Positions 1-64,000 of a stretch of 64,000 nt of DNA are shown here, one piece after another (positions within the stretch are counted from its first letter, which is position 1; each line of letters opens with the position of its first letter). The stretch comes from Methanooceanicella nereidis (GTDB lineage: Archaea > Halobacteriota > Methanocellia > Methanocellales > Methanocellaceae). The stretch covers positions 186,001-250,000 of the forward strand of contig NZ_PGCK01000004.1 of the NCBI RefSeq assembly GCF_021023085.1, written 5' to 3'. The notes beneath the pieces were generated by a model. That model saw only the letters and a list, made by a program, of their open reading frames with translations. It searched no databases and was not told the DNA's origin. The position numbers and the translations under genes were made by a program.

Positions 1-190
1 GCTCCAGCAGGGCCTCCGCTATAAGTTTCTTTTTTTTCTGGAGTTCGGGGGGGATATGGACAAGTATGACCTCGCCTATGATCTGCCACCCGCGGGGGAC
101 GGTATTTAGCTCTTCGGGAGTAAGCGAGCCGGATAAAAGAGTTACGAGAGGGCTGGAGGGTATCGGCCTCCCCCTGTTTTCGTTATACAT
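1..190 (-). CDS. tRNA methyltransferase, Trm5/TYW2-like (N-terminal part only)
   Basis: The gene runs off the left edge of the window, so only the first 63 or so residues are visible, starting at an ATG at 188-190. The fragment has the sequence PRGWQIIGEVILVHIPPEL, which resembles the N-terminal domain of archaeal Trm5/TYW2 enzymes. Those enzymes methylate G37 of tRNA or act in wyosine synthesis using S-adenosylmethionine. The catalytic Rossmann domain lies outside the window. The gene sits 7 bp downstream of NMD3 on the same strand, so the two are probably co-transcribed in a translation-related operon. The choice between Trm5 and TYW2 cannot be made from this piece. Confidence 0.6.
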   Translation of the reverse strand, partial: MYNENRGRPIPSSPLVTLLSGSLTPEELNTVPRGWQIIGEVILVHIPPELQKKKKLIAEALLE

Positions 191-197
191 CTTGGCA

Positions 198-1268
198 TTA
201 TTCTTTCCCACGGTTTCCTCCGGGAAGCAGGAACACGTCGTTGTTTATTTTTACTACCCATATCTCGTCGCCGGGAGACCGTGTGAGGAATATAGGCTTT
301 TTGATCGTCATGGGCTCATACGTCACAGGGTCAAGTATCTGTACGGAGTTGCCCTCTTCCGATACCAGCACCGTGCTCATCGCCTCTGACCTGTTCGACA
401 GTTTTTCCAGCTTTACATCCTCGGGCGCCGATGTGGAATGCCCGCTGGACAGTTCGGTCCCCGATATGCGCTTTCCGACTTTTTCGACCAGGACGACCTT
501 TCCATGCATATTCACGATGTCGCCGGCCACGATCTCCGGGATCCTCACCGCGAACGTTACCCTGTAAAGGTCTTTACCGTCCTTGGCTCCCACAAGCTTC
601 GGGGATTCCAGGACCGTGCCTCCGAAATCGTCGACTATCGCCCTTGAGGCCTGCCTCGAGCAGTTTACCGAGCCCATATATACGTCCACGCCTTCGGGAA
701 GGTCGAACTCGTCGGTGACGAAAGCCAGCCTGTCGCCTGCCTTCTCCGCTTTCTTTACGACGTCGTATATTATTTTTAAGGCCTTACCCATCTCTTTCTT
801 TGTCGGGAACCTGTTTTGCGCCCTTACCTGAATGATCCCCTCGTAGTAGCCTCCGGCGATCCTCGAGCAAATGTCGCAGGTCTCTTTCCTCACCCGGACC
901 TCTACCTCTTTTTCATCGCTCATATGCCTGCCAAGGACATAGGCTTCTGCCTGTACCCGTACTCTCAGAACATTGGGATTAATGAACTCCGGGAATATCT
1001 TTATCCGGGGGCTCTCCGCCTCCTTATTCATCTTGACGGCGAGATCGACTATCTTGATAGTAGCCTTTTTTACGAGGTCTTCATATGTTTCGAGCTTAGT
1101 GTCTATCCACTGCTCGCCCACTTTGTACGAAGGGCACTTGGCGCAGATCTTGACCTCGAGTACCTGCGGTACCTCAAATAACACGTGCTCTTCACGGAAA
1201 CAGGCAGTACACAGCCCTTCAGCTTCCGTTTCCTTGCCGCATTTCGGGCAGAATAATCCTGATGTCAT
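198..1268 (-). CDS. NMD3 family protein (60S export protein homologue)
   Basis: This 356-residue protein is the archaeal counterpart of eukaryotic NMD3, which binds the large ribosomal subunit during late maturation. The N-terminus carries CPKC and CTAC pairs (about residues 8-23), followed by an ICAKC motif near residue 43 and ETCDIC near 130, so it is a multi-Cys zinc-binding protein. The conserved GGYYEGIIQVR segment after the third Cys group is typical of the family. The length fits archaeal NMD3, which lacks the eukaryotic export tail. It starts with ATG at 1268 and lies directly upstream of the Trm5-like gene. Confidence 0.9.
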   Translation of the reverse strand: MTSGLFCPKCGKETEAEGLCTACFREEHVLFEVPQVLEVKICAKCPSYKVGEQWIDTKLETYEDLVKKATIKIVDLAVKMNKEAESPRIKIFPEFINPNVLRVRVQAEAYVLGRHMSDEKEVEVRVRKETCDICSRIAGGYYEGIIQVRAQNRFPTKKEMGKALKIIYDVVKKAEKAGDRLAFVTDEFDLPEGVDVYMGSVNCSRQASRAIVDDFGGTVLESPKLVGAKDGKDLYRVTFAVRIPEIVAGDIVNMHGKVVLVEKVGKRISGTELSSGHSTSAPEDVKLEKLSNRSEAMSTVLVSEEGNSVQILDPVTYEPMTIKKPIFLTRSPGDEIWVVKINNDVFLLPGGNRGKE

Positions 1269-1315
1269 CGCTATTCAAACCCTAAAAAGTATCCATCATA
1301 CAAATACGTTAGTGA

Positions 1316-1347
1316 TGCGCCAAAAAATAGCGAAGTATTTTGGCGCA
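1316..1347. terminator. Hairpin between the Tag-like gene and NMD3
   Basis: A perfect 10-bp stem (TGCGCCAAAA paired with TTTTGGCGCA) encloses a 12-nt loop. It lies just after the stop codon of the Tag-like gene and upstream of NMD3. No long T-run follows on the minus strand, so it may be a processing or attenuation hairpin and not a classical terminator. Confidence 0.45.
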
Positions 1348-1354
1348 TATAAAA

Positions 1355-1846
1355 TTAAAAAAGGCTCAAAAACTTTTTACACGTCGCAGACCCTACCTGC
1401 TTTAGCCGGTACTCGCTCTCGTCGTCCGTAAACGCGCTCATAAGTGGCTCCATATCCTGCGCCCTGTCACCCGAGCAGAGAACGTTGTTCACGTACGCGC
1501 AGACCGAATTATATTTCGAAGCGATATTAACGAAGGTCCTGGCATTATCCCTTATAGCCATAAGCTTTGTGTTCAGCTTCTTATCGGTGATCGTTTTACC
1601 GTCGAAATCTTTGCCCTTTATCTCTTTTTCAAGCTTTCCGACATCCTCATCTGAAAGGAACGATACCATATATATGTCAAAATCAAACAACATTTTCTTG
1701 ATCTCAGGCAGTGCTGCCTGGTATGCGGCACCCGGTCTCGCCCCCAGAAGTATCTGCGTTGACAGGAACTCAAGGAGCTCATCGTTGTATATAAACCTAT
1801 AGTTCATCGTGCTCTTCGGTGCATCGACACTACAATTGGAATCCAT
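1355..1846 (-). CDS. Divergent DNA-3-methyladenine glycosylase I (Tag)-like protein
   Basis: This protein of about 163 residues aligns by eye along the core of Tag, the helix-hairpin-helix-type glycosylase that removes 3-methyladenine. The segment DELLEFLSTQILLGARPG matches the Tag region around its catalytic glutamate, NARTFVNIASKYNS matches the NARAFL motif, and YRLKQVGSATCKKFL matches the FKFVGTT motif. The usual Glu is replaced by Leu, the following Trp by Tyr, and both ends with the zinc Cys/His ligands (N-terminal Cys/His, C-terminal HxxxC) are missing. The ATG at 1846 follows GAGGCTGGGG, a ribosome binding site; an upstream TTG is less likely. It may be an inactive relative or a repurposed base-binding protein. 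The family call is from memory of the Tag sequence. Confidence 0.6.
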   Translation of the reverse strand: MDSNCSVDAPKSTMNYRFIYNDELLEFLSTQILLGARPGAAYQAALPEIKKMLFDFDIYMVSFLSDEDVGKLEKEIKGKDFDGKTITDKKLNTKLMAIRDNARTFVNIASKYNSVCAYVNNVLCSGDRAQDMEPLMSAFTDDESEYRLKQVGSATCKKFLSLF

Positions 1847-2066
1847 ATTCCCCAGCCTCAATATTTTTTATAATTACGGGATATAGTTTAACTCCCGGAA
1901 TTGTAAGTAAAAGGTAAGAACTTGCAAATATTTAACCTAAGTGGTTTTAAAGAAAACATTTGATTTTTAAAGGTTTAATGTATATTACTTCATATACATA
2001 TTAGTTTCTCTGGAAGATTTAGCCCTTAACCAGCAAAAAACCTTATTAATAGTCCGGTGGCACGGG

Positions 2067-2789
2067 TCATTCCCTGTGGATGTAATCGTCATATTTGTTA
2101 TCAGACAGCTTAACGATGTGGAACCCCAGACGCTTGTTCTGTGTCCTCTCAAAAAGATCCGTATAGTATTTTAAAGTCCCGTAGATGCCGTCCTGTTCGA
2201 GCCTTCTTGATGACGTTATCACCTTTCGCCGGGACAGGTATTTGGTCCTGCCGATCTTCCTTAGCTTTATGCTCATGTCAAGGTCCTCAAGGTGACATAT
2301 CCTGAACCCGCCAAGCTTTTCGAATACCTCGCGCCTGACGCACAGGTTGAACCCCGGCAATGTAGTGCCCCGAAAAATGCTTCTGGTCACATAATACGTA
2401 TTGGTCACATATTCTGCGAACCGCAGCTTTGGGCTTCTATTGGTGAACTTGAAGGCACATGACATCGCTATGACCCGGTCGTCGGAAAAAGCGTCGTATA
2501 TCACGTTCAGGTAATCCTGCAATAGCTCGGTATCGGAATCGATGAATATGAGGATATTACCTGATGCCAGTTTTGACCCCTCGTTCCTGGCCCTGGCTGT
2601 ACCCCTTTCATTACATACTACTATCTTATCGGTATACTCTCTTGATATGGCCACCGTGCTGTCCGTGCTGCCGGAATCGGACACGATAAGCTCATAGGTA
2701 TGCCCGGTTTTTTGTGCCTTTATCGAATCAAGGCATCTCCTGATCCTTTTTTCCTCGTTAAGAGCAGGGACTATAATCGAAAAATCCAT
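2067..2789 (-). CDS. Family 2 glycosyltransferase
   Basis: This GT-A type transferase is expected to move a sugar from a nucleotide donor to a glycan or lipid acceptor at the inner face of the membrane. It opens with FSIIVPALNEEKRI, the standard GT2 start, followed by VSDSGSTDST and the metal-binding FIDSDTE (DxD-like). A later HLEDLDMSIKLRK supplies the ED(x)D acceptor-side motif. No transmembrane segment is obvious, so it is probably cytosolic or peripheral. An ATG at 2789 is preceded by GGAGG at correct spacing, which is preferred over upstream starts. It is transcribed away from the iron operon, and about 85 bp separate it from the metal boxes. The acceptor is unknown. Confidence 0.85.
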   Translation of the reverse strand: MDFSIIVPALNEEKRIRRCLDSIKAQKTGHTYELIVSDSGSTDSTVAISREYTDKIVVCNERGTARARNEGSKLASGNILIFIDSDTELLQDYLNVIYDAFSDDRVIAMSCAFKFTNRSPKLRFAEYVTNTYYVTRSIFRGTTLPGFNLCVRREVFEKLGGFRICHLEDLDMSIKLRKIGRTKYLSRRKVITSSRRLEQDGIYGTLKYYTDLFERTQNKRLGFHIVKLSDNKYDDYIHRE

Positions 2790-2873
2790 ATCGCCTGCCT
2801 CCATGGCGGTATAGGACTTAAACATATTTAAATCATATACCTTTATCATCGTCTTACCATAAAGTTTTTATAA

Positions 2874-2887
2874 TTAGGTATACCTAA
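2874..2887. promoter_or_regulatory. Palindromic metal box 1 (DtxR-type operator)
   Basis: TTAGGTATACCTAA is a perfect 14-bp palindrome about 57 bp upstream of the DtxR-FeoA start codon. It matches the general look of operators bound by DtxR/MntR/IdeR family repressors. A second box with the same half-sites lies 28 bp downstream (centre to centre). Confidence 0.75.
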
Positions 2888-2900
2888 ATATAGTGTCAGT

Positions 2901-2916
2901 ATTAGGTTTACCTAAT
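2901..2916. promoter_or_regulatory. Palindromic metal box 2 (DtxR-type operator)
   Basis: ATTAGGTTTACCTAAT repeats the half-sites of the first box (arms ATTAGGT and ACCTAAT around a TT centre). The pair lies between the glycosyltransferase and the DtxR-FeoA/FeoB operon. It suggests autoregulated, metal-responsive control, probably by the DtxR-like protein encoded next to it. Confidence 0.75.
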
Positions 2917-2943
2917 TATTTTAAGTTCAAAGTTCTGATACCT

Positions 2944-3600
2944 ATGAAAAAAAATGTCGTTGAAGAGTACCTGGAGACCATCTTATACCTGACCAGAGAC
3001 GGCAAGAAAGCCAAGACAAAGGATATAGCCGACATATTGAAGATAAAGCCTCCAAGCGTTACAGAGATGCTGTTGAAGCTGCAGGAAGAGGGATACGTCG
3101 ATTATGAGCCTTATTCCGGAGCCTCGCTGACAGAAAAAGGCATGGAAAAAGGAATTAACATCGCGCGTAAGCATCAGCTCCTGGAAAAGTTTTTAGTGGA
3201 TAATTTAGGCGTGGATGCTGACAGGGCTCACAGGGAAGCATGTGAAATGGAGCATGCAATATCCGATGCGACGACCGAGAAGCTCTGCGAATACCTCGGC
3301 CATCCCAGGTTCTGCCCTGACGAGAACCCGATAACAATGGGAGAATGCTGCGAGAAGGACAATGGTTCGATACCGCTCACGGACCTGAAAGAGGGCGAAA
3401 TGGCCGTCATAAAGGTGGTCAGGATCGATGAGAACAATATCGGACAGCACCTTATGTCGCTGGGATTCCTGCCCGATGTAAGCATATGTATCAGAAAGAG
3501 GATACCGGCCAACGGCCTGCTTGTGAGGATAAAAGGGACGGAGATAGCCATTGGCAGGGACATAGCAGAAAAGATATTCGTTATTAAGGCCACGGCATGA
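2944..3600 (+). CDS. DtxR/MntR-family metal-dependent regulator with C-terminal FeoA domain
   Basis: The protein of about 218 residues has an N-terminal winged helix (VEEYLETILYL, then KIKPPSVTEMLLKLQEEGYV as recognition region). A dimerisation/metal domain follows (REACEMEHAIS, CEYLGHPRFCPDE), and a C-terminal SH3-like FeoA domain (PLTDLKEGEMAVIKVV to the end). Members bind Fe(II) or Mn(II) and repress metal uptake genes. ATG 2944 is chosen because a start at 2893 would place the second palindromic box inside the coding region. The gene overlaps feoB by 4 bp (ATGA), so the two are one operon. The FeoA part could also serve the FeoB transporter directly. Confidence 0.9.
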   Translation: MKKNVVEEYLETILYLTRDGKKAKTKDIADILKIKPPSVTEMLLKLQEEGYVDYEPYSGASLTEKGMEKGINIARKHQLLEKFLVDNLGVDADRAHREACEMEHAISDATTEKLCEYLGHPRFCPDENPITMGECCEKDNGSIPLTDLKEGEMAVIKVVRIDENNIGQHLMSLGFLPDVSICIRKRIPANGLLVRIKGTEIAIGRDIAEKIFVIKATA

Positions 3601-5660
3601 CACTGAACGATAGACCATTAAAAGTAGCTCTTATAGGCAACCCCAGTGTCGGTAAAAGCACGCTGTTCTCGAAACTGACTGGCATAGGGGTCATCATATC
3701 GAATTATCCGGGCACGACTATCGAAGTCGCCCGGGGACGTGTCAAACATGATGAGATCACCCTGGATATGTCCGATCTTCCCGGCGTGTACTCCATCGAC
3801 ACCATGAACCCGGAAGAAAAGACCGTCATTAATTTCTTAAATGACGAAAAGCCCGATGTCATCCTGAACGTCATAGATTCTACACGCCTGGAAAGAAACC
3901 TCTACCTGACGCTTGAGCTGCTTGAGCTCGATATTCCCGTCGTAGTTTGCCTTAACATGATCGACGAAGCGAACGCTTCAGGCATAGAGATAGATGTCGA
4001 AGGCCTGTCAAGGCTTTTAGGTGTGCCTGTAATACCTACCTCCGCATACAAAGGAACAGGCCTTGAAGAGCTGATGCATGTTTTCGCCCATCCCCAAAGC
4101 TCAAAAGATCACCGCCACGTAAGATATGACCGCCATATCGAGTCATATATCCATACCCTCCTGGCCATGGACAGGTCGCTGACAAGATTTGACACGATCG
4201 CGCTTTTATCCCGGGGCGACGAAGAAGCGCCGGTGAGACATTCACGCCACATGTTAAAACTTCGGGGCGGCAGGGGAAAAGGACGGGGAGGGCCGTGGAG
4301 AGGCCATGAGGGGCGGATAACTTCAGCCAGGGATCTGTTGGGGGAGTATAACTTACCCGGGGAAACCCTTCAAGAGTACCCGGAAGAACTGAGGACGTCC
4401 GCCGCGATAATGAGAAATGAGATAGAAAGGACGCATGATTCGCCCATAGCGGAGATAATGGCGAGCAACCGATACGGAGACGCAGGGCTCATATCAAAAA
4501 GCGTCATGCGTTACAGCCCCGACGTCCGTAAGAACATAGCTGAGAAGATCGACGATCTGCTAATGAATAACGTATCGGGTTTTCTGATACTTGCCGCAGT
4601 GATACTCTCGATGCTCTTGACTGTGTTTTATGTCGGCGGATTTTTAGAGGAACTGATAGTCGATAATTTTGATAAGCTCATCCTGGCGCCGGTAAAGGCG
4701 ACCCTTGAGCCTTACCCGTTCATCCAGATCGTGGTGGAGTATACCCTGATAGGCATACAGGCAGGCCTCGGTATAGTGTTCCCGTACATCATGACGTTTT
4801 ACGTGCTTATGTCAATACTGGAGAACTCGGGGTATCTTACCAGGGCAGCGTTCCTGCTCGATGAGATCATGCATAAGTTCAGGCTTCACGGCAGGGCGAT
4901 GATACCGCTCATACTGGGTTTCGGCTGCAGCGTACCAGCCATCATGTCAACAAAGTCCCTTCAGACGCATCGTGAGAGAATAATCACCTCCACGCTGATA
5001 TGCATGGTCCCGTGCTCTGCCAGAAGCATAGTGATACTGGGCCTTGTGGCAAGTTTCGTGTCGATATGGGCAGCGTTCTCGATATACCTGCTCCTCCTGG
5101 CGATAATCGTCGCCATCGGGTTCATACTCGGAAGAGTTGTCAAAGGTGAGGAAACGGGGTTCGTGCTGGAGATGGTTCCCCTGAGAGCCCCTGGTATCAA
5201 TGATGTCGTCAACAAGACATGGATCCAGATGAAAGAGTTCATATACGTGGCCTTCCCGCTGCTGATAGCCGGAAGCGCAGTGCTGGGAGTGTTACAGTAT
5301 GCGGGCATCCTTGAGATCGTGAACGGCCTGCTTTCGCCTCTGACGAGAACATGGCTCGGCCTGCCCGAGTATACGTCTACAGCGCTGATATTCGGGGTCC
5401 TGAGAAAAGAGATGGCTCTCGAAACTCTCGCCGTCATGGCCGGGACCGCATCTTTCGATACTGTCATGACCGGACTTCAGATGTACGTTTTCGCGGTCTT
5501 TACGACGATATACATGCCATGTATCGCTACGATGGCAATGCTCAACAGAGTGCTCGGATTAAAGGACACTGCCATTATCACGCTGTTCACAGTGATACTG
5601 GCTTTGCTGGTCAGCGGTATCATAGCCAACCTTGTGCCAGTGGTACAGGCGTTGATCTGA
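3597..5660 (+). CDS. feoB: Ferrous iron transporter FeoB
   Basis: FeoB imports Fe(II) across the cytoplasmic membrane. The N-terminal G domain has G1 GNPSVGKST (residues 14-22), G2/G3 NYPGTTIEV and DLPGVYS, and G4 NMIDEA. The C-terminal half carries the Gate-type transmembrane segments and the conserved GFGCSVPAIMSTKS stretch. At 687 residues it is somewhat longer than many archaeal FeoBs, partly because of a basic Gly/Arg-rich insert (RGGRGKGRGGPWRGHEGR, about residues 223-240) between the G domain and membrane part. It is translationally coupled to the DtxR-FeoA gene and lies under the two metal boxes. Confidence 0.95.
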   Translation: MTLNDRPLKVALIGNPSVGKSTLFSKLTGIGVIISNYPGTTIEVARGRVKHDEITLDMSDLPGVYSIDTMNPEEKTVINFLNDEKPDVILNVIDSTRLERNLYLTLELLELDIPVVVCLNMIDEANASGIEIDVEGLSRLLGVPVIPTSAYKGTGLEELMHVFAHPQSSKDHRHVRYDRHIESYIHTLLAMDRSLTRFDTIALLSRGDEEAPVRHSRHMLKLRGGRGKGRGGPWRGHEGRITSARDLLGEYNLPGETLQEYPEELRTSAAIMRNEIERTHDSPIAEIMASNRYGDAGLISKSVMRYSPDVRKNIAEKIDDLLMNNVSGFLILAAVILSMLLTVFYVGGFLEELIVDNFDKLILAPVKATLEPYPFIQIVVEYTLIGIQAGLGIVFPYIMTFYVLMSILENSGYLTRAAFLLDEIMHKFRLHGRAMIPLILGFGCSVPAIMSTKSLQTHRERIITSTLICMVPCSARSIVILGLVASFVSIWAAFSIYLLLLAIIVAIGFILGRVVKGEETGFVLEMVPLRAPGINDVVNKTWIQMKEFIYVAFPLLIAGSAVLGVLQYAGILEIVNGLLSPLTRTWLGLPEYTSTALIFGVLRKEMALETLAVMAGTASFDTVMTGLQMYVFAVFTTIYMPCIATMAMLNRVLGLKDTAIITLFTVILALLVSGIIANLVPVVQALI

Positions 5661-5726
5661 GCATTATTTTTTATCGGTACAAAAATTTAATGAATAATAT
5701 TAATATATTATTATATGTGAGCATTC

Positions 5727-6170
5727 ATGACCGATAAGAAAAAAGAAAAAGAGGTAAATGTCAACTCCCCGAACGTATCACCCGTCATTGTAATACCGTC
5801 ACATGCTGAGTGCCGCCTTCCGGACGTGGGGGAATGCAGCCTTGACCATAAAGTGGCCCTTGGGCTTCAGATGGACGAGCATAATGAGAAAGAGATCGAC
5901 GACCCGGAGTATATAAAAGCCATAGACCTTTACAATAAGGGCCGGCTGGACGATGCCAAAAAACATTTCGAGACCGTGCTGGCGAACAACCCGAACATCA
6001 TAGAGGCACATCTCCTGCTGGGCGACATCTACGAGCGTAAAATGAAGTTCACGGATGCGATAAGAGAATATGACCATGTGCTGAAGCTAAAGCCCGACGA
6101 TGAACTGACAAGGTTCAAACGCGATACTGCGGTAAAACAGAGGGCAAGGTACCTGGATAAGCCAGTCTGA
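5727..6170 (+). CDS. TPR-repeat protein
   Basis: This protein of 147 residues has a charged, probably disordered N-terminus (about 1-65) followed by two tetratricopeptide-like units. The units include YNKGRLDDAKKHFETVLANNPN and LLGDIYERKMKFTDAIREYDHVLKLKPD. TPRs form helical scaffolds for protein-protein contacts, so an adaptor role is likely, with an unknown partner. It follows feoB by 66 bp, with an AT-rich stretch holding a possible TATA element between them, so it may be transcribed on its own. It has no signal peptide. Confidence 0.75.
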   Translation: MTDKKKEKEVNVNSPNVSPVIVIPSHAECRLPDVGECSLDHKVALGLQMDEHNEKEIDDPEYIKAIDLYNKGRLDDAKKHFETVLANNPNIIEAHLLLGDIYERKMKFTDAIREYDHVLKLKPDDELTRFKRDTAVKQRARYLDKPV

Positions 6171-6180
6171 ACCGGGCGTT

Positions 6181-6219
6181 ATAAAATTTTAGAGACGCTG
6201 GTAAGGCACAAAATTTTAT
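6181..6219. terminator. Weak AT-rich hairpin between convergent genes
   Basis: ATAAAATTTT and AAAATTTTAT flank a spacer of about 19 nt just after the TPR gene. The stem is AT-only and could end transcription from the TPR gene. The remaining DNA up to the DUF429 gene holds nothing recognisable. Confidence 0.3.
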
Positions 6220-6341
6220 TTTTAAAAATCCTCTGTGTTTTTGGGATGCTAACCATATTGAGCAATTAGGTTCGCCGGTAATACATTTTTACAGCTCAAC
6301 GAGTTAATATAAAATCCAGAATGCAAATTTTCCTTTATATA

Positions 6342-6902
6342 CTATTTTTCTATTACGTCTTTCTTTTCCGGGATCACGATCATGCCCTCGGAGTCGCCTA
6401 CCTGAACGCATTTTCCTTCGTCATACAGCTTTGCCGTTAGCGCGGAAGCGCAGGCATCTATCTCATGCTGTGTAGAAGCCGCCTTACCGAACTCTTTCGA
6501 GGCATCGATCCCGAGGATACGCATGCTCGTGCGCGGATGAACTTCAATGACCTTAGTCCCCGACGCCTCAAGCTTTTCCCTGAGAGCTTTACCCCTTAAC
6601 GTCAGCTGTTTCATAAAAGAGAAGCCCGGCGGGAACACTCGATATCCCATAGATATGAGCCTGCGGTCACATTCCCTTATCTTTCGCGTGCCGCAGCAGT
6701 CATCATTAAAACAGCAGCGCCCTGCCGGAAGTGTCAGCGGAGCGTCTATGGCGACGACTTTAGGAGCGGCACTTATAATAAAAGTAAAGATGGACGCGTC
6801 ATCGTAGAGTGTCCTGCATTCAAACCTTCCGTCCCTGTAAATACAGACGCCTGTCTGGTTCTTTGGAAAGGAAGCCAGGTCTATCCCTGCATATGTGTTC
6901 AT
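6342..6902 (-). CDS. DUF429 family protein (RNase H-fold, predicted nuclease)
   Basis: The protein begins with YAGIDLASFPKNQTGVCIY, the first strand and acidic residue of the RNase H-like fold. Further motifs are VVAIDAPLTLPAGR and a late EIDACASALTAKLY, which fits the DUF429 pattern of Asp/Glu residues expected to bind metal. A VIEVHPRTSMRILG strand lies between. Function is unproven; the family is predicted to hydrolyse nucleic acids. An ATG at 6902 is used. An in-frame TTG at 6914 would overlap the stop codon of the upstream lipoprotein gene (TTGA), so translational coupling is possible. Confidence 0.75.
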   Translation of the reverse strand: MNTYAGIDLASFPKNQTGVCIYRDGRFECRTLYDDASIFTFIISAAPKVVAIDAPLTLPAGRCCFNDDCCGTRKIRECDRRLISMGYRVFPPGFSFMKQLTLRGKALREKLEASGTKVIEVHPRTSMRILGIDASKEFGKAASTQHEIDACASALTAKLYDEGKCVQVGDSEGMIVIPEKKDVIEK

Positions 6903-6910
6903 GAGCACGG

Positions 6911-7471
6911 TCAAGTGTATACGGAATATGTTTTTCTTATATAAATGTCCGGGTTATAGAACTCCCGGTATTCTCCCCACTCGATCCTTGCTTCCACGTA
7001 TACTGACGAAGCGCCGCTATGTACAGGGGTGCGGATGGATATCCATTTGCGTTCCCCTCGTCCAAGGTCGCCGATCTTTTCCTCATGTATGACAAGGGTA
7101 TCGCTCCTCTGGGCATCCACGACCTTGAGGATGACTATCACGTTCTTAGCCGTCTCTATGCCGTCGTTAGCGACAATGACCGTCACGTTCTCACTCTGTC
7201 CGTTCAAGGTCTTGTCCCAGCTAAATCCCTTATAATCGGGGAGCGGAATGACCTTTACGTCATCGCTCTGCTGCTTGGTTATGATTATCGGCGAAGGAAT
7301 AGCGGTAGGCATCGGGGTCGGGGTCGGAGCTATCGTGGGCGCTGGCGCCAGTGTCGGAGCAGGCTCCACCCCGCCGAACGGTAAAATATCACTTGAGCAT
7401 ATACAGCCGCCGATCGATATCGTCGCGGCCAGCAGGATGAGCGGTATCATGATGCCGGATAATTTTCTCAT
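6911..7471 (-). CDS. Secreted lipoprotein with CARDB-like beta domain
   Basis: The N-terminus has two basic residues, a hydrophobic run and ISIGGC, a lipobox-like site, so the mature protein is probably anchored outside the cell through its Cys. A Pro/Ala/Thr-rich spacer with alternating AP/TP follows (about residues 38-65), then a beta-sandwich-like domain. That domain includes ENVTVIVANDGIETAKNVIVILKV, which resembles CARDB/NEW3-type adhesion modules. The ATG at 7471 (MRKLSG) is preferred to one four codons upstream because it gives a normal signal peptide. No ligand can be inferred. It runs directly into the DUF429 gene. Confidence 0.7.
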   Translation of the reverse strand: MRKLSGIMIPLILLAATISIGGCICSSDILPFGGVEPAPTLAPAPTIAPTPTPMPTAIPSPIIITKQQSDDVKVIPLPDYKGFSWDKTLNGQSENVTVIVANDGIETAKNVIVILKVVDAQRSDTLVIHEEKIGDLGRGERKWISIRTPVHSGASSVYVEARIEWGEYREFYNPDIYIRKTYSVYT

Positions 7472-7567
7472 ATAAAACCCCACAATTTATGATTGGCCAT
7501 GATTTGTATAGCAAGAGTCATCTTCAAGATATAAATATTATGTTTTATAGCCTGCGATAATACTTAT

Positions 7568-7589
7568 GATTTGTTCGATCGAACAAATC
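7568..7589. promoter_or_regulatory. Perfect 22-bp palindrome
   Basis: The 22 bases centred on TCGATCGA read the same on both strands (arms GATTTGTTCGA and TCGAACAAATC). It lies in the divergent spacer between the lipoprotein gene and the RecA-like ATPase, 130 bp upstream of the latter. The size and symmetry suit a dimeric regulator site. No other copy was noticed in the window. Confidence 0.5.
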
Positions 7590-7718
7590 TTCCGTAGCAT
7601 AAAAATGATAACCGGTCAGCGCATAGAATAGTACCATCACAGAATCTCCGGGCTTACGAAATGATTATAAAACGGAAGAGCCCTGAGTTAATAATTACAG
7701 TGAAGATAGGGGAACAAT

Positions 7719-8465
7719 ATGTCAGAAATCAAGAACCGCGCGAAATTCGGCATACCTGACATCGACAGTGCTCTGGATGGAGGCATACCGAGAGGATCGT
7801 TGATCCTCCTGGAGGAGGATACGGGTGCTAAGTCACATATCCTGCAGAGTAAGTTCGTCGCCGAAGGGCTGTTGAACGATGAGTATTGTTATATCTTTAA
7901 CATGGAACATCCGCCTCATGCGATAGTCAACTCGATGAACGCTTTTGGGCTTGAGCCGGAGGAGCTTATGTCGAACGGCCAGTTCATAATCATAGACGGC
8001 TTTACGGACGCGTTCGGATGGGGAGAGTTCACGTCGAAGTGGAAATATGTATGCCACGACCTCACTAACCTGAAGGAAGTGAACGACGTCGTAAAGGCGG
8101 CAACCGCAGCCGTAGAACCGTACAATAACATGCGCGGGATCGTGGACTCGCTCACAACGCTGTTCCTGGCCAACGATTCCGAGAGGGCCGTGCTCAACTA
8201 CATACACCACCAGATGGCGACGCAGAAAAACTACGGCATAACCTCGATGTACACGATACACATGGGCGCCCACAGGCCGGAGCTTGTAAAGGCCCTTGAA
8301 CATATTGTGGACGGCGTCATATGGGTATGTAAGGTCGAAGTGGACGGGGAGCCGCGCGACATGATACAGATCAAGAAGCTCAGGGACTCTAAGTTCTCGG
8401 CGCGTAAGTACTTCTTTAACGTTGAAGATGAGACCGCGACCCTGGAAGAGATAAAAAAGAGATGA
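7719..8465 (+). CDS. RecA/RAD55-superfamily (KaiC-like) protein with altered P-loop
   Basis: The 248-residue protein has the KaiC/RAD55 opening (FGIPDIDSALDGGIPRGSLILLEE) and a Walker B-like strand (RGIVDSLTTLFL). In place of the GxxGxGKT P-loop it reads EEDTGAKSH, so the Gly before Lys is Ala and the first Gly is lost. The Lys and Ser remain. ATP binding is therefore uncertain. A good ribosome binding site (AGGGGA) precedes the ATG. Single-domain archaeal proteins of this kind are often linked to signalling or cell-surface assembly. The beta-lactamase-fold gene follows by 29 bp on the same strand, suggesting co-expression. Confidence 0.8.
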   Translation: MSEIKNRAKFGIPDIDSALDGGIPRGSLILLEEDTGAKSHILQSKFVAEGLLNDEYCYIFNMEHPPHAIVNSMNAFGLEPEELMSNGQFIIIDGFTDAFGWGEFTSKWKYVCHDLTNLKEVNDVVKAATAAVEPYNNMRGIVDSLTTLFLANDSERAVLNYIHHQMATQKNYGITSMYTIHMGAHRPELVKALEHIVDGVIWVCKVEVDGEPRDMIQIKKLRDSKFSARKYFFNVEDETATLEEIKKR

Positions 8466-8494
8466 ACACAGACAGGCGGACATAGCAGAGGGCA

Positions 8495-9244
8495 ATGAGA
8501 GTCGTTTTCCTGGGTACCAACGGCTGGTACGACACCAAGACCGGTAATACCTTATGCACATTGATAGAGGCCGGAGATAAGTTCATAGTCCTGGACGCGG
8601 GAAACGGCATTCATAAGCTGAACAGGCATATACCGAGGGAAGACGCCCGCCAGACTTTTCTTTTTCTTAGCCATTTTCATCTTGACCATGTCGAGGGTTT
8701 GCATACCCTTAATAAGTCAAGGTTAAGCAAGGGGCTCAAGATATACGGGCAGGAAGGCACAAGGAGCATATTGAATTATTTGATGAACGATCCCTTCAGC
8801 GTGCCCCTATCAGATATGCCTTATCCCGTCAGTATAAACGAGCTGCCGGAAAACAGGCATGATGTCCCGTTCCTGGAGGATTTCAGGTTTCTCCTTCACT
8901 CGTCAAGATGCCTCGGATATCGGTTCAACATAGAAGGGAAGATAGTCGCCTATTGCACTGATACCGGAATATGTGATAACCTGATAGAGTTGGCAAAGGA
9001 CGCCGACCTGCTTATCACCGAATGCTCTTTTCGTTTCGGCCAGCATAGCGACCACTGGCCTCACTTGAACCCTGTCGACGCTGTAAATGTCGCGAAAAAA
9101 GCTAACGTCAAAAAAATGGCGCTCGTGCATTTCGACGCGAACAGGTACCCTGAGCTGGAGAACAGGAAAGAGGTCTATGACCGCATGATAAAAGAGTTCG
9201 ACGGCCTGATCGTGTCATATGATGATATGGAAATAGAGATATAA
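8495..9244 (+). CDS. Metallo-beta-lactamase-fold hydrolase
   Basis: The protein of 249 residues carries the metal motif SHFHLDHVEG (HxHxDH), a later DTGICD strand, and ALVHFDANRYP near the C-terminus, which is the arrangement of RNase Z/phosphodiesterase-like members. It probably binds two zinc or iron ions and cleaves a phosphodiester or related ester. The N-terminus FLGTNGWYDTKTGNT resembles the family start in which a Gly-rich loop precedes the substrate site. It is cytosolic and lies 29 bp after the RecA-like gene. The true substrate cannot be named; it lacks the long exosite arm expected of tRNase Z. Confidence 0.85.
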   Translation: MRVVFLGTNGWYDTKTGNTLCTLIEAGDKFIVLDAGNGIHKLNRHIPREDARQTFLFLSHFHLDHVEGLHTLNKSRLSKGLKIYGQEGTRSILNYLMNDPFSVPLSDMPYPVSINELPENRHDVPFLEDFRFLLHSSRCLGYRFNIEGKIVAYCTDTGICDNLIELAKDADLLITECSFRFGQHSDHWPHLNPVDAVNVAKKANVKKMALVHFDANRYPELENRKEVYDRMIKEFDGLIVSYDDMEIEI

Positions 9245-9361
9245 GGCACAGAGATATCCCCGGCACAACCGGATATGTTCGGCCTCATAATTTCTGGTTT
9301 TTTGGCGTAAAAAAATTTAGGCGTTTTATGAATCATTAACGAAATGTCAAATCTATCATAT

Positions 9362-10159
9362 CTAGTCTTGCTCAGCCCATCCGCCCATTAAGGTCTTAAA
9401 GATGTCCCTGCTTGTTTCCAGATATTGTCGGTTCCTTGTGAAAACTTCGAAGGTAACCGTCTCTTTATACCCGGCATCCTTTAAAGAGCCTACGACCTTT
9501 GGCCAGTCTATGTTGCCCATGCCGAGAGCAAGATGCAGGTCACCGTCGACATTGTGGCCACCCTTGTTGTCATGGGCGTGGACATGGTACAGCCGGTCCT
9601 TGAACGTCTCAATGAAAGCATAAATGTTCGACCCGTCTTTACATAAAAGATTTGCATGCCCGATATCGAGATGGAACTTAGCCCTTGGCTCCAGCTCAAA
9701 TAAAGCCTTCATGTCGTCAACGCCCTGGTCCACGTTCTCGACCGTGATGGCGATGCCCGACTTCTCCGCGCGGTCGCATAATATGCTCAGGGAGCCTGCC
9801 ATGTTCTTAATTATCTCTTTTTTATCGTACAGCCCGAACCTGGTATGCATGTGTACCGTGACAAGACGCGCCTCAATGCTTTCCGCAAAGTCTATCACTT
9901 TCATGACCTCGCCCACGGTAGCACCCCTGATCTTTTCATAAGGGTTGCCGATATTCCATCCCCACGGGGTATGGCAGGTAAAGAACAGGCCTAGCTCGTT
10001 TTTGAGCCGGTTTATCTCCGGGACCTTTGGCTCGAGGTTCTCGAGCGTATATTTTGGTCCTTCAACGCTTATCTCGACAAAGTCGAATTTGACATTGTCC
10101 GCATAATGGATCTCCTGAATGACATCGCCCCGGGGGTCGGCAAGGGTTCCAAGGTACAT
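9362..10159 (-). CDS. Sugar phosphate isomerase/epimerase-like TIM-barrel protein
   Basis: This 265-residue protein belongs to the AP endonuclease 2 fold group (xylose isomerase-like TIM barrels). Metal-ligand positions are visible as VENVD (Glu), LDIGHANL (Asp and His), HVHAHDN (His) and TFEVF (Glu). Family members isomerise sugars or act on abasic DNA. The absence of the longer endonuclease IV signature makes a sugar or related substrate more likely. It converges with the upstream beta-lactamase-fold gene and diverges from the DJ-1 gene. Its substrate is unknown. Confidence 0.8.
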   Translation of the reverse strand: MYLGTLADPRGDVIQEIHYADNVKFDFVEISVEGPKYTLENLEPKVPEINRLKNELGLFFTCHTPWGWNIGNPYEKIRGATVGEVMKVIDFAESIEARLVTVHMHTRFGLYDKKEIIKNMAGSLSILCDRAEKSGIAITVENVDQGVDDMKALFELEPRAKFHLDIGHANLLCKDGSNIYAFIETFKDRLYHVHAHDNKGGHNVDGDLHLALGMGNIDWPKVVGSLKDAGYKETVTFEVFTRNRQYLETSRDIFKTLMGGWAEQD

Positions 10160-10263
10160 GATGAATTGTCTTTATTTGAAAGTATTAATTTTTACCCATA
10201 TACCAGCGATATCGGGGTTGATTATAATATACATCAAAATAAAATATGAATTGGAGGATCTTT

Positions 10264-10815
10264 ATGGCTAATCTAGGTAATCTGAAGATCCAGCTTGTGG
10301 CAGCGGAGAGAAATTTCAGGGATGAGGAGCTGTTCGTGCCGGAGAACGTCTTTTCTGATGCGGGGGCGTTCGTGTCTATCGCCAGCAACACGACAAAGAC
10401 GATAACCGGTATGCTGGGCGGTACGGTGCACCCTGACACGAAGATCGAGGATATAGTGGTCGACGACCTTGATGCTCTAGTCATAGCTGGCGGCAGCGGT
10501 TCTCCCAGGTACCTATGGGACAATGAGGCATTGCTGGAAAAGGTCAGGGACGCGCATAAGAAAGGTAAGATCATAGGAGCTATTTGTCTGTCGGGTGCCA
10601 TACTGGCACAGGCAGGGATACTCAAAGGTAAAAGAGGGACAGTGTTCCCTACAGAGGACGCTATAAGCATACTGAACAGGAACGGCGTGACTTATGTCAA
10701 CCAGGGGGTCGTGGTGAGCGATAATATCGTGACTGCCCAGGGCCCTGAGAATGCAAAGGAGTTCGCACAGGCAGTACTGAGCCTTGTAAGGCCTCGTATC
10801 GTATCGGTCGGGTGA
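10264..10815 (+). CDS. DJ-1/PfpI family protein
   Basis: The 184-residue protein has the flavodoxin-like DJ-1/PfpI fold. The nucleophile elbow reads GAICLSGAILAQAG, with the reactive Cys, and the upstream DALVIAGGSGSPRYLW holds the glycine-rich loop. Relatives act as glyoxalase-type deglycases, chaperones or proteases, so a protein- or aldehyde-repair role is plausible but not shown. The ATG at 10264 is preceded by GGAGG at 6-nt spacing, so an in-frame start six codons upstream is rejected. It is a single-gene unit followed by a hairpin. Confidence 0.85.
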   Translation: MANLGNLKIQLVAAERNFRDEELFVPENVFSDAGAFVSIASNTTKTITGMLGGTVHPDTKIEDIVVDDLDALVIAGGSGSPRYLWDNEALLEKVRDAHKKGKIIGAICLSGAILAQAGILKGKRGTVFPTEDAISILNRNGVTYVNQGVVVSDNIVTAQGPENAKEFAQAVLSLVRPRIVSVG

Positions 10816-10837
10816 TCCGGTCGCGGTTTTTGATAAG

Positions 10838-10860
10838 GATCTCCGGTTAAAGACCGGATT
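10838..10860 (+). terminator. Hairpin after the DJ-1 gene
   Basis: A stem of TCCGGT pairing with ACCGGA around a short loop lies about 25 bp after the DJ-1 stop codon. It is followed by an AT-rich stretch. It probably ends the DJ-1 transcript. Confidence 0.4.
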
Positions 10861-10929
10861 AAATTTGTGCGGGCGTTTAACGCATAGGGGAGTGACCGGT
10901 TAATTCATAATCTTATTTTATCTATTTTT

Positions 10930-11040
10930 TACCACAAAGCACACAAAGGCGAAAAAGGTCCACAATTTTTTTTTAAATAAGCTAACCTTCTTAAAAAAGT
11001 CCTTTGGTACCCTTGTGCCCCTTTGTGTCCCTTGTGATGG
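10930..11040. repeat. Dispersed CACAAAGG-type hairpin element, copy 1
   Basis: The left half reads ACCACAAAGCACACAAAGG and the right half CCTTTGTGTCCCTTGTG, its approximate complement, with an A/T-rich loop between. The words repeat about every 9 nt. It is the first of at least six related elements in the window. Confidence 0.75.
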
Positions 11041-11082
11041 ACTTTATCAAAGATGTGAATGACGTATGGGACGGGATACTTA

Positions 11083-11421
11083 TCATATGTGAGGCGATAG
11101 CTCGTTATACCGGTCATATATGATATTTTTAAAATTTTTTGGTTTTCGCCGTATGCGGGACGCGGTCTCTTCGTCGCCCAGGTATTCGATCCATGAGGCG
11201 ACCCATATGGCCTCTCTTTCGGTAAACGCCACAAGATAGTCCTTCAAGTCCTGAAAGTCCTTTAAAGGCTTTCCGTTAAAGATATAAGGATTTTTATCCT
11301 CAGGCTTAAATAGCATGCTCGCGATCGATTCGAGCTTAACTTTATCATAGTGTTCTTTCGATACTGCACCCGGATTTACTTTTCCGGACATTTTCCTGAC
11401 CGTGATCTGGCTCTCCCGCAT
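11083..11421 (-). CDS. Conserved hypothetical protein next to a GT4 glycosyltransferase
   Basis: The 112-residue protein is not recognised with certainty. It has a basic N-terminal strand (SQITVRKMSGKV) and a mostly helical remainder with FTEREAIWVASWIEYLGDEETASRIRRKP. It bears a faint resemblance to DUF5752-type proteins that accompany glycogen and trehalose enzymes. AGGGAT precedes the ATG at 11421, and the gene lies 10 bp after the glycosyltransferase, so it is almost certainly co-transcribed with it. A regulatory or structural role in sugar polymer synthesis is inference from context alone. Confidence 0.6.
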   Translation of the reverse strand: MRESQITVRKMSGKVNPGAVSKEHYDKVKLESIASMLFKPEDKNPYIFNGKPLKDFQDLKDYLVAFTEREAIWVASWIEYLGDEETASRIRRKPKNFKNIIYDRYNELSPHI

Positions 11422-11431
11422 ATCGATCCCT

Positions 11432-12685
11432 TTAGTATTTATAAGAGTTCACAAGTCCTTCGTATATCTGTAGTGTCTCTCTGGTAGCCTTTTCCCAGGT
11501 AAAGTATTTTAAAACACGGTCTCGGGCGTTCCGGCCCCAGGCCATTGCCTCCTCATCGTCAATTAAAACCTGCTTGACACCCCAGGCTATGTCAACAGGA
11601 TCCTTCCCGTTCACGTGTATTCCGGTCTTGCCTGGCCCTGAGCTAATTACCTGTTCCCTGAACCCTGAGACCCCGCTCGCGCCTACGACTATGGGCTTTT
11701 CCATGGCCATGGCCTCAAGGCTGACGATCCCGAAAGGCTCATAGACTGAAGGGAACACGCAAAGGTCGGATGCGGCATAATGGACAATGCGCTCATGCTC
11801 CGGGACAAATTCATACCTGCATATCACGTTATCCTCGATGCCCAGCCTCTTCACAAGGCTGCGTATGTCATACTCTTCGTCCCCCGTGCCCAGTATGACG
11901 AGCTTGACCTTCGGGTAAGTCTCGATTATCGAAGGCATCGCCTGGACCAGGTTCATAATGCCTTTGACCCAGTTGAGCCTTCCCACAAAAAGCATCATTT
12001 TTTCATCGTCGGCTATGCCGTACCTTAATCTCAACGCGGCTTTTTCCACGTCGTCTATTTTTGAAGGGTCGTAGATATCCGGATCTATGCCGTTCCATAC
12101 TACGAATATCTTTTCGCCCGGCCACCCGTGGTTTTCCAGGTCTTCCTTCATCGCATAGCTGACTGTGATCACACGGTCCGCGACGGACGCCAGATGATAC
12201 TCTATGTCGTTGACCACTTTACTGCCCTGTCCCTTGCTGCGCCTCGTCTCTATGGAGTGTACATGGAATACAAGCGGCAGGTTGAGTTCGCTCTTTATCA
12301 TGGAGCCGGCCATGCCCCCGAGCCAGTCATGTACGCAGATCATGTCGAACGTCTTTTTTTTCCTGCGTATCTGTTCGTTAACGAATTTGTTAGTGCACAT
12401 GATATCGTTGACGAATATGGAACTGAAGAACCTCAGCCCGTCTCCCCATGACTGAAGATCGTTACCGACGAATATGCGCAAGACGCTGGAAGCGTCGATC
12501 CCGAGGGGCCTGTTGACCTCCACCCCGTCTATGACCTCGCTTGTCTTCAGTGACCCTGTGTTCGTGGTAAATACGGATACTTCATGGCCCATGTTAACCA
12601 TATATTTCGTTATATATTGCGCGTATACGCCGAGCCCCCCGATTATCCTTGGAGGGTATTCCCAGACAAAAAAACCGATTTTCAT
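11432..12685 (-). CDS. Family 4 glycosyltransferase (glycogen synthase-like)
   Basis: The 417-residue protein has the two-Rossmann GT-B layout. The N-terminus (FFVWEYPPRIIGGLGVYAQY) has the donor-loop GGLG motif of glycogen/starch-synthase-like GT4 enzymes. The C-terminal domain has FVGRLNWVKGIMNLVQAMP and the catalytic E-x7-E region (PSVYEPFGIVSLEAMAMEKP). It probably transfers glucose or another sugar from a nucleotide donor to a polymer or to a lipid. A nearby GalT gene supports a role in hexose metabolism. It has no signal peptide and acts in the cytoplasm. Whether the product is glycogen cannot be told from sequence alone. Confidence 0.85.
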   Translation of the reverse strand: MKIGFFVWEYPPRIIGGLGVYAQYITKYMVNMGHEVSVFTTNTGSLKTSEVIDGVEVNRPLGIDASSVLRIFVGNDLQSWGDGLRFFSSIFVNDIMCTNKFVNEQIRRKKKTFDMICVHDWLGGMAGSMIKSELNLPLVFHVHSIETRRSKGQGSKVVNDIEYHLASVADRVITVSYAMKEDLENHGWPGEKIFVVWNGIDPDIYDPSKIDDVEKAALRLRYGIADDEKMMLFVGRLNWVKGIMNLVQAMPSIIETYPKVKLVILGTGDEEYDIRSLVKRLGIEDNVICRYEFVPEHERIVHYAASDLCVFPSVYEPFGIVSLEAMAMEKPIVVGASGVSGFREQVISSGPGKTGIHVNGKDPVDIAWGVKQVLIDDEEAMAWGRNARDRVLKYFTWEKATRETLQIYEGLVNSYKY

Positions 12686-12856
12686 AAACTAAGTTATAAT
12701 ATAATACTGATTATATAAAATATATTGCAAAAAATATGTTCGATGCGGCGGCATCATGATATAATTATTCACTTTTATTGCCGTGGTGATCCATCGGATA
12801 AAAATGAAAATAGCCTCATTATTTTGACATGGCTTTTAAATGAGCGGTGACCTTCG

Positions 12857-13870
12857 TCAAATCTCACGGAGAGACCTGGCTGCGTCCTCCGGGGGCACCG
12901 AGTTTATGTTCATGCCCGTATTCAGCTCGAAGCCGGCGAGCATGCCGAGCTTTGGACAGATGCGTATATGCATGTGCATATCCTCCGAGACCGACTGCAT
13001 AAAACAGTAATTATACGGAGGGTCGGACAACAGCCTGTATAGCCTTGACAGCACATCCCTCATGGCGATGGCGAAGTCATCCCTTTCCTCCACGGTCAAT
13101 TCCGATATGTTCTTTCGAGGCTTCCTGGGGAACACCCATATTTCATATGGAAAGCTTGACGCATATGGCGCAAATGCGAGGGTATGTTCGGTCGTAAGCA
13201 CAAGCCTCGGCGAGTTTTCCTCTTTTACCATGATCTTTGTATAGTCCTTGTCGAACTGGTCCCTGATCATTCCCGGCACTACCGGTAACGTAATAAGCTG
13301 CGAATGAGGGTGTGACAGGGATGCGCCGGCATCCTTGCCGTGGTTCCTGAAGATCGATACATACCTGACGAACGGCAGGCGCGAGACTTCAATGAACCTA
13401 TCGCTGTAAGCCTGAAAAAGCAATTTTATCTCATCGTCGGACATAAATTGAGGCTGACGCCCATGTTCGGGCGATTCTACTATCACCTCATGCACTCCTG
13501 ACGCCACCATTTCCTCATACTGTCCTGACTCAGGGTCCTCGGGTTTTACGGCAGGATAAAGGTTAGGTATCACTCTCACCAGCCAGTCGCTCCTTCTTGG
13601 CTTTCCATCAATATCCGCATCCTGGCATATCCCGACAGTCGATGAGTAATATATAGTCTTACCCGGTGGTGTAAGGTGCTCGTTACCGGCGCAAAAAGCG
13701 CAGGCCTGGCAGGCGTTACCTTCATCTGACACCGTTTTCCCGCATGCCGGACATTTTATTTTATTGGCGGCGGACGGCTTTTCCTTAATAAAATCCGTCG
13801 GCCTCTTGGCCCTTTCAGTGGCGATTATCACCCGGTGATCGGTAAAATAGTCCCGCCGTATTTTATTCAT
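12857..13870 (-). CDS. galT: Galactose-1-phosphate uridylyltransferase
   Basis: GalT exchanges UMP between UDP-glucose and galactose-1-phosphate in the Leloir pathway. The active-site motif HPHSQ (residues about 200-204) with the nucleophilic second His is intact. So are upstream CPAC and CAFC Cys pairs for zinc and the late HMHIRICPKL segment. The N-terminus has RRDYFTDHRVIIATERAKRP, the usual substrate loop. The gene lies 170 bp from the glycosyltransferase on the same strand, with an AT-rich spacer between. No epimerase gene lies nearby. An alternative activity on another sugar phosphate is possible. Confidence 0.9.
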   Translation of the reverse strand: MNKIRRDYFTDHRVIIATERAKRPTDFIKEKPSAANKIKCPACGKTVSDEGNACQACAFCAGNEHLTPPGKTIYYSSTVGICQDADIDGKPRRSDWLVRVIPNLYPAVKPEDPESGQYEEMVASGVHEVIVESPEHGRQPQFMSDDEIKLLFQAYSDRFIEVSRLPFVRYVSIFRNHGKDAGASLSHPHSQLITLPVVPGMIRDQFDKDYTKIMVKEENSPRLVLTTEHTLAFAPYASSFPYEIWVFPRKPRKNISELTVEERDDFAIAMRDVLSRLYRLLSDPPYNYCFMQSVSEDMHMHIRICPKLGMLAGFELNTGMNINSVPPEDAARSLREI

Positions 13871-13919
13871 GATTACATTTTAGCTATATGTTAAAATATA
13901 TTTTTTTAATTCCCGGGAG

Positions 13920-13933
13920 TATATCCGGATATA
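13920..13933. promoter_or_regulatory. 14-bp palindrome in the galT/aroK divergent spacer
   Basis: TATATCCGGATATA is a perfect palindrome flanked by inverted TTCCCGG/CCGGGAA arms (13910-13942). It lies between the start codons of GalT and shikimate kinase, where a regulator could control either gene. Confidence 0.35.
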
Positions 13934-14047
13934 ACTATAATAGTTCCGGGAACGTAAAGATTAATAAAGTTGAAATAAAAATTATATATGTGATGTGCTA
14001 TCATATAGCATACTAATATTGATACAATATTGTAAAGGTGTAAAAGA

Positions 14048-14890
14048 ATGGAAGGCCATGCGATAGCGTTCGGTGCGGGTACCGTGATAAACGCCATAGC
14101 GAACTGGAAAGGCAGCGCTTTTGGTATCGAGCTGAAGACTGAGGCTACAGTGGAAATAAAGGGCGACCTCATAGAAGGAGAGATAGCCGGGGGAGGAGAT
14201 ACGAGGCTTATAGAAAGAGCGTGCGAGATCGTCCTCGAAAAGTTCGATATAGATTCGGGCGCAAAAATAGTGACATCCAGCGAGGTCCCTCTGGCAAGCG
14301 GCCTGAAATCCTCCAGCGCCGCCGCCAACGCCACCGTACTGGCGACCCTCAGGGCGATAAGAAGGGATATGGACCCGCTTGAGGCCGTGAAGCTCGGCGT
14401 CAGGGCTGCGCTTGATACGGGCGTATCGATCACCGGGGCGTTCGACGATGCCTGCGCGTCGATGTTCGGGGGCGTCGTGATGACGGATAACAGGGAAATG
14501 GAGCTTTTAAAAAGAGAGGAGATCAACTCGGACGTCGTCATATACGTCCCGGACAAAAAGGCTTTCTCCGCAGACACGGACATAAGACGCTCCAGGCTCA
14601 TAGCTCCCTGGGTGGGCATCGCTTTTGACCTTGCCTTAGAGGGATATTACCGGAAGGCTATGACGCTGAACGGCCTGCTGTATTCCCAGGCGCTTGGTTT
14701 CGATTCCGGTCCGGTGTTCGATGCGCTTGAGCTTGGAATAAAAGGAGTAAGCCTTTCGGGGACCGGTCCGTCGATCGTGGCCCTCACTTCCGGGGAAGAG
14801 ACTGACAGGCTAAGATCTGCCTGGTCCGCTTACCCGGGCAGTATCATCGTGACGGCTGTGAACAATAAGGGTGCATTTACATTTGAATGA
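14048..14890 (+). CDS. aroK: Archaeal shikimate kinase (GHMP type)
   Basis: This 280-residue GHMP-superfamily kinase phosphorylates shikimate in the aromatic amino-acid pathway, replacing the bacterial P-loop AroK. The GHMP ATP loop is seen as PLASGLKSSSAAANA (about residues 82-96), and SLSGTGPSIVAL matches the C-terminal motif 3. ITGAFDDACASMFGG carries the conserved catalytic Asp. AAGGTG precedes the ATG, and the chorismate mutase gene follows by 19 bp, so the two are probably one operon. The length matches archaeal enzymes. Confidence 0.92.
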   Translation: MEGHAIAFGAGTVINAIANWKGSAFGIELKTEATVEIKGDLIEGEIAGGGDTRLIERACEIVLEKFDIDSGAKIVTSSEVPLASGLKSSSAAANATVLATLRAIRRDMDPLEAVKLGVRAALDTGVSITGAFDDACASMFGGVVMTDNREMELLKREEINSDVVIYVPDKKAFSADTDIRRSRLIAPWVGIAFDLALEGYYRKAMTLNGLLYSQALGFDSGPVFDALELGIKGVSLSGTGPSIVALTSGEETDRLRSAWSAYPGSIIVTAVNNKGAFTFE

Positions 14891-14909
14891 TCAAGAATGG
14901 GGTATAAAA

Positions 14910-15194
14910 ATGACGCTGGAAAAGAGAAGAGACGATGTGAGAAAGATCGACGAGGAGATCATTGACCTCCTCGCAAAACGCATGGATCTGGCCAGGCTGA
15001 TCCTGGAAGAAAAGAAGAAGCAGGGCCTTGAGATCAACGACGACAAGCAGAACGAGGTAGTGATTAAAAGGGCAATGGAAAAGGCCAACGAGCTTAATAT
15101 CGACACAGGGGCGATCAAAGAGATATTCAAGATGATCATAAGAATGAGCATAGAGAGACAGCATGAGATGTCCGGAGAGGGAAACCTGCCTTAG
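14910..15194 (+). CDS. Chorismate mutase, AroQ type
   Basis: This 94-residue all-helical protein catalyses the Claisen rearrangement of chorismate to prephenate. The first helix, RRDDVRKIDEEIIDLLAKRMDLAR, carries the active-site Arg and the signature RxxID(x)5LL(x)2R. VIKRAMEKANELN and the final RMSIERQHEM supply the other helices. The ATG at 14910 is used because an upstream in-frame start would overlap the kinase stop and add 13 residues not typical of the family. It is coupled to shikimate kinase, and TyrA, the next step, is convergent downstream. Confidence 0.88.
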   Translation: MTLEKRRDDVRKIDEEIIDLLAKRMDLARLILEEKKKQGLEINDDKQNEVVIKRAMEKANELNIDTGAIKEIFKMIIRMSIERQHEMSGEGNLP

Positions 15195-15283
15195 TACCCC
15201 GAAGGACATAACTTTACTTTTATTATAGAAGGAAAACAGCAATTGCCTTAAAAACGATAAGTTTTAAGTTATCATTAATTTTT

Positions 15284-15509
15284 TACCACTAAGCGCACAA
15301 AGGCAACTAGGGAACACAAACTGTCAACCACAAAGCGCACAAAGGCGATAAAGGACACGGTTTCCAACCACTAAGCGCACGAAGGCGAACAAGGAACACT
15401 AAGGACTTTTTTAGAAGATTATCATATATAAAAAAAATTTTGTGACCTTAGTCGCCTTCGTGCGCTTAGTGGTTAACAAATTAGTGTACCTTCGAGCCCT
15501 TCGTGGTAA
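15284..15509. repeat. Dispersed CACAAAGG-type hairpin element, copy 2
   Basis: This 226-nt element fills the spacer between chorismate mutase and TyrA. The left half has three ACCAC(T/A)AAGCGCACAAAGG-type words, and the right half has their complement (GCCTTCGTGCGCTTAGTGG). The stretch in between is AT-rich. In this spacer of about 345 bp I see nothing else. Confidence 0.8.
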
Positions 15510-15539
15510 GTAAAAAAGACGTGAGAGCATTATCCGGTT

Positions 15540-16835
15540 TTACTTAACCTCATATCCCAGGCCCCATATCGTATCGAGCACGTTCTTGAGAGTCTTTTCG
15601 CTGTCATCCGAATAGACCTCTAGAGTAAAACGGTATATATCGGGAGTGTCGGTAGCCTCGCTCTTTTCGTCCCTGACCTCCGCGACGCCGTCTATACGTT
15701 TAAGCACCCACTTTAGCATCTTAGCATTAGCACCCCGTGCCAGTTTCACGGTAACGTACCGGCTTATCCTGGGGGCTGTCTTCGCTTTGGCATCTTTTAG
15801 TTCTTCTCCGCTCAACAGAGTCACTTCATCGTAGCTCAGGTCCAGCAGCCTTGACGGCGTGTCAAGCACGAATCGATCTCCGGAGGCTTCTTTTATGATG
15901 CCGTACACAGGGGCTTTTTCCCCTTCAATGGCGAATGCCTGTTCCGTGCCGACGCTATTTCTGATGAATCGCTCTTCTTCGCGCGATCTCTCAATGATGC
16001 GCTGGGTCCTTTTCCTGGCGACTGCGGTATCGCCGTAGTGTTTAGTAGCCGACTCCAGCGTACGGACGAACTCGTCGATGTCCCCTTTCATGATGTCTGA
16101 TTCCAGCTCGGAGCAGGCTATGATGAACTCGCTCCTCGCCTGCACTACGTCCTTGCCCGACTGGATCAGAGCGTACATTCTCGGGTCCTGTGAAAGAACT
16201 CTTCCCGTAAAGTCCTTTGTTATACGATATACAGGAGTGGCGAACCCGTCCAGCGTCTTCATGTTGATGCCGATCCGCTCATACGCCCTTCCGAGAGCTA
16301 TGTACACGAAATGTGTGAGGCCCTGGACGATAGCCATTTTCTGGTCATGGTCATCGGCCGTAGTCACCTCAATGTTCGCTCCGGCCTTCTCGAACGTATC
16401 GTGAATTATCGGGAACCATTTTTTACATCGCTCGGAAGGCACAAGCACTATTGTGTATCCGGTCATGTCGTCTATCTCGGGACCGAATAGCGGATGTGCC
16501 CCCAGAACTTCGACCTCGGGGGAAGTATGGCCGGTCATGGACTCCATCGGCTCTTTTTTTAACGATGAGAGATCCATCAGGAGTGAGCCTGGCTTCATAA
16601 AAGGCGCTATATCTGCCGAAATGCTATCGATGGTATCTATGGGCACTGAAAGCACGACAATATCAAAATCGCCGGCTTTCATCCCCGAAGAAACGCCTAC
16701 GCCGAGAGACTTTGCTACATCGGCCACATCACGTCTCGAGCTGATCGAGACGTCAAAATCCATCCTTTTAAAGAGTTTCGCGCACCATCGGCCCATGCCT
16801 CCGGCGCCCCCTATGATAAGCACTTTATAGGACAT
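15540..16835 (-). CDS. tyrA: Prephenate dehydrogenase
   Basis: TyrA oxidises and decarboxylates prephenate towards tyrosine with NAD(P). The N-terminal Rossmann motif is LIIGGAGGMGRW, followed by LSVPIDTI and LGAHPLFGPEIDDMTG, which holds the catalytic His. A helical dimer domain contains GLTHFVYIALGRAYERIG. The C-terminal 110 residues form an extra domain (RYVTVKLARGANAKMLKWVL) like that of other archaeal TyrA proteins and may be a regulatory ACT-like module. It is 431 residues and overlaps the 3' end of aroE by 11 bp, so the two genes form one operon. Confidence 0.9.
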   Translation of the reverse strand: MSYKVLIIGGAGGMGRWCAKLFKRMDFDVSISSRRDVADVAKSLGVGVSSGMKAGDFDIVVLSVPIDTIDSISADIAPFMKPGSLLMDLSSLKKEPMESMTGHTSPEVEVLGAHPLFGPEIDDMTGYTIVLVPSERCKKWFPIIHDTFEKAGANIEVTTADDHDQKMAIVQGLTHFVYIALGRAYERIGINMKTLDGFATPVYRITKDFTGRVLSQDPRMYALIQSGKDVVQARSEFIIACSELESDIMKGDIDEFVRTLESATKHYGDTAVARKRTQRIIERSREEERFIRNSVGTEQAFAIEGEKAPVYGIIKEASGDRFVLDTPSRLLDLSYDEVTLLSGEELKDAKAKTAPRISRYVTVKLARGANAKMLKWVLKRIDGVAEVRDEKSEATDTPDIYRFTLEVYSDDSEKTLKNVLDTIWGLGYEVK

Positions 16836-17637
16836 CCCTGACGCTCCTCTCCATCACGTCTACAGGCGGCCTGACGTCGTTCCATATCTCAAAAGACCTC
16901 GCGCCCTGGCGCACCAGCATCGTTATACCGTCTATTGTCTTCGCGCCGGCCATCCTTGCCTCCTTTAACAGCCGTGTCTCCAGTGGTTTGTATACAAGAT
17001 CGAAAACGACCTGCGAGCTATCGAGCATATCTGACGTAACGAGCGTGCCGTCGACGTCAGGATACATTCCTACGGAGGTCGTATTGATGATCACATCTGA
17101 AGCGCTGACGTCTGTGGGTATTTCTCCCAGCCCTTTTCCGGTGACGTTGCCGAACATGCTCATATGGGAAGCCAGCGCAAGGCTCTTATCTTCCGTGCGG
17201 TTTAAAACGGTCACGCGGGCCCCGCTTATCGCCATAATGTACACGATAGCTCTGGCCGCGCCGCCCGCGCCTAACACCAGAACATCCTTTCCCGAGACAT
17301 CTATGCCGTTGTCCTGCAGCGAATCAAGAGCCCCCGGGCCGTCCGTATTGAACGCCTTCATGCGCCTGAAATCTATCGTGTTGGCCGCGCCAATGTCCGA
17401 CGCCATCTTGCCGCCCTCGACTATTTTCAAAACCTCCTCCTTATGAGGTATGGTCACGTTCAGCCCGCCGAAGCCAAGATACCTGGCACCGACGATAGCC
17501 TCTCTCAGGTGCTCGCCTTTTACCTGGAACGCATGATAGGCGCAGTCCATCTCTAAATGATCAAATGCAGCGTTATGCATCACAGGCGATAGGCTGTGGG
17601 ATATGGGGTCGCCGATGACGCCAAAGACCTTTTTCAT
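16825..17637 (-). CDS. aroE: Shikimate dehydrogenase
   Basis: AroE reduces 3-dehydroshikimate to shikimate with NADPH. The substrate-domain start FGVIGDPISHSLSPVMHNAAF and GLNVTIPHKEEV with the catalytic Lys are intact, and LVLGAGGAARAIVYIMA plus VLNRTEDKS bind the cofactor. The length of 270 residues is standard. It lies upstream of tyrA with an 11-bp overlap. With shikimate kinase and chorismate mutase nearby, these four genes supply a part of the tyrosine/phenylalanine pathway; the remaining steps must be elsewhere. Confidence 0.94.
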   Translation of the reverse strand: MKKVFGVIGDPISHSLSPVMHNAAFDHLEMDCAYHAFQVKGEHLREAIVGARYLGFGGLNVTIPHKEEVLKIVEGGKMASDIGAANTIDFRRMKAFNTDGPGALDSLQDNGIDVSGKDVLVLGAGGAARAIVYIMAISGARVTVLNRTEDKSLALASHMSMFGNVTGKGLGEIPTDVSASDVIINTTSVGMYPDVDGTLVTSDMLDSSQVVFDLVYKPLETRLLKEARMAGAKTIDGITMLVRQGARSFEIWNDVRPPVDVMERSVRDVL

Positions 17638-17676
17638 CGTAATAAAAATTAGTTTTGAACTTGATATATTTAGCCA

Positions 17677-18246
17677 TCAGCCCGTCCTTTTAATTTTAAG
17701 GCTGTTGACGATATTCTCGAATACTTTGTCCGGCGCAGGGTTCCCGTCCACAACTTTCCAGTCGTCGACTATCATCATCGCCCTTGACCGTACCTTCTCC
17801 ATGTGAGGCAAAGTCTCGAACATCTCTAACTCGCCTCCGCGGCTGTGCACCCTCCTTAACGCCTCTTCCGGCGACACGTCAAGGAAGAACATCTCTTCTG
17901 AATGCGGAAGTATCGTCTTCACAATCTTGTAGACAGGCCTTATTATCGCCTTCGGCAGGTATGCGCACGCCATCGTATACCTGACAAAGATAACGGTGCG
18001 GTCCCCCCTGCAGTAAAGCAGGATAGACCTTATGACATCAAAGCCGTAAAAGAGCGTCGCAAGCATGCGGTCAAATTTGCCGCCCCTGGTCAGGGATTTC
18101 TTGGAAAACTTCCCGAAAAAGTTGTCCTGTGACGGGTGTATCCTCAGGACGACTTCGCTTCCGTTATTGGAGAGATGATCTTTGAGGCGGTATGCCTGTG
18201 TATCTTTCCCCGAACCGTCAAGACCGTCTATAACTATGAACCTCAT
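17677..18246 (-). CDS. Thymidylate kinase-like P-loop kinase
   Basis: The 189-residue protein begins with the P-loop FIVIDGLDGSGKDTQAYRL typical of thymidylate kinases. It continues with a DR-region equivalent near RTVIFVRYTMAC and a strand EMFFLDVSPEEALRRVHSRGG. In canonical TMK the DRY motif reads D-R-[YWF]; here VRYT takes its place, so substrate choice may differ. It may phosphorylate dTMP or another nucleotide or small molecule. It lies 13 bp after the dolichol-kinase-like gene on the same strand and could share its transcript. Confidence 0.75.
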   Translation of the reverse strand: MRFIVIDGLDGSGKDTQAYRLKDHLSNNGSEVVLRIHPSQDNFFGKFSKKSLTRGGKFDRMLATLFYGFDVIRSILLYCRGDRTVIFVRYTMACAYLPKAIIRPVYKIVKTILPHSEEMFFLDVSPEEALRRVHSRGGELEMFETLPHMEKVRSRAMMIVDDWKVVDGNPAPDKVFENIVNSLKIKRTG

Positions 18247-18259
18247 GACCTCACCAGAA

Positions 18260-18994
18260 CTAAAGAACGAAATAGAACAATGCTGCGGCGCTGAACGGTA
18301 TCGCGAGATTGTCCAGGCCTTTGGGCGCTATTGCCTCTACAAAGGTTATTACGACTCCCACCAGGCACGCTTTCCATACGGCATCTGCCGCCGGAATGCC
18401 GTAGAATATCATGCCTGCCATGACGGCCAGCGCGGTGCCGGCGAACACGGCCATCGAGCCTTCTATACTTTTCTTGTCTATGATCTTATACTTGTGTTTG
18501 CCGTATTTTCTTCCGATGACCGCGCCGAGGCCGTCGCCGTATGCTAAAGGCAGCATGCCCACTGCCACTACGACAGGATCGTTGAAGAAAAGGAATGCGA
18601 GTATGGTATAGGACAGGCAATAGTACACGAGGCCGAACTCATTGCCGGCATCCGACGCCGATATCAGCGAGAGCTTGGTTATGATTTTACGGTAGGTCTT
18701 TTGAAAGAGCCTCCCGTTACTCGTGTTCAGCGTGAGCTTGCTCAAGAAGTATAGCTGCATGCGCTGCGTTATCAATAGAGAGAATAATACGAAAGACCCT
18801 GCGAGAAGCACCCCGGCCCACAAGTGGTCGAAAATCCACAGGACGAAGACAATGTTGCCCATGCTTATGTGAAGTATCTTACGGCCTACCGCCTTGTCGC
18901 CCTTCCATAATTTTTCAACTATGAGGAAAACGATGACTATGTAAGCATATATTGCGATGGTGGCCCCGATGTCGTTCAACGATAATCCCAGCAT
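18260..18994 (-). CDS. Dolichol kinase/phytol kinase-like membrane CTP transferase
   Basis: The 244-residue protein has about six to seven hydrophobic segments and the SEC59/VTE5 signature. That is KILHISMGNIVFVLW near the N-terminus, and GDGLGAVIGRKYGKHKY followed by KSIEGSMAVFAGT for CTP binding. Such enzymes phosphorylate polyprenols or phytol-like lipids, or make CDP-linked lipids. In archaea a role in isoprenoid lipid or glycan-carrier metabolism is likely. It lies between a DUF362 ferredoxin and a nucleotide kinase on the same strand with very short gaps. Confidence 0.8.
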   Translation of the reverse strand: MLGLSLNDIGATIAIYAYIVIVFLIVEKLWKGDKAVGRKILHISMGNIVFVLWIFDHLWAGVLLAGSFVLFSLLITQRMQLYFLSKLTLNTSNGRLFQKTYRKIITKLSLISASDAGNEFGLVYYCLSYTILAFLFFNDPVVVAVGMLPLAYGDGLGAVIGRKYGKHKYKIIDKKSIEGSMAVFAGTALAVMAGMIFYGIPAADAVWKACLVGVVITFVEAIAPKGLDNLAIPFSAAALFYFVL

Positions 18995-19000
18995 GATACG

Positions 19001-20152
19001 TCACTTCCTTATGATAGCGAGCGCACCACCCGGGCATATCTCGACACATATGAAACACTTAATGCAATTATCGCCGAATACAGGACGATCACCGTCAAGA
19101 GCTATGTTTTTCGCGGGACAGGCGTTCACGCAAAGCCCGCATTTTTTACACTCGCCCGCGACTATGATATCCGACGGGCCGGCATTTTCCATCTCCCTGC
19201 GCGCTTCTTTCAGCGAGACGACCTCTTTTCCGTATATGCGCTTTGCGAGCGGATGCGCCACGCTGTTCAAGGACTCGCTGGTCCACATATCGGCCATGTA
19301 TGGCAGAAGCTTGCCTATAAGTGACTTTTTGATCTTAAGGTTAGACCCTCTGGCGTTACCCACCATCTTGATGTCGCTATCGCCGAGCCCTCTCTCAAAA
19401 GCGATACGGACCATCTCTATGTCGTTCGGGTTTATCCTGACCACGCCTGCTGCGATAGAGTCAAGTGCCACGGCATCCCTGCTCACCATCACGACGTTCG
19501 GGTTTGACACGGATTCGGCCTCGGTGGGGCCGTAGTATGGCCCTGAAGGCCTGACGGACTGGGCGATATATGTCGCGTCCATTATATTGAGCACGATCTT
19601 TGGCTTCAGGAACTCATAAAGGTCCACTAGAGGCTCGTCAAGCCCGAGCACATGCACCCTCGGCCTGACATTTGGCTCGACAAGCCCGAAAAGGTTTTTC
19701 ATGCTGCCCGATATGTGGGTAAAAAAGTGATGTTTTAGCACGGGGACGTTAATAATGGCATCCGCCTGTATGGCAGGACGCGCAAGGCTGGTCTTTTTCA
19801 GGACTTTAGCGTTAGGTAGCTTGATCTCTACGTGGTCGTCGCTCCAGTCCAGTAACTCTCCGCCGGCATCCTCTATGGCCCTTATCCCGGTAGCATCAAA
19901 GACCTTTTTCGGGTCCCATCCCAGGATTGGGAGGTCGCCTACTACCGGCTTCGCTCCCTGGTCTGCGACGATCTTGACTATCGCTTTTACGACCTCGACG
20001 TTCGTGACAAGGCCGCTCCCGGACGGCTTTGCGCAGCTAAGGTTGGGTTTTATAAGGACAGTGCCCTTTACATCAATGCCGCCCACTAGCTCGACCGCAT
20101 CCTTTACAGCCTTGGACGTGTCGCTGTCCTTTACCAGAGATACAAGTGTCAT
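19001..20152 (-). CDS. DUF362 protein with two C-terminal 4Fe-4S clusters
   Basis: The 383-residue cytosolic protein has an N-terminal DUF362 domain (VLIKPNLSCAKPSGSG, INVPVLKHHFFTHISGSMKN) and a C-terminal ferredoxin part with CKKCGLCVNACP and CIKCFICVEICP. DUF362 proteins are of unknown enzymology and often accompany electron-transfer or cofactor genes. The two clusters suggest electron delivery to whatever the DUF362 domain binds. The gene starts with ATG at 20152 and lies 6 bp before the dolichol-kinase-like gene. A second, exported DUF362 protein is encoded near 44 kb. Confidence 0.85.
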   Translation of the reverse strand: MTLVSLVKDSDTSKAVKDAVELVGGIDVKGTVLIKPNLSCAKPSGSGLVTNVEVVKAIVKIVADQGAKPVVGDLPILGWDPKKVFDATGIRAIEDAGGELLDWSDDHVEIKLPNAKVLKKTSLARPAIQADAIINVPVLKHHFFTHISGSMKNLFGLVEPNVRPRVHVLGLDEPLVDLYEFLKPKIVLNIMDATYIAQSVRPSGPYYGPTEAESVSNPNVVMVSRDAVALDSIAAGVVRINPNDIEMVRIAFERGLGDSDIKMVGNARGSNLKIKKSLIGKLLPYMADMWTSESLNSVAHPLAKRIYGKEVVSLKEARREMENAGPSDIIVAGECKKCGLCVNACPAKNIALDGDRPVFGDNCIKCFICVEICPGGALAIIRK

Positions 20153-20362
20153 TCAAAATACCTGTTTTTAGGCTTCGCTGACTATTCAAGTTAATTTAAA
20201 GGCGTAGAGAGTTTATTTAGTCTTCGGTTATGATAAAATCATAAAAGGGCTTAATTGATGATTCATTTTTATATAATAAGCATTAAAAAAGACAAAACAA
20301 GCAAAATAAAGCAAAGAGATCCAAAAAAGACCATCCAGAAAATAAAATTATTACAAAATAAA

Positions 20363-20383
20363 GGTCTTAATAAAGAAAAGACC
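20363..20383 (-). terminator. Terminator of the DUF7123 gene
   Basis: Read on the minus strand, GGTCTT and AAGACC form a 6-bp stem around a 9-nt loop, followed by a T-rich run. It lies about 10 bp after the DUF7123 stop codon. The A-rich spacer towards the DUF362 gene holds nothing else I can recognise. Confidence 0.5.
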
Positions 20384-20391
20384 AAAAACAG

Positions 20392-20643
20392 TTATGCTGA
20401 CTGTGCTTCGACACGCCAGGTGGTGCTCTTTGAATAGCTCCACTTCTCGATCTTCAGGTCCTGGCACTCATCGGAAAGGATCTTCATGTTCGTGCCCACT
20501 TCTTTCGGGCTCATTCCCAGGTCCCTCGCGATATACTTGGACTTGAAGAACTGTTTGCCTTCCTTGATACCGTTTTTCAGGTATTCGATTATAACTTCCT
20601 GGCTGTGGTTATACTTTTCCTGAAGTTGTAGTTTCTTTAACAT
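20392..20643 (-). CDS. DUF7123-type small winged-helix protein
   Basis: This 83-residue protein matches the small euryarchaeal DUF7123 pattern: helix (QEVIIEYLKNGI), then FFKSKYIARDLGMSPKEVGTNMKIL, a helix-turn-helix with AKEVGTN-like wording, and a beta wing IEKWSYSKSTTWRV. The family is conserved in halophiles and methanogens, and its role is unknown, perhaps as a DNA-binding regulator. It is a single-gene unit with a terminator hairpin. The promoter region upstream is AT-rich. Confidence 0.8.
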   Translation of the reverse strand: MLKKLQLQEKYNHSQEVIIEYLKNGIKEGKQFFKSKYIARDLGMSPKEVGTNMKILSDECQDLKIEKWSYSKSTTWRVEAQSA

Positions 20644-20836
20644 AGTGTTGTTTCATTCCCCTCTTTAGAACATATTATATTCCACTAAGTATATATAACC
20701 TTCGATTCTCAGAGAAATTTTTTGACTTTATGTTTGAATTTTTTTAATTATCGTTACTCGCGTTATATATATTACAGGGATTATTTTAAATGTGCTTGCT
20801 GCAAAAACTTTTTAGCCGCAAAAGTATAAATTATTA

Positions 20837-21808
20837 ATGATTTGGATGAAGGTCGACGACTCAAAAAAGGGTAAGACCCCTATAAAAACTCCGGAGGGTA
20901 AAAAAGACCCTGGGAAAAACGGAGGATTATTTTCGAAGCTTAAATTCCCAGAGCTTCCGGTCAAACAGGCCATAACCATCCCGCTAGTGGTATTATTATT
21001 CGCGATATTGATTGTAGGATATACCCAGCTCACTGAATCCGCGCCAGTACATCTGGGCCTGGATTTCAAAGGCGGCTCTATGGTCACGATACATACGGAT
21101 AAGACAGACCAGCAATTGCAGGAGGAGTTCTCAAATTATCCGATAAAGCTCATCGCTCAGGGCTCGGGAGGTGAGAAGACGCTCAGGTTCAGCACCATGG
21201 ACGATCGAAAGCAGGAAGAGCTTGCAGAGTACGTAAACAAGAACTATGAAGGTGCGATGATCGAGTATACGGGAAGCGTCTTCAGCCAGGCCAACCAGAG
21301 CCAGGCAGTTATAGCGATACTTGTGGCATTTCTCGGAATGGCAATAACGGTATTCATCATATTCAGGAATTTTGTGCCATCCGTGGCCGTGGTCCTGTCA
21401 GCGTTCTCTGACATCATGATCGCTGCTGCGCTGATGAACATTTTCGGCATTGAGCTTACGTTCGGCACATTCGCCGCGCTGTTAATGCTTATAGGTTACT
21501 CCGTGGACACGGACATACTTCTTACTACGAAAATACTGGGCGAGAGAAAATATATCGATAAGAAGATAGCATCATGCAGGGCTACCGGTCTGACCATGAC
21601 ATTTTCAGCCATCGCGGCTTTCCTGATGCTGTACATAGTCTCAAAGTACTCTTTCGTGGTAGGGCTGTCGCCGATACCCGTGCTGTCCAGCATTGCCATT
21701 GTGATGATGTTCGGGCTGATAGCCGACATCATGAACACATGGTTCCTTAACACGGGTCTTTTAAGATGGTACATGGATACTCCGGAGGCGAAGGCAAAAT
21801 ATGGCTAA
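20837..21808 (+). CDS. secF: Protein translocase subunit SecF
   Basis: SecF works with SecD as the accessory that drives late steps of Sec-dependent export. A charged N-terminal tail precedes the first membrane helix (AITIPLVVLLFAILIVGYT), followed by the signature GLDFKGGSMVTI. Five more transmembrane segments include DIMIAAALMNIFG, and GYSVDTDILLTTKI is the conserved RND-type stretch. Archaeal secF precedes secD, as here, and the two genes overlap by 8 bp. The size of 323 residues is usual. Its start could also be the ATG three codons downstream. Confidence 0.95.
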   Translation: MIWMKVDDSKKGKTPIKTPEGKKDPGKNGGLFSKLKFPELPVKQAITIPLVVLLFAILIVGYTQLTESAPVHLGLDFKGGSMVTIHTDKTDQQLQEEFSNYPIKLIAQGSGGEKTLRFSTMDDRKQEELAEYVNKNYEGAMIEYTGSVFSQANQSQAVIAILVAFLGMAITVFIIFRNFVPSVAVVLSAFSDIMIAAALMNIFGIELTFGTFAALLMLIGYSVDTDILLTTKILGERKYIDKKIASCRATGLTMTFSAIAAFLMLYIVSKYSFVVGLSPIPVLSSIAIVMMFGLIADIMNTWFLNTGLLRWYMDTPEAKAKYG

Positions 21809-23090
21809 CAAGAAAGAATCGGGCATGTGGTCCCGTATATTCACAGACTACAGGGTTATAGCCCTTATAATATGCCTCCTGGCGTCGGCGATATTCCTGG
21901 CTCCGGGCTTCACGAACGGGCAGTTCACTTCTAATCTCAAGTTCGGCCTTGACTTCGAGGGAGGTTCCTGGATCAAGCTAAAGCTGATCAGCAACGATAC
22001 TATCTCCGACGAGACCCTTGACCTCACAAAAGAGATAATGGGGAATAAGATCAACGCCTACGGCCTGAAGGACGTTCCTATCAATACAGTAAGGGACGAC
22101 CAGGGTAACGCGTACATGCTCATCGATTTCGCAGGCCTCTCGTACGACGAGGCAATGTCGATAGTGGGCACACCCGGACGTTTCGAGCTGAGGATACAGT
22201 CTCACGGCAACGAGACTGAGCACATCCTGTATGGCGATGACATCGCCGGAGTATCCCCTCCGACCTCGCAGGACGGCGGCCTCGGGCAGTGGGGAGTCTC
22301 ATTCAGGCTTTCCAAGGAAGGAGCGTTAAAGTTCCAGCAGGCGGCCGTAAAATATGACATCCTGGGAGATCCGGAAGGACATCAGGTGATCATGCTGCTG
22401 GACGACCGTGAGTTCCACAGGGCGCCCATATCGTCTGATCTGGCCCAGCACCTGTTGAAGGAGCCAGTGGATATCATGATAGCCTCCACGGGAACGGGTG
22501 AGGAAGGATACGCGCAGGGTAAAGAGGTGTACGTGCATATGAGCAGCGGCTCGTTGCCCGTGAACGTCCAGGTCATAAGCTCCGGACAGGTGCCTGCCGA
22601 GCAGGGAGAGATGTTCAAGACAGTTGTGATCATCGCCGCCATACTGGCACAGATCGCCATAGGCGCGATAATGTACTACAGGTACCAGGAGCCGAGGATA
22701 ATACTGCCGATGTTCCTGACCTCGCTGTTCGAGATATTCATATTGCTCGGAGTGGCCTCTTTCATTAACTGGGAGATAGACCTTCCATCGGTAGCGGGTA
22801 TAATAGCCGTTATCGGTACCGGCGTGGACCAGCTTATCATCATTACCGATGAAGTGATGACCACAGGCAAGAGCCCGACGACGAAAAAGATACTTCAGCG
22901 CATGTCTCAGGCGTTCAAGATCATAGTCTCGGCGGCGGCCACTATAGTGATCGCCATGATACCGCTCTGGTACATGGGATTCGGCTCACTGAAAGGCTTC
23001 GCCATAACTACGATATTAGGCGTTCTCATAGGCATCCTGATAACCAGGCCTGCGTACGGTCGCATAATAAGCGAGATATTGAACAGGTAG
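21801..23090 (+). CDS. secD: Protein translocase subunit SecD
   Basis: SecD partners SecF in the membrane. The N-terminal helix (VIALIICLLASAIFLA) precedes GLDFEGGSWIKLKL, then a large P1-like outer domain and six membrane segments that include GTGVDQLIIITDEV. Archaeal SecD is shorter in the periplasmic-equivalent region than bacterial SecD, and 429 residues fits. The start codon lies inside secF's end (ATGGCTAA). A terminator hairpin follows the stop codon immediately. Confidence 0.95.
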   Translation: MANKKESGMWSRIFTDYRVIALIICLLASAIFLAPGFTNGQFTSNLKFGLDFEGGSWIKLKLISNDTISDETLDLTKEIMGNKINAYGLKDVPINTVRDDQGNAYMLIDFAGLSYDEAMSIVGTPGRFELRIQSHGNETEHILYGDDIAGVSPPTSQDGGLGQWGVSFRLSKEGALKFQQAAVKYDILGDPEGHQVIMLLDDREFHRAPISSDLAQHLLKEPVDIMIASTGTGEEGYAQGKEVYVHMSSGSLPVNVQVISSGQVPAEQGEMFKTVVIIAAILAQIAIGAIMYYRYQEPRIILPMFLTSLFEIFILLGVASFINWEIDLPSVAGIIAVIGTGVDQLIIITDEVMTTGKSPTTKKILQRMSQAFKIIVSAAATIVIAMIPLWYMGFGSLKGFAITTILGVLIGILITRPAYGRIISEILNR

Positions 23091-23101
23091 GGTGATCCCT
23101 A
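23088..23101 (+). terminator. Terminator of secFD
   Basis: TAGGG and CCCTA form a short hairpin starting at the secD stop codon, followed by CTTTTTTC and further T-runs. This fits an intrinsic terminator. Confidence 0.6.
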
Positions 23102-23332
23102 CTTTTTTCAATTTTTATTTTAGAGTATATCTGTTCTGACGTATTAATTGATGATCGCCTTTTGACCAAAATAGTATTATAGAAAATGTTATCTAGTAAT
23201 AACAAAATGTTAAAAATAAATAACATATTGTTATAAATAAATAATATAGGTTCCCGGGCCATCCATTGTCATTAAGTTTTGACCAATTGCAAAGTTATAT
23301 ATAGTATGTAAAATTAATGTACCTATGATGCA

Positions 23333-23342
23333 TATGTACATA
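23333..23342. promoter_or_regulatory. Putative PadR operator
   Basis: TATGTACATA is a 10-bp palindrome upstream of the padR start, with related ATGTAC at 23317-23322 and GTATATG at 23347-23353. PadR proteins commonly bind ATGT-ACAT-type repeats in their own promoters, so autoregulation is likely. The remaining spacer after secD is AT-rich with no gene. Confidence 0.5.
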
Positions 23343-23374
23343 TACAGTATATGTGTATAAAATTTCGAGGTATC

Positions 23375-23734
23375 ATGCGGGAAGACATCGATAAGTGGCT
23401 AAAAGAGCTAAAGAAAGGGAGCACGAAACTCTCATTGCTGGCTCTCCTGAGAACGGGGGACAGGTACGGCTACGAGCTGATATCAGAGCTTGAGAAGCGT
23501 ACAAGCGGCGTCATAGTGCTGAAAGAGAGTAACGCATACCCCGCGCTTCATTCAATGGAAAGCGATGGCCTGGTAAACAGTTACTGGAAGGAGACCGAAG
23601 AAGGGCTCCCCCCCAGGAAATACTATAAGATAACCCCGAAGGGAGAAGAGCTTCTTCAAGAGATGATAAAGGAGTGGAAAAAGTACGTTCTCGCAATGAA
23701 CAAGGTATGGGGGCTTGAAGATGGAAATAAGTGA
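23375..23734 (+). CDS. PadR-family transcriptional regulator
   Basis: The 119-residue winged-helix protein has the PadR pattern: LSLLALLRTGDRYGYELISELEKRT, then a recognition region (NAYPALHSMESDGLV) and the wing (PPRKYYKITPKGEELL). PadR proteins sense small molecules or envelope stress and repress linked membrane genes. GAGGT precedes the ATG at 23375, so an upstream in-frame start is rejected. It overlaps the next gene by 14 bp, and it heads an ABC-transporter cluster that it probably controls. Confidence 0.9.
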   Translation: MREDIDKWLKELKKGSTKLSLLALLRTGDRYGYELISELEKRTSGVIVLKESNAYPALHSMESDGLVNSYWKETEEGLPPRKYYKITPKGEELLQEMIKEWKKYVLAMNKVWGLEDGNK

Positions 23735-24413
23735 TGATACGCGAAGGCTGCTGGAAAAACGTGTTTCCAAGATAGTGAATAATATCGATGTCCATGAAAA
23801 CGATAAGAAGGAGATACAAAAAGAGCTCTTATCTCACTTTTACGATGCCTCCGCAGGAAGAGCCGAATCCAGAGGTTCGAACAGGATCGAGCGGGAGGAT
23901 GTTGAAGCCGTTTTCGCCGAGTCCGAAGACCCGGATGAAGTCGCCTCCGAATACATGAAAAGCTACGTCGACGCTTTCAAAAGGGCCGGGTTCGGATCAA
24001 GGACTGTAGCATATATAATCGACGTGATCATCTACGGCATATGCCTCGCGGCCCTCATCATACCTATCGTGATGATGTCATGGTTCGTCAGGGGTTATAG
24101 CCCTGCGCTGGAGACTTTCTTCAACTATGTACAGGGCATAGGTGCGCTGACGTTCAGTATCGTGTACTTCATGGTCATAGAAGGCAGCTTCGGCACCACG
24201 CCTGGCAAGTATTTCATGAACCTGAGGGTACTCAGAGAGGATGGCACGAAGATAGGCTATAAAGAGTCCATCCTCAGGAACATACCAAAGATCATCAATG
24301 GCTTGCTCGTGATCGACGCGATCCTCCTGTTAGTCCTGTTCGGGAAAGAAAAACAGAGAGGGTTCGATAAAGTCGCAGGCACGATAGTGATCCATACGAA
24401 TAAAAAACAATGA
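23721..24413 (+). CDS. HAAS/DUF1700-like plus RDD-family membrane protein
   Basis: The protein starts with a helical segment (about residues 1-80) of the type found beside PadR genes (HAAS/DUF1700), rich in charged helices. The second half is an RDD domain with three hydrophobic segments. It carries the GFGSRTVAYIIDVIIYGI, GTTPGKYFMNLRVLREDG and DAILLLVLF motifs with the conserved Arg and Asp residues. Such PadR-HAAS pairs are proposed to transmit membrane signals. The ATG at 23721 is preferred to a TTG at 23715. It overlaps padR and precedes the ABC ATPase by 16 bp. Confidence 0.75.
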   Translation: MEISDDTRRLLEKRVSKIVNNIDVHENDKKEIQKELLSHFYDASAGRAESRGSNRIEREDVEAVFAESEDPDEVASEYMKSYVDAFKRAGFGSRTVAYIIDVIIYGICLAALIIPIVMMSWFVRGYSPALETFFNYVQGIGALTFSIVYFMVIEGSFGTTPGKYFMNLRVLREDGTKIGYKESILRNIPKIINGLLVIDAILLLVLFGKEKQRGFDKVAGTIVIHTNKKQ

Positions 24414-24429
24414 ATGGAGATCATCAAAG

Positions 24430-25113
24430 ATGGAATCCGTAGTATCGATAAGCAATGTCCGGAAATCATATCTTATGGGCAGGCATGAGCTTGAGGTGTT
24501 GAAGGGTGTTGACCTGAACATCGAAAGAGGAGAGTTCGTGAGCATCATGGGACCTTCAGGAAGCGGTAAAAGCACGCTCATGAACCTGATCGGTTTACTG
24601 GACAGGCCCAGCTCCGGCGAGATAGCGATCAATAGTAAGGTCATTAACGGTTTGAACGACGTCGAGCTGTCACTGTTGAGGGGTAAGGAGATCGGGTTCA
24701 TATTCCAGTCCTTTAACCTTGTCTCAAGGATGACGGCGCTCAAGAACGTGGAACTGCCCATGATATTCCAGAACAAGGACAGGAACGAGAGAACGAATGT
24801 CGCGACCAAAATATTGAAGGAGGTCGGCCTCGGCGATCGTATGACCCATCGCCCCAGTGAGCTGTCAGGCGGCCAGAGGCAGCGTGTGGCTATCGCCCGC
24901 GCCCTGGTGAACGATCCTGCAATATTGCTGGCGGATGAGCCCACCGGCAACCTTGACACCAAGACAGGTGAGGAGATCATGCAGCTTTTCATCGATCTCA
25001 ACAAGAAAGGCAGGACCGTCGTAATGGTCACGCACGATCCCGACGTAGCCTCGTTCAGTAAAAGGATAGTGAGGCTTAAGGACGGAGAGGTAATAGGAGA
25101 CGAAAGGAACTGA
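24430..25113 (+). CDS. ABC transporter ATPase (LolD/MacB type)
   Basis: The 227-residue ATPase has the Walker A GPSGSGKST, signature LSGGQRQRVAIARAL, Walker B LLADEPTGNLD and switch His in MVTHDPD. It groups with the MacB/LolD class that powers FtsX-type permeases. A permease of this class is encoded two genes downstream, so it is the ATPase of that system. It probably drives mechanotransmission or export and not import. The gene is in an operon with PadR, RDD and the secreted protein, spaced by 16-45 bp. Confidence 0.92.
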   Translation: MESVVSISNVRKSYLMGRHELEVLKGVDLNIERGEFVSIMGPSGSGKSTLMNLIGLLDRPSSGEIAINSKVINGLNDVELSLLRGKEIGFIFQSFNLVSRMTALKNVELPMIFQNKDRNERTNVATKILKEVGLGDRMTHRPSELSGGQRQRVAIARALVNDPAILLADEPTGNLDTKTGEEIMQLFIDLNKKGRTVVMVTHDPDVASFSKRIVRLKDGEVIGDERN

Positions 25114-25157
25114 GATCACATCAATATCATAATAATTAAAATGAGGGAGAAATAATA

Positions 25158-26141
25158 ATGAAGTTCAGTTTAAAGTGTTTAAGCATCTTTGTATTATTAG
25201 CAGTTTTATTATCAGTCCCCGCATTCGCGGGTTCGGTCAAGCCTACGCTAGTAGTATTAGGCGATCCGGCGATAAATCCTGGAACTCTTATGGCGGGAGA
25301 TACCGGAGAAATTACCGTGACGATAACAAATTCATTGAAGATCACGACAGCGGGTGAGACTAAGACCACCACGGATACGTATAATTATGGTCCCGGAACT
25401 TCCAATGGTTTAACGACGCCGTCGCATACCCAGACGACGACGACCACAAGCTCGGAGCTACCGGAATCCATACGCCTTGACAAGGTAACGCTATCCTCCG
25501 ACGGACCGGTTCGCGTAGTCTCGCAGTCTTTCGAGAACGTAGGCTACCTGGGGGCCGGCGACATGGCAAAGTTCACCTTCCTCGTCAGAGCCGACAGCAA
25601 TGCACAGGACGGCGTATATTACCTCAAGTTCAAGGTCACTACGGGCGATGAGGCAGTGTTCTTGAATTATCCGGTCCGTGTCGAGGTGGATAATTCGGGT
25701 GTCAAGATGGTTTTGAGCGAGTCTCCGAAGGCTTTCACCACGGTCAAGAAGAGCGTGGTGTTCGACGTGTTCAACCTCAGGTCTAATGGTATCAAGTCTG
25801 TGAGCGTTGTCCCTGTGGGTGACGAGTTCGCGTTCAAGCCTGTCCAGGAGTACATTATCGGGGATATTGGCGCCGGCGAGATGTACACCGTGCAGTTCGA
25901 CGTGTCAAGCAAGAACTCCTCCTACAACGGAAACCCGCAGTTCAAGGTAGTATACAAGAACGGTAACAACTGGCACGAGTCAGAGCCGATGACAGTATAC
26001 GCAGACTCAGTAGATACGCAGAGCAGCGCCTCAAACGCGAATGACCAGACACTGTTATACGTGCTCGGGTTCGTGGGCGTCGCTGCCGTATTATTAGGTC
26101 TTGTATACTTCTTTATGAGGGGTAAGAGGGCGAAGAAGTGA
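25158..26141 (+). CDS. Secreted, C-terminally anchored surface protein of the ABC cluster
   Basis: The 327-residue protein has a signal peptide (FSLKCLSIFVLLAVLLSVPAF region), two beta-rich domains of CARDB/NEW3 type, a Thr-rich stretch (TTTTTTSS-like near residue 95) and a C-terminal membrane helix (LLYVLGFVGVAAVLLGLVYFF) with a basic tail. It probably sits outside the cell with its C-terminus in the membrane. Similar archaeal proteins accompany MacB-like permeases. GAGGGAG precedes its start. It overlaps the permease gene by 4 bp (GTGA), so they are translated together. Confidence 0.8.
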   Translation: MKFSLKCLSIFVLLAVLLSVPAFAGSVKPTLVVLGDPAINPGTLMAGDTGEITVTITNSLKITTAGETKTTTDTYNYGPGTSNGLTTPSHTQTTTTTSSELPESIRLDKVTLSSDGPVRVVSQSFENVGYLGAGDMAKFTFLVRADSNAQDGVYYLKFKVTTGDEAVFLNYPVRVEVDNSGVKMVLSESPKAFTTVKKSVVFDVFNLRSNGIKSVSVVPVGDEFAFKPVQEYIIGDIGAGEMYTVQFDVSSKNSSYNGNPQFKVVYKNGNNWHESEPMTVYADSVDTQSSASNANDQTLLYVLGFVGVAAVLLGLVYFFMRGKRAKK

Positions 26142-27364
26142 AAGCGCTGGACATACTGGGCTATGCGTTCGCGGATTTCGCGAGCAACAAGTTCAAGACG
26201 ATGATGTCCAGCCTGGGCATCATCATAGGTGTCATGGCGATAGTGGTAATGCTTACCTTAGGCGACGGCCTGTACAGCGGAGTAAGCGACCAGTTCGGCG
26301 ATCTTCAGCTCGACACGATGTTCATCCTGCCTATCGACACGAGCGTCCAGCAGGGAACCATGAGCTTCTCGGTGACTATGGCCGAGAAGCCGAAGCCGCC
26401 CGCAAAGTTTACGGATAGGGACGTTAACCTGCTCCGAACAACGGAAGGTGTCAAGGAAGTACAGCCCAAGATATCCGTTAGCGGTAACGTGACCTATGGA
26501 GCGGACAGCCGAAGAGTGACCGTACAGGGAATAATACCGCAGTACGAGGACAAGATGGCCGAGAGTGTCGATAAGGGCAGGTTCCTGTCGCCATCGGATA
26601 AAAATTCCGTCATCCTTGGAAGCAAAGTGGCTAACGGCACATTCGGCAAGGTCATACGGCCGGGATCATACATCACGATATCTAACTTCTATACAGGCGA
26701 GTCGCAGACGTATACTGTAGCCGGAGTATTGAAAGAGATGAACGGCTCCATACTCACTGGCGACCCGAACAGCTATATCTACATGACCACCGAGGGCATC
26801 AAAGGGTTCAGCGACCAGGATACCTACACCGAAATATGGGTGCAGGCAGACAGCGTAGAGACTGCCACAGAGGTTGGCGACAGGGTCAGTGAGACGCTGA
26901 AGAAGTTCCACAGGAACGAAGGCTATACAGTGCTGACGCAAAAAATGTTCGCCAGTGCAATAAACCAGATCTTTGACCTTATAAAATACACTCTGGCAGG
27001 CATCGGCGCCGTATCGCTTCTCGTAGGCGGCATAGGCATCATGAACGTCATGATGCTCACAGTTAAGGAGCGTGTGAAGGAGATAGGCCTTATGAAGGCT
27101 GTCGGCGCGACCACGACTGACGTCAGGCTGATATTCCTGACCGAGTCGGCACTCCTCGGGTTCATCAGCGGCCTGATAGGCGTCGGGATAGCGGTCCTTG
27201 TGGCCGGCATAGTCGGATCGCTCGCCCAGCTGCCCATGGACGCTTCCGCGCAGAACATCCTCTTAGGCATCGCTTTCGGGCTCTTTACGACCACGATAGC
27301 GGGCGTATACCCTGCGAACCAGGCATCTAAACTAGATCCGATAGAGGCGCTCAGGACCGAATAG
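26138..27364 (+). CDS. MacB/FtsX-type ABC permease
   Basis: The 408-residue permease has a membrane helix at the N-terminus (KFKTMMSSLGIIIGVMAIVVMLTL), a large extracellular domain (about residues 40-275), and three further helices in the C-terminal FtsX domain (GIGAVSLLVGGIGIMNVMMLTVKERVKEIG). That is the canonical MacB membrane topology. The GTG start overlaps the stop of the surface-protein gene. Together with the ATPase upstream it should form a mechanotransducing transporter whose substrate is unknown. Confidence 0.9.
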   Translation: MKALDILGYAFADFASNKFKTMMSSLGIIIGVMAIVVMLTLGDGLYSGVSDQFGDLQLDTMFILPIDTSVQQGTMSFSVTMAEKPKPPAKFTDRDVNLLRTTEGVKEVQPKISVSGNVTYGADSRRVTVQGIIPQYEDKMAESVDKGRFLSPSDKNSVILGSKVANGTFGKVIRPGSYITISNFYTGESQTYTVAGVLKEMNGSILTGDPNSYIYMTTEGIKGFSDQDTYTEIWVQADSVETATEVGDRVSETLKKFHRNEGYTVLTQKMFASAINQIFDLIKYTLAGIGAVSLLVGGIGIMNVMMLTVKERVKEIGLMKAVGATTTDVRLIFLTESALLGFISGLIGVGIAVLVAGIVGSLAQLPMDASAQNILLGIAFGLFTTTIAGVYPANQASKLDPIEALRTE

Positions 27365-27410
27365 GTCCGGGCTCCCTCACTTATTTTTAAGAAAAGTATA
27401 TTTCACATTA

Positions 27411-27436
27411 ATGGTAGTGTATTAATGAACTACCAT
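27411..27436. promoter_or_regulatory. Inverted repeat with 10-nt gap, site 1 (TrmB self-site)
   Basis: ATGGTAGT (27411-27418) and ACTACCAT (27429-27436) are perfect complements separated by 10 nt. The right arm overlaps the TrmB start codon at 27435, so binding there would repress the gene. Two more copies of the same layout follow at 29261 and 31827. Confidence 0.7.
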
Positions 27437-28238
27437 GAATAACCTATCGACCAGTCTTATAGAGTCTCTTAAAACCCTGGGACTGACCGAATATGAGGCT
27501 AAAGTGTACTCTGCCCTCGTATTATTCGACAGGACCGAGGTCAAGCAGGTATACGAGTACCTTGACGCCCCCAAGCCGAGCGTATACCAGAGCCTTAAGA
27601 CGCTTATGGATAAAGGGCTGGTTCAGGTAGTTAACGTCAAGCCGGCCATATACAGGGCGACCCCGCCGAAGATAGCTCTTAAGCATATGATGGAGATACA
27701 TAAAAATGCGGAAGAGACGGCCCTGGAAGAGCTGGAAGAGCTCGAGAGGATGAGCGTACAGACGGAAACGCCTGACGTGCTCTGGACACTTTATGGCGAC
27801 GAAAGCATCGAGCACAGCATAGAAGAGCTCTTCACTAAAGCGAATATGTCGGTGAAAGCGATCCTCCCTGACACTCACCTTCACTATCTGGAACTATTAA
27901 GGGATAAGGACATCCCGGCGGACGTTATCGTATTCAGGGAGGATATGACCATCCCGGAAAAGTACGGCCTGAAACATGCGAAAGTCTATAATGCCGTCGA
28001 CATCGACCTGACAGACCTGGCGCCCTTTGCGAAGTATATTTCAAATCTGCCGATACCCATGGAAAATTACAAGAAATTTTTAATGATACTGATCGATAGC
28101 GAAGAGTTCATCTACATTCCGCCTATGCCCGCTACAGTGAGGTCGGGGATAACGTCAAGGAACCCCTTCATCATCGGGCTCATCAGCCTTGTATTCCAGG
28201 CATTGCTTGACCGAACTCCCATCATATACCCGAAATAA
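27435..28238 (+). CDS. TrmB-family transcriptional regulator
   Basis: The 267-residue protein has an N-terminal winged helix (LGLTEYEAKVYSALV, then APKPSVYQSLKTLMDKGLV) typical of TrmB, a coiled-coil linker (LEELEELERM), and a C-terminal phospholipase D-like sensor domain (about residues 115-260). TrmB proteins respond to sugars or metabolites and may repress or activate. An inverted repeat covers its own start codon. Matching repeats stand upstream of DUF2193 and of the 31.9-kb gene cluster, which suggests these are its targets. There is a long 3' gap before the TetR gene. Confidence 0.88.
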   Translation: MNNLSTSLIESLKTLGLTEYEAKVYSALVLFDRTEVKQVYEYLDAPKPSVYQSLKTLMDKGLVQVVNVKPAIYRATPPKIALKHMMEIHKNAEETALEELEELERMSVQTETPDVLWTLYGDESIEHSIEELFTKANMSVKAILPDTHLHYLELLRDKDIPADVIVFREDMTIPEKYGLKHAKVYNAVDIDLTDLAPFAKYISNLPIPMENYKKFLMILIDSEEFIYIPPMPATVRSGITSRNPFIIGLISLVFQALLDRTPIIYPK

Positions 28239-28390
28239 GATTCTTTGGAATATGCCCGACGCTATTTTTCGAGACCGGATACAGTAGAGAGCATGGTCAA
28301 TCAAACATTATACAGCTTGCCGATTTTTTAAACGATAGCTTCCTTCCCGGGATGATTTCCGGGGATAAACTTTTACATGATATGATAATA

Positions 28391-28492
28391 TGTCAATGAC
28401 AGTATGTCAGTGAAAAAGTATGACTGACAACACATCAGTGACACTGTGTCGGTAAAAATTTGTGACTGATAATGTGTCAATGACAGTATGTC
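28391..28492. repeat. Clustered TGTCA/TGACA operator-like repeats
   Basis: Eighteen nucleotides, TGTCAATGACAGTATGTC, occur at 28391-28408 and again at 28475-28492. Related words TGACTGACA, CATCAGTGACA and TGTCGGTAA fill the space between. TGACTGACA also occurs upstream of the TetR gene near 29178. The array sits in the roughly 310-bp spacer between the 3' ends of the TrmB and TetR genes, and no gene was seen there. Confidence 0.6.
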
Positions 28493-28547
28493 GGAAGGAT
28501 ACTATAAAAGGGCCTGATAATAAAAAAAATCGGCTTAAGTATACGTC

Positions 28548-29159
28548 TTAATTCATAAGGCTAAGGCTGCATTTTCTGGCGTTCAAGGCCTTTTTGATCA
28601 GGTTCTCAGCCACCCACATTTTCCTGTAGCGCTCTTCCCAGTCTTTAGAGCGCTTTGCCGAATAGAATGAGTAATATAGCATCACTACCAGCATTTCTGC
28701 CGTCTCCATGGGAAAATCTACCTCAAAAAGCCCTTCTTTCATGCCTTGCTCCACCACTTTCGCCAGCAAAGGTATGATAAGGGCATTAAAATTTCTTTCA
28801 AATTTTTCATGTCTGGCAATACTGCTTTCAAAAATATATTTTTCAAGTGCATCGCCATTATTGCGTAAATTGAAGGAAAGATGGATGATCTCCTGAAGCT
28901 TATCCATCGCGTTGATGTCATTATTATCCGCCACGTTTTTCAGGGCGGACCCGTATCGTTCAAGATACCTGTATATTACGGCTTCAAGTATGTCATCCTT
29001 CGATCGGAAATAATAGTAAAAAGTACCCTGAGCCAGCCCGATTTTCTTGATTATGTCACTTGCCGACGTGTTCTCATACCCTTTTTCGAGGAATAGCTCC
29101 TCTGCGGCGTTAATATAATCCTCCCTTCTTTCTTCAGGATCCTTAGATATCCTTCCCAT
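28548..29159 (-). CDS. TetR/AcrR-family transcriptional regulator
   Basis: The 203-residue protein has the TetR helix-turn-helix (EERREDYINAAEELFLEKGYENTSASDIIKKIGLAQGTFYYYF, split over residues 8-50). The signature GLAQGTFYYYFRSKDDIL marks the recognition helix. The C-terminal ligand domain is helical and not assignable to a ligand. TetR proteins usually repress a neighbouring exporter. Its promoter region contains a TGACTGACA word, shared with the array downstream of the gene. The start is ATG at 29159; DUF2193 is divergent. Confidence 0.9.
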   Translation of the reverse strand: MGRISKDPEERREDYINAAEELFLEKGYENTSASDIIKKIGLAQGTFYYYFRSKDDILEAVIYRYLERYGSALKNVADNNDINAMDKLQEIIHLSFNLRNNGDALEKYIFESSIARHEKFERNFNALIIPLLAKVVEQGMKEGLFEVDFPMETAEMLVVMLYYSFYSAKRSKDWEERYRKMWVAENLIKKALNARKCSLSLMN

Positions 29160-29260
29160 GCTTCTCCTTTGTATAGTGACTGACAGATTATCAATTAAAC
29201 GTATATCATATAATCATATATAATTATTATTATAAAATTAATGTATAATAGTGTACTATA

Positions 29261-29286
29261 ATGGTAGTTTTTTTATTAACTACTCT
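29261..29286. promoter_or_regulatory. Inverted repeat with 10-nt gap, site 2
   Basis: ATGGTAGT (29261-29268), a 10-nt T-rich gap, then ACTACTCT (29279-29286) repeat the arrangement seen over the TrmB start codon, with six of eight right-arm bases matching. It stands in the TetR/DUF2193 divergent spacer, 123 bp upstream of the DUF2193 start. Confidence 0.6.
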
Positions 29287-29408
29287 GGAAAACTATTTTA
29301 TGTTTTATAAAATATATGCTTAATTATAAAGCCCCTGACCTGCGAGCGGGCATGTAATAATGTCGGATATTCAGTGCGGGATGACGGGGCTTGAGAAGGT
29401 GATCGTAC

Positions 29409-30932
29409 ATGGCATCTCAGAAGGCAAAAACGCAAAAGGTTAAAAAAACCGTGAATGACCAGGACATCTACAGCAAGATGGCGGACGAGGCGATAAATGC
29501 CCAGAACGCGGACCTGAAAGCCATAAATGCCAACAGGGGCGGAAAATTCGAGATATCACAGGCAAAGCCATACATAGACGCTGTCAATAAGATGAAGCCA
29601 GCGGGGGTGCAGAGCAAGGAAGTTTTCGACCTCCACGTCCGGTCGGTGAACAGCCACTATGAGATCCTTAAGTCCATGGCTAAGACTATCAGGCCCGAGG
29701 ACGACCCGATGATAGAGCACTACCAGACACCTGCCATTCTGGAGATCCTCTATGAGGAAGACCCCAAATTCAGGAAGTCAGTAGACGTTTTCATTAATGC
29801 GATCGGAAAATCTGAGGCGTTAATAGGAAGGGAATCTGTCAGAAGGTACGGGGGATTTTACGGCCCCACATGCGTCGTTGACTTCGCGTTCGTGCCGGGA
29901 AGCACGGCCAACGTAGTCAACAGGATACTCCAGACGGTCGATATTCCCGTAGAGCATAAGAGAGCCATACTTTCGGCAAAATCATGGGGAATGGACACAT
30001 CCTACGGCATCGGCGGGAAGTTCCAGTCCTCCATAGAGGAGGGCAAGACCGTCGCGAATGCGGTCAAAGATGAGATAAAGACGCTGAAGATGGTCTATGA
30101 CAGCCCTATGGAAGCTCAGGGGAAACTGATGGACGAGGCAAGGCACTCGTCATTTGACGTCAGGAAGTACATGAAGCAATACATGGAAAGGATGAAGCCG
30201 GCGGTGAAAGCTGCCATGGACGCAGGAGTTTTCTATGGCAACATCGTGACAGTTCCGGCTTATTGTGTGGGCGACATCGGACATCACATATCGCAGTCCA
30301 TGTATAACATGACAAAAGATGACATGGTAATGGAGATCATAAACGCGGTCTCGAAAGTAATGGAGAACACGTTAAAAGGGGCTAAAGGCAAGTTCAAGAA
30401 CGAGTACTCGGTGCTCTCGGTCGCCACCGGGGCGACGGCGGCAGCCGCGACTAAGATATTGTGGATGGACGGGTTCACCACCATGATGGTCATCGACCTC
30501 CTGACCAAGAGATTCCACAACCTGGTGCTGACCAACCCCACAAGAAGCCCGGCGGCGGAGCTGCATAATGTCGACTTCATGGACATGATCGAGAGAGGAG
30601 AGCGCATACTTGACCATGAGCCCAGGGGCTCGGGCTGCACTATACAGGGAATACCTGTAGACCTGAGCCCTATCCAAAAGAACGAGGTGGTCATGAACCC
30701 GCAGAGGTACACTTACCCGGGCTGCGGGATCACCGTGAGATTCTCTGCGCTGATGAGGCTCTCGGACTTCCCATGCCTGCTGACCAGCGAGCCTGTGACT
30801 GCGACACTTATGACGAACATCATAGCGCTGCATAAGGACCAGCCTTTCTCGCCCGCAAGGGTTTGCAAGTTTTGTTCAGCAAATTATATCGACTACAAAT
30901 GCGCATATTGTAACTGGAAAGAGGCCGTTTGA
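29409..30932 (+). CDS. DUF2193 protein (methanogen-associated, function unknown)
   Basis: The 507-residue protein has the DUF2193 layout, and I recall the family as methanogen-associated with no assigned reaction. It is mostly helical and soluble, without signal peptide. The C-terminus is a small zinc-ribbon-like motif, C-x2-C-x8-C-x2-C (CKFC then CAYC, about residues 486-501). Other visible motifs are GGFYGPTCVVDFAFVPGS and YPGCGITVRFSAL. A strong ribosome binding site (AAGGTGAT) precedes the ATG at 29409. The aquaporin gene follows 26 bp later. An inverted repeat in its promoter matches the TrmB self-site. Confidence 0.8.
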   Translation: MASQKAKTQKVKKTVNDQDIYSKMADEAINAQNADLKAINANRGGKFEISQAKPYIDAVNKMKPAGVQSKEVFDLHVRSVNSHYEILKSMAKTIRPEDDPMIEHYQTPAILEILYEEDPKFRKSVDVFINAIGKSEALIGRESVRRYGGFYGPTCVVDFAFVPGSTANVVNRILQTVDIPVEHKRAILSAKSWGMDTSYGIGGKFQSSIEEGKTVANAVKDEIKTLKMVYDSPMEAQGKLMDEARHSSFDVRKYMKQYMERMKPAVKAAMDAGVFYGNIVTVPAYCVGDIGHHISQSMYNMTKDDMVMEIINAVSKVMENTLKGAKGKFKNEYSVLSVATGATAAAATKILWMDGFTTMMVIDLLTKRFHNLVLTNPTRSPAAELHNVDFMDMIERGERILDHEPRGSGCTIQGIPVDLSPIQKNEVVMNPQRYTYPGCGITVRFSALMRLSDFPCLLTSEPVTATLMTNIIALHKDQPFSPARVCKFCSANYIDYKCAYCNWKEAV

Positions 30933-30958
30933 GGCTTCAAGTTATTTTTGGTGATATT

Positions 30959-31705
30959 ATGGGGGAAATTAGTCTTTTAAAACGCTCACTAGCTGAGCTT
31001 ATAGGCACATTTACGCTCGTGTTCCTGGGAACGGGAGCCGTCGTCACTGCCGCCCTGTTAATGGATGGCTGGATACCGCTGCTGGAAAATACCTTCAATA
31101 TAGGCTTTGACATATCGTCCTGGCTTGCAATAGGCCTGACCTTTGGCCTTGCTATCGCTGTGATGGCATATGTTTTCGGCCACATTTCGGGAACTCACAT
31201 CAACCCGGCCGTAACGATAGCGCTCTGGGCCACGAAAAGATTCCCGACCAATGACGCCATAGCATACATAGTCGCCCAGCTTATAGGTGCTGCACTGGCA
31301 TCTTTTACCGTGTACTTCATATGGGGCACAAGGTCGCTGGATACCGGGCTTGGCGCTACGGCCATGTTTGACGGGGTCACATACCTGCAGGCTATTGTCG
31401 CAGAGACAGTGTGCACGTTCTTCCTGATGCTGGCCGTGATCGGGGTCGCAGTAGACAAAAGGGCTCCGGCAGGATGGGCGGGCCTTATCATAGGCTTGAC
31501 CGTAGCTATCAGCATAGTGGCAATAGGTAACATATCAGGCGGATCGCTTAACCCTGCCCGTACTTTCGGGCCCTATCTTGCGGATTTCCTGCTTGGCGGA
31601 CAGGATCTCTGGTGGCAATTCCCGATATATGCGATAGGACCGATATTGGGTGCGTTGATCGCCGCGTTCCTGTATGACTATATTGCAGGATCGAGCGCAA
31701 AATAA
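30959..31705 (+). CDS. Aquaporin/MIP-family channel
   Basis: The 248-residue channel has six membrane segments and both NPA boxes (HINPAVTIAL and SLNPARTFGP). The Arg after the second NPA is the selectivity-filter residue. It may pass water, glycerol or another small neutral solute. The start at 30959 with a preceding GGTGAT is preferred to an upstream in-frame start that lies inside DUF2193. The pairing with DUF2193 in one operon is notable, because it suggests a small diffusible substrate or product. A strong terminator follows. Confidence 0.93.
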   Translation: MGEISLLKRSLAELIGTFTLVFLGTGAVVTAALLMDGWIPLLENTFNIGFDISSWLAIGLTFGLAIAVMAYVFGHISGTHINPAVTIALWATKRFPTNDAIAYIVAQLIGAALASFTVYFIWGTRSLDTGLGATAMFDGVTYLQAIVAETVCTFFLMLAVIGVAVDKRAPAGWAGLIIGLTVAISIVAIGNISGGSLNPARTFGPYLADFLLGGQDLWWQFPIYAIGPILGALIAAFLYDYIAGSSAK

Positions 31706-31765
31706 TGGCCTGTAATGATCGAAAGATCAGGTCATTTGATTTTTTAATTTTTTAAATTTTTTTAT
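31704..31765 (+). terminator. Terminator of the DUF2193-aquaporin operon
   Basis: AATGGCCTG and CAGGTCATT-like arms with GATC-GAAA-GATC at the tip form a hairpin just after the stop codon. A long run of T-rich sequence follows to about 31765. Confidence 0.65.
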
Positions 31766-31826
31766 TTAATAGCTATCACTTACTCTTTAAGCCCTGCTTA
31801 CAGTAAACTTTATTATCCTTGGGAAT

Positions 31827-31852
31827 TTAGTAGTATTTTATAAAACTACTAA
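31827..31852. promoter_or_regulatory. Inverted repeat with 10-nt gap, site 3
   Basis: TTAGTAGT (31827-31834) and ACTACTAA (31845-31852) are perfect complements with a 10-nt gap. A TATA-like ATATAAAG lies 16-20 nt downstream, and the start codon of the 31.9-kb gene 33 nt downstream. The position upstream of the TATA box would suit activation. Confidence 0.65.
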
Positions 31853-31884
31853 TGGTCTTAGAAGTTATCATATAAAGTGATAGT

Positions 31885-32328
31885 ATGAGCTTGAACCCGT
31901 TCGTATCGGCCGTAATAGCATTTATATACGCATTAAAGGGAAGGCTGCATTTCCCAAAAGAAAGGATAGGCGATACTGTCGTAATGGATGATGGTGTAAG
32001 GTTCACTATATTCAGGCAGGTAATAGTCGACCCTGAAAAAAGCCGATCCCGATCTCCGGGAGCTACCTTTATCGTAAGGTTCCATGTCGCCGGCATGAAG
32101 CCTGAACAAAATAAGAAGTTTTCCTGGATACCGATGTTCTTCATTTTAGGGCTTCCCGGTTTCAGGTCGAAGCTATGGACGCTGGACGAGAGCACGGGCG
32201 ACTTTCAGGGAATATATGAATGGGACACGGTGAAGGATGCGGAGAATTATGCGGGCTCGTTCGCAATGAGATTCATGACGGGGAGGTCGACCCCCGGTTC
32301 TGTGAGCTACAGGATCATTCCAAAGTGA
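31885..32328 (+). CDS. Unknown protein with possible alpha/beta-barrel fold
   Basis: The 147-residue protein is not recognised. The C-terminal half (LDESTGDFQGIYEWDTVKDAENYAGSF, split by positions) has the wording of dimeric alpha-beta barrel monooxygenase-like or EthD-like proteins. The N-terminus contains one hydrophobic helix (FVSAVIAFIYAL). It lacks a signal peptide cleavage motif. It lies 10 bp before an ABC ATPase gene and in the same operon, so it may be an accessory of that exporter. One of the three inverted repeats stands just upstream. Confidence 0.6.
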   Translation: MSLNPFVSAVIAFIYALKGRLHFPKERIGDTVVMDDGVRFTIFRQVIVDPEKSRSRSPGATFIVRFHVAGMKPEQNKKFSWIPMFFILGLPGFRSKLWTLDESTGDFQGIYEWDTVKDAENYAGSFAMRFMTGRSTPGSVSYRIIPK

Positions 32329-32338
32329 GGGGATAGAG

Positions 32339-33118
32339 ATGTTAAGGCAGGAGCTGAAAACAAAAATATCGGATACAAAAAATGATCAAGGGTACATCAT
32401 AGATTGTTCGGGACTTAGTATGAAATTCGGGAATATAACGGCACTGAACGGCATCGACCTGAAGATCGAGTACGGAGAGAACTACGGCCTTCTGGGCCCT
32501 AACGGAGCTGGTAAGACAACGCTGATAAGGATACTGTGCGGGCTGCTAAAGCCCACTTCGGGCTCCGCCGTAGTGCTCGGGCGGAACATGCCGGACCGGG
32601 CCAATAACTATCATATCGGGTACATGACGCAGATGGACGCGCTCTATAATGACCTCAGCATCCGAGAAAATATCAGGTTTTTCGCCTCGCTGTACGGACT
32701 TAAAGGAAAGAAGAGGGAAGACAGGATCGATGAGGTGCTGGACATAATAAGGCTTAAGGACAGGCAGGACAGCATCGTCGCCACTCTTTCCGGAGGGATG
32801 AGGAAGCGGGCGTCAATGGCATGCGTGCTGGTGCACAGGCCAAAGCTGCTATTCCTTGACGAGCCCACAGTGGGCGTCGACCCGAAGCTGAGATGCGAGC
32901 TATGGAAGTATTTCCATGAGCTTAACGACGAGGGAGTTACGCTGATAGTCTCCACCCATATCATGGACGAGGCCGAACACTGCAACAGGCTTGCGTTCAT
33001 AAGCGACGGCAGGAAGCTCATCGAAGGCACTCCCGCGGAATTGAAAGAATACACCAGATGCGATAACCTTGAAAAATCATTCCTGTATTTCTCGGAGGGA
33101 GAGCATGGACGCGCTTAG
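32339..33118 (+). CDS. ABC-2 type transporter ATPase
   Basis: The 259-residue ATPase has Walker A GPNGAGKTT, signature SGGMRKRASMACVL, Walker B LLFLDEPTVGVDP and the switch His in VSTHIMDEAEHC. It belongs to the DrrA/CcmA group that exports drugs, lipids or polysaccharides with ABC-2 permeases. A ribosome binding site (AGGGGAT) precedes the start. Its 3' end overlaps the permease start by 14 bp. It is the second gene of the unit that begins with the unknown 147-residue protein. Confidence 0.92.
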   Translation: MLRQELKTKISDTKNDQGYIIDCSGLSMKFGNITALNGIDLKIEYGENYGLLGPNGAGKTTLIRILCGLLKPTSGSAVVLGRNMPDRANNYHIGYMTQMDALYNDLSIRENIRFFASLYGLKGKKREDRIDEVLDIIRLKDRQDSIVATLSGGMRKRASMACVLVHRPKLLFLDEPTVGVDPKLRCELWKYFHELNDEGVTLIVSTHIMDEAEHCNRLAFISDGRKLIEGTPAELKEYTRCDNLEKSFLYFSEGEHGRA

Positions 33119-34223
33119 GATAATCTCTCTGGCAGTAAGGATCGTCACTCAGTGCGTCAGGGACAGAAGGACGATGGCGCTGATAATAATTGTGCCGTCG
33201 CTGGTGATGGCTCTCCTGGGATACTTCTTTGCCACTGATGTCACAGGCGATATCGTGCTGGGCATCGTGGACGAGGACCAGGGCATGGGAGGCATCAAGC
33301 TGTCTACCATGATAGCGGACGAGCTGAGAACTTATAGTAACATCACTGTCGTAAGTGTCGATGCAGCCGACGCGGACCGCCTCATAAAGGACAAAGAGAT
33401 CGACGGTGCCGTGTTTTTCAGTAAGGATTTCACATCTGACACGATGGTCTCTAAAAAGCTGGACATGGATATACTGACGGAGGGAGTCGATCAGGCTAGG
33501 TCGATGGCGATCTCCATGTCAGTTCACAACGCGACGATAAGCACCATAGCCAAAGTGACGCAGAAGGGCGAGGAAGGGCTTCAGGTGAACGTCAACTCTG
33601 CCGTGAAGTATGCGGACGGATACAGCATGCTGGACCTGTTCGCCCCGTATCTTTTAGGGCTGATCGCGTTCTTCTTCGTGTTCATGTTCACGGGAGTGAC
33701 ATTCCTTCGCGAAAGGTCTTTCGGGACGTTTGAAAGGCTGCTGGTATCGCCGATAACCCGGTCGGAGATCATTCTCGGATATATGCTGGGCTTTAGCGTA
33801 TTCGCCTTCATACAGTCGATAATAATACTCCTGTTCGCCATATTCGTGCTGAACGTGAAGATAGCAGGGGACGTATACTCTGTCATCGCTCTGCAGCTAT
33901 TACTTACCATAGTCGGTGTGAACCTGGGCATACTATGCTCGTCCTTCGCAAAGAACGAGCTGCAGGCTGTACAGTTCATTCCCCTGTTCATCATACCGCA
34001 GGTTTTCCTTGACGGCATGTTCTGGCCGATATCGACTCTGCCGGAATACTTGCAGGTGTTCTCTTACATCATGCCGCTGACATACGCGAACGATGCGCTG
34101 CAGAACATTATGGTAAGAGGCTACAGTCTTGGAGACGTATGGCTGGACATAGCCGTACTGATAGTGATGGCCCTGGTAGTGGTCGTGCTGTCGACGCTGA
34201 GCCTGAATAAACAGTTACAATAG
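33105..34223 (+). CDS. ABC-2 type transporter permease
   Basis: The 372-residue permease has one N-terminal membrane helix (TMALIIIVPSLVMALLGYFF), a soluble outer domain (about residues 40-190) and five more helices in the C-terminal half. It contains ERSFGTFERLLVSPITRSEIILGYMLG, split over positions, and PLTYANDAL. This is the DrrB/YhhJ topology. GGAGAG precedes the ATG at 33105, which overlaps the ATPase end, so translation is coupled. Substrate unknown. Confidence 0.9.
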   Translation: MDALRIISLAVRIVTQCVRDRRTMALIIIVPSLVMALLGYFFATDVTGDIVLGIVDEDQGMGGIKLSTMIADELRTYSNITVVSVDAADADRLIKDKEIDGAVFFSKDFTSDTMVSKKLDMDILTEGVDQARSMAISMSVHNATISTIAKVTQKGEEGLQVNVNSAVKYADGYSMLDLFAPYLLGLIAFFFVFMFTGVTFLRERSFGTFERLLVSPITRSEIILGYMLGFSVFAFIQSIIILLFAIFVLNVKIAGDVYSVIALQLLLTIVGVNLGILCSSFAKNELQAVQFIPLFIIPQVFLDGMFWPISTLPEYLQVFSYIMPLTYANDALQNIMVRGYSLGDVWLDIAVLIVMALVVVVLSTLSLNKQLQ

Positions 34224-34243
34224 AGGCCTGATGAATAGGCCTC
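34223..34243 (+). terminator. Terminator of the ABC-2 operon
   Basis: GAGGCCT and AGGCCTC form a perfect 7-bp stem with a 7-nt loop, beginning at the permease stop codon. It is followed by CCGGGTTTTTATTTT, giving a U-rich tail. Confidence 0.75.
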
Positions 34244-34299
34244 CGGGTTTTTATTTTCCAGATTTTTATAATGATGTTTTTACGTTGTTTCCTTCGGAT

Positions 34300-34350
34300 G
34301 GCAGGTAGACACTAATTTCATAAAAACACAGAAACACAAAAAAAATCAGA
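34300..34350. repeat. Fragment related to the 51.7-kb inverted repeat
   Basis: The words GGATGGCAGGTAGACAC and CACAGAAACACAAA recur here in the same order as in the left arm of the large inverted repeat near 51.72 kb. Only this arm is present, so this looks like a partial copy. Confidence 0.5.
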
Positions 34351-34395
34351 TAAATTAAAAATAGATAATTGAGGGAAAACCCCCCTCAATCTTAT

Positions 34396-35631
34396 TTACG
34401 CGTATACCGTCGACGGTGCAGGAGGCTCTGTCGAAGTCTCTTTGTGCATGACCTTGTCTATGGCCTTGTTGAAGTCTTCCATGCTGACCGACTTGCTGCG
34501 GCGCCTTATGGCGAACATTCCGGCCTCTGTGACTATTGCCTTTATGTCCGCACCGCTGGTGCCTTCGGTCTGCTTGACGACCTCTTCAAGGTTCACGTCT
34601 TCATCCATTGTCATCTTCCTGGTGTGTATCTTGAAGATCGAATCCCTGCCTTTCTCATCAGGCAGCGAGACCTCAATGATACGGTCGAACCTGCCAGGCC
34701 TCAGTATGGCCGGGTCAAGCATGTCTATCCTGTTGGTCGCGGCCATGATACGGACGTTGCCGCGGTCGGTGAAGCCGTCAAGCTCGGCGAGAAGCTGCAT
34801 CATGGTCCTGTTGACCTCTGCGCTTCCGGTGGTGCCGTCGTGCGTCCTTCTTCCGCCGACTGCGTCAAGCTCGTCTATGAATATTATACTGGGTGCCTTG
34901 TCGCGGGCCATCTGGAACAGGTCACGGACCAGCTGTGCGCCTTCTCCGATGAACTTATGAACAAGCTCTGAGCCTGACATCCTGATGAACGTCGCGTTAG
35001 CGCGGCGTGCGACAGCCTTCGCGAGCAGCGTCTTGCCGGTTCCCGGAGGGCCGTACAGCATTACGCCCTTTGGAGGCTCTATGCCGACGCTCTCGAACAG
35101 TTCGGGCTCGGTAAGAGGCAGCTCGACTGTCTCGATGATCTCCTGTATCTCTTCGTCAAGGCCGCCTATGTCCGCATAATCCACGTTCGGGGCCTCTATG
35201 ACTTCCATGACCCTGGCGCGGACATCGGCAGGCTTCTCAAGTATCTTTACTATCGCAAGAGAGTTGTTCACCGCTACGCGGGTGCCGAGAGCCAGCTTTT
35301 GCAGGATCTCCTCGGACGGTTTCGTCAATACTTCCTGGTTATTGCCATGCTGCCTCAGGATCACGGTACCGCCGTCCGATATCTCGATAACGCTCGCAAT
35401 GAATAAAGGAGTCCTGCGCAGGTGAGCGTTCTCCTGCTGAAGTCTCTGGATCTCCTTCAGATTATTGTTATTGATAATGGTCGATTCCAGCAGCCTTGAT
35501 TTCAGCTCCTCATACTGAAGCTTTACTAATTCAAGCTCCTCCTGGACCGACTGTTTTTCCTTCTCGACCGACTGAAGCTTCTCAGTCATTGGCTCGGGGA
35601 AAGAGTCAGGTGAAGAATCTGTTTTCGACAT
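34396..35631 (-). CDS. pan: Proteasome-activating nucleotidase (PAN)
   Basis: PAN unfolds proteins and feeds them to the archaeal 20S proteasome. The 411-residue protein starts with a coiled coil (about residues 15-70), then an OB domain, then the AAA+ module with GPPGTGKTLLAKAVA, FIDELDAVGGRR and GRFDRIIEVSLP. The C-terminus ends in VYA, a hydrophobic-Tyr-X motif needed to open the proteasome gate. The ATG at 35631 is chosen over an upstream GTG. It is a single gene in the minus direction. No proteasome subunit gene lies in this window. Confidence 0.96.
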   Translation of the reverse strand: MSKTDSSPDSFPEPMTEKLQSVEKEKQSVQEELELVKLQYEELKSRLLESTIINNNNLKEIQRLQQENAHLRRTPLFIASVIEISDGGTVILRQHGNNQEVLTKPSEEILQKLALGTRVAVNNSLAIVKILEKPADVRARVMEVIEAPNVDYADIGGLDEEIQEIIETVELPLTEPELFESVGIEPPKGVMLYGPPGTGKTLLAKAVARRANATFIRMSGSELVHKFIGEGAQLVRDLFQMARDKAPSIIFIDELDAVGGRRTHDGTTGSAEVNRTMMQLLAELDGFTDRGNVRIMAATNRIDMLDPAILRPGRFDRIIEVSLPDEKGRDSIFKIHTRKMTMDEDVNLEEVVKQTEGTSGADIKAIVTEAGMFAIRRRSKSVSMEDFNKAIDKVMHKETSTEPPAPSTVYA

Positions 35632-35695
35632 ACAATTCACAGATAATGTGGCATCGTATAAAATCTTTTTTGGTTAAATTATTTAATTACCGGAT

Positions 35696-36364
35696 TTATA
35701 GCGGAATATCTGTACAGCAAATAGTTTTTTTGATCTGTGACTGTGCGATACGTATACAATTGTAAACATTGGTTATCCCGTGCTTAAGCACGTCACCCTG
35801 TCCGGCCTTCCAGTAAGCCGCCATGCAAGACCTTACGTCACCGCTCAGCTCTGCGTCAGGCTTTCTTATCAGCCCGTAAAAGCTCTCGACATAATCGAGC
35901 TCCGGAGAGGGCAGGTTCATCTTGCTCTTAACGTACGAGCATGTGTCGTGCTCCCTGAATTTCAATAGCGCTCGCTTCAACCCCGGGTAAACTTCCGGGT
36001 GGTTATCGCGCACCCTTAAGAGCATATACGGGATGTCAAACCCGTCGTCAAGTGACTTGCCGCACCCGTAATGTGTGACGAGAGTGCCGCCCTCGAACAT
36101 GTCCAGGTATGTATAAAAGTTCTTGATGACCTGGCCTTCCTCGAATATTGACGGGTCGCTGGCGACGAATAATTTCGTGTAGACCTTACTGATCGAGCTT
36201 AATCCGGTAGTATGAGCAGCGGCAATTAAACATATCGGGTCCTCAGGCTCGCCGGGATATTCCTCTTCTGAAAAAGATAATACGTCCAGAGCGACAAGCA
36301 CTCCCCCGAGATAGCTTTCGGATATTTTCAACGGGTCTATCTCGAACTGAAAGCTCTCGCTCAT
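35696..36364 (-). CDS. RNase H-like exonuclease-family protein, probably degenerate
   Basis: The 222-residue protein resembles the DnaQ/RNase_H_2 class (COG3359-like). It has a first strand VALDVLSFSEEEY, a TLVTHYGCGKSLDDGFDIPYMLLR segment split around the FDIP motif, and a late VLKHGITNVYNCIRIA segment. In active exonucleases the first motif reads DxE and the last ends with a catalytic Asp. Here the Glu is Leu and the last motif reads VYN. The FDIP motif remains. It could be a nucleic-acid binder without cleavage. Assignment is by eye and moderate. Confidence 0.5.
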   Translation of the reverse strand: MSESFQFEIDPLKISESYLGGVLVALDVLSFSEEEYPGEPEDPICLIAAAHTTGLSSISKVYTKLFVASDPSIFEEGQVIKNFYTYLDMFEGGTLVTHYGCGKSLDDGFDIPYMLLRVRDNHPEVYPGLKRALLKFREHDTCSYVKSKMNLPSPELDYVESFYGLIRKPDAELSGDVRSCMAAYWKAGQGDVLKHGITNVYNCIRIAQSQIKKTICCTDIPL

Positions 36365-36468
36365 AGGTAGACGTTTAGGGCTTGCATAGATATAAATCTC
36401 TGTGTTAAGAGCTAAATGAAAGTAATCTGTGCTATTTGTCTTTTAATTTAATACAAAATATTTACATG

Positions 36469-36578
36469 ATGCGTTTTCATCCCAAAGGCTCAAAGATTAA
36501 CTCAAAGACTAAAAGTTACTTTTAAAAAATCTTTGAGATCTTTGAGAAGCCCTTTGAGCCTTTGGGATGAAAATGCAT
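36469..36578. repeat. 110-nt imperfect inverted repeat
   Basis: GCGTTTTCATCCCAAAGGC at the left and its complement CCTTTGGGATGAAAATGC at the right flank a region of repeated CTCAAAGA words. The arms pair for about 45 nt with few mismatches. It fills the spacer of about 350 bp between the RNase H-like gene and the winged-helix gene. Confidence 0.75.
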
Positions 36579-36714
36579 TATATCCGCGTACAGCGTATAA
36601 CATCAGAATAATTCAACCATCAGAAACAAAAGACATACTGCGATAATTAAGGAAAAAAGTCGAAAAGATAAATTAAAAACTGGCGTAAAAAGGTGAGAAA
36701 GTTAAAGTGGAAAT

Positions 36715-37098
36715 TTACTTTAACTTGTCAGTTAATGACCTGAGCTTCTGGATGTTCTCGAGGTGGAGCTGCGCCTCTACCCTCTTGCGCTCTTCGAGCG
36801 TGGAAATGATATCAGTTATGCTGGTCGAAAGCTTGTAGCACTTTAACGGCCTGCCCTTACCCTCTTTCTTGATCTCCCTCTCGTCGATCCATCCCTGGTC
36901 GCGTAGCTCTCTCATGACGATGCTGACTTCAGGCTGCCTGAGGTCTGCGCCGAGCTCTATGTCGCGGCTGATGGTCTCATCGACGTTTGCAAGGTAAACG
37001 AGGGTTTTTGCGACATTCCTCTTTAAACCTACATTGACTAAAGTTTCAACGAATTCCTTATCTTTCTCATCAAGTACTGGTACTGTAAGTTTTTTCAT
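36715..37098 (-). CDS. Winged-helix transcriptional regulator
   Basis: The 127-residue protein has a helix-turn-helix with QPEVSIVMRELRDQGWIDER, a wing KGRPLKCYKL, and a C-terminal helix (TLEERKRVEAQLHLENIQKLR) that probably dimerises. It is an ArsR/MarR-like archaeal regulator with an uncertain subfamily. It has no sensor domain. Its promoter spacer holds inverted ACGATTG/CAATCGT arms, which may be its operator. The histone deacetylase-family gene is divergent across that spacer. Confidence 0.75.
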   Translation of the reverse strand: MKKLTVPVLDEKDKEFVETLVNVGLKRNVAKTLVYLANVDETISRDIELGADLRQPEVSIVMRELRDQGWIDEREIKKEGKGRPLKCYKLSTSITDIISTLEERKRVEAQLHLENIQKLRSLTDKLK

Positions 37099-37160
37099 CC
37101 ATATCCACCTCGATTCGTAAATTATTTCTGTATCAGAATAATTTTTTTATATATGTTTTG

Positions 37161-37183
37161 ACGATTGATAAATAAACAATCGT
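37161..37183. promoter_or_regulatory. Inverted repeat in the regulator/HDAC divergent spacer
   Basis: ACGATTG and CAATCGT arms enclose a 9-nt gap, immediately next to an AT-rich TATA-like stretch (TATTATATATA). The spacer of about 330 bp up to the HDAC gene is AT-rich with no other recognisable feature. The repeat could be an operator of the flanking winged-helix protein. Confidence 0.45.
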
Positions 37184-37428
37184 TATTATATATACTTTAC
37201 CCTTATAAGCACGATTATAAAATTATACTTGAATATAATTTCTAAGTGCTGAACTTAATACCCAACCGATTATATATAAGCTTTACTGTTTTTAGATATA
37301 TATTAATCGTTTTCAAAAGTGAAACCACAGAAGGGAGAACGATATAATTTATTGTTTTGATAACTAAGATTGATATAATAATGCGCAAATTTCATATTAT
37401 TTTATTGTTTATTTAAAAATGAAATGGC

Positions 37429-38463
37429 ATGAAAAACGCATGTTTTTTCTTCAGTGAGGATTTTTTGAAACACGGCTACAGTGACCACATTGAGAGTAAA
37501 GAGAGACTTGAGAGTGTGATGGGCGATTTACATTATAATATTTTAAATGATATTATTGATTTTATTAATCCTCATTCAGCATCTGAAGAAGAGATCATGC
37601 TGGTGCACGACCCTGATTATGTTAAATATATTATTGATTTTAAAGAAGGGATGCTGGACATCGATACCATAATGAGCCCCGGTTCGCTTAATGCAGCCCT
37701 TAAAGCTGCAGGCGCTGCGATTGACGGCGTGAGAGAGGCGAAAAGGGGAAGAAAATTAAGCTATGGTCTTGTCAGGCCGCCAGGCCACCATGCCATGCCT
37801 GACAGGGCGATGGGCTTTTGCATATTTAATAATGTGGCCATAGGGACGGCATACGCATTATCCTCCGGCTATAAAAGAGTGCTTATCGTTGACTGGGACG
37901 TCCATCACGGGAACGGCACAGAGAATATGTTTTACGACAATCCTGACGTGCTGTATTTTTCAGTCCACCAGTACCCGTTCTACCCGGGGACCGGCCATTA
38001 TTCGGATGTGGGTGCTGGCGACGGAGAAGGATTTAACGTGAACGTCCCGTTCTCTCCAGGTTCGACCGATGCTGATTATGCTTCCGCGTTTGACAGGCTG
38101 CTGATCCCCGTATCGAAAGAGTTCAAGCCTGACCTGATCATGGTATCTGCCGGCTACGACACCCATTATGATGATCCGCTTGGCAGCATGAAAATGACAG
38201 AAGCCGGATTCCATATGATGGCATCAAAGGTGAAAGAGATAAGTGACATGTTTAACGCCGGTATAGTAGCCATGCTTGAAGGCGGATATTCGCTTAAGCA
38301 CTTACCCTCCTCGGTGGAGGCATCAATTTTAGGCTTCCTCGGAAAAGGAGGGGGACTGAAGATAGATAATAAGGTCACGAAGGCTGCTATGGATAATATA
38401 GATAAGGCCATCGACGTACAAAAAAATTACTGGAAAAGCTTAAGGCCTTATCAGCTCGCGTAA
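37429..38463 (+). CDS. Histone deacetylase-family (acetoin utilisation-like) enzyme
   Basis: The 344-residue enzyme has the arginase/deacetylase fold: RPPGHHAMPDRAMGFCIFNN with the two catalytic His, VDWDVHHGNGTE with Asp and His zinc ligands, GYDTHYDDPLG with Asp, and EGGYSL at the end. It removes acetyl groups from lysine or polyamines using zinc. Archaeal histones or Alba are possible substrates. The first 60 residues include FSEDFLKHGYSDHIESKERL. Its 3' end overlaps the convergent cca gene by 24 bp. The first codons are AT-rich like the spacer. Confidence 0.9.
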   Translation: MKNACFFFSEDFLKHGYSDHIESKERLESVMGDLHYNILNDIIDFINPHSASEEEIMLVHDPDYVKYIIDFKEGMLDIDTIMSPGSLNAALKAAGAAIDGVREAKRGRKLSYGLVRPPGHHAMPDRAMGFCIFNNVAIGTAYALSSGYKRVLIVDWDVHHGNGTENMFYDNPDVLYFSVHQYPFYPGTGHYSDVGAGDGEGFNVNVPFSPGSTDADYASAFDRLLIPVSKEFKPDLIMVSAGYDTHYDDPLGSMKMTEAGFHMMASKVKEISDMFNAGIVAMLEGGYSLKHLPSSVEASILGFLGKGGGLKIDNKVTKAAMDNIDKAIDVQKNYWKSLRPYQLA

Positions 38464-39768
38464 AAATTTTCCCAGGTCATCTCCGAGGCACAGTATTTCC
38501 TCATTGGTCACGACGTCGAACTTCTCCCTGATAGACCCGGCCACGTTCTTGCCAAGGCCGCAGGTCAGCAGTTTTGCCCTGATCAGGTCTATGGCTCCTG
38601 TATACCTTCTCGGTATGTCCACTACGTACCTGTAACCCAGGATGTATGCGTCAGGATATTTTTCCAGGAATTTCAGAGAGTGTTCCTTTTCATCCACCGG
38701 CGGGCCAATATGCCGCTCTATGTCGGGAAGCTCCCATACGAGCATCTCGAGGATTATGGCGCATTTATCCATATCCGACCATGCGCCGCTCCTGTAAACC
38801 TTAAACTCGTGACGCTCGAGCAGCCCGACCACAGATTCCTCAACCCTTCTGAGCTGAGGGTACAGCGTATCTTCTACTATGTCGGGAGAGTCAAAAGTGA
38901 CCGCAACAAGAAGAGTGCCCCTCTTCTTTAATAATTCCTTAAGTTCTTCATCATCTATCGGTTCTATTCCCGGAGGGAAGAACATATCCATAGAAGGGGA
39001 TTTGAGGAACCTTCTGCAAGCGTCTATGAACTCGAAGAACTTTTGCTCAGAGAGCGCCGCCGCCACGTTCCTCTTCGGGTCAACAGGATCGATCACTATC
39101 AGAGGCTCCGGATGCTCTACAAAGTGGTCCATATGGTCATTTACGTCGATGACATATCCTCTTCTTAAGTTCGCGCCGCTCTTTATCACGTTCATGAACG
39201 AGCCATAATATATGACGAGAAGCTCACACAGATACCCCGAAAACCCCTGGGTCTTCAGTTCAGAGCCATATACTCCCGCTCCCCTTGTGAATTGTTTTAA
39301 GAGGCGTGCGTCGTCACATAGCTCACCGATATGCGACTGTACGTAACGGTTATGGAAAGGGCTCCTGTCTACGGCTGACTGGATACGTGAAGAGTCGCTG
39401 ACCCTGTAACACGGGACCAGGTCAATATCTACTCCTTCGAATACCGTCTTGATGTACGGATGCTCGGCATACTTTTCCACACAATGGTCCGAGACCGTCC
39501 TCGCAAGCTTCAGCCCGTACTCTTCGAGCTTTTCCCTGGGCGTCTCCGGCGGGAACATCAGGAATATGTCGATGTCCTTAGTGCCTTTCAGCCATGTGTT
39601 CCTTGCTGTGGAGCCGACATGTACTGCATATACGTCAAGCCCCATATTTTTCGCGTTGGTATCCAGTATTTTTATTATATCCCTTGCTACCGCCCTGAGT
39701 GTCTCCGCATCCTCTTCGTCGGGCTTGATGCCGGAAAGCGCCTCCCCGAGTATCTCTTCAGTGCTCAA
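38440..39768 (-). CDS. cca: CCA-adding tRNA nucleotidyltransferase (archaeal class I)
   Basis: This enzyme adds or repairs the 3' CCA end of tRNA. The nucleotidyltransferase motif GSTARNTWLKGTKDIDIFLMF (about residues 47-66) holds the DxD metal pair, and further class I domains follow to residue 442. The start is TTG at 39768: its first residues match archaeal Cca, and the TTGA overlaps the end of ThpR by 4 bp. Because tRNA-Thr in this window lacks an encoded CCA, this enzyme is needed. Confidence 0.94.
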   Translation of the reverse strand: MSTEEILGEALSGIKPDEEDAETLRAVARDIIKILDTNAKNMGLDVYAVHVGSTARNTWLKGTKDIDIFLMFPPETPREKLEEYGLKLARTVSDHCVEKYAEHPYIKTVFEGVDIDLVPCYRVSDSSRIQSAVDRSPFHNRYVQSHIGELCDDARLLKQFTRGAGVYGSELKTQGFSGYLCELLVIYYGSFMNVIKSGANLRRGYVIDVNDHMDHFVEHPEPLIVIDPVDPKRNVAAALSEQKFFEFIDACRRFLKSPSMDMFFPPGIEPIDDEELKELLKKRGTLLVAVTFDSPDIVEDTLYPQLRRVEESVVGLLERHEFKVYRSGAWSDMDKCAIILEMLVWELPDIERHIGPPVDEKEHSLKFLEKYPDAYILGYRYVVDIPRRYTGAIDLIRAKLLTCGLGKNVAGSIREKFDVVTNEEILCLGDDLGKFLRELIRP

Positions 39769-40304
39769 AGGCGTATCTCCTTTACCACATCATACCGGGG
39801 TCCTTTTGGGCTGAGAGTGCTTTTCATAAGATATATGCTGTCAACCATCATGTCTCCCGCGTAAAAGTCCTTATGCTTTTCGAAAAATTTCGGGAGCCTT
39901 TGTTTTATTTCCAGCGAAGGCATCTTTACCCTTGCTATGGTGACATGGGGCTCAAAGCGCCCCTCGCGCTCAAACCCTATTTCGGCCATAGCATCCTCCA
40001 CCTGGCGGTTAAGCTCCACAAAATCGCCTTCAGCGCCTATCCAGATGACGCGCGGGTTCTTTGTTCCGGGAAAGCTTCCGAGCGAGCTGAACTTTGCCTG
40101 AAAAGGAGCGACGCTTACCTTTTTCAAAGCTTTCTCGATATCGTCGACTCTGTACTCTTCCACGTTCCCCAGGAATTTCAACGTGATGTGCACAAGCTCC
40201 GGTTCTACCGGCTTAATTCCCTTGATGCTGAGCTCTTCTTTTAGCTCTCCGATCTTTTCCCTGATCTTATCGTCAAGGTTGACCGCAATAAAAGTCCGGA
40301 TCAT
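39765..40304 (-). CDS. thpR: RNA 2',3'-cyclic phosphodiesterase (2H family, ThpR)
   Basis: ThpR opens 2',3'-cyclic phosphate ends of RNA. The two HxT motifs are LVHITLKFLG (near residue 45) and EPHVTIARVK (near 129), the 2H signature. The ATG at 40304 (MIRTFIAVNL) is the family start and is preferred to one eight codons upstream. The gene overlaps cca, and both act on tRNA ends, so an RNA-repair operon is plausible. Confidence 0.93.
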   Translation of the reverse strand: MIRTFIAVNLDDKIREKIGELKEELSIKGIKPVEPELVHITLKFLGNVEEYRVDDIEKALKKVSVAPFQAKFSSLGSFPGTKNPRVIWIGAEGDFVELNRQVEDAMAEIGFEREGRFEPHVTIARVKMPSLEIKQRLPKFFEKHKDFYAGDMMVDSIYLMKSTLSPKGPRYDVVKEIRL

Positions 40305-40348
40305 AGTTAATATCCTGTGTCGCGCCAATACGAAAAAAACTTATCGGA

Positions 40349-42076
40349 TTATATTCGCATTTCGAGGAATTCGAGCAGCCTGTTGCACGGCATCGCGTTC
40401 AATACCCTTGACTTTGGCGCCCATCCCCTTCTTGCATTCCCCACACCGTATTCCAAGAAATCAAGCTCGGTCAGCGAATGGGAGTCCGTATCGATGCAGA
40501 CCATGGCTCCTGCGTCCATGGCTTTCTTAACGTTCTCATCGCTAAGATCGAGCCTGTCAGGGTATGAATTGACCTCGAGAACCTTCCCGTGATCGATGGC
40601 TGCTTCTATCACCCTATCGATGTCTATCATGGTCGGGCCTCTGCGGCCAAGTATCCGGGAGGTCGGATGTGCGAGCACTGTCAGATACTCGTTCTCGAAC
40701 GCTTTCAGCACTCTTTGAGTGATGACCTCCGGCTCCTGGCGAAGGCTAACATGTATGGAGCCTATGACGATGTCAAGCTCCTCAAGTACCGAGTCAGGCA
40801 GGTCAAGGCTCCCGTCCGCCTTTATGTCCACCTCGCAGCCCTTTAGTATCGTGAAATCCTCCATAGTATCGTTAAGCCGGTCTATCTCGGCCATCTGTTC
40901 CCTGAGCCTCCCGGCGCTCAGGCCGTTCGCTACTGTCAATGATACCGAGTGGTCACATATGGCGACATACTCATAGCCTCTCGCCCGGGCGGCCATCGCT
41001 ATGTCCTGAATGCTGTTGGCGCCGTCGCTCCATGCCGAATGCACATGAAGGTCACCCTTAATGTCGGATAGCTCGATCAGGTCGGGAAGGCCATAATTCA
41101 GGGCCGCCTCTATCTCACCTTTTCCTTCGCGCAGCTCCGGGGAGATGTATTCCAGCTCTAAGGAGCCGTAGAGCGCTTTTTCTTGCAGGAACTGCATCCT
41201 TTGTGCTGTGACTGCATTTATATACCCGGTATTGTCCAGTTCGATGCCCTTTTTTGTCGCATGTTCCGTCAGTGCCTGAAGATGGCCTTTTGAGCCGGTG
41301 GCGAAGACCATATGAAGGCCCCAGTCCTCTCCGTCGACGACATTTATCGTAGCCTCTACCCTGTATATCGTAATTATCCGTGCGGAATTTGCGCCGCGCT
41401 CCTTGACGATGCTGGTGATAGGCATATTACAAAAGTGGTCGATAACGACCTTTGGATCGGATGAAGCGGCTAAAAAGTTGACGTCCCTGACCATCGTTGC
41501 CCTGCGCCTTAAGCTTCCCGCCAGTTCCAGCCGTTCTATAGCGTCACAATCCTTAAGGTATCCTCCTATTTCGGACGCGACCGCCAGTCCCCTGAAAATG
41601 GGGATACGCAGCTCTTCGCGCATTTTCTGATAACTATCTATAGATTCTAGGATCCTCTTTTCGATCTTTTCGCCCATCCCCCGGATATTTCTTATCCTGC
41701 GCTCCCGGGCAGCCTTTCTGAACTCGCTGATAGTCGTGGCCCCCAGAACCTTATGTATCTTGACCGCCGCTTTTCTGCCGATACCCGGCACGCTCATAAC
41801 ATCATAAAGCTCCGGGGGGATTTCTTTTTTTAAGTCTTCATAGAACTGGCATCTCCCCGTCGATAAAAGCTCATTTATAAGCCCCTCTATGCTCCTGCCC
41901 ACCCCCGGGATCTCCTGCAACCTTCCCTCGCGGTAAAGATCGTTAATATCCCGGTCCAGGCTGGCAATACTCTGCGAGGCTTTTCTATACGCCCTTATCT
42001 TGTAGCTGTCCTCGCCTTCGAGCTCCTGCAGCCTCGAAATATCCAGGAGCATAGATGCTACCTGTTCGTTGTCCAT
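40349..42076 (-). CDS. DNA polymerase X-family protein with PHP domain
   Basis: The protein of 575 residues has helix-hairpin-helix motifs (MSVPGIGRKAAVKIH), a PolX-like nucleotidyltransferase domain, and a C-terminal PHP domain with DLHVHSAWSDG, ICDHS, AHPTSRILGRRG, EVNSYPDRLDL and DTDSHS, all intact. In the polymerase centre, however, the usual GDxD reads RDVN and the third Asp position reads Thr (VEATINVV). The polymerase is therefore probably dead and the PHP nuclease may act alone. The ATG at 42076 lies next to the stop of the polyferredoxin gene. Confidence 0.88.
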   Translation of the reverse strand: MDNEQVASMLLDISRLQELEGEDSYKIRAYRKASQSIASLDRDINDLYREGRLQEIPGVGRSIEGLINELLSTGRCQFYEDLKKEIPPELYDVMSVPGIGRKAAVKIHKVLGATTISEFRKAARERRIRNIRGMGEKIEKRILESIDSYQKMREELRIPIFRGLAVASEIGGYLKDCDAIERLELAGSLRRRATMVRDVNFLAASSDPKVVIDHFCNMPITSIVKERGANSARIITIYRVEATINVVDGEDWGLHMVFATGSKGHLQALTEHATKKGIELDNTGYINAVTAQRMQFLQEKALYGSLELEYISPELREGKGEIEAALNYGLPDLIELSDIKGDLHVHSAWSDGANSIQDIAMAARARGYEYVAICDHSVSLTVANGLSAGRLREQMAEIDRLNDTMEDFTILKGCEVDIKADGSLDLPDSVLEELDIVIGSIHVSLRQEPEVITQRVLKAFENEYLTVLAHPTSRILGRRGPTMIDIDRVIEAAIDHGKVLEVNSYPDRLDLSDENVKKAMDAGAMVCIDTDSHSLTELDFLEYGVGNARRGWAPKSRVLNAMPCNRLLEFLEMRI

Positions 42077-42078
42077 AC

Positions 42079-43428
42079 TCAAGCCTCACGTCTTCTCTCT
42101 CCGGCATTCGAGACGGTGATCGCTTTTACGCCATCTACGGGACAATTAAGCTCACAGGCCCCGCACCCGACACATACTTCGGGTATCACCCTCGGGCGCA
42201 GGTTCTTAACACCTTTTATCGCGTCCACCGGGCAGACCTCCGAGCATATCAGACACTTCAAATTATCCTTCCATGCGATGCATTTTTCCGTATCGACCGA
42301 AGCAGTCCCTATCTTTATTTTTTCCTCCGGGACACTTATAATCGCGCCAGTCGGGCAAACAGTACCGCAGGCACCGCACCTTTCGCATTTGCCTGTGCTG
42401 AAATCAAGCACAGGGGTATAATACCTGTCAATGCCCGCATCGAGCCCGGCCGGCCTTATGACATTCCCGAGACATACTCTGGCGCAGCTCTCACATCTTG
42501 TGCAGGCTGCGTTAAAGCTATACTCGACCAGCGAGCCCGGCGGCCTTATTATCGGTTTCCCGGATGATGATGCGGCGACAGCGCCTTTAGATACGGCGAA
42601 CAGCCCGAGGGCGGCCCCGGCTGCCAGCAGGGAGCGCCTTGACGTCGAGAAGCTCGAGATCGACGGGACTGACGCTGAGAAGCTTATCGCGTCTTTCGGG
42701 CAGACACGCTCGCACACAAGGCACTTTGTGCACGCCGTCGCATCCCATTTCATCTCACCGGAGATCGCTCCCGTCGGGCATTCCCGGTGGCATTTTTTGC
42801 ACTTTATACAATCCTCGTTGATCTTTAGCCCGAACGGGGAGATCAAAGATGCCGCCCCTATTATCGCTCCTGTGGGGCATATAGCCCTGCACCAGAATCG
42901 GGGGGCTATGACGATAGAAGCGGCCAGTAAAAGCAATATTATGATCGGTATCCCGGCTGATGACCATATCATGTGAAGGGATCTCTGGAGGATCACGAAA
43001 GGATCAAGTATCGAAAGCGCTTCAAGCGTGAATAAAGCTGATATTAGTACAGCGGCCAGTATCCCGTACTGGAGGTACCCGAAACGGGCCCTGGTCTGCC
43101 TCCTCTTGATGATCTTTGAAAATATGCCCGAGAACGCGCCGGACACATCCACCAGGAAGCCCACCGGGCATATCCATCCGCAAAATACTCTGCCAAGGAC
43201 CATGCTCCCGGCCAGGAGCGCTATCACAGGCAGAAGGGCCGGTATCCACGCCCCGCGATAAAAGATGATAGACGTCAGCGCAACGAGCGGGTCTGATGAC
43301 AGGAAGATATTGTCGACGGGCATCGAGACCGGATAGTCAAGGTTAAGGAACAGATATACCGCCGCTATGAAAAACGCTAATTGTACGGCTGTCCTCAGGT
43401 AAGGTATTCTTGATAGTCTTAAGATCAT
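42079..43428 (-). CDS. NapH-NapG-like fusion polyferredoxin with internal twin-arginine segment
   Basis: The protein of about 449 residues begins as a NapH/MauN-type membrane ferredoxin: four to five helices, CGWICPVG near residue 84, then two 4Fe-4S motifs (CIKCKKCHRECP, CTKCLVCERVCP). It continues through an internal SRRSLLAAGAALGLFAV (about 263-279) into a NapG/MauM-type part with four more cluster motifs and the RPPG segment. That second start resembles a Tat signal now inside the chain. It probably carries electrons across or along the membrane. It overlaps the DUF362 gene (TGATG) upstream. Confidence 0.85.
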   Translation of the reverse strand: MILRLSRIPYLRTAVQLAFFIAAVYLFLNLDYPVSMPVDNIFLSSDPLVALTSIIFYRGAWIPALLPVIALLAGSMVLGRVFCGWICPVGFLVDVSGAFSGIFSKIIKRRQTRARFGYLQYGILAAVLISALFTLEALSILDPFVILQRSLHMIWSSAGIPIIILLLLAASIVIAPRFWCRAICPTGAIIGAASLISPFGLKINEDCIKCKKCHRECPTGAISGEMKWDATACTKCLVCERVCPKDAISFSASVPSISSFSTSRRSLLAAGAALGLFAVSKGAVAASSSGKPIIRPPGSLVEYSFNAACTRCESCARVCLGNVIRPAGLDAGIDRYYTPVLDFSTGKCERCGACGTVCPTGAIISVPEEKIKIGTASVDTEKCIAWKDNLKCLICSEVCPVDAIKGVKNLRPRVIPEVCVGCGACELNCPVDGVKAITVSNAGERRREA

Positions 43429-44399
43429 CACACCCTTATGATGTCCACTTTGCTAAGGTCATACTCGCCCAGGCCCATATCGTATGCGGCCTTGATATGG
43501 CCTATGTCCCCGCCTTTCAGGTCAAGAAGGGATGCGGAATACGAGTCGACGGCAACAGGGTCTTTACCCACTATAAGAGTATTAGGATACGATATGATAC
43601 TTGAACTTGTGCCTCTAGGGCCGCCTGTCTTCATTACTCGGTAGGCGTCAGCTATGTTAAGGTCAGGGCGTATGAAGCCGGCAAGCTCGGCAATGTTAAC
43701 GTCAAGGCCGTAGTGGAACACGCCACGGTCATAAATGACTCCCATAAGATTTTTCATGCTCGCGGTCATCGTGGACATGTTGTGGCTTTTAATGACAGGG
43801 ATGTTGATGAACGTGTCAGCCTCAAGAAGCACGTTCGCCAGATGGACTTTCTTGATCTTAGAGCCGTTCATATCCTTTTCCGTATATTCGGTATTCTTAT
43901 TCTTGGGCGATACGGCCTTGAACCCGGCTTTATCCAGCGCCGCCTGAATACCGCTGCGCTCCAGGCACAGGGTCGGATTATCAAGCGTGTTATCTATGAC
44001 GACGACCTCTTTAGCTCCCGCATCCTTACAATGCTGCATAATTCGCACCAGCACGTCAGGATGGTTACAGGTAGCGTCTTTCACCGACTTAGCAAAGGAG
44101 TAGTTCGCCTTCATCACTACCCTGTCGCCCGGGCTGATAATGCCGGACAGGCCTCCGAACGCGTCCAGCGCCCTGTCAACAAGCGTTATAGGATCCGGGT
44201 CAACCGCAACTACCATATCTCCCTTTACCGGCGATACAGTAGGTCTGATCGTCGGCGACAGCGTAGGGCCTGTCTGGTCAGCTCCTACACAGCCGGTAAT
44301 GCCTGCCGCGGCCATAACAGCGGCAGTCCCGGTCGCCTTCAGGAAATCACGCCTGCTGATCCCATTCTCCAAAACTCTTTTTGCCCATCTTCCGGTCAT
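43428..44399 (-). CDS. Tat-exported DUF362 lipoprotein
   Basis: The 323-residue protein starts with a Tat signal (SRRDFLKATG, residues 15-24) ending in a lipobox-like ITGC with Cys37. So it is probably exported folded and anchored to the membrane. A Pro/Thr-rich spacer precedes the DUF362 domain (RVVMKANYSFAK, NIPVIKSHNMSTMTASMKNLMG). It lacks the ferredoxin tail found in the cytosolic paralogue near 19-20 kb. Its stop codon overlaps the start of the NapH-NapG fusion gene, so the polyferredoxin is its likely electron partner. The reaction is unknown. Confidence 0.85.
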   Translation of the reverse strand: MTGRWAKRVLENGISRRDFLKATGTAAVMAAAGITGCVGADQTGPTLSPTIRPTVSPVKGDMVVAVDPDPITLVDRALDAFGGLSGIISPGDRVVMKANYSFAKSVKDATCNHPDVLVRIMQHCKDAGAKEVVVIDNTLDNPTLCLERSGIQAALDKAGFKAVSPKNKNTEYTEKDMNGSKIKKVHLANVLLEADTFINIPVIKSHNMSTMTASMKNLMGVIYDRGVFHYGLDVNIAELAGFIRPDLNIADAYRVMKTGGPRGTSSSIISYPNTLIVGKDPVAVDSYSASLLDLKGGDIGHIKAAYDMGLGEYDLSKVDIIRV

Positions 44400-44652
44400 A
44401 TTAGCCCTTAATTTTTTTATAAGGATATATTATATAATTACTTTCTCATGCGCCTGGTATTCCAGTATAAATAACATCTACGGATTGATCTGTAGCTTAA
44501 GCAACCGATTTATATTATATTACGCCAATTACTTTTACATCCTGGAAAATTTAGAGTGAATGAGAGCAAAATGGGCATATAAATAAAATATATAGTGAAA
44601 TTAAATAACCGGAGAAAGTTTATATCGTTTGGGGATAGTTGAGGATTTTAAT

Positions 44653-45327
44653 ATGTTTGGACTGGAAGCCATCGTGGCAGACATCACTAACTGGATATGT
44701 AATGTCATTGGAAGTATGGGATACCTTGGCGTATTTATCCTCATGACAATAGAAAGCGCTGGAATACCGGTCCCCAGCGAAGTGATCATGACATACGGCG
44801 GCTTCATGGCCTCCGAGGGCAAGGTAAACGTCCTGCTCGTCGCCCTGGTAGGAACATTAGGCACAGGCCTCGGCTCTACGATAGGCTATGCGATCGGGTA
44901 CTGGGGAGGAAAGCCCGTAGTGGACAAGTACGGCAAGTTCATAGGCATCACCCCGCAGAAGATGCTCTGGGCCGAGAGATGGTTCTGCAAATATGGCGAA
45001 TCGGCATGCATATATACGAGACTTCTGCCGGTAGTCCGCACCATAGTAAATGTCCCTGCAGGCCTTCTTGGAATGAACTTTTACAAGTTCATCGTGTACA
45101 GTATGATAGGAGCTTTCCCCTGGTGTTTCATCCTGGCATACATAGGGTTCTTACTGGGCGAGAACTGGGAATCCATTATGGGAATGACGCATATCTTTTC
45201 ATATGCGATCGGAGGGATCGCGGGAGTCATATTGCTCGGGGCGATCATCCTGTACATTCTGATAAGACAGGGAATAGTGAAAAGGGCAACGGTGGAGAAA
45301 TATCTTTCTTTCATACTCCACGTTTAA
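44653..45327 (+). CDS. DedA/SNARE-associated family membrane protein
   Basis: The 224-residue protein has about five hydrophobic segments and the DedA motifs: ESAGIPVPSEVIM near the N-terminus and RLLPVVRTIVNVPAGLLGMNF in the middle with the conserved Arg residues. DedA proteins help move lipids, polyprenyl phosphate or other solutes with proton gradients. GAGG precedes the ATG at 44653, so an upstream in-frame start is rejected. It stands alone between unrelated genes. Confidence 0.9.
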   Translation: MFGLEAIVADITNWICNVIGSMGYLGVFILMTIESAGIPVPSEVIMTYGGFMASEGKVNVLLVALVGTLGTGLGSTIGYAIGYWGGKPVVDKYGKFIGITPQKMLWAERWFCKYGESACIYTRLLPVVRTIVNVPAGLLGMNFYKFIVYSMIGAFPWCFILAYIGFLLGENWESIMGMTHIFSYAIGGIAGVILLGAIILYILIRQGIVKRATVEKYLSFILHV

Positions 45328-45395
45328 AATTTGAATATAACTTATTCATTTATAAATAATATAATAAAATTTTTTATTATAAAGAAAAAGTATAT

Positions 45396-45977
45396 ATGCG
45401 AATTCACCATTCTAATTTTTACATGGAAGATGAGAATAGCCATCTTAAAGTAGTCCAGATAGATGACAGCGGCATAGGTTCGCCCGTCGGAGGGGCCGCG
45501 ATAGGGGCTTTCGACGTGGAAACAGGCATTTTTAAACATAAGTTCGTCGACGTCGAGTATTTTCAGGATGGCTTATACAAGCACAAGGAATATCAAAACC
45601 GTGTGGTTGACATCGTCCAGGAGCTCTTTGAAGAGATGGGCATAACTAAAGAGACCCACATGGTGGAGATCTGTTCCGGGCATATTTTTGATAACGTCAG
45701 GCTATGGCTTGACGATAATGAATATGCATGGATGTCGGTAAAGATAGAGGACCCGCTGCAGTTCATGATCGAGGACGCTTTCAGCGATTATCTTGTCAGC
45801 ATCGGTGTACCCGAAAAGATCCGCCAGATAGAGGTGGGCCGCGACCAGTTCATGTATCTTTTCAACTGGGTGAAAAACGACCCGGACGCCCGTGTCAAAT
45901 ACTGCAAGACGAACGGCCAGAAATGGAAGACTAAATGGTCCCACAGGCTATATGAAAAACCACGCGCACGCGTATGA
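45396..45977 (+). CDS. Unknown protein
   Basis: The 193-residue protein is not recognised with certainty. Its opening strand VVQIDDSGIGSPVGGAAIGAF has the look of an RNase H-like or nucleotide-binding fold start, and MGITKETHMVEICSGHIFD follows as a second strand-loop. The C-terminus is basic (QKWKTKWSHRLYEKPRARV), which could bind nucleic acid. No membrane segment is seen. No strong ribosome binding site precedes the ATG at 45396, and an ATG at 45423 is an alternative start. Context gives no help. Confidence 0.6.
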   Translation: MRIHHSNFYMEDENSHLKVVQIDDSGIGSPVGGAAIGAFDVETGIFKHKFVDVEYFQDGLYKHKEYQNRVVDIVQELFEEMGITKETHMVEICSGHIFDNVRLWLDDNEYAWMSVKIEDPLQFMIEDAFSDYLVSIGVPEKIRQIEVGRDQFMYLFNWVKNDPDARVKYCKTNGQKWKTKWSHRLYEKPRARV

Positions 45978-46061
45978 TCATCATTTTTTAATTGATTTAT
46001 GCCTAAAGTAAGGCTATAGATATCTCATTTTATACATGACGACAAAAAAGATTGCGCATGT

Positions 46062-46321
46062 TAACCACGAAGGCAACTAAGGACACGGCTTTTTTCACAA
46101 CAAAGCGCACAAAGGAGCACAAGGGTACACTAGCTTTCACCACGAAGGGCGCGAAGGGCGCGAAGGTTCACAAAGGACTTCTTTTTAAATGTTATCATAT
46201 TTTAAAAAAAAATTTGTGGACCTTAATCGCCTTCGTGCGCTTTGTGGTGGAAGCTAGTGGACCTTCGTAGCCTTTGTGCGCTTCGTGGTGAAAGCTAGTG
46301 GACGTTCGTAGCCTTTGTGTT
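46062..46321. repeat. Dispersed CACAAAGG-type hairpin element, copy 3
   Basis: The left half has AACCACGAAGGCAACTAAGG, CAAAGCGCACAAAGG and CACGAAGGGCGCGAAGG. The right half has their complements (GCCTTCGTGCGCTTTGTGG repeated with variation). It fills most of the 530-bp spacer after the 45.4-kb gene. The rest, to 46475, is AT-rich without features. Confidence 0.8.
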
Positions 46322-46474
46322 TAAGTTTGATCAATTATGAATTGACGAATACATAAAAAACTCACAGTACGGAGAATAGATGACATTGTAGATACATCTT
46401 ATACAGGCAAGAAGAATAAAACCCTGCGATGAAAATTTTTACATACGCAAAACATCCGTCGCTGTGTATAAAAT

Positions 46475-46502
46475 AAATGTCCGGTCAGGAAGCCGGACAT
46501 TT
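46475..46502 (-). terminator. Terminator of the low-complexity secreted protein gene
   Basis: AAATGTCCGG and CCGGACATTT form a perfect 10-bp stem with an 8-nt loop, starting 3 nt after the stop codon of the minus-strand gene. A T-rich tail follows on that strand. Confidence 0.75.
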
Positions 46503-46504
46503 AC

Positions 46505-47119
46505 TTAGAGGTATGCTAAGGCACCATAAGGTGAATATCCGTATGGTGTGAACCCTACTCCATAGTTTGCGACTGCCCCCGCTCCCGGATATGCGCCGTA
46601 AGGCGTCACGCCCGGATGCGAATAGAAACTCTCTACCACGTTAGTTTGCGGTGGCACGAATGTCCCTCCGACAGAGCTCGCCTCATATGTGCGGGTAAAC
46701 CCTCCCGAGGATACGAGCGGTGTCGCGATCGGAGCTACGACAGGAGCGGCTAAAGGCGCCACTGCAGGAGCTGCTAGCGGAGCGCATCCGAAAGCAGGAT
46801 CGACCCCGGTAGTGATCGGAGCTGCTGCATATCCGGTAGTCGGCACTGCCGTATACGGAGATGCGACTGGAGCGACACCATATCCTGAGACAGGAGCGGC
46901 TGCCGGCATAACATCCTGTACAATAGCTGGCTGTTCCGCCTGGACATTATCTGTCGCGACGACATTCTGTTCCATGGGAGCGACACCCACGGGCTGGATA
47001 ACCTGAGCGGAAGATGCTCCGGGATATCCAACATATTGTGCTGCCGCAAAAGTCGACGCGAACGCGAACAATGCCAGAGCTGATAGGGCAAATATAATAT
47101 GTCTTTTAGTAATTAGCAT
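46505..47119 (-). CDS. Low-complexity Pro/Ala/Tyr/Gly-rich secreted protein
   Basis: The protein of 204 residues has an N-terminal signal peptide (ITKRHIIFALSALALFAFAS, then AAQ). The mature chain is dominated by Pro, Ala, Val, Gly and Tyr, with imperfect repeats of APLAAPVVAP and a Tyr-rich end (TPYGYSPYGALAYL). There is one Cys (FGCAP). It resembles low-complexity surface or matrix proteins and not a folded enzyme. The ATG at 47119 follows a G-rich ribosome binding site. A strong terminator follows the stop. Partner and function are unknown. Confidence 0.7.
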   Translation of the reverse strand: MLITKRHIIFALSALALFAFASTFAAAQYVGYPGASSAQVIQPVGVAPMEQNVVATDNVQAEQPAIVQDVMPAAAPVSGYGVAPVASPYTAVPTTGYAAAPITTGVDPAFGCAPLAAPAVAPLAAPVVAPIATPLVSSGGFTRTYEASSVGGTFVPPQTNVVESFYSHPGVTPYGAYPGAGAVANYGVGFTPYGYSPYGALAYL

Positions 47120-47316
47120 CCAATTCCCCCCTTCCAAATATATTACATAAAGCTGATAAATAAAACATTATTCTGTTAATAATAGCGAATAATCACCAAA
47201 AACCAAAAATTAAGCAACAATGGGTTTTATTTGTTATGTAAGGGTTTTAGGACAAAAACCTTTTTAGTGGATTAATTCCTATACGGGGCCCATCATCCGG
47301 ATCATGAGATGATAGC

Positions 47317-48273
47317 ATGTATGCGCTGTCAGAAAAAAATGTCAATAAAGGAACTTTCTTATGGTTGATCATCGGCCTCTTCGTCGCTAACGCATTTTGG
47401 GGCGCTTCGGCCGTCGCCATAAAAGAGGCATATGTACAGTTAACGACCATTGAAATAGTGTTTTTAAGGTTCGCGATAGCCACCCCTATACTTATCGCCG
47501 CCACTGTGCTGTGGAAAGGGACAGGGTCGCTTAAAGTAAACATAAAGGATATACCGCAGCTTGTGCTGATATCCATAATAGGCATATCTTTAGGGTTTTT
47601 CCTTCAGGTGCTCTCGCTGGATTTTACCACCGCGACGAACTTTACGCTGATATTTAACCTTTCGACGTTCTTCATATTGTTCTTCTCGGCTGTGATGCTG
47701 GGAGAAAAACTGACCGGGAATAAGATCCTGGGGGCTGTAGTCGCTTTTATCGGCCTGGCAATTATAGTGTTGAACGGCAGGTTCGAGCTCTCTGCCAACT
47801 TATTAGGAGACGGCATAGCCCTGGCGAGCGCCGCTGCCTGGGGATTATATTCCGTGTTAGGCAAGCGCATGAACGAGAGATACTCGACCCTGACCGTCCT
47901 TGTCTACGTGTTCCTGTTCGGGTCCCTCGAGCTATTGCCATTCTACCTGATGTCCCCGCAAACGTCCCCGATATCTTTCACCGGGCTAACGTGGGTCTCT
48001 CTGGGTTTCCTTACTATATGCTGCTCAATAATTTCATTCCTTGTGTATAACTACGGCCTGGAGAAACTATCAGCCTCGACCGTTGCCGTATTCATATACG
48101 TGATGCCGCTTTCGGGAGTGTTTTTGGCGATTTTGATCCTCGGAGAGCCTTTGACCGTTTTCACGATACTTGGAGCTGCCCTGATAATTTTCGGCATGTA
48201 TCAGGCCGAGCGAAAGGAGCCCGATAAATACGGGGTGAAAAAAACAGAGCTAACGATACCTCAAAAACCATAA
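47317..48273 (+). CDS. EamA/DMT-family transporter, copy 1
   Basis: This 318-residue membrane protein has ten predicted helices arranged as two EamA repeats, starting with LIIGLFVANAFWGASAVAIKEA. It has a charged N-terminus and a short charged tail (AERKEPDKYGVKKTE). DMT proteins export amino acids, nucleosides or other metabolites. It is related to the gene next door (copy 2), from which it is separated by a terminator hairpin. So they are tandem paralogues with separate transcription. Confidence 0.9.
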   Translation: MYALSEKNVNKGTFLWLIIGLFVANAFWGASAVAIKEAYVQLTTIEIVFLRFAIATPILIAATVLWKGTGSLKVNIKDIPQLVLISIIGISLGFFLQVLSLDFTTATNFTLIFNLSTFFILFFSAVMLGEKLTGNKILGAVVAFIGLAIIVLNGRFELSANLLGDGIALASAAAWGLYSVLGKRMNERYSTLTVLVYVFLFGSLELLPFYLMSPQTSPISFTGLTWVSLGFLTICCSIISFLVYNYGLEKLSASTVAVFIYVMPLSGVFLAILILGEPLTVFTILGAALIIFGMYQAERKEPDKYGVKKTELTIPQKP

Positions 48274-48297
48274 AACAGGCAAATATAAGCCTGTTTT
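48272..48297 (+). terminator. Terminator between the two DMT transporter genes
   Basis: AAAACAGGC and GCCTGTTTT form a perfect 9-bp stem with an 8-nt loop, overlapping the stop codon of copy 1 and ending in a T-run. Confidence 0.75.
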
Positions 48298-48398
48298 TTA
48301 CCGGAAGAGATTTAATCATATCAGGATATGCCACAACTCATATGCAGGATGGTTCGATGCGGTATGGATCCATCTCACCATAGAGCGAGGAGCATGGC

Positions 48399-49379
48399 AT
48401 GTTTAAAAACGCGGAGTGGAAAGAAAGGGCTGACAGCCCGTTATTTTTATTTCTCGGGTTGATAATCGTCAATATTCTATGGGGAGCATCTTCCATCGCC
48501 GGACGGCAGGCACTGCTTCAACTATCGACTATAGAGATAGTCACTATCAGGTTCGCGATAGCGTCGTTGTTTTTACTTATACTTACTATACTCTGGAAAG
48601 GCATATCAGAGCTTAAAGTGGACGTTAAAGACCTGCCTGTCCTTGCATTCTTATCGATAGCCGGCGTGTCGCTTCAATTCGTGCTGCAGCTATCGTCGAT
48701 CAATTATACAACGGTGACCAACTTCTCGTTACTGTTCAACCTTTCCACGTTTTTCATAATGATACTCGGAGCGATGCTGCTGAAAGAAAGGCTCAGCAAT
48801 AAAAAACTGCTTGGCGCCGGCGTCGCGTTCGGAGGAGTGGCGCTAATAGTCTCGGGAGGAGGGCTGGAGTTCTCTTCATCCCACTTTTTCGGGGACATCA
48901 TAGGGCTGTCGAGCGCGGCTATCTGGGCCGTTTACACGATAGCGGCCAAAAAGGTCAGCGGAAAATATTCACTGCTCACTATCATGAACTACACGTTCAT
49001 CCTCGGCGTGGCCGGCCTGATACCCTTCTATGTTTACATGACGCCGATGACCCCGCTGACACAGGTCACATCGGCCTCCTGGGCGTCCATACTGTTCCTG
49101 GCGATACTGTGTTCGGTCGTGGCATTCCTGATATACAACCAGGGCCTTTCCAGGCTTAAAGCGTCTGACGTGGCGATGACGATATACATCACGCCGCTAT
49201 CGGGCGTGCTGCTGGCGGCGCTCATTCTGGGGGAGAGCATGACGCTGTTCACGCTCATCGGTGCCGCGCTCATACTGGCAGGCATGTACGCCACCGGGGA
49301 AAGACCCGGAGCAGCTGATGGAAGAGTGCCGGTGATGCATGGCGGCAAAGCTGGAGCGGAGACTGATGCCAATGGATAG
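48399..49379 (+). CDS. EamA/DMT-family transporter, copy 2
   Basis: The 326-residue protein is a paralogue of the upstream transporter: ILWGASSIAGRQALLQLSTIEIV corresponds to its counterpart, and ten helices in two EamA halves are visible. The C-terminal tail is longer, with Gly/Ala-rich wording (PGAADGRVPVMHGGKAG) not seen in copy 1. A ribosome binding site (GAGG) precedes the ATG. Gene duplication with divergence is likely. The exported solute is unknown. Confidence 0.9.
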   Translation: MFKNAEWKERADSPLFLFLGLIIVNILWGASSIAGRQALLQLSTIEIVTIRFAIASLFLLILTILWKGISELKVDVKDLPVLAFLSIAGVSLQFVLQLSSINYTTVTNFSLLFNLSTFFIMILGAMLLKERLSNKKLLGAGVAFGGVALIVSGGGLEFSSSHFFGDIIGLSSAAIWAVYTIAAKKVSGKYSLLTIMNYTFILGVAGLIPFYVYMTPMTPLTQVTSASWASILFLAILCSVVAFLIYNQGLSRLKASDVAMTIYITPLSGVLLAALILGESMTLFTLIGAALILAGMYATGERPGAADGRVPVMHGGKAGAETDANG

Positions 49380-49412
49380 ATTTATTTTTTAAATGCCCTA
49401 TTCTGATTGAAA

Positions 49413-49883
49413 ATGTCGACTGATAAAGAGTATATTGATCCGACCCATTCGCTCGGGTATGCTTTCGAGAAACATGTTATCGGGCTGTTCGGGAAGGACT
49501 TTAAGGTCATAAAATGGATCCTGGACGGCGCAGGACACACAAGAGAAGAAATTGATTTCAACCCTGACATCACGGTAGAGCATCTGCCTACCGGGGACGT
49601 TATCGGCATAGAATGCAAGTTCCGTTCCACCCTTTACAACGGCTCTATCTCATGGGCAAAGGAATACCAGCTGGCTAAATATGACAGGTATAAGGAAAGG
49701 ACAGGAAACCCTGTTTTTGTCATCATAGGGCTCGGTGGGACGCCTGAAAAGCCCGAGGTCATGTACTGCCTGCCGCTGTGGAAGGCAAAATACAACATAC
49801 TCGATACCCGTGAGCTAAAAAGATACAGGCGTGACAGCAGGAAAAAATTTTCCTGGGATGGAAAGTCCGGCGAACTGAGATGA
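49413..49883 (+). CDS. PD-(D/E)XK nuclease-like protein
   Basis: The 156-residue protein contains a probable endonuclease core: ETIDFNPDI-like NPDITVEHLPTGDVIGIECKFRS, in which PD is followed by E-C-K after a strand, matching the PD-(D/E)XK pattern. FGYAFEKHVIGLF-like wording at the N-terminus (SLGYAFEKHVIGLFG) fits the first helix. It is an orphan, without methyltransferase or helicase neighbours. Role could be restriction, repair or RNA decay. The start uses ATG at 49413; an upstream TTG is also possible. A phosphatase gene follows by 54 bp. Confidence 0.6.
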   Translation: MSTDKEYIDPTHSLGYAFEKHVIGLFGKDFKVIKWILDGAGHTREEIDFNPDITVEHLPTGDVIGIECKFRSTLYNGSISWAKEYQLAKYDRYKERTGNPVFVIIGLGGTPEKPEVMYCLPLWKAKYNILDTRELKRYRRDSRKKFSWDGKSGELR

Positions 49884-49937
49884 CCGGATCGAGCAGAATC
49901 GATACATATAACGTATTTCGGGGAGTTATTTTTATTG

Positions 49938-50804
49938 ATGGCGGGCTCAATTCTCCTGATATCGGATATTCACGCTGATGCTGGAGCGCTGGATGCGATA
50001 CTCAGGGTTGCCGGCGATGATAAGTTCTCTGAGCGTTACGGGAATATCGGGAAGGTCATAAACCTGGGCGACGTGATGGAAAGAGGGTATCTGCCGAAGG
50101 AGACCGTCAATCGCCTGAAGACTATAAAAAATCTTATTTCCATACTTGGAAACCACGATGAGGCGTTTCTTAACTCGAAAGCTGTCACCAAAGGTGATGC
50201 GGAAAGTATCCGGGCCCACGACCTTTATCGTAACCGAAGCGGATACCAGGCCTTTTTTAAAGGTATGGAAAAATATCATATAGACAGGGAGTACAGGCTG
50301 CTCGCGGTGCACGGAGGGCCTTTAGACCCCTTGAAGATATATCATGGCGACTTTGGGGAGGACGAGGCGTGGCTACACTCCCGGACATGGCAGAGAATAA
50401 CGACATCGGGCTCCGAGTATTGCGACTCCACGGGGTATCATTATCTTCCGGAGAGCGCGTTCAATTCCGTTAAAAAATATTTTGATAATAACGGTTTCGT
50501 CATAGTCTGCGGGCATGAGCATAAGGAAGCGGCTTACAGGCAGACCGGGGACGAAGTCGAGGATATACTGCACTTAATGGATAAGGATAGTTTCGTCATC
50601 GGTAACAGACGTATTGATGAAAAAAAGATAGAGATAGACGAGAGCTCAAACTACCTGATAAGGCTTGGCATCGCAGGCCCCGCAGGATATTACAGGAGAT
50701 ATGGATGGGACCGCTGCTATTTCGGCGTCATTTCGAAAACGGATAAAAGAAGATCTCTATCCATGCTCAGTTTCCAGCTCGGCAGAGACCTTGTCCCTCC
50801 ATGA
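49938..50804 (+). CDS. Calcineurin-like metallophosphatase
   Basis: The 288-residue protein has the metallophosphoesterase motifs: LLISDIHADAGALDAIL (DxH), INLGDVMERG (GDxxxRG), ILGNHDEAF (GNHD) and CGHEHKEAAY (GHxH-like). Two metals are expected. The length and the extra mid segment (EYCDSTGYHYLPES) set it apart from small YfcE phosphodiesterases, so it may act on a protein or dinucleotide. Its end overlaps an upstream start of the HD gene by 4 bp. The ATG at 49938 is used. Confidence 0.85.
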   Translation: MAGSILLISDIHADAGALDAILRVAGDDKFSERYGNIGKVINLGDVMERGYLPKETVNRLKTIKNLISILGNHDEAFLNSKAVTKGDAESIRAHDLYRNRSGYQAFFKGMEKYHIDREYRLLAVHGGPLDPLKIYHGDFGEDEAWLHSRTWQRITTSGSEYCDSTGYHYLPESAFNSVKKYFDNNGFVIVCGHEHKEAAYRQTGDEVEDILHLMDKDSFVIGNRRIDEKKIEIDESSNYLIRLGIAGPAGYYRRYGWDRCYFGVISKTDKRRSLSMLSFQLGRDLVPP

Positions 50805-50848
50805 AACTTATTATATATCATGACCCTTTTATTTCCGTGAGAGCGTGT

Positions 50849-51511
50849 ATGAACAAGGAAGATGCCATTAAGAAAGCCCGGGATTACGCCGAATCGCTAC
50901 ACAGGGGTTTTGCGCCAAGCCATGATTTTTCTCATGTAGAAAGAGTTTACAGGCTTGCGGAACGTATAGCAACTGAAGAAGGCGCTGACCTGTTCATAGT
51001 CCGAATGGCCGCACTGTTGCATGATATAGGCAGGGCTGAGGAAAAAAGGGCAAATTGCAGGGAAGAGGATATTCACGATGAGCTGAGCGTCAAGCTGTCA
51101 AAGCCGTTCCTCGATGACCTCGGACTTGATGACATGACAAAAGACGCAATAATCCATGCGATCGCCACTCACAGGCACAGGAGAGGCGGCAGCCCGCAAA
51201 CACTGGAAGCCAGATGCCTTTTTGACGCGGATAAGCTTGATTCTCTCGGCGCTGTAGGCATCGCCCGCTCATATTTGTGGCTCGGGGAGCATGGCCGGAG
51301 CGTATATTACCCGGACGAGGAATGGATCCATATCGACCCTAAGAATAATTCGCCGGAAATAGACTCTACGCAGCGTGAATGGCACATTAAGCTCAGGCAC
51401 CTCAAGGATAAGATGTATACCGACACGGGCAAGGCCATAGCTGTTGAAAGGCACGAGCGCATGGCACGTATAATCGAAGAGATAGAAAAAGAGGTCAAAG
51501 GTATAATTTGA
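50849..51511 (+). CDS. HD-domain metal-dependent phosphohydrolase
   Basis: The 220-residue protein has the HD motif (HDFSHVERVYRLA, AALLHDIGRAEE with His-Asp) and a later FDADKLDSLGAVGIAR segment. It belongs to the YedJ-like soluble HD group, which act on nucleotides or phosphate esters. The start at 50849 is chosen from the family-like MNKEDAIKKA. An alternative ATG at 50801 overlaps the upstream phosphatase gene and would couple translation. These two phosphoesterase genes are probably co-transcribed. Confidence 0.85.
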   Translation: MNKEDAIKKARDYAESLHRGFAPSHDFSHVERVYRLAERIATEEGADLFIVRMAALLHDIGRAEEKRANCREEDIHDELSVKLSKPFLDDLGLDDMTKDAIIHAIATHRHRRGGSPQTLEARCLFDADKLDSLGAVGIARSYLWLGEHGRSVYYPDEEWIHIDPKNNSPEIDSTQREWHIKLRHLKDKMYTDTGKAIAVERHERMARIIEEIEKEVKGII

Positions 51512-51575
51512 ACAAATAATGGCCTGACTTTTTTGTAAAAATTTTTGTTGATGATACGGACTTGATTCTTCCACT

Positions 51576-51618
51576 TCACCACAAAGGCAACCAAGGGCAC
51601 GGTGTTTTCACCACGAAA
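51576..51618. repeat. Short CACAAAGG-type element, copy 4a
   Basis: CACCACAAAGGCAACCAAGG and CACCACGAAAT lie just after the HD gene. They match one arm of the dispersed elements. The complementary words appear near 52405, beyond the large inverted repeat, so the two may bracket it. Confidence 0.6.
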
Positions 51619-51704
51619 TCTTTGATGAGCGGTGTTTTGCCCAGGTTTTAAGAATGAAAGAACGTGTCGTACTTACCCGGTCTTTGAGATGAAGTTTTTT
51701 ATGG

Positions 51705-52246
51705 TTATGCCTGTCGGATGGCAGGTAGATACATAACCTCACAGAAACACGGAAACACAAATTTTTTTATATGATCTTTTAAGGTCTCTAAATCACAAAA
51801 TCTTACTCACCAAATCACGAAGGGCTCTAGTATCACCGTCAACGCTCTAACACCTCTAACGCTCGGCTCAACGCACTAACCTCTCTAAGTCACTAACGCT
51901 AAAACAAGACCCGAACATTCTCCAAGTGGCACGAAGGTCTAATTGCACGGTTGACGCTTACATGATCGATATACTCTTGTTGATGGATCAGGGATACACA
52001 AACCGGGATATTAAACCTTCGTGCCCTTGGAGAATGTTCGGGTCTTGTTTTAGCGTTAGTGACTTAGAGCACTTCGAGCATTAAGCCGAGCATTTGAGAC
52101 TTTAGCGCGTTGACGGTGATACTAGAGCCCTTTGTGATTTGGTGAGCATTTTTTGTGATTTAGAGACCTTAAAAGATCATATAAAAAAATTTGTGTTTCC
52201 GTGTTTCTGTGAGGTTACGTGCCTACCTGCCATCCGACAGGCACAA
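51705..52246. repeat. Giant imperfect inverted repeat (arms about 235 nt)
   Basis: The arm at 51705-51939 reads as the near-complement of 52013-52246, with a spacer of about 73 nt between them. Both carry GGATGGCAGGTAG, CACAGAAACACGGAAACACA, GATCTTTTAAGGTCTC, CAAATCAC, AGTATCACCGTCAACGC, AAGTCACTAACGC and ACCCGAACATTCTCCAAG in the same order, with scattered mismatches. No coding gene overlaps it. It makes up almost half of the 1.15-kb gene-free spacer 51512-52662. In that spacer I see no gene; the rest is covered by short repeat copies. Confidence 0.9.
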
Positions 52247-52315
52247 CGCCAGAACTCGATCACAGAACAGATGTAATATGTCCATTTTAAAAGAGACCAT
52301 CTAAAAGTTTTTCAT

Positions 52316-52423
52316 GGGAGCGCACAAAGGGGCATAAGGGTACACAAAGGACTTTTTTTGAAGATTATTCGAATCTTAATAATTTTGGAATCTAAAAACT
52401 CTTGGTCTCATTCGTGGTGAAAA
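52316..52423. repeat. CACAAAGG-type element, copy 4b
   Basis: GCGCACAAAGGGGCATAAGGG and ACACAAAGGA lie to the left, and TTCGTGGTGAAAA words lie to the right near 52410. It matches one dispersed element, interrupted by AT-rich sequence. Confidence 0.55.
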
Positions 52424-52662
52424 ATGGTTTTCCTTGATGGTCTTAATGATAGACTTATCCAAAGATTAAATGATGATTATTAAAGAGCTTAAAGAGCAGA
52501 ACATTAAATAAAATTTAAAATTTTATCATCATATCAGAAAATATACCAAATATATTCTTTTATTTATCTTCTGATAATATATACAATTAATCATCAATCG
52601 AGTGTATAATAAGGGAAAAGTATTTATCATTAACAATCATTACATTTATGTTTGGTGAGTTT

Positions 52663-52830
52663 ATGAGAGAAAAGAAATCGATAAAGAACCAGGAACGCAA
52701 AAAACCAATAGGCAGTCATGATCTCTTACTATTTACCGAAAAGCGCGCCGTAGAGCGCGAAGAGCTTAGCTGGGAGGATGAAAGGGAGGAGCTTTACAGG
52801 TTCCTGAAAGGCGGCCTCGCAGCCAAATAA
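52663..52830 (+). CDS. Small charged protein (55 residues)
   Basis: An ATG at 52663 follows GGTGAG at good spacing. The product is very charged (KKSIKNQERKKP, then VEREELSWEDEREEL) and has no membrane segment or Cys. It lies 140 bp before a membrane protein and radical SAM pair, on the same strand. A hairpin follows it. I do not recognise it. It could be a regulator, a structural small protein or a peptide substrate for the radical SAM enzyme; the last is speculation. Confidence 0.45.
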   Translation: MREKKSIKNQERKKPIGSHDLLLFTEKRAVEREELSWEDEREELYRFLKGGLAAK

Positions 52831-52836
52831 CGGACA

Positions 52837-52870
52837 TAGCCCGGACGCAGGCTTAGCGCTGCCCGGGCTA
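52837..52870 (+). terminator. Hairpin after the 55-residue protein gene
   Basis: TAGCCCGG and CCGGGCTA form an 8-bp stem around an 18-nt loop, starting 7 nt after the stop codon. The downstream sequence is not a long T-run. Confidence 0.45.
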
Positions 52871-52971
52871 AAGATCATTATCGCTCGTGTTTTAAACTAA
52901 CATTATTAATACCAGATGCAGATATTATTAAAAAGCTCATCGAGAACGTTTTGTAAAAATGGTGTCTTAGA

Positions 52972-53367
52972 ATGTTTGAAAGCACATATGTGATATATTT
53001 GATACTGCTCATTTTATCAGGCGTCGCGTTCATCATAGGCCTGTCATGTACGGCTTATGCAGTGTTCTTATTTGTTAAGGAGAGAGAAAAGAAAGCCCTG
53101 GGTATACCGATGTGGATACCCGTGCTCCTCGCAGGCCTGGCAATGACACTTATCATCCCCGGCATCCTGATCTTCCTCCTTGGAGCCATGTCCTATATCG
53201 AGGTCGTCTCCACCCCGACATGCTATGCCCCCGCAGTTGACCCGATGCTGGAAAACGCCACGATGATGGCCGGCACAGTCGTCGCGGCAAGAGGACAGCT
53301 TTTGGAAAAGCTGCATGAGGAAGGAAAAGTCCCGGAGAGTATTTACAATAAGATAAAAAAGATATGA
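52972..53367 (+). CDS. Small membrane protein
   Basis: The 131-residue protein has two strong hydrophobic helices (YVIYLILLILSGVAFIIGL and WIPVLLAGLAMTLIIPGILI), with a basic loop between (KEREKKALG). It is followed by an outer or inner segment containing TCYAPAVDPMLENATMM and a charged C-terminal helix. No family is recognised. It ends 9 bp before the radical SAM gene and so is co-transcribed with it. It may tether or accompany that enzyme. No signal peptide cleavage site is visible. Confidence 0.65.
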   Translation: MFESTYVIYLILLILSGVAFIIGLSCTAYAVFLFVKEREKKALGIPMWIPVLLAGLAMTLIIPGILIFLLGAMSYIEVVSTPTCYAPAVDPMLENATMMAGTVVAARGQLLEKLHEEGKVPESIYNKIKKI

Positions 53368-53376
53368 ACACGGGAC

Positions 53377-54420
53377 ATGTTCAAGAAACTGATAGAGGGC
53401 ATCTCTGCCATAGCGAAAGAGCCGGAAACAGGTTTTATATTCGAGGTCACGGCGCGGTGTAACAATAATTGCCTTTACTGTTACAACATCTGGAAATGCG
53501 GCCGCATGAAAGCGCCTCAGGATATATCTTCCCTCGAATGGTCCGCCATCGCAGACAAATTATGTGACGAATCGCTTGTAAGGCTTATCACGATAAGCGG
53601 CGGCGAGCCTTTTTTAAGAAAAGACCTTCCGGAGATCACTCATCACATCGCTTCAAAGAGAATAAAGATCAACCTGATCACAAACGGCACCTTGCTGTCC
53701 GAAGAAAACGTTTCAAAGACGATAGAGGACGCTACGCTTTATGAGATACCTCTTCTGAGCGATAAGCCCGAAGTCCACGACCATCTTTCAGGCGCAAAAG
53801 CCTTTGAAAGAGTCCTTGACGGCATGGCTAATGTAAAGGCGGCAGGCGGTGATTTCACCGCGGTATTCGTCGCGACCGCCATAAACTCAAAAGACCTTTT
53901 AGGTTCCTGCGAGATGGCGATAGCCCTGGGAGCAAAGTCGATACTCTATAACCGCTTCAATCCCGGCGGTGAAGGATTAAAGCATATTGAAGAGCTCCAG
54001 ATTTCTAAAGAAATATTGCAATCACATCTTGATACTCTGGAAAGTATATCCGAAAATTACGGCATCGGAGTCCACTGTGCAGTGCCTGTTCCTCCATGCA
54101 TCATAGATACAAGCCAGTATAAGCGGCTGTCTTTCGGATGGTGCCCGACAGGAAAGTCAGGAGCATATTACACAATAGACCCGTCAGGGAAAATGAGACC
54201 CTGCAACCACTCCCTCTCAGTACTCGGCGACTTCAGGGACCAAAGGTTCAAAGACTTAAAATCATCGACCCAGATGCAAGCGTTCAAAAGCTTACTAAAC
54301 GAAGAATGTAAGACCTGTGTCCACCTTTCAAAATGTAACGGCGGATGCAGGGCAGTAAGCGAGCAATTAAACGCTGCGGGAAAACCGAAGAGTCTTGTAC
54401 CGGGAATATATGATCTATAA
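53377..54420 (+). CDS. Radical SAM/SPASM-domain enzyme
   Basis: The 347-residue enzyme has the radical SAM cluster motif C-x3-C-x2-C (Cys28, Cys32, Cys35) and GGEPFLRKDL-like wording after it. A SPASM-type C-terminus (CNHSLSVLGD, then CKTCVHLSKCNGGCRA) should bind extra Fe-S clusters. SPASM members mature peptides, cofactors or heme. The neighbour set of a membrane protein and a 55-residue protein does not settle the substrate. It lacks a clear RiPP-recognition element. Confidence 0.88.
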   Translation: MFKKLIEGISAIAKEPETGFIFEVTARCNNNCLYCYNIWKCGRMKAPQDISSLEWSAIADKLCDESLVRLITISGGEPFLRKDLPEITHHIASKRIKINLITNGTLLSEENVSKTIEDATLYEIPLLSDKPEVHDHLSGAKAFERVLDGMANVKAAGGDFTAVFVATAINSKDLLGSCEMAIALGAKSILYNRFNPGGEGLKHIEELQISKEILQSHLDTLESISENYGIGVHCAVPVPPCIIDTSQYKRLSFGWCPTGKSGAYYTIDPSGKMRPCNHSLSVLGDFRDQRFKDLKSSTQMQAFKSLLNEECKTCVHLSKCNGGCRAVSEQLNAAGKPKSLVPGIYDL

Positions 54421-54439
54421 CCTATTTTGTTAAAATTTT

Positions 54440-54660
54440 CAAACCAGATCGCGTTCGGCGAAGGTTTTTCAGGTCTGCCCGAAGCGAGTGAGCGTAGCGA
54501 ATGAGCGAAGGGATGCGTAGATGGCAGGGTAATGGACGCCGCCTCAGTCGGCGTCGCTTAGGGCTTGCGAGCACAGCCTGGCGAAGCCAAGGCTGTGCTG
54601 GGTGCAAGCCCGGCCCTGACATCGGAGCACCTGAAAAACCGGAGTAGCGAGAGAGCGAAC
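54440..54660. other. GC-rich self-complementary segment (possible structured RNA)
   Basis: Nested complementary blocks include GACGCCG/CGGCGTC, GCACAGCCT/AGGCTGTGC and GGGCTTGC/GCAAGCCC. An outer pair GGTTTTTCAGGT/ACCTGAAAAACC is spaced by about 155 nt. Short GAGCGAA-type repeats lie inside. It begins just after the radical SAM stop codon. It is more GC-rich than other spacers, and no coding frame is convincing. A structured RNA or mobile remnant are both possible. Confidence 0.5.
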
Positions 54661-54669
54661 AAAGAGAGC

Positions 54670-54933
54670 GAACGAGCGTCGAACAGCAAGACAAAAGAAC
54701 AACAAAAAGAACGAGCGTCGAACAGCAAGACAAAAGAACAACAAAAAGAACGACCGTCGAACAGCAAGACAAAAGAACAACAAAAAGAACGAGCGTCGAA
54801 CAGCAAGACAAAAGAACAACAAAAAGAACGACCGTCGAACAGCAAGACAAAAGAACAACAAAAAGAACGACCGTCGAACAGCAAGACAAAAGAACAACAA
54901 AAAGAACGACCGTCGAACAGCAAGACAAAAGAA
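54670..54933. repeat. Seven-copy 39-bp tandem repeat
   Basis: Units of exactly 39 bp (GAACGAGCGTCGAACAGCAA, then GACAAAAGAACAACAAAAA) start at 54670, 54709, 54748, 54787, 54826, 54865 and 54904, the last one partial. Copies differ mainly at one base (GAGCGTC in 1, 2 and 4, GACCGTC in the others). Because 39 is a multiple of 3, the array is open in several frames, but no gene start is likely. Confidence 0.95.
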
Positions 54934-54969
54934 TAATATTTTACTATATGGAACTATTCTAATTCACAT

Positions 54970-54993
54970 GGGAACTTTTTTCAAAAAGTTCCC
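54970..54993. other. Perfect hairpin, 11-bp stem with 2-nt loop
   Basis: GGGAACTTTTT and AAAAAGTTCCC flank TC. It lies between the tandem repeat and tRNA-Thr and could be a terminator for either strand. Confidence 0.5.
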
Positions 54994-55023
54994 CGTTAGC
55001 CCCTCAAAAACTTTTTTAATATA

Positions 55024-55042
55024 GCAACTCCTTCGGAGTTGC
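55024..55042. terminator. Hairpin downstream of tRNA-Thr
   Basis: GCAACTCC and GGAGTTGC flank a 3-nt loop. The stem is perfect and is followed by AAAAAATTCTTTT on the plus strand. It lies about 50 bp beyond the 3' end of the minus-strand tRNA gene. Confidence 0.5.
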
Positions 55043-55090
55043 AAAAAATTCTTTTAATATGATTTTAAAAGCAATAGAAAATGATAATAA

Positions 55091-55162
55091 GCCTCGGGCG
55101 AGATTTGAACTCGCGACCTCGTCCTTACCAAGGACGCGCTATGCCGGCTAAGCCACCGAGGC
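55091..55162 (-). tRNA. tRNA-Thr (GGT anticodon)
   Basis: On the minus strand the 72 nt begin GCCTCGGTGGCTTAGCC and end CTCGCCCGAGGC, giving a complete acceptor stem. The anticodon stem CGTCC/GGACG encloses TTGGTAA, so the anticodon is GGT, which reads Thr ACC/ACU codons. The T-arm GCGAGTTCAAATCTCGC is intact. CCA is not encoded, which fits the need for the CCA-adding enzyme. Confidence 0.95.
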
Positions 55163-55328
55163 ATATAGTTTTTAGCATCTCGTAAATGTAACACTTCATT
55201 TATTAACATTTCGGTTGAAGCCAAAATATTCAGATTTACACAGATCATAAATAATAAAATATAAATTTTTTAGGCAAACTGCAAGCTATTGACAGCTTAC
55301 AACCACTATATAGCACATACCTCTTACT

Positions 55329-55892
55329 CTATATCTTACCGACCATTTCAAGTCCTGGAGTCAAGGCCTCTTTTCCTGGCTCCCAGCTTGCCGGGCAGAC
55401 ATTGCCTGCATGCTCCCTGACGAACTTAGCCGCCTGCAGCTTACGGATGATCTCCTTTGCGCTTCTTCCGAAACTATTGTCGTGTATCTCTATGCTTTTA
55501 AGCATGCCGTCCGGGTCGACAAGAAAAGTCCCACGCAGTGATAATCCATCCTTGTCATCATACGTTCCAAAATCCCTGCATATATTTCCAGTAGTGTCAG
55601 CTACCATAGGGAACTTGATCTTTTTAATGGCAGGGGAGTTATCATGCCATGCCTTATGCACGAACGCCGTATCCCTGCTGATGCTGAGCACATCGGCCCC
55701 CAGATCCCTTATCTCATCATAATGCTCTGCGATCTCCTCAAGCTCGGTCGGGCAGACGAAAGTGAAGTCGGCCGGGTAAAAGATCAGTATTACCCAGTTG
55801 CCCCTATAATCAGAGAGCCTGACCCTCCTTATCTCATCTTTATGAAATGCATCTGCTTCGAAATCGGGTACTTCATGGTTAATTCTTAGCAT
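55329..55892 (-). CDS. Peroxiredoxin (AhpC/Prx1 type)
   Basis: This 187-residue thiol peroxidase reduces hydrogen peroxide and organic peroxides. The peroxidatic site is FVCPTELEEIAEHY, and a second conserved Cys occurs in VCPASWEPG near the C-terminus, making it a typical 2-Cys enzyme. Other family marks are YPADFTFVCPTE and SRDTAFVHKAWH. No reductase gene is next to it. It diverges from the flavoprotein gene, so both may serve oxidative stress. Confidence 0.94.
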   Translation of the reverse strand: MLRINHEVPDFEADAFHKDEIRRVRLSDYRGNWVILIFYPADFTFVCPTELEEIAEHYDEIRDLGADVLSISRDTAFVHKAWHDNSPAIKKIKFPMVADTTGNICRDFGTYDDKDGLSLRGTFLVDPDGMLKSIEIHDNSFGRSAKEIIRKLQAAKFVREHAGNVCPASWEPGKEALTPGLEMVGKI

Positions 55893-55969
55893 ATTTTAGG
55901 CTCCTTTCAAACTAATCCTGACATATTTTTATTTATAAATTTATATTAATAATTTATTGGCAGAATAAC

Positions 55970-56584
55970 ATGAATGTCCTGATCATATTCGACACAAGAT
56001 ACGGTAATACTATGAAACTAGCTAAAGCCGTTGCAGAAGGCGCATCAGGAGTAAAGAACGCTTACGTGCGCCTGATGAGAGTGGAGATCATTGAGCCCGA
56101 GGAGATCATCAATAAGAATGATAGATGGAAGGCTGCCGTCGAAGAGTACAAGACGCTGCCGCTCGCCGGAAAAGACGATCTTCGATGGGCACATGCCATA
56201 GTGCTCGGATCACCTACAAGATTCGGGAACATGACAGCCCCGCTAAAGATGTTCATTGACAGGACAAGCTCATTATGGCTGAACGGGGAGCTTGAAGGCA
56301 AGGTGGGGGGAGTGTTTTGCAGCACCTCCAGCATGCACGGCGGGAATGAGACCACACTTCTTGCGATGATGCTGCCACTATTCCATCACGGGCTAATTAT
56401 CGCGGGACTCCCGTATACAACACCAGGCCTGGCGACAACCGGCAGGGGCGGTACGCCATATGGCCCGACGTCAGTGTCCGGCCCCATGTCCGACCAGGGT
56501 CCGACCGGGGAGGAACTAAGCTTTGCAAGGTCATTTGGCTATCGCATAGCCACAATAGCAGGAAAATTGTTCGACAGGGGCTAA
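55970..56584 (+). CDS. WrbA-like flavodoxin-fold NAD(P)H:quinone oxidoreductase
   Basis: The 204-residue protein has the flavodoxin FMN loop (FDTRYGNTMKLAKAVAEGA), ALVLGSPTRFGNM-like wording (HAIVLGSPTRFGNMTAPLK), and CSTSSMHGGNETTLLAM. The last is typical of the WrbA loop. It binds FMN and reduces quinones or similar compounds by two electrons. Length and motifs match WrbA. It diverges from the peroxiredoxin gene across an AT-rich promoter region, in line with redox defence. Confidence 0.9.
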   Translation: MNVLIIFDTRYGNTMKLAKAVAEGASGVKNAYVRLMRVEIIEPEEIINKNDRWKAAVEEYKTLPLAGKDDLRWAHAIVLGSPTRFGNMTAPLKMFIDRTSSLWLNGELEGKVGGVFCSTSSMHGGNETTLLAMMLPLFHHGLIIAGLPYTTPGLATTGRGGTPYGPTSVSGPMSDQGPTGEELSFARSFGYRIATIAGKLFDRG

Positions 56585-56645
56585 ATAGCTATAAACGGAG
56601 AAAAATAATTAATAAATATATTAGACATATAATTATTGAAACATT

Positions 56646-56912
56646 ATGTATAACTTATTAATGGATGATACCGACTGGAATAAGGACAGGATCGTTAATA
56701 AGTTCAGAAAAGGTGAACTGAACAGGGATATTATACTTCTTCTCTGGAAATCATTTAGAGATAATTTGATATTCCCTGAACTTCTGCCTTACAACGTCAG
56801 CATTTTAAATGGTATCGGCGTTTACCATTATCCTTTCAGGCATGAAAGCGCAAGGGACCGTGAGACACTCAGGCTATTATTGACGCCCGAGGACCTGGTA
56901 AGTAACAGGTAA
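56646..56912 (+). CDS. Small hypothetical protein (88 residues)
   Basis: The 88-residue product is soluble and charged, with DWNKDRIVNKFRKGELNRDIILLLW and RHESARDRETLRLLLTPEDL, split by position, and no Cys. I do not recognise it. It follows the flavoprotein by 61 bp, separated by an AT-rich, TATA-like stretch. It has no clear ribosome binding site, so coding is likely but not certain. Confidence 0.5.
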   Translation: MYNLLMDDTDWNKDRIVNKFRKGELNRDIILLLWKSFRDNLIFPELLPYNVSILNGIGVYHYPFRHESARDRETLRLLLTPEDLVSNR

Positions 56913-57313
56913 ATATATGTACGCTTAGATATAACATATAAAAATAATTATATGGCGGTATTATGAGGCGGAGACTTCACAGGAAAGCCAGGAATAAAAG
57001 ATCTATCACGACCTTTACTCTCGGGTATTTCCTGTGTGCCTCAAAACATGTAGAGAAGCCGACGTACCCTAAAAATGCCAGTATTCAATAATGCCTGTTT
57101 TTACGGATCAAGCGCCCCTGAGAAATGTAGTGCAACCAATAGTTTACAAACCTCATGGGTTAATCTGGACATTATTAACATCATAATCAAATTAATTCAT
57201 GGCCGAAAGATCTAATCATCGATTAAATTCTAAGATATTACAATATAATTACTACAAGTTTAAGCTATTCTAAAATAAACTTTTTATATGGGATAGTAGA
57301 AAAAGTATGCTTA
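56913..57313. other. Gene-free spacer of about 400 bp
   Basis: The spacer is AT-rich with one short frame at 56963-57091 of about 42 codons (start MRRRLHRKARNK). It is not convincing as a gene, because no ribosome binding site or conserved pattern is visible. Nothing else is recognised. A TATA-like stretch occurs near 57285, upstream of the bactofilin-like gene. Confidence 0.5.
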
Positions 57314-57754
57314 ATGGCTGAAGGGATGGATAGGGCTTCAATAAGGGCGCATAAGGATTCGAACACTCTTATCGTCATGAAAAATTCTAATTATACAAGG
57401 CCGATCACGCACAGGGTCAACGTTATCACCGGCATGAATTCACGGTGCCTCGAGCACATGAACATTGACGGGAACCTGGAACTGGGGAAATCCGCGCAGA
57501 TACTGGGAAACGTCAGAGCGAATAAGGTCATACTCGGGCCGGGTTCCCTGATAACCGGAGATCTCCTGGTAGACGGCGACCTCGTAGCTCTTGACAGGTC
57601 AAGAGTGCTTGGAAAAGTACTGTGCAACGGGAGCGCGTTCGTCAGGCCCGGAGTGAAATTCGGCTCGATAGAAGCCGCCGGACTCATAGAGGTATACGGC
57701 AAGAACCCTTCGCCTAACATGAAAGGAAAAGTCGTCGTTAACAAGCAGGAATGA
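57314..57754 (+). CDS. Bactofilin-like polymer-forming protein
   Basis: The 146-residue protein contains a right-handed beta-helix like that of bactofilins: INGNLELGKSAQILGNVRANKVILG-type strands repeat every 12-18 residues (INGNLEL, GSLITGDLLVDGDLV, GSAFVRPGVKFGSI). Bactofilins self-assemble into filaments and often anchor in membranes or organise surfaces. There is no membrane helix. N-terminal residues 1-50 are unstructured and basic. It stands alone. I judge the fold likely, the role open. Confidence 0.7.
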   Translation: MAEGMDRASIRAHKDSNTLIVMKNSNYTRPITHRVNVITGMNSRCLEHMNIDGNLELGKSAQILGNVRANKVILGPGSLITGDLLVDGDLVALDRSRVLGKVLCNGSAFVRPGVKFGSIEAAGLIEVYGKNPSPNMKGKVVVNKQE

Positions 57755-57788
57755 TCTTATAATAAGGCTACGGGCGCCGCCTGCTTTT

Positions 57789-58161
57789 TGACACAAAGGC
57801 GACCAATGACCACTATTTTCACCACAAAGGACACAAAGGTTACCAAGGTACACAAGCCCAACCACAAAGGACACAAAGGTTACCAAGGTACACAAGCCCA
57901 ACCACAAAGGACACAAAGGTTACCAAGGTACACCAAGGATTTCTTTAGACGATAGGCATAGGTTCTGTGGTGCTGTCCCGTTTTTTCTATATTTATATAT
58001 TCGATACATGTGCTTTAAGGCAGTTGTATCGAAATTACAGACAAATAAGGATCATACATGAGATTATACTTAAAAAAAATTGTGTTCCCTGGTTGCCTTC
58101 GTGTCCTTAGTGGTGAAAAACCGTGTACCCTGGTTGCCTTCGTGTCCTAAGTGGTGAAAAG
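57789..58161. repeat. Dispersed CACAAAGG-type element, copy 5, with 40-bp direct repeats
   Basis: The left half holds three direct copies at 57821, 57861 and 57901 with an exact 40-bp period (ACCACAAAGGACACAAAGG, then TTACCAAGGTACACAAGCCC). The right half, 58080-58160, holds two copies of the approximate complement (GTTGCCTTCGTGTCC). No other feature was found in this 530-bp spacer. Confidence 0.85.
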
Positions 58162-58284
58162 TGATGTTGTATTGCCGCATTGTACACCGAATAGTATAAA
58201 AGAAGATTTACCCGTCAAGTATTTTTGGTACGCGCCAGCAAGGATCACATTACTTAATCCTTTAAAGATCGCGACTTCCCGGTC

Positions 58285-60528
58285 TTAGAGCCTTAGCCTG
58301 CGGCATGCGAGAACTGCCTGCCCGAAGGATACTCCGCCGTCACCGCACGGCACTTTGTGGTTAGTGACGAACTTGAGGCCGTTCGCTTCCACTTCATCCC
58401 TTATCGTCTTGCCTATCGCCGCGTTTATAGCCACCCCGCCGCTGAACCCGACGGTGGACACGCCCGAGCCCCTGGCCTCGATGCATGCCTGTTCTGCGAA
58501 GGCTTTTGCAAGCGTGTTCTGCGCTGATGCGGCGATGTCGAACCGGTCCTTTCCTTCGTCCAGGGCTTCCACGACTGATCTGAGAAGGGAACGAGAATCT
58601 ACCATCTTCCTTCCGCTCACCGTCACCGTGCCGCATGAAAGCTTGACGCGGGATGCGTCTCCCTTAAATGCCGCGCTCTCCAGCTTCATCGCCGGCTCGC
58701 CCTCATAAGTGCGCCTGTAGCAGATGCCCAGCGCCGCCGCTATTGCGTCGAGGACCCTGCCCGCGCTTGAGGAGTGCGCTACGTTAAGGCCGGTCTCGAC
58801 TTGCCGCATGACCACGTTCGTCTCTACATCGCTCATGTTAGCAGTAAGGATCTCCTTGAGACGTGAATCCTCTATCTCTCCATATAGTATTCCGGCCACC
58901 ATCCTCAGCGGGAACTTCGTGGCCAGGTCGCCTCCCGGCATCGGCACGGGCAATAACCCCGCAGGATGGCCGTCGCCGAGGAATAATTCTCCGCCCCACA
59001 CAGTGCCGTCCTCTCCGAAGCCGACACCGTCCATAGCGACTCCCACCACGTCATCCAGGTCGGCGCCCTCGACGACGAGTGAGCCGATATGTGCGCGGTG
59101 ATGCTGTACCGTGATGATCTCCGAGCCGAATTTCTCAGCCAGTTCCTTCCCGAGCCTCGTGGACAGGAAAGAGGGGTGCATATCGCATGCTATTACCTCC
59201 GGCACCACCTGTGTCATGCCGAGCAGGCGGTCCACGGTCTCCCTTAAAAATTCCAGCGATAGCGGATTATTGATGTTCCCGAGATGATGGGACACATAGC
59301 ACAGGTCATCCTTATATATGGATATCGTTGAGTTAAGCTCGGGCCCCATCGCCAGTATGGACTTCGGTGCCTTCTCTTTCATGACGAAGGACGTGGGGGC
59401 GTAGCCTCTTGCCATCCTGGCAAAGAACATTCTGCCATCGTTGACGCGCAGGACGGAGTCGTCGCAGCGATTCAGTATGCGGCGGTCATGGACAAGATAG
59501 TGGTCGGCGATGCCTGCAAGCCTCCTGAAAGCCTCTTCGTTATCCTTGACCATTGGCTCCGACGGCAGGTTGGCGCTGGTCATAATGAGCGGCTCGTCGA
59601 TGCCGCTGAACAATAAGTGATGAAAACCCGTGTAGGGTGTCATGAAGCCCACCGTATGCAATCCCGGCGATACGGGCTCGGGGACCTTGCCTTCCTTTCG
59701 GCGTAAAAGGATGATGGGCCTCTTCAACGAGTCTAAAAGCTCTCTTTCCTTATCCGAGATACAGGCATACTCCTCTATCATTTTTAACGGCGCCATCAGC
59801 GCGAAAGGCTGTTCCGGCCTGTTCCTGCGGAGCCTGAGCTTCGGGGTCTCTTCCATCTTACAGCAAAGGTGAAAGCCCCCTACGCCTTTGATGGCCAGTA
59901 TATTGCCCTCTTTGAGAAGCCTTATCGTCTCATCTACGGGAGGCTCCAGGACGTTGCGATCTTTATCAAAGAGTGTTAATTTAGGTCCGCAATGCGGGCA
60001 TGATATGGTCTGGGCGTGATATCTTCTATCCCCGGGATCGGTAAATTCTTTCATGCATTCCGGGCACAGCGGAAAATCGGTCATGGAGGTATTCTCGCGG
60101 TCGTAGGGCAGCGTCTCCATTATTGCGTAGCGCGGCCCGCAGTCGACGCATGATGTGGCCCAGTAGCCCTTATAGTGAGGGTTATGGCGCATGTCCTCTA
60201 TGCACTGGTTACAGATGCCGGTATCGGGCGGTATGAACCCGCCGAACCCGGTTTTTGAGCTCTTGAGAATGGAGAAATCCTTGTATTTTCCTTCATAGGG
60301 CAGGTACGTCACATCCACGGAGTCGACCCTGGATAGCTTCGGGCCGATCTTCAGTTCCGATAAAAAAGCCTCAATGTCGCCTTCCTTGCCCTCTACGACT
60401 ATCTCGACGCTGGTGCCGAGGTTCTTAACATATCCTAAAAGATGATCGGTGTTCGCGAGATTATGGACAAAAGGCCTGAATCCTACACCCTGGACAATAC
60501 CCTTCACTATGAACCTAGCTTTTTTCAT
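58285..60528 (-). CDS. hypF: Carbamoyltransferase HypF
   Basis: HypF makes the thiocarboxamide that supplies cyanide ligands for [NiFe] hydrogenases. The 747-residue protein has an N-terminal acylphosphatase domain (GIVQGVGFRPFVHNL), two zinc-finger pairs (CNQCIEDM, CVDCGPRYAI, CPECMKEF, CPHCGP), a YrdC-like domain, and a Kae1-like domain (VQHHRAHIGSL). No other hyp or hydrogenase genes lie beside it. It begins with ATG at 60528. Confidence 0.95.
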   Translation of the reverse strand: MKKARFIVKGIVQGVGFRPFVHNLANTDHLLGYVKNLGTSVEIVVEGKEGDIEAFLSELKIGPKLSRVDSVDVTYLPYEGKYKDFSILKSSKTGFGGFIPPDTGICNQCIEDMRHNPHYKGYWATSCVDCGPRYAIMETLPYDRENTSMTDFPLCPECMKEFTDPGDRRYHAQTISCPHCGPKLTLFDKDRNVLEPPVDETIRLLKEGNILAIKGVGGFHLCCKMEETPKLRLRRNRPEQPFALMAPLKMIEEYACISDKERELLDSLKRPIILLRRKEGKVPEPVSPGLHTVGFMTPYTGFHHLLFSGIDEPLIMTSANLPSEPMVKDNEEAFRRLAGIADHYLVHDRRILNRCDDSVLRVNDGRMFFARMARGYAPTSFVMKEKAPKSILAMGPELNSTISIYKDDLCYVSHHLGNINNPLSLEFLRETVDRLLGMTQVVPEVIACDMHPSFLSTRLGKELAEKFGSEIITVQHHRAHIGSLVVEGADLDDVVGVAMDGVGFGEDGTVWGGELFLGDGHPAGLLPVPMPGGDLATKFPLRMVAGILYGEIEDSRLKEILTANMSDVETNVVMRQVETGLNVAHSSSAGRVLDAIAAALGICYRRTYEGEPAMKLESAAFKGDASRVKLSCGTVTVSGRKMVDSRSLLRSVVEALDEGKDRFDIAASAQNTLAKAFAEQACIEARGSGVSTVGFSGGVAINAAIGKTIRDEVEANGLKFVTNHKVPCGDGGVSFGQAVLACRRLRL

Positions 60529-60677
60529 AAAATTTTCTCTTTTTTCAGAAATCTTTCAAAAGGTTTATTTCCAATTTGTGATATATTTTTCTATGACGTT
60601 ATGCAGAAAGATGTATATACGTAATGTAATTGTATATTCTCCAAGGACATTAGCTGACGTATGGGGTACAAGTGCCA

Positions 60678-61193
60678 ATGGTGCAGAACATAAAAAGGAC
60701 AAAGATCATTAACGACCCCTCTGACCTGGTGCCGTTATTGCAGGTATTCAACTCAAAACTTCATTCACAGGTATTTGACGAGCTCTCGGCAGGATGGAAA
60801 ACAGAGGAAGAGCTTCGCGAAATTACTGGAAAGGACGTAATCAAGAGCCTTGACGCTCTAAGGCAGGGCGGCCTGATCGAGAACAGGTGGAGGATGCCGG
60901 AGCCCGGGGCATCGCCGGTAATGGAATACAGGACGTCGTACAGTGAGGTCAGGACCAATTTTCAGTGTACAATGAAAGAGCTAAGCGATATTATTATGAT
61001 CGCTTTCTCTATGGACGAGAGCTTAAGAAAACTGTCGGAAGAAATGGAAGTCGAGGTTTTAAAGGGCAACGCATCCCTGTTAAACCTTGTCCGCACTTTC
61101 GATAAAAGCCCTATGTTCCTGAAGGCAGTTGCGAAAAGGTCAAACCGCATAGTTGTTAAAGGACAAAGATTTGAAGTGATAAAGGATAAGTAA
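60678..61193 (+). CDS. Winged-helix regulator
   Basis: The protein of about 171 residues has a helix-turn-helix (FDELSAGWKTEEELREITGKDVIKSLDALRQGGLIENRW, split by position). This is an ArsR/MarR-like pattern, followed by a helical C-terminal region (SMDESLRKLSEEMEVEVL). It lacks a recognisable sensor domain. It is divergent from hypF and 1 bp overlaps the next regulator gene (TAATG), so the two are translationally coupled. An upstream GTG at 60672 is an alternative start. Confidence 0.75.
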   Translation: MVQNIKRTKIINDPSDLVPLLQVFNSKLHSQVFDELSAGWKTEEELREITGKDVIKSLDALRQGGLIENRWRMPEPGASPVMEYRTSYSEVRTNFQCTMKELSDIIMIAFSMDESLRKLSEEMEVEVLKGNASLLNLVRTFDKSPMFLKAVAKRSNRIVVKGQRFEVIKDK

Positions 61194-61975
61194 TGTCAGT
61201 TTTAGAGAAAAAGAGAGAAGTCACGAAGTTCATGATACTCGTAGAGGTCGCTGCAAGCCAGCCTCAACTGAAACAGAGTGACATCGCCGAAAAGCTCGGT
61301 ATAACTCCCCAGGCTATCTCGGAATATGTTAAAAAGCTCGTCTCTGAGGGCATGATAACATCCGAGGGAAGAGGGCAGTATTCCATCACCCCTCTCGGAG
61401 TGGAGCATATAATAAACGATGCCAAAGAGCTGAAAGAATTTTCTGACTATGTGCTGAGCAACGTCGTAGGCCAGGTATCCGCATGGGCTGCCATAGCCCT
61501 GGACGACATTGAAAAAGACCAGACGGTCTACCTCTCCATGAAGGACGGCATCCTTTCATGCAGCGCTAAAAAGAGCACCGGCGCCTCAGGCGTGGCCATA
61601 AATAATGCCAGAGCCGGAAAGGATGTCGGCGTGATGAACCTTAAAGGCCTTATACCGCTCGAAAAAGAGAGGGTAAAGCTCATAAGGGTCCCGACGATCG
61701 TTGACGGCGGGTCCCATAGATCCGACCTGAAGCTGTTGAAGTCTTCCGTGAGCGGTATCGTCGCAGTGGCGGGCATCGAAGCGCTGGCGGCCTGTAAAGC
61801 GGCTAACGTTAAGCCCGATATGATGTTCGGCGCGATAGATGCGATCACAGAAGCCGCGATAAAAGGTGTTACGGGCACTATTGTCATATCAATGGACATG
61901 GTCCCCCATGCGATACAAAAGCTAGAATCCATGGGGATCGACTATGATACCATAGACATAAAGATTAAAAAATGA
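61193..61975 (+). CDS. Winged-helix regulator with C-terminal sensor-like domain
   Basis: The 260-residue protein has a MarR-like N-terminus (QSDIAEKLGITPQAISEYVKKLVSEGMI, split by position) and wing (GQYSITPLGVEHI). The C-terminal 150 residues (YLSMKDGILSCSAKKSTGASG, GIVAVAGIEALAACKAANVKPD) form an alpha/beta domain seen in archaeal regulators of unknown signal. The two coupled regulators may work together, perhaps on hypF across the divergent promoter. No ligand can be named. Confidence 0.75.
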   Translation: MSVLEKKREVTKFMILVEVAASQPQLKQSDIAEKLGITPQAISEYVKKLVSEGMITSEGRGQYSITPLGVEHIINDAKELKEFSDYVLSNVVGQVSAWAAIALDDIEKDQTVYLSMKDGILSCSAKKSTGASGVAINNARAGKDVGVMNLKGLIPLEKERVKLIRVPTIVDGGSHRSDLKLLKSSVSGIVAVAGIEALAACKAANVKPDMMFGAIDAITEAAIKGVTGTIVISMDMVPHAIQKLESMGIDYDTIDIKIKK

Positions 61976-62010
61976 TTTTTTTCGATATGGTCTCCTGTCG
62001 GCCCGCAAGA

Positions 62011-62595
62011 TCAAATCGCTTCCAAGCGTTCATATTTTCTAAGCGCTTCTTTTAGCAAACCCAGGTCTTCCTCGCAAAACAGGTCTTCAAGGGTTATGTC
62101 AGGATATCTTGTCTCTATCAGGCCAGCCATGCATACGCAGCAGGTGCCGTTATCGTATAGCTTACATATGGAGTTGATGCATTTTCCGGGGTTATGGCAA
62201 TGTGATACGTCCCCGGTGAGGTTTTCATATAATTCGTGAAGAGTGACCGCAAGGAGATAGCTTTCCATGCTGCGCGGCATAAAATCGCATTCTTCGGATA
62301 TAGGCTCGACCTTTGACGGAATGGCGACGAACACAAGCTTCTTTTTTACCATGTTGAACCCTATGATATCCGTGTTTTTGAACATCCCGTTGGAGAGGTC
62401 GTCCGTACCTTCAATGAAGAATATCCGGATCCGACCATGCGGGTCCGGCCCCATGGTCATGAAACGTATAAAGTCAGAAGTAGAAAAATTTTTGACCTTT
62501 TTCATATCCGGGTCGTATTCGAGCTCGACGTTGAAAAGCAGGGATAAAGCCTCCCTGAGCATCGGAAAATCTTTATTTGTCACTGCTTTCAGCAT
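62011..62595 (-). CDS. Putative metallopeptidase of archaemetzincin-like type (DUF6775-like)
   Basis: The 194-residue protein contains VTLHELYENLTGDVSHCHNPGKC followed by CKLYDNGTCCVCM, a pattern close to archaemetzincin. In that family HELGHxxGxxHC is followed by Cys groups. Here the third position His of the zinc motif appears to be Glu (HELYE), and a later His sits in SHCH. So the zinc set may be rearranged. There is a strand IRIFFIEGTDDLSNGMF. It is a single gene, and the role is open. The DUF6775 name is from memory. Confidence 0.55.
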   Translation of the reverse strand: MLKAVTNKDFPMLREALSLLFNVELEYDPDMKKVKNFSTSDFIRFMTMGPDPHGRIRIFFIEGTDDLSNGMFKNTDIIGFNMVKKKLVFVAIPSKVEPISEECDFMPRSMESYLLAVTLHELYENLTGDVSHCHNPGKCINSICKLYDNGTCCVCMAGLIETRYPDITLEDLFCEEDLGLLKEALRKYERLEAI

Positions 62596-62795
62596 ATATC
62601 TCCCATACCCGATCCAGAGGCGTCATCCGTTCCGCTTCCATTTTAATATAAAAAATACCATTACTTAGTTTCATATCTATTTATTTTTATATATACTCAT
62701 GTTAGTTTATGTTTTTTACGGCCATGCCCTTAGTATCAAAATTTTGAAAAACGCCAAAAAAGCAAAATAGAAGTAAGTACAGGGTAATAGCAGGG

Positions 62796-63575
62796 ATGGC
62801 TACATATTACGATATCCTTGGCCTTTCAAAGGATTGTGACCAGGAAGAAATTAAAAGAGCCTATCACAGGCTTGCTCTAGAGTATCATCCGGACAAGAAC
62901 AGTTCCTCTGATGCCGGAGAGAAGATGAGGCTCGTTAACGAGGCGTACAGAGTACTATCAGACCCTCAAAAGAGAGAAGACTACGATACGACTCTTTCCT
63001 CACCTTACCCGCAATGGGCGGATGCCGGCCGTTACAACGATGCCCGCAGGGAGAGCGGGACCGGAAACTATTACTGGAGCGCCAGGTGGGGAGGAAATAG
63101 CTCTTCAGGTTACGGATACGGATATTCGGCTCCGCACAGGAGCTATAGATACTACTCCGAGACCATAAGAGGGCCCTCGATCTTTACACTGTTCTATAAC
63201 GCGTTCATGATCGGCGTAGCCTGCGGGCTGTTCATAGGGGCGGCCATGGTCGCCTCACAGTACTTCTCATTCATGAACGTGGGCCCTGCCCTGGCGATAC
63301 TGCTTGCTGTGTCGGCGATCATCGCTCCTGCCTGCTTATCGGTGGCGCTGACAAAAAGCTCGCTGAACGGGCCGTTCGAGGCCGGCCTGCTGGGGACTAT
63401 ATCGGTATCCGCGGCACTTTTTGTATCGGTGCTTATAGCGGGCATCTCAAACCCGGACCTGCTGACATATTACCTGTGCCTGTGCTGCGTAGGGCCATGG
63501 GCTTGCATATTCATCGGATGGCTTCTCGGGTCCCGGACCGCGAAAATATTCTATGGTATGATAACCGCAGACTAA
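62796..63575 (+). CDS. Membrane-bound J-domain protein
   Basis: The 259-residue protein starts with a J domain (YYDILGLSKDCDQEEIKRAY, HPD at residues 32-34 or so). A Ser/Gly/Tyr-rich linker follows (about residues 75-120), then four membrane segments in the C-terminal half. The HPD motif should stimulate an Hsp70 ATPase, so the protein may recruit DnaK to the membrane. It lacks the zinc-finger and C-terminal substrate domains of DnaJ. No DnaK gene is nearby. Confidence 0.85.
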   Translation: MATYYDILGLSKDCDQEEIKRAYHRLALEYHPDKNSSSDAGEKMRLVNEAYRVLSDPQKREDYDTTLSSPYPQWADAGRYNDARRESGTGNYYWSARWGGNSSSGYGYGYSAPHRSYRYYSETIRGPSIFTLFYNAFMIGVACGLFIGAAMVASQYFSFMNVGPALAILLAVSAIIAPACLSVALTKSSLNGPFEAGLLGTISVSAALFVSVLIAGISNPDLLTYYLCLCCVGPWACIFIGWLLGSRTAKIFYGMITAD

Positions 63576-63615
63576 AAGTAGACCGTACCATCAATTTTTG
63601 ATCTTAATAAAAAAT

Positions 63616-63888
63616 CTAGATATTACGGTCGCCTTTGCCTGCACGCTTTTCGACGTCCGGATCAAGGCGGTGATCAAAAAGGTCGTTCATCGGGTTGAAC
63701 TTACAGGACGGGTTCGTCATCGCGGGGTTAAGCGCATCGACTTTGCACGGCGCACCGCCTTTGACGCATACATACGTCTTTGAGTCGGGTATCACGCGCA
63801 GGTGCTCGCACCCGAAACAGCTCTTAGGATAGCTCTTGTTGACCGTTTCCAGAAGTTCTTTCGTAACGTTCGGCTTCATCAGATCCAT
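63616..63888 (-). CDS. Cys-rich small protein
   Basis: The 90-residue protein has CFGCEHLR and, after a spacer, YVCVKGGAPCKVDAL and PSCKFNP, so up to five Cys residues could bind zinc or an Fe-S cluster. It has no membrane segment. I do not recognise a family; it resembles archaeal small Cys-rich proteins of unknown role. It converges with the J-domain gene. Past it, 63889-64000 shows no gene. Confidence 0.6.
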   Translation of the reverse strand: MDLMKPNVTKELLETVNKSYPKSCFGCEHLRVIPDSKTYVCVKGGAPCKVDALNPAMTNPSCKFNPMNDLFDHRLDPDVEKRAGKGDRNI

Positions 63889-64000
63889 ACGACATACAAC
63901 TATGTGGGCACGCAGTTATATAGTTTAATGCCCGGATCCGAATACGGCAATTACCGGCTGGATGCATCCATAGAATAACGATTTATATTATTAGTACAAT

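Follow-up and report, generated by a model that had tools for sequence, protein, structure and literature searches.

In the 64-kb stretch of DNA analyzed here (hereafter, the window), a gene for a TrmB-family regulator is followed by a tetR gene, a DUF2193-aquaporin gene pair and an operon encoding a 147-aa protein and an ABC-2 exporter, with one copy of an inverted repeat at each of 3 promoter regions (Table 1). Genes were assigned using Pfam and NCBIfam profiles. Searches of 60 genomes returned the 147-aa protein from the source genome but from none of 59 relatives. Directly upstream of trmB, positions 24430-27364 carry a MacB-type exporter (ATPase, secreted 327-aa protein, and permease); in genome G055 and related genomes, regulators of the same TrmB clade (see below) are divergent from a gene for a CARDB-type secreted protein, behind which G055 has MacB genes. 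Between trmB and tetR, whose 3' ends converge, lies an array of TGTCA(A/G)TGAC-like elements (28391-28495, period of approximately 14 bp), which is possibly a TetR operator array, and a similar element, TGACTGACAG, is present in the tetR promoter (29178-29187).

Table 1. Genes and predicted regulatory elements of the trmB locus (positions in the window).
Feature	Position	Strand	Evidence and remarks
TATA-like box of trmB, AGTATATT	27395..27402	+	11 bp before operator core; predicted by simple TATA scoring
Putative operator 1, TGGTAGT-N10-ACTACCA	27412..27435	.	trmB start, final base is the A of ATG; exact match
TrmB-family regulator, 267 aa	27435..28238	+	HTH and PLD-like sensor domain; PF01978, 74.9 bits
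TetR-family regulator	28548..29159	-	Divergent from DUF2193 gene; PF00440
Putative operator 2, TGGTAGT-N10-ACTACTC	29262..29285	.	Between tetR and DUF2193 genes; core exact
DUF2193 protein, 507 aa	29409..30932	+	PF09959, 852 bits
MIP-family channel (aquaporin/aquaglyceroporin type)	30962..31705	+	PF00230, TIGR00861
TATA-like box, CTTTATTA	31808..31815	+	14 bp before operator 3; predicted
Putative operator 3, TAGTAGT-N10-ACTACTA	31828..31851	.	Precedes exporter operon; exact match
147-aa protein	31885..32328	+	Weak, sub-threshold YdhR-like match
ABC exporter ATPase, DrrA-like	32339..33118	+	PF00005; TIGR01188 below cut-off
ABC-2 exporter permease	33105..34223	+	PF12698, PF01061

All three inverted repeats of the original prediction are present where it had placed them, with the 10-nt gap, and share the exact core GTAGT-N10-ACTAC (27414-27433, 29264-29283, and 31830-31849). 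Copies 1 and 3 have perfect 8-bp arms; in operator 2, the outer bases of the right arm deviate (ACTACTCT). Across 100 dinucleotide shuffles of the window, exact cores average 0.03 per shuffle, and no shuffle attains the 3 observed. A longer, 26-bp pattern shows only weak enrichment when up to 3 mismatches are tolerated (4 observed versus 1.5 expected), indicating that the signal resides in the exact core together with its fixed spacing. A perfect 12-bp palindrome, ATAGTGTACTAT, lies at 29248-29259, 2 bases before operator 2, and is a possible site of another regulator.

A genome-wide search of the kind that had been proposed as a check recovered 7 exact cores in the 3.19-Mb genome, all 7 in promoter regions: the 3 in the window, 2 before the gene for the TrmB paralogue C1:279119, 1 near a SAM synthetase gene, and 1 near a PAPS-reductase-like gene. 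By contrast, 0.6 intergenic and 2.5 coding matches are expected from base composition (that of the window), against 7 and 0 observed. The SAM synthetase and PAPS-reductase-like genes were rejected as firm members of the regulon, their sites not being conserved in 3 related genomes (G001-G003); with 2 left-over intergenic sites versus 0.6 expected, they are not distinguishable from chance. The TrmB proteins of the source genome (G000) fall into 2 half-site types, GTAGT (the focal protein and C1:279119) versus GTTGT (C1:281961 and C2:14468), and the half-site shared by the former two makes cross-binding possible. The operator-like site of the C5:124000 region (L005:1501-1680) is flanked by 2 strong TATA-like boxes in face-to-face orientation, and a very short hydrophobic ORF (MGLTRISLWLIMMILAFFA) may be present on its far side.

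The focal TrmB protein passes the curated cut-off of the TrmB HTH profile (25.6 bits) by a wide margin, and this domain is the only one found by Pfam. The sugar-binding domain PF11495 has no Pfam match in the protein, and its scores are far below the equivalog cut-offs for sugar-sensing TrmB/TrmBL1 (NF040851, 42.9 of 600 bits; NF047390, 49.2 of 650 bits). In a Foldseek search, the AlphaFold model (pLDDT 84, pTM 0.56) matched TrmBL2/TrmB, with the sensor half resembling phospholipase-D-type domains. The protein, its orthologues and paralogues, and full-length relatives at greater distance make up a set of 13, which forms one clade in the tree relative to 3 outgroup TrmBs (support 100/100). The clade has a KP-x-x-Y recognition helix, which the outgroup TrmBs lack. 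The tyrosine of this helix, Y51, is invariant in the 13 proteins and the residue after it is of the Q, E, D, or K type, not always D; the conserved recognition-helix tyrosine of the TrmB family is Y50 in Pyrococcus furiosus (PMC4158304).

Conservation of the repeats in related genomes, the lack of which was to count against the original prediction, was assessed by comparing the source genome with the other members of its archaeal family, G001, G002, and G003 (Methanocella sp. PtaU1.Bin125), in which the TrmB orthologues are 61%, 62%, and 50% identical to the focal protein, respectively. The palindrome is present at the own promoter of all 3 orthologues, and its final base coincides with the A of the trmB start codon ATG in G000, G001, and G002. 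In G002 and G003, trmB is divergent from a homologous ABC-2 exporter, with 2 operators in between, 1 per gene; in the window, trmB and the exporter are separated by tetR and the DUF2193-MIP pair and each retains one operator. G001 has an operator also approximately 80 bp before a DUF2193-MIP operon elsewhere in the genome. DUF2193 is absent from G002 and G003, and in the 2 genomes of the family that encode it, the operator precedes it. A further G001 operator is located behind trmB, before a gene for an Rph-like PEP-utilising enzyme. The enzymes adjoining TrmB in G001 and G002 score under the cut-off for rifamycin phosphotransferase (NF041857; 942 and 933 bits versus 999) and both pass the wider PRK06241.1-3 PEP-synthase-like subfamily. 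G001 additionally contains a TrmB-clade gene that has lost the HTH half (L245:1501-2162), which keeps 2 GTWGT-N10-ACWAC operators and is divergent from a hydrolase and an ABC exporter gene; it may encode an orphan sensor domain or be in decay.

The association extends to the entire clade. Perfect (10/10) GTWGT-N10-ACWAC sites are located upstream of 11 of the 13 clade genes, compared to a shuffle mean of 0.015, and matches of at least 9/10 upstream of all 13, whereas gaps of 8, 9, 11, and 12 nt yielded no perfect sites in these promoters. An out-of-sample search of 394 genomes uncovered 10 new loci (in 9 new genomes plus G022:C7), each with a perfect site; an additional locus that nearly duplicates one of the in-sample loci shows a 9/10 match. 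Scanning of genome contigs gave no match with the single TrmB protein and mostly distant TrmBs with an alignment. The broader TrmBs have no GTNGT-N10-ACNAC operator. Exporters (ABC-2, MFS/EmrB, CARDB-MacB, or RND) adjoin the clade genes in nearly all readable loci, with the regulator adjacent to or divergent from the exporter, as is characteristic of one-component exporter repressors; no exporter was recognised beside the clade member G022:C9. Helical phasing of tandem operators was considered and rejected, spacings of 52, 62, 63, 63, and 74 bp fitting whole turns and those of 69 and 78 bp not. Collectively, the promoter sequences delineate a TrmB clade of methanogenic archaea with predicted GTWGT-N10-ACWAC operators, nearly all examined members of which are encoded beside exporters.

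The DUF2193 protein matches its Pfam profile far above the cut-off of 25 bits (profile positions 2-498 of 498). In 10 of the 10 main-type loci examined (L066-L075), an MIP channel gene follows on the same strand. In other archaea, three divergent paralogues (L076, L077, and L078; 33-35% identity) directly follow a gene for an MtrH-type methyltransferase, a neighbour that hints at methyl transfer. DUF2193 as an MtaB-like methyltransferase was rejected based on a negative profile comparison; no solved structural relative was found, and the single-sequence AlphaFold model (pLDDT 33) provided no usable fold. A proteomic study reported increased levels of a DUF2193 protein in Methanococcus voltae during growth on pyrite and suggested a metal site (PMC9431491). 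DUF2193 genes of other lineages have no GTNGT-N10-ACNAC site in front of them, which makes the link to TrmB specific to this archaeal family. Within the family, the DUF2193-aquaporin pair is probably a further target of TrmB.

The promoter geometry, predicted with a crude TATA matrix, bears on the direction of control. The end of a TATA-like box lies 10-14 bp ahead of the operator core in most of the regulator and exporter promoters, which would place the start, approximately 27 bp downstream, inside the predicted operator. Characterised members of the TrmB family repress from operators downstream of the TATA box and activate from upstream ones (PMC4158304). Taken together, autorepression and repression of the exporter appear most likely, as had been proposed for the first repeat, which indeed reaches the trmB start codon. 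The third repeat had been described as standing just upstream of a TATA-like box; in fact, the useful box lies upstream of the repeat, and the TATA-like string downstream is too near the ATG at 31885 to serve operator 3. In both genomes with DUF2193, a good TATA box, by the same matrix, lies downstream of the operator, with which activation would fit as well as repression.

The GTAGT-N10-ACTAC sites are thus very probably operators of the TrmB protein of the window, through which it would control its own gene, the exporter, and the DUF2193-aquaporin pair. We infer that TrmB binds each copy of the palindrome as a dimer and, by occupying the transcription start shortly after the TATA box, would repress both its own gene and the operon of the ABC-2 exporter. 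From operator 2, it would control the DUF2193-aquaporin operon, and perhaps tetR, by either repression or activation. A small molecule, probably toxic or a waste product, may be bound by the PLD-like sensor domain, whereupon TrmB would be released and export switched on, a presumed role in detoxification.

Alternatively, the palindromes could be operators of the neighbouring TetR, controlling the whole block. Palindrome binding is usual for TetR proteins and one of the sites lies in the tetR-DUF2193 divergent promoter, but across genomes the palindrome accompanies TrmB genes rather than TetR genes, and the TrmB-adjacent TetR of G001 resembles that of the window in the HTH only, making this explanation very unlikely. 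Slightly less credible still is that the repeats act as RNA (hairpins, attenuators, or terminators) and not as sites for a protein: a short hairpin is possible at each repeat and is somewhat stabler than in shuffles (z of about -2 to -2.8), but at -6 to -10 kcal/mol these hairpins are weak, and their stem cores show fixed bases instead of covariation. The sites moreover occur around start points and within divergent promoters, as well as in pairs, with no Rfam match or terminator call at any of them. Chance repeats in AT-rich intergenic DNA, for which the weak enrichment of the 26-bp pattern could speak, are contradicted by the exact-core statistics, conservation in independent genomes, and out-of-sample recovery, leaving this possibility practically negligible.

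The sites could also be shared by at least 2 TrmB paralogues, the focal protein and C1:279119, in a cross-wired regulon including the SAM synthetase and PAPS-reductase-like genes. The GTAGT half-sites in the operators of both paralogues and the location of the 2 remaining genomic cores upstream of these 2 genes are consistent with such an arrangement; however, given the missing conservation and non-significant number of the latter sites, as well as the GTTGT half-sites of the other paralogues, which suggest that targets are kept separate, we consider it unlikely. More doubtful again is an extended scheme in which TrmB would sense a small neutral, perhaps methylated, toxic compound, with efflux coupled to an aquaporin-fed DUF2193 enzyme and to SAM and sulfur supply, that is, the same SAM synthetase and PAPS-reductase-like genes; DUF2193 would then be a methyl-transfer enzyme, consistent with its paralogue behind the MtrH-type gene. 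The best reading of the sequence data is a clade of one-component TrmB regulators that would control efflux through an operator of their own and, in this genome, also the DUF2193-aquaporin pair.

TrmB proteins are known mainly as regulators of sugar or central metabolism. The present regulator shares with TrmB, TrmBL1, and Tgr of Thermococcales and VNG1451C of Halobacterium the HTH family, the recognition-helix tyrosine, and a palindromic operator (PMC4158304). Those proteins likewise repress when an operator downstream of the TATA box overlaps the start, as is predicted here, but they have a sugar-binding domain, whereas this clade lacks it and is encoded beside exporters; their operators, TACTN3AGTA, TATCACN5GTGATA, and TACTN7-8GAGTA, also differ from GTWGT-N10-ACWAC (PMC4158304). 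The best structural match, TrmBL2 (PDB 5box and 5bpd), is of similar length and also without the sugar domain, but is chromatin-like and binds DNA in coding as well as intergenic regions, unlike the focal TrmB with its few, specific palindromes. Autoregulated one-component repressors beside ABC exporters, as proposed here, are exemplified by LmrR-LmrCD of Lactococcus (PMC4534193) and MDR1 of Archaeoglobus fulgidus, which acts over the start site (PMC4158304), although both regulators belong to families other than TrmB and LmrR, unlike the focal TrmB, has known drug ligands. TFB-RF1 of Pyrococcus furiosus also regulates a putative drug-type ABC exporter and its own region, but is an activator recruiting TFB and not a TrmB protein (PMC5937170). 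A literature search, with subscription journals mostly outside its coverage, returned no description of this TrmB clade or operator.

Accordingly, the proposed TrmB regulon is well supported, with the operator tracking the clade through genomes and recurring before DUF2193-MIP in a second genome, whereas the supposedly undescribed small-molecule handling system is better viewed as a switch for exporter control, a type of system known in general, whose new elements are a TrmB clade using an operator of its own and the DUF2193-aquaporin link. For methanogens, the result is a TrmB clade without the sugar domain and with a testable operator, GTWGT-N10-ACWAC. The defined operator and the exporter link of nearly every member make the targets predictable from sequence. 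DUF2193, which is well conserved in methanogens, has no assigned function, and travels with an aquaporin, would thereby gain a regulatory context.
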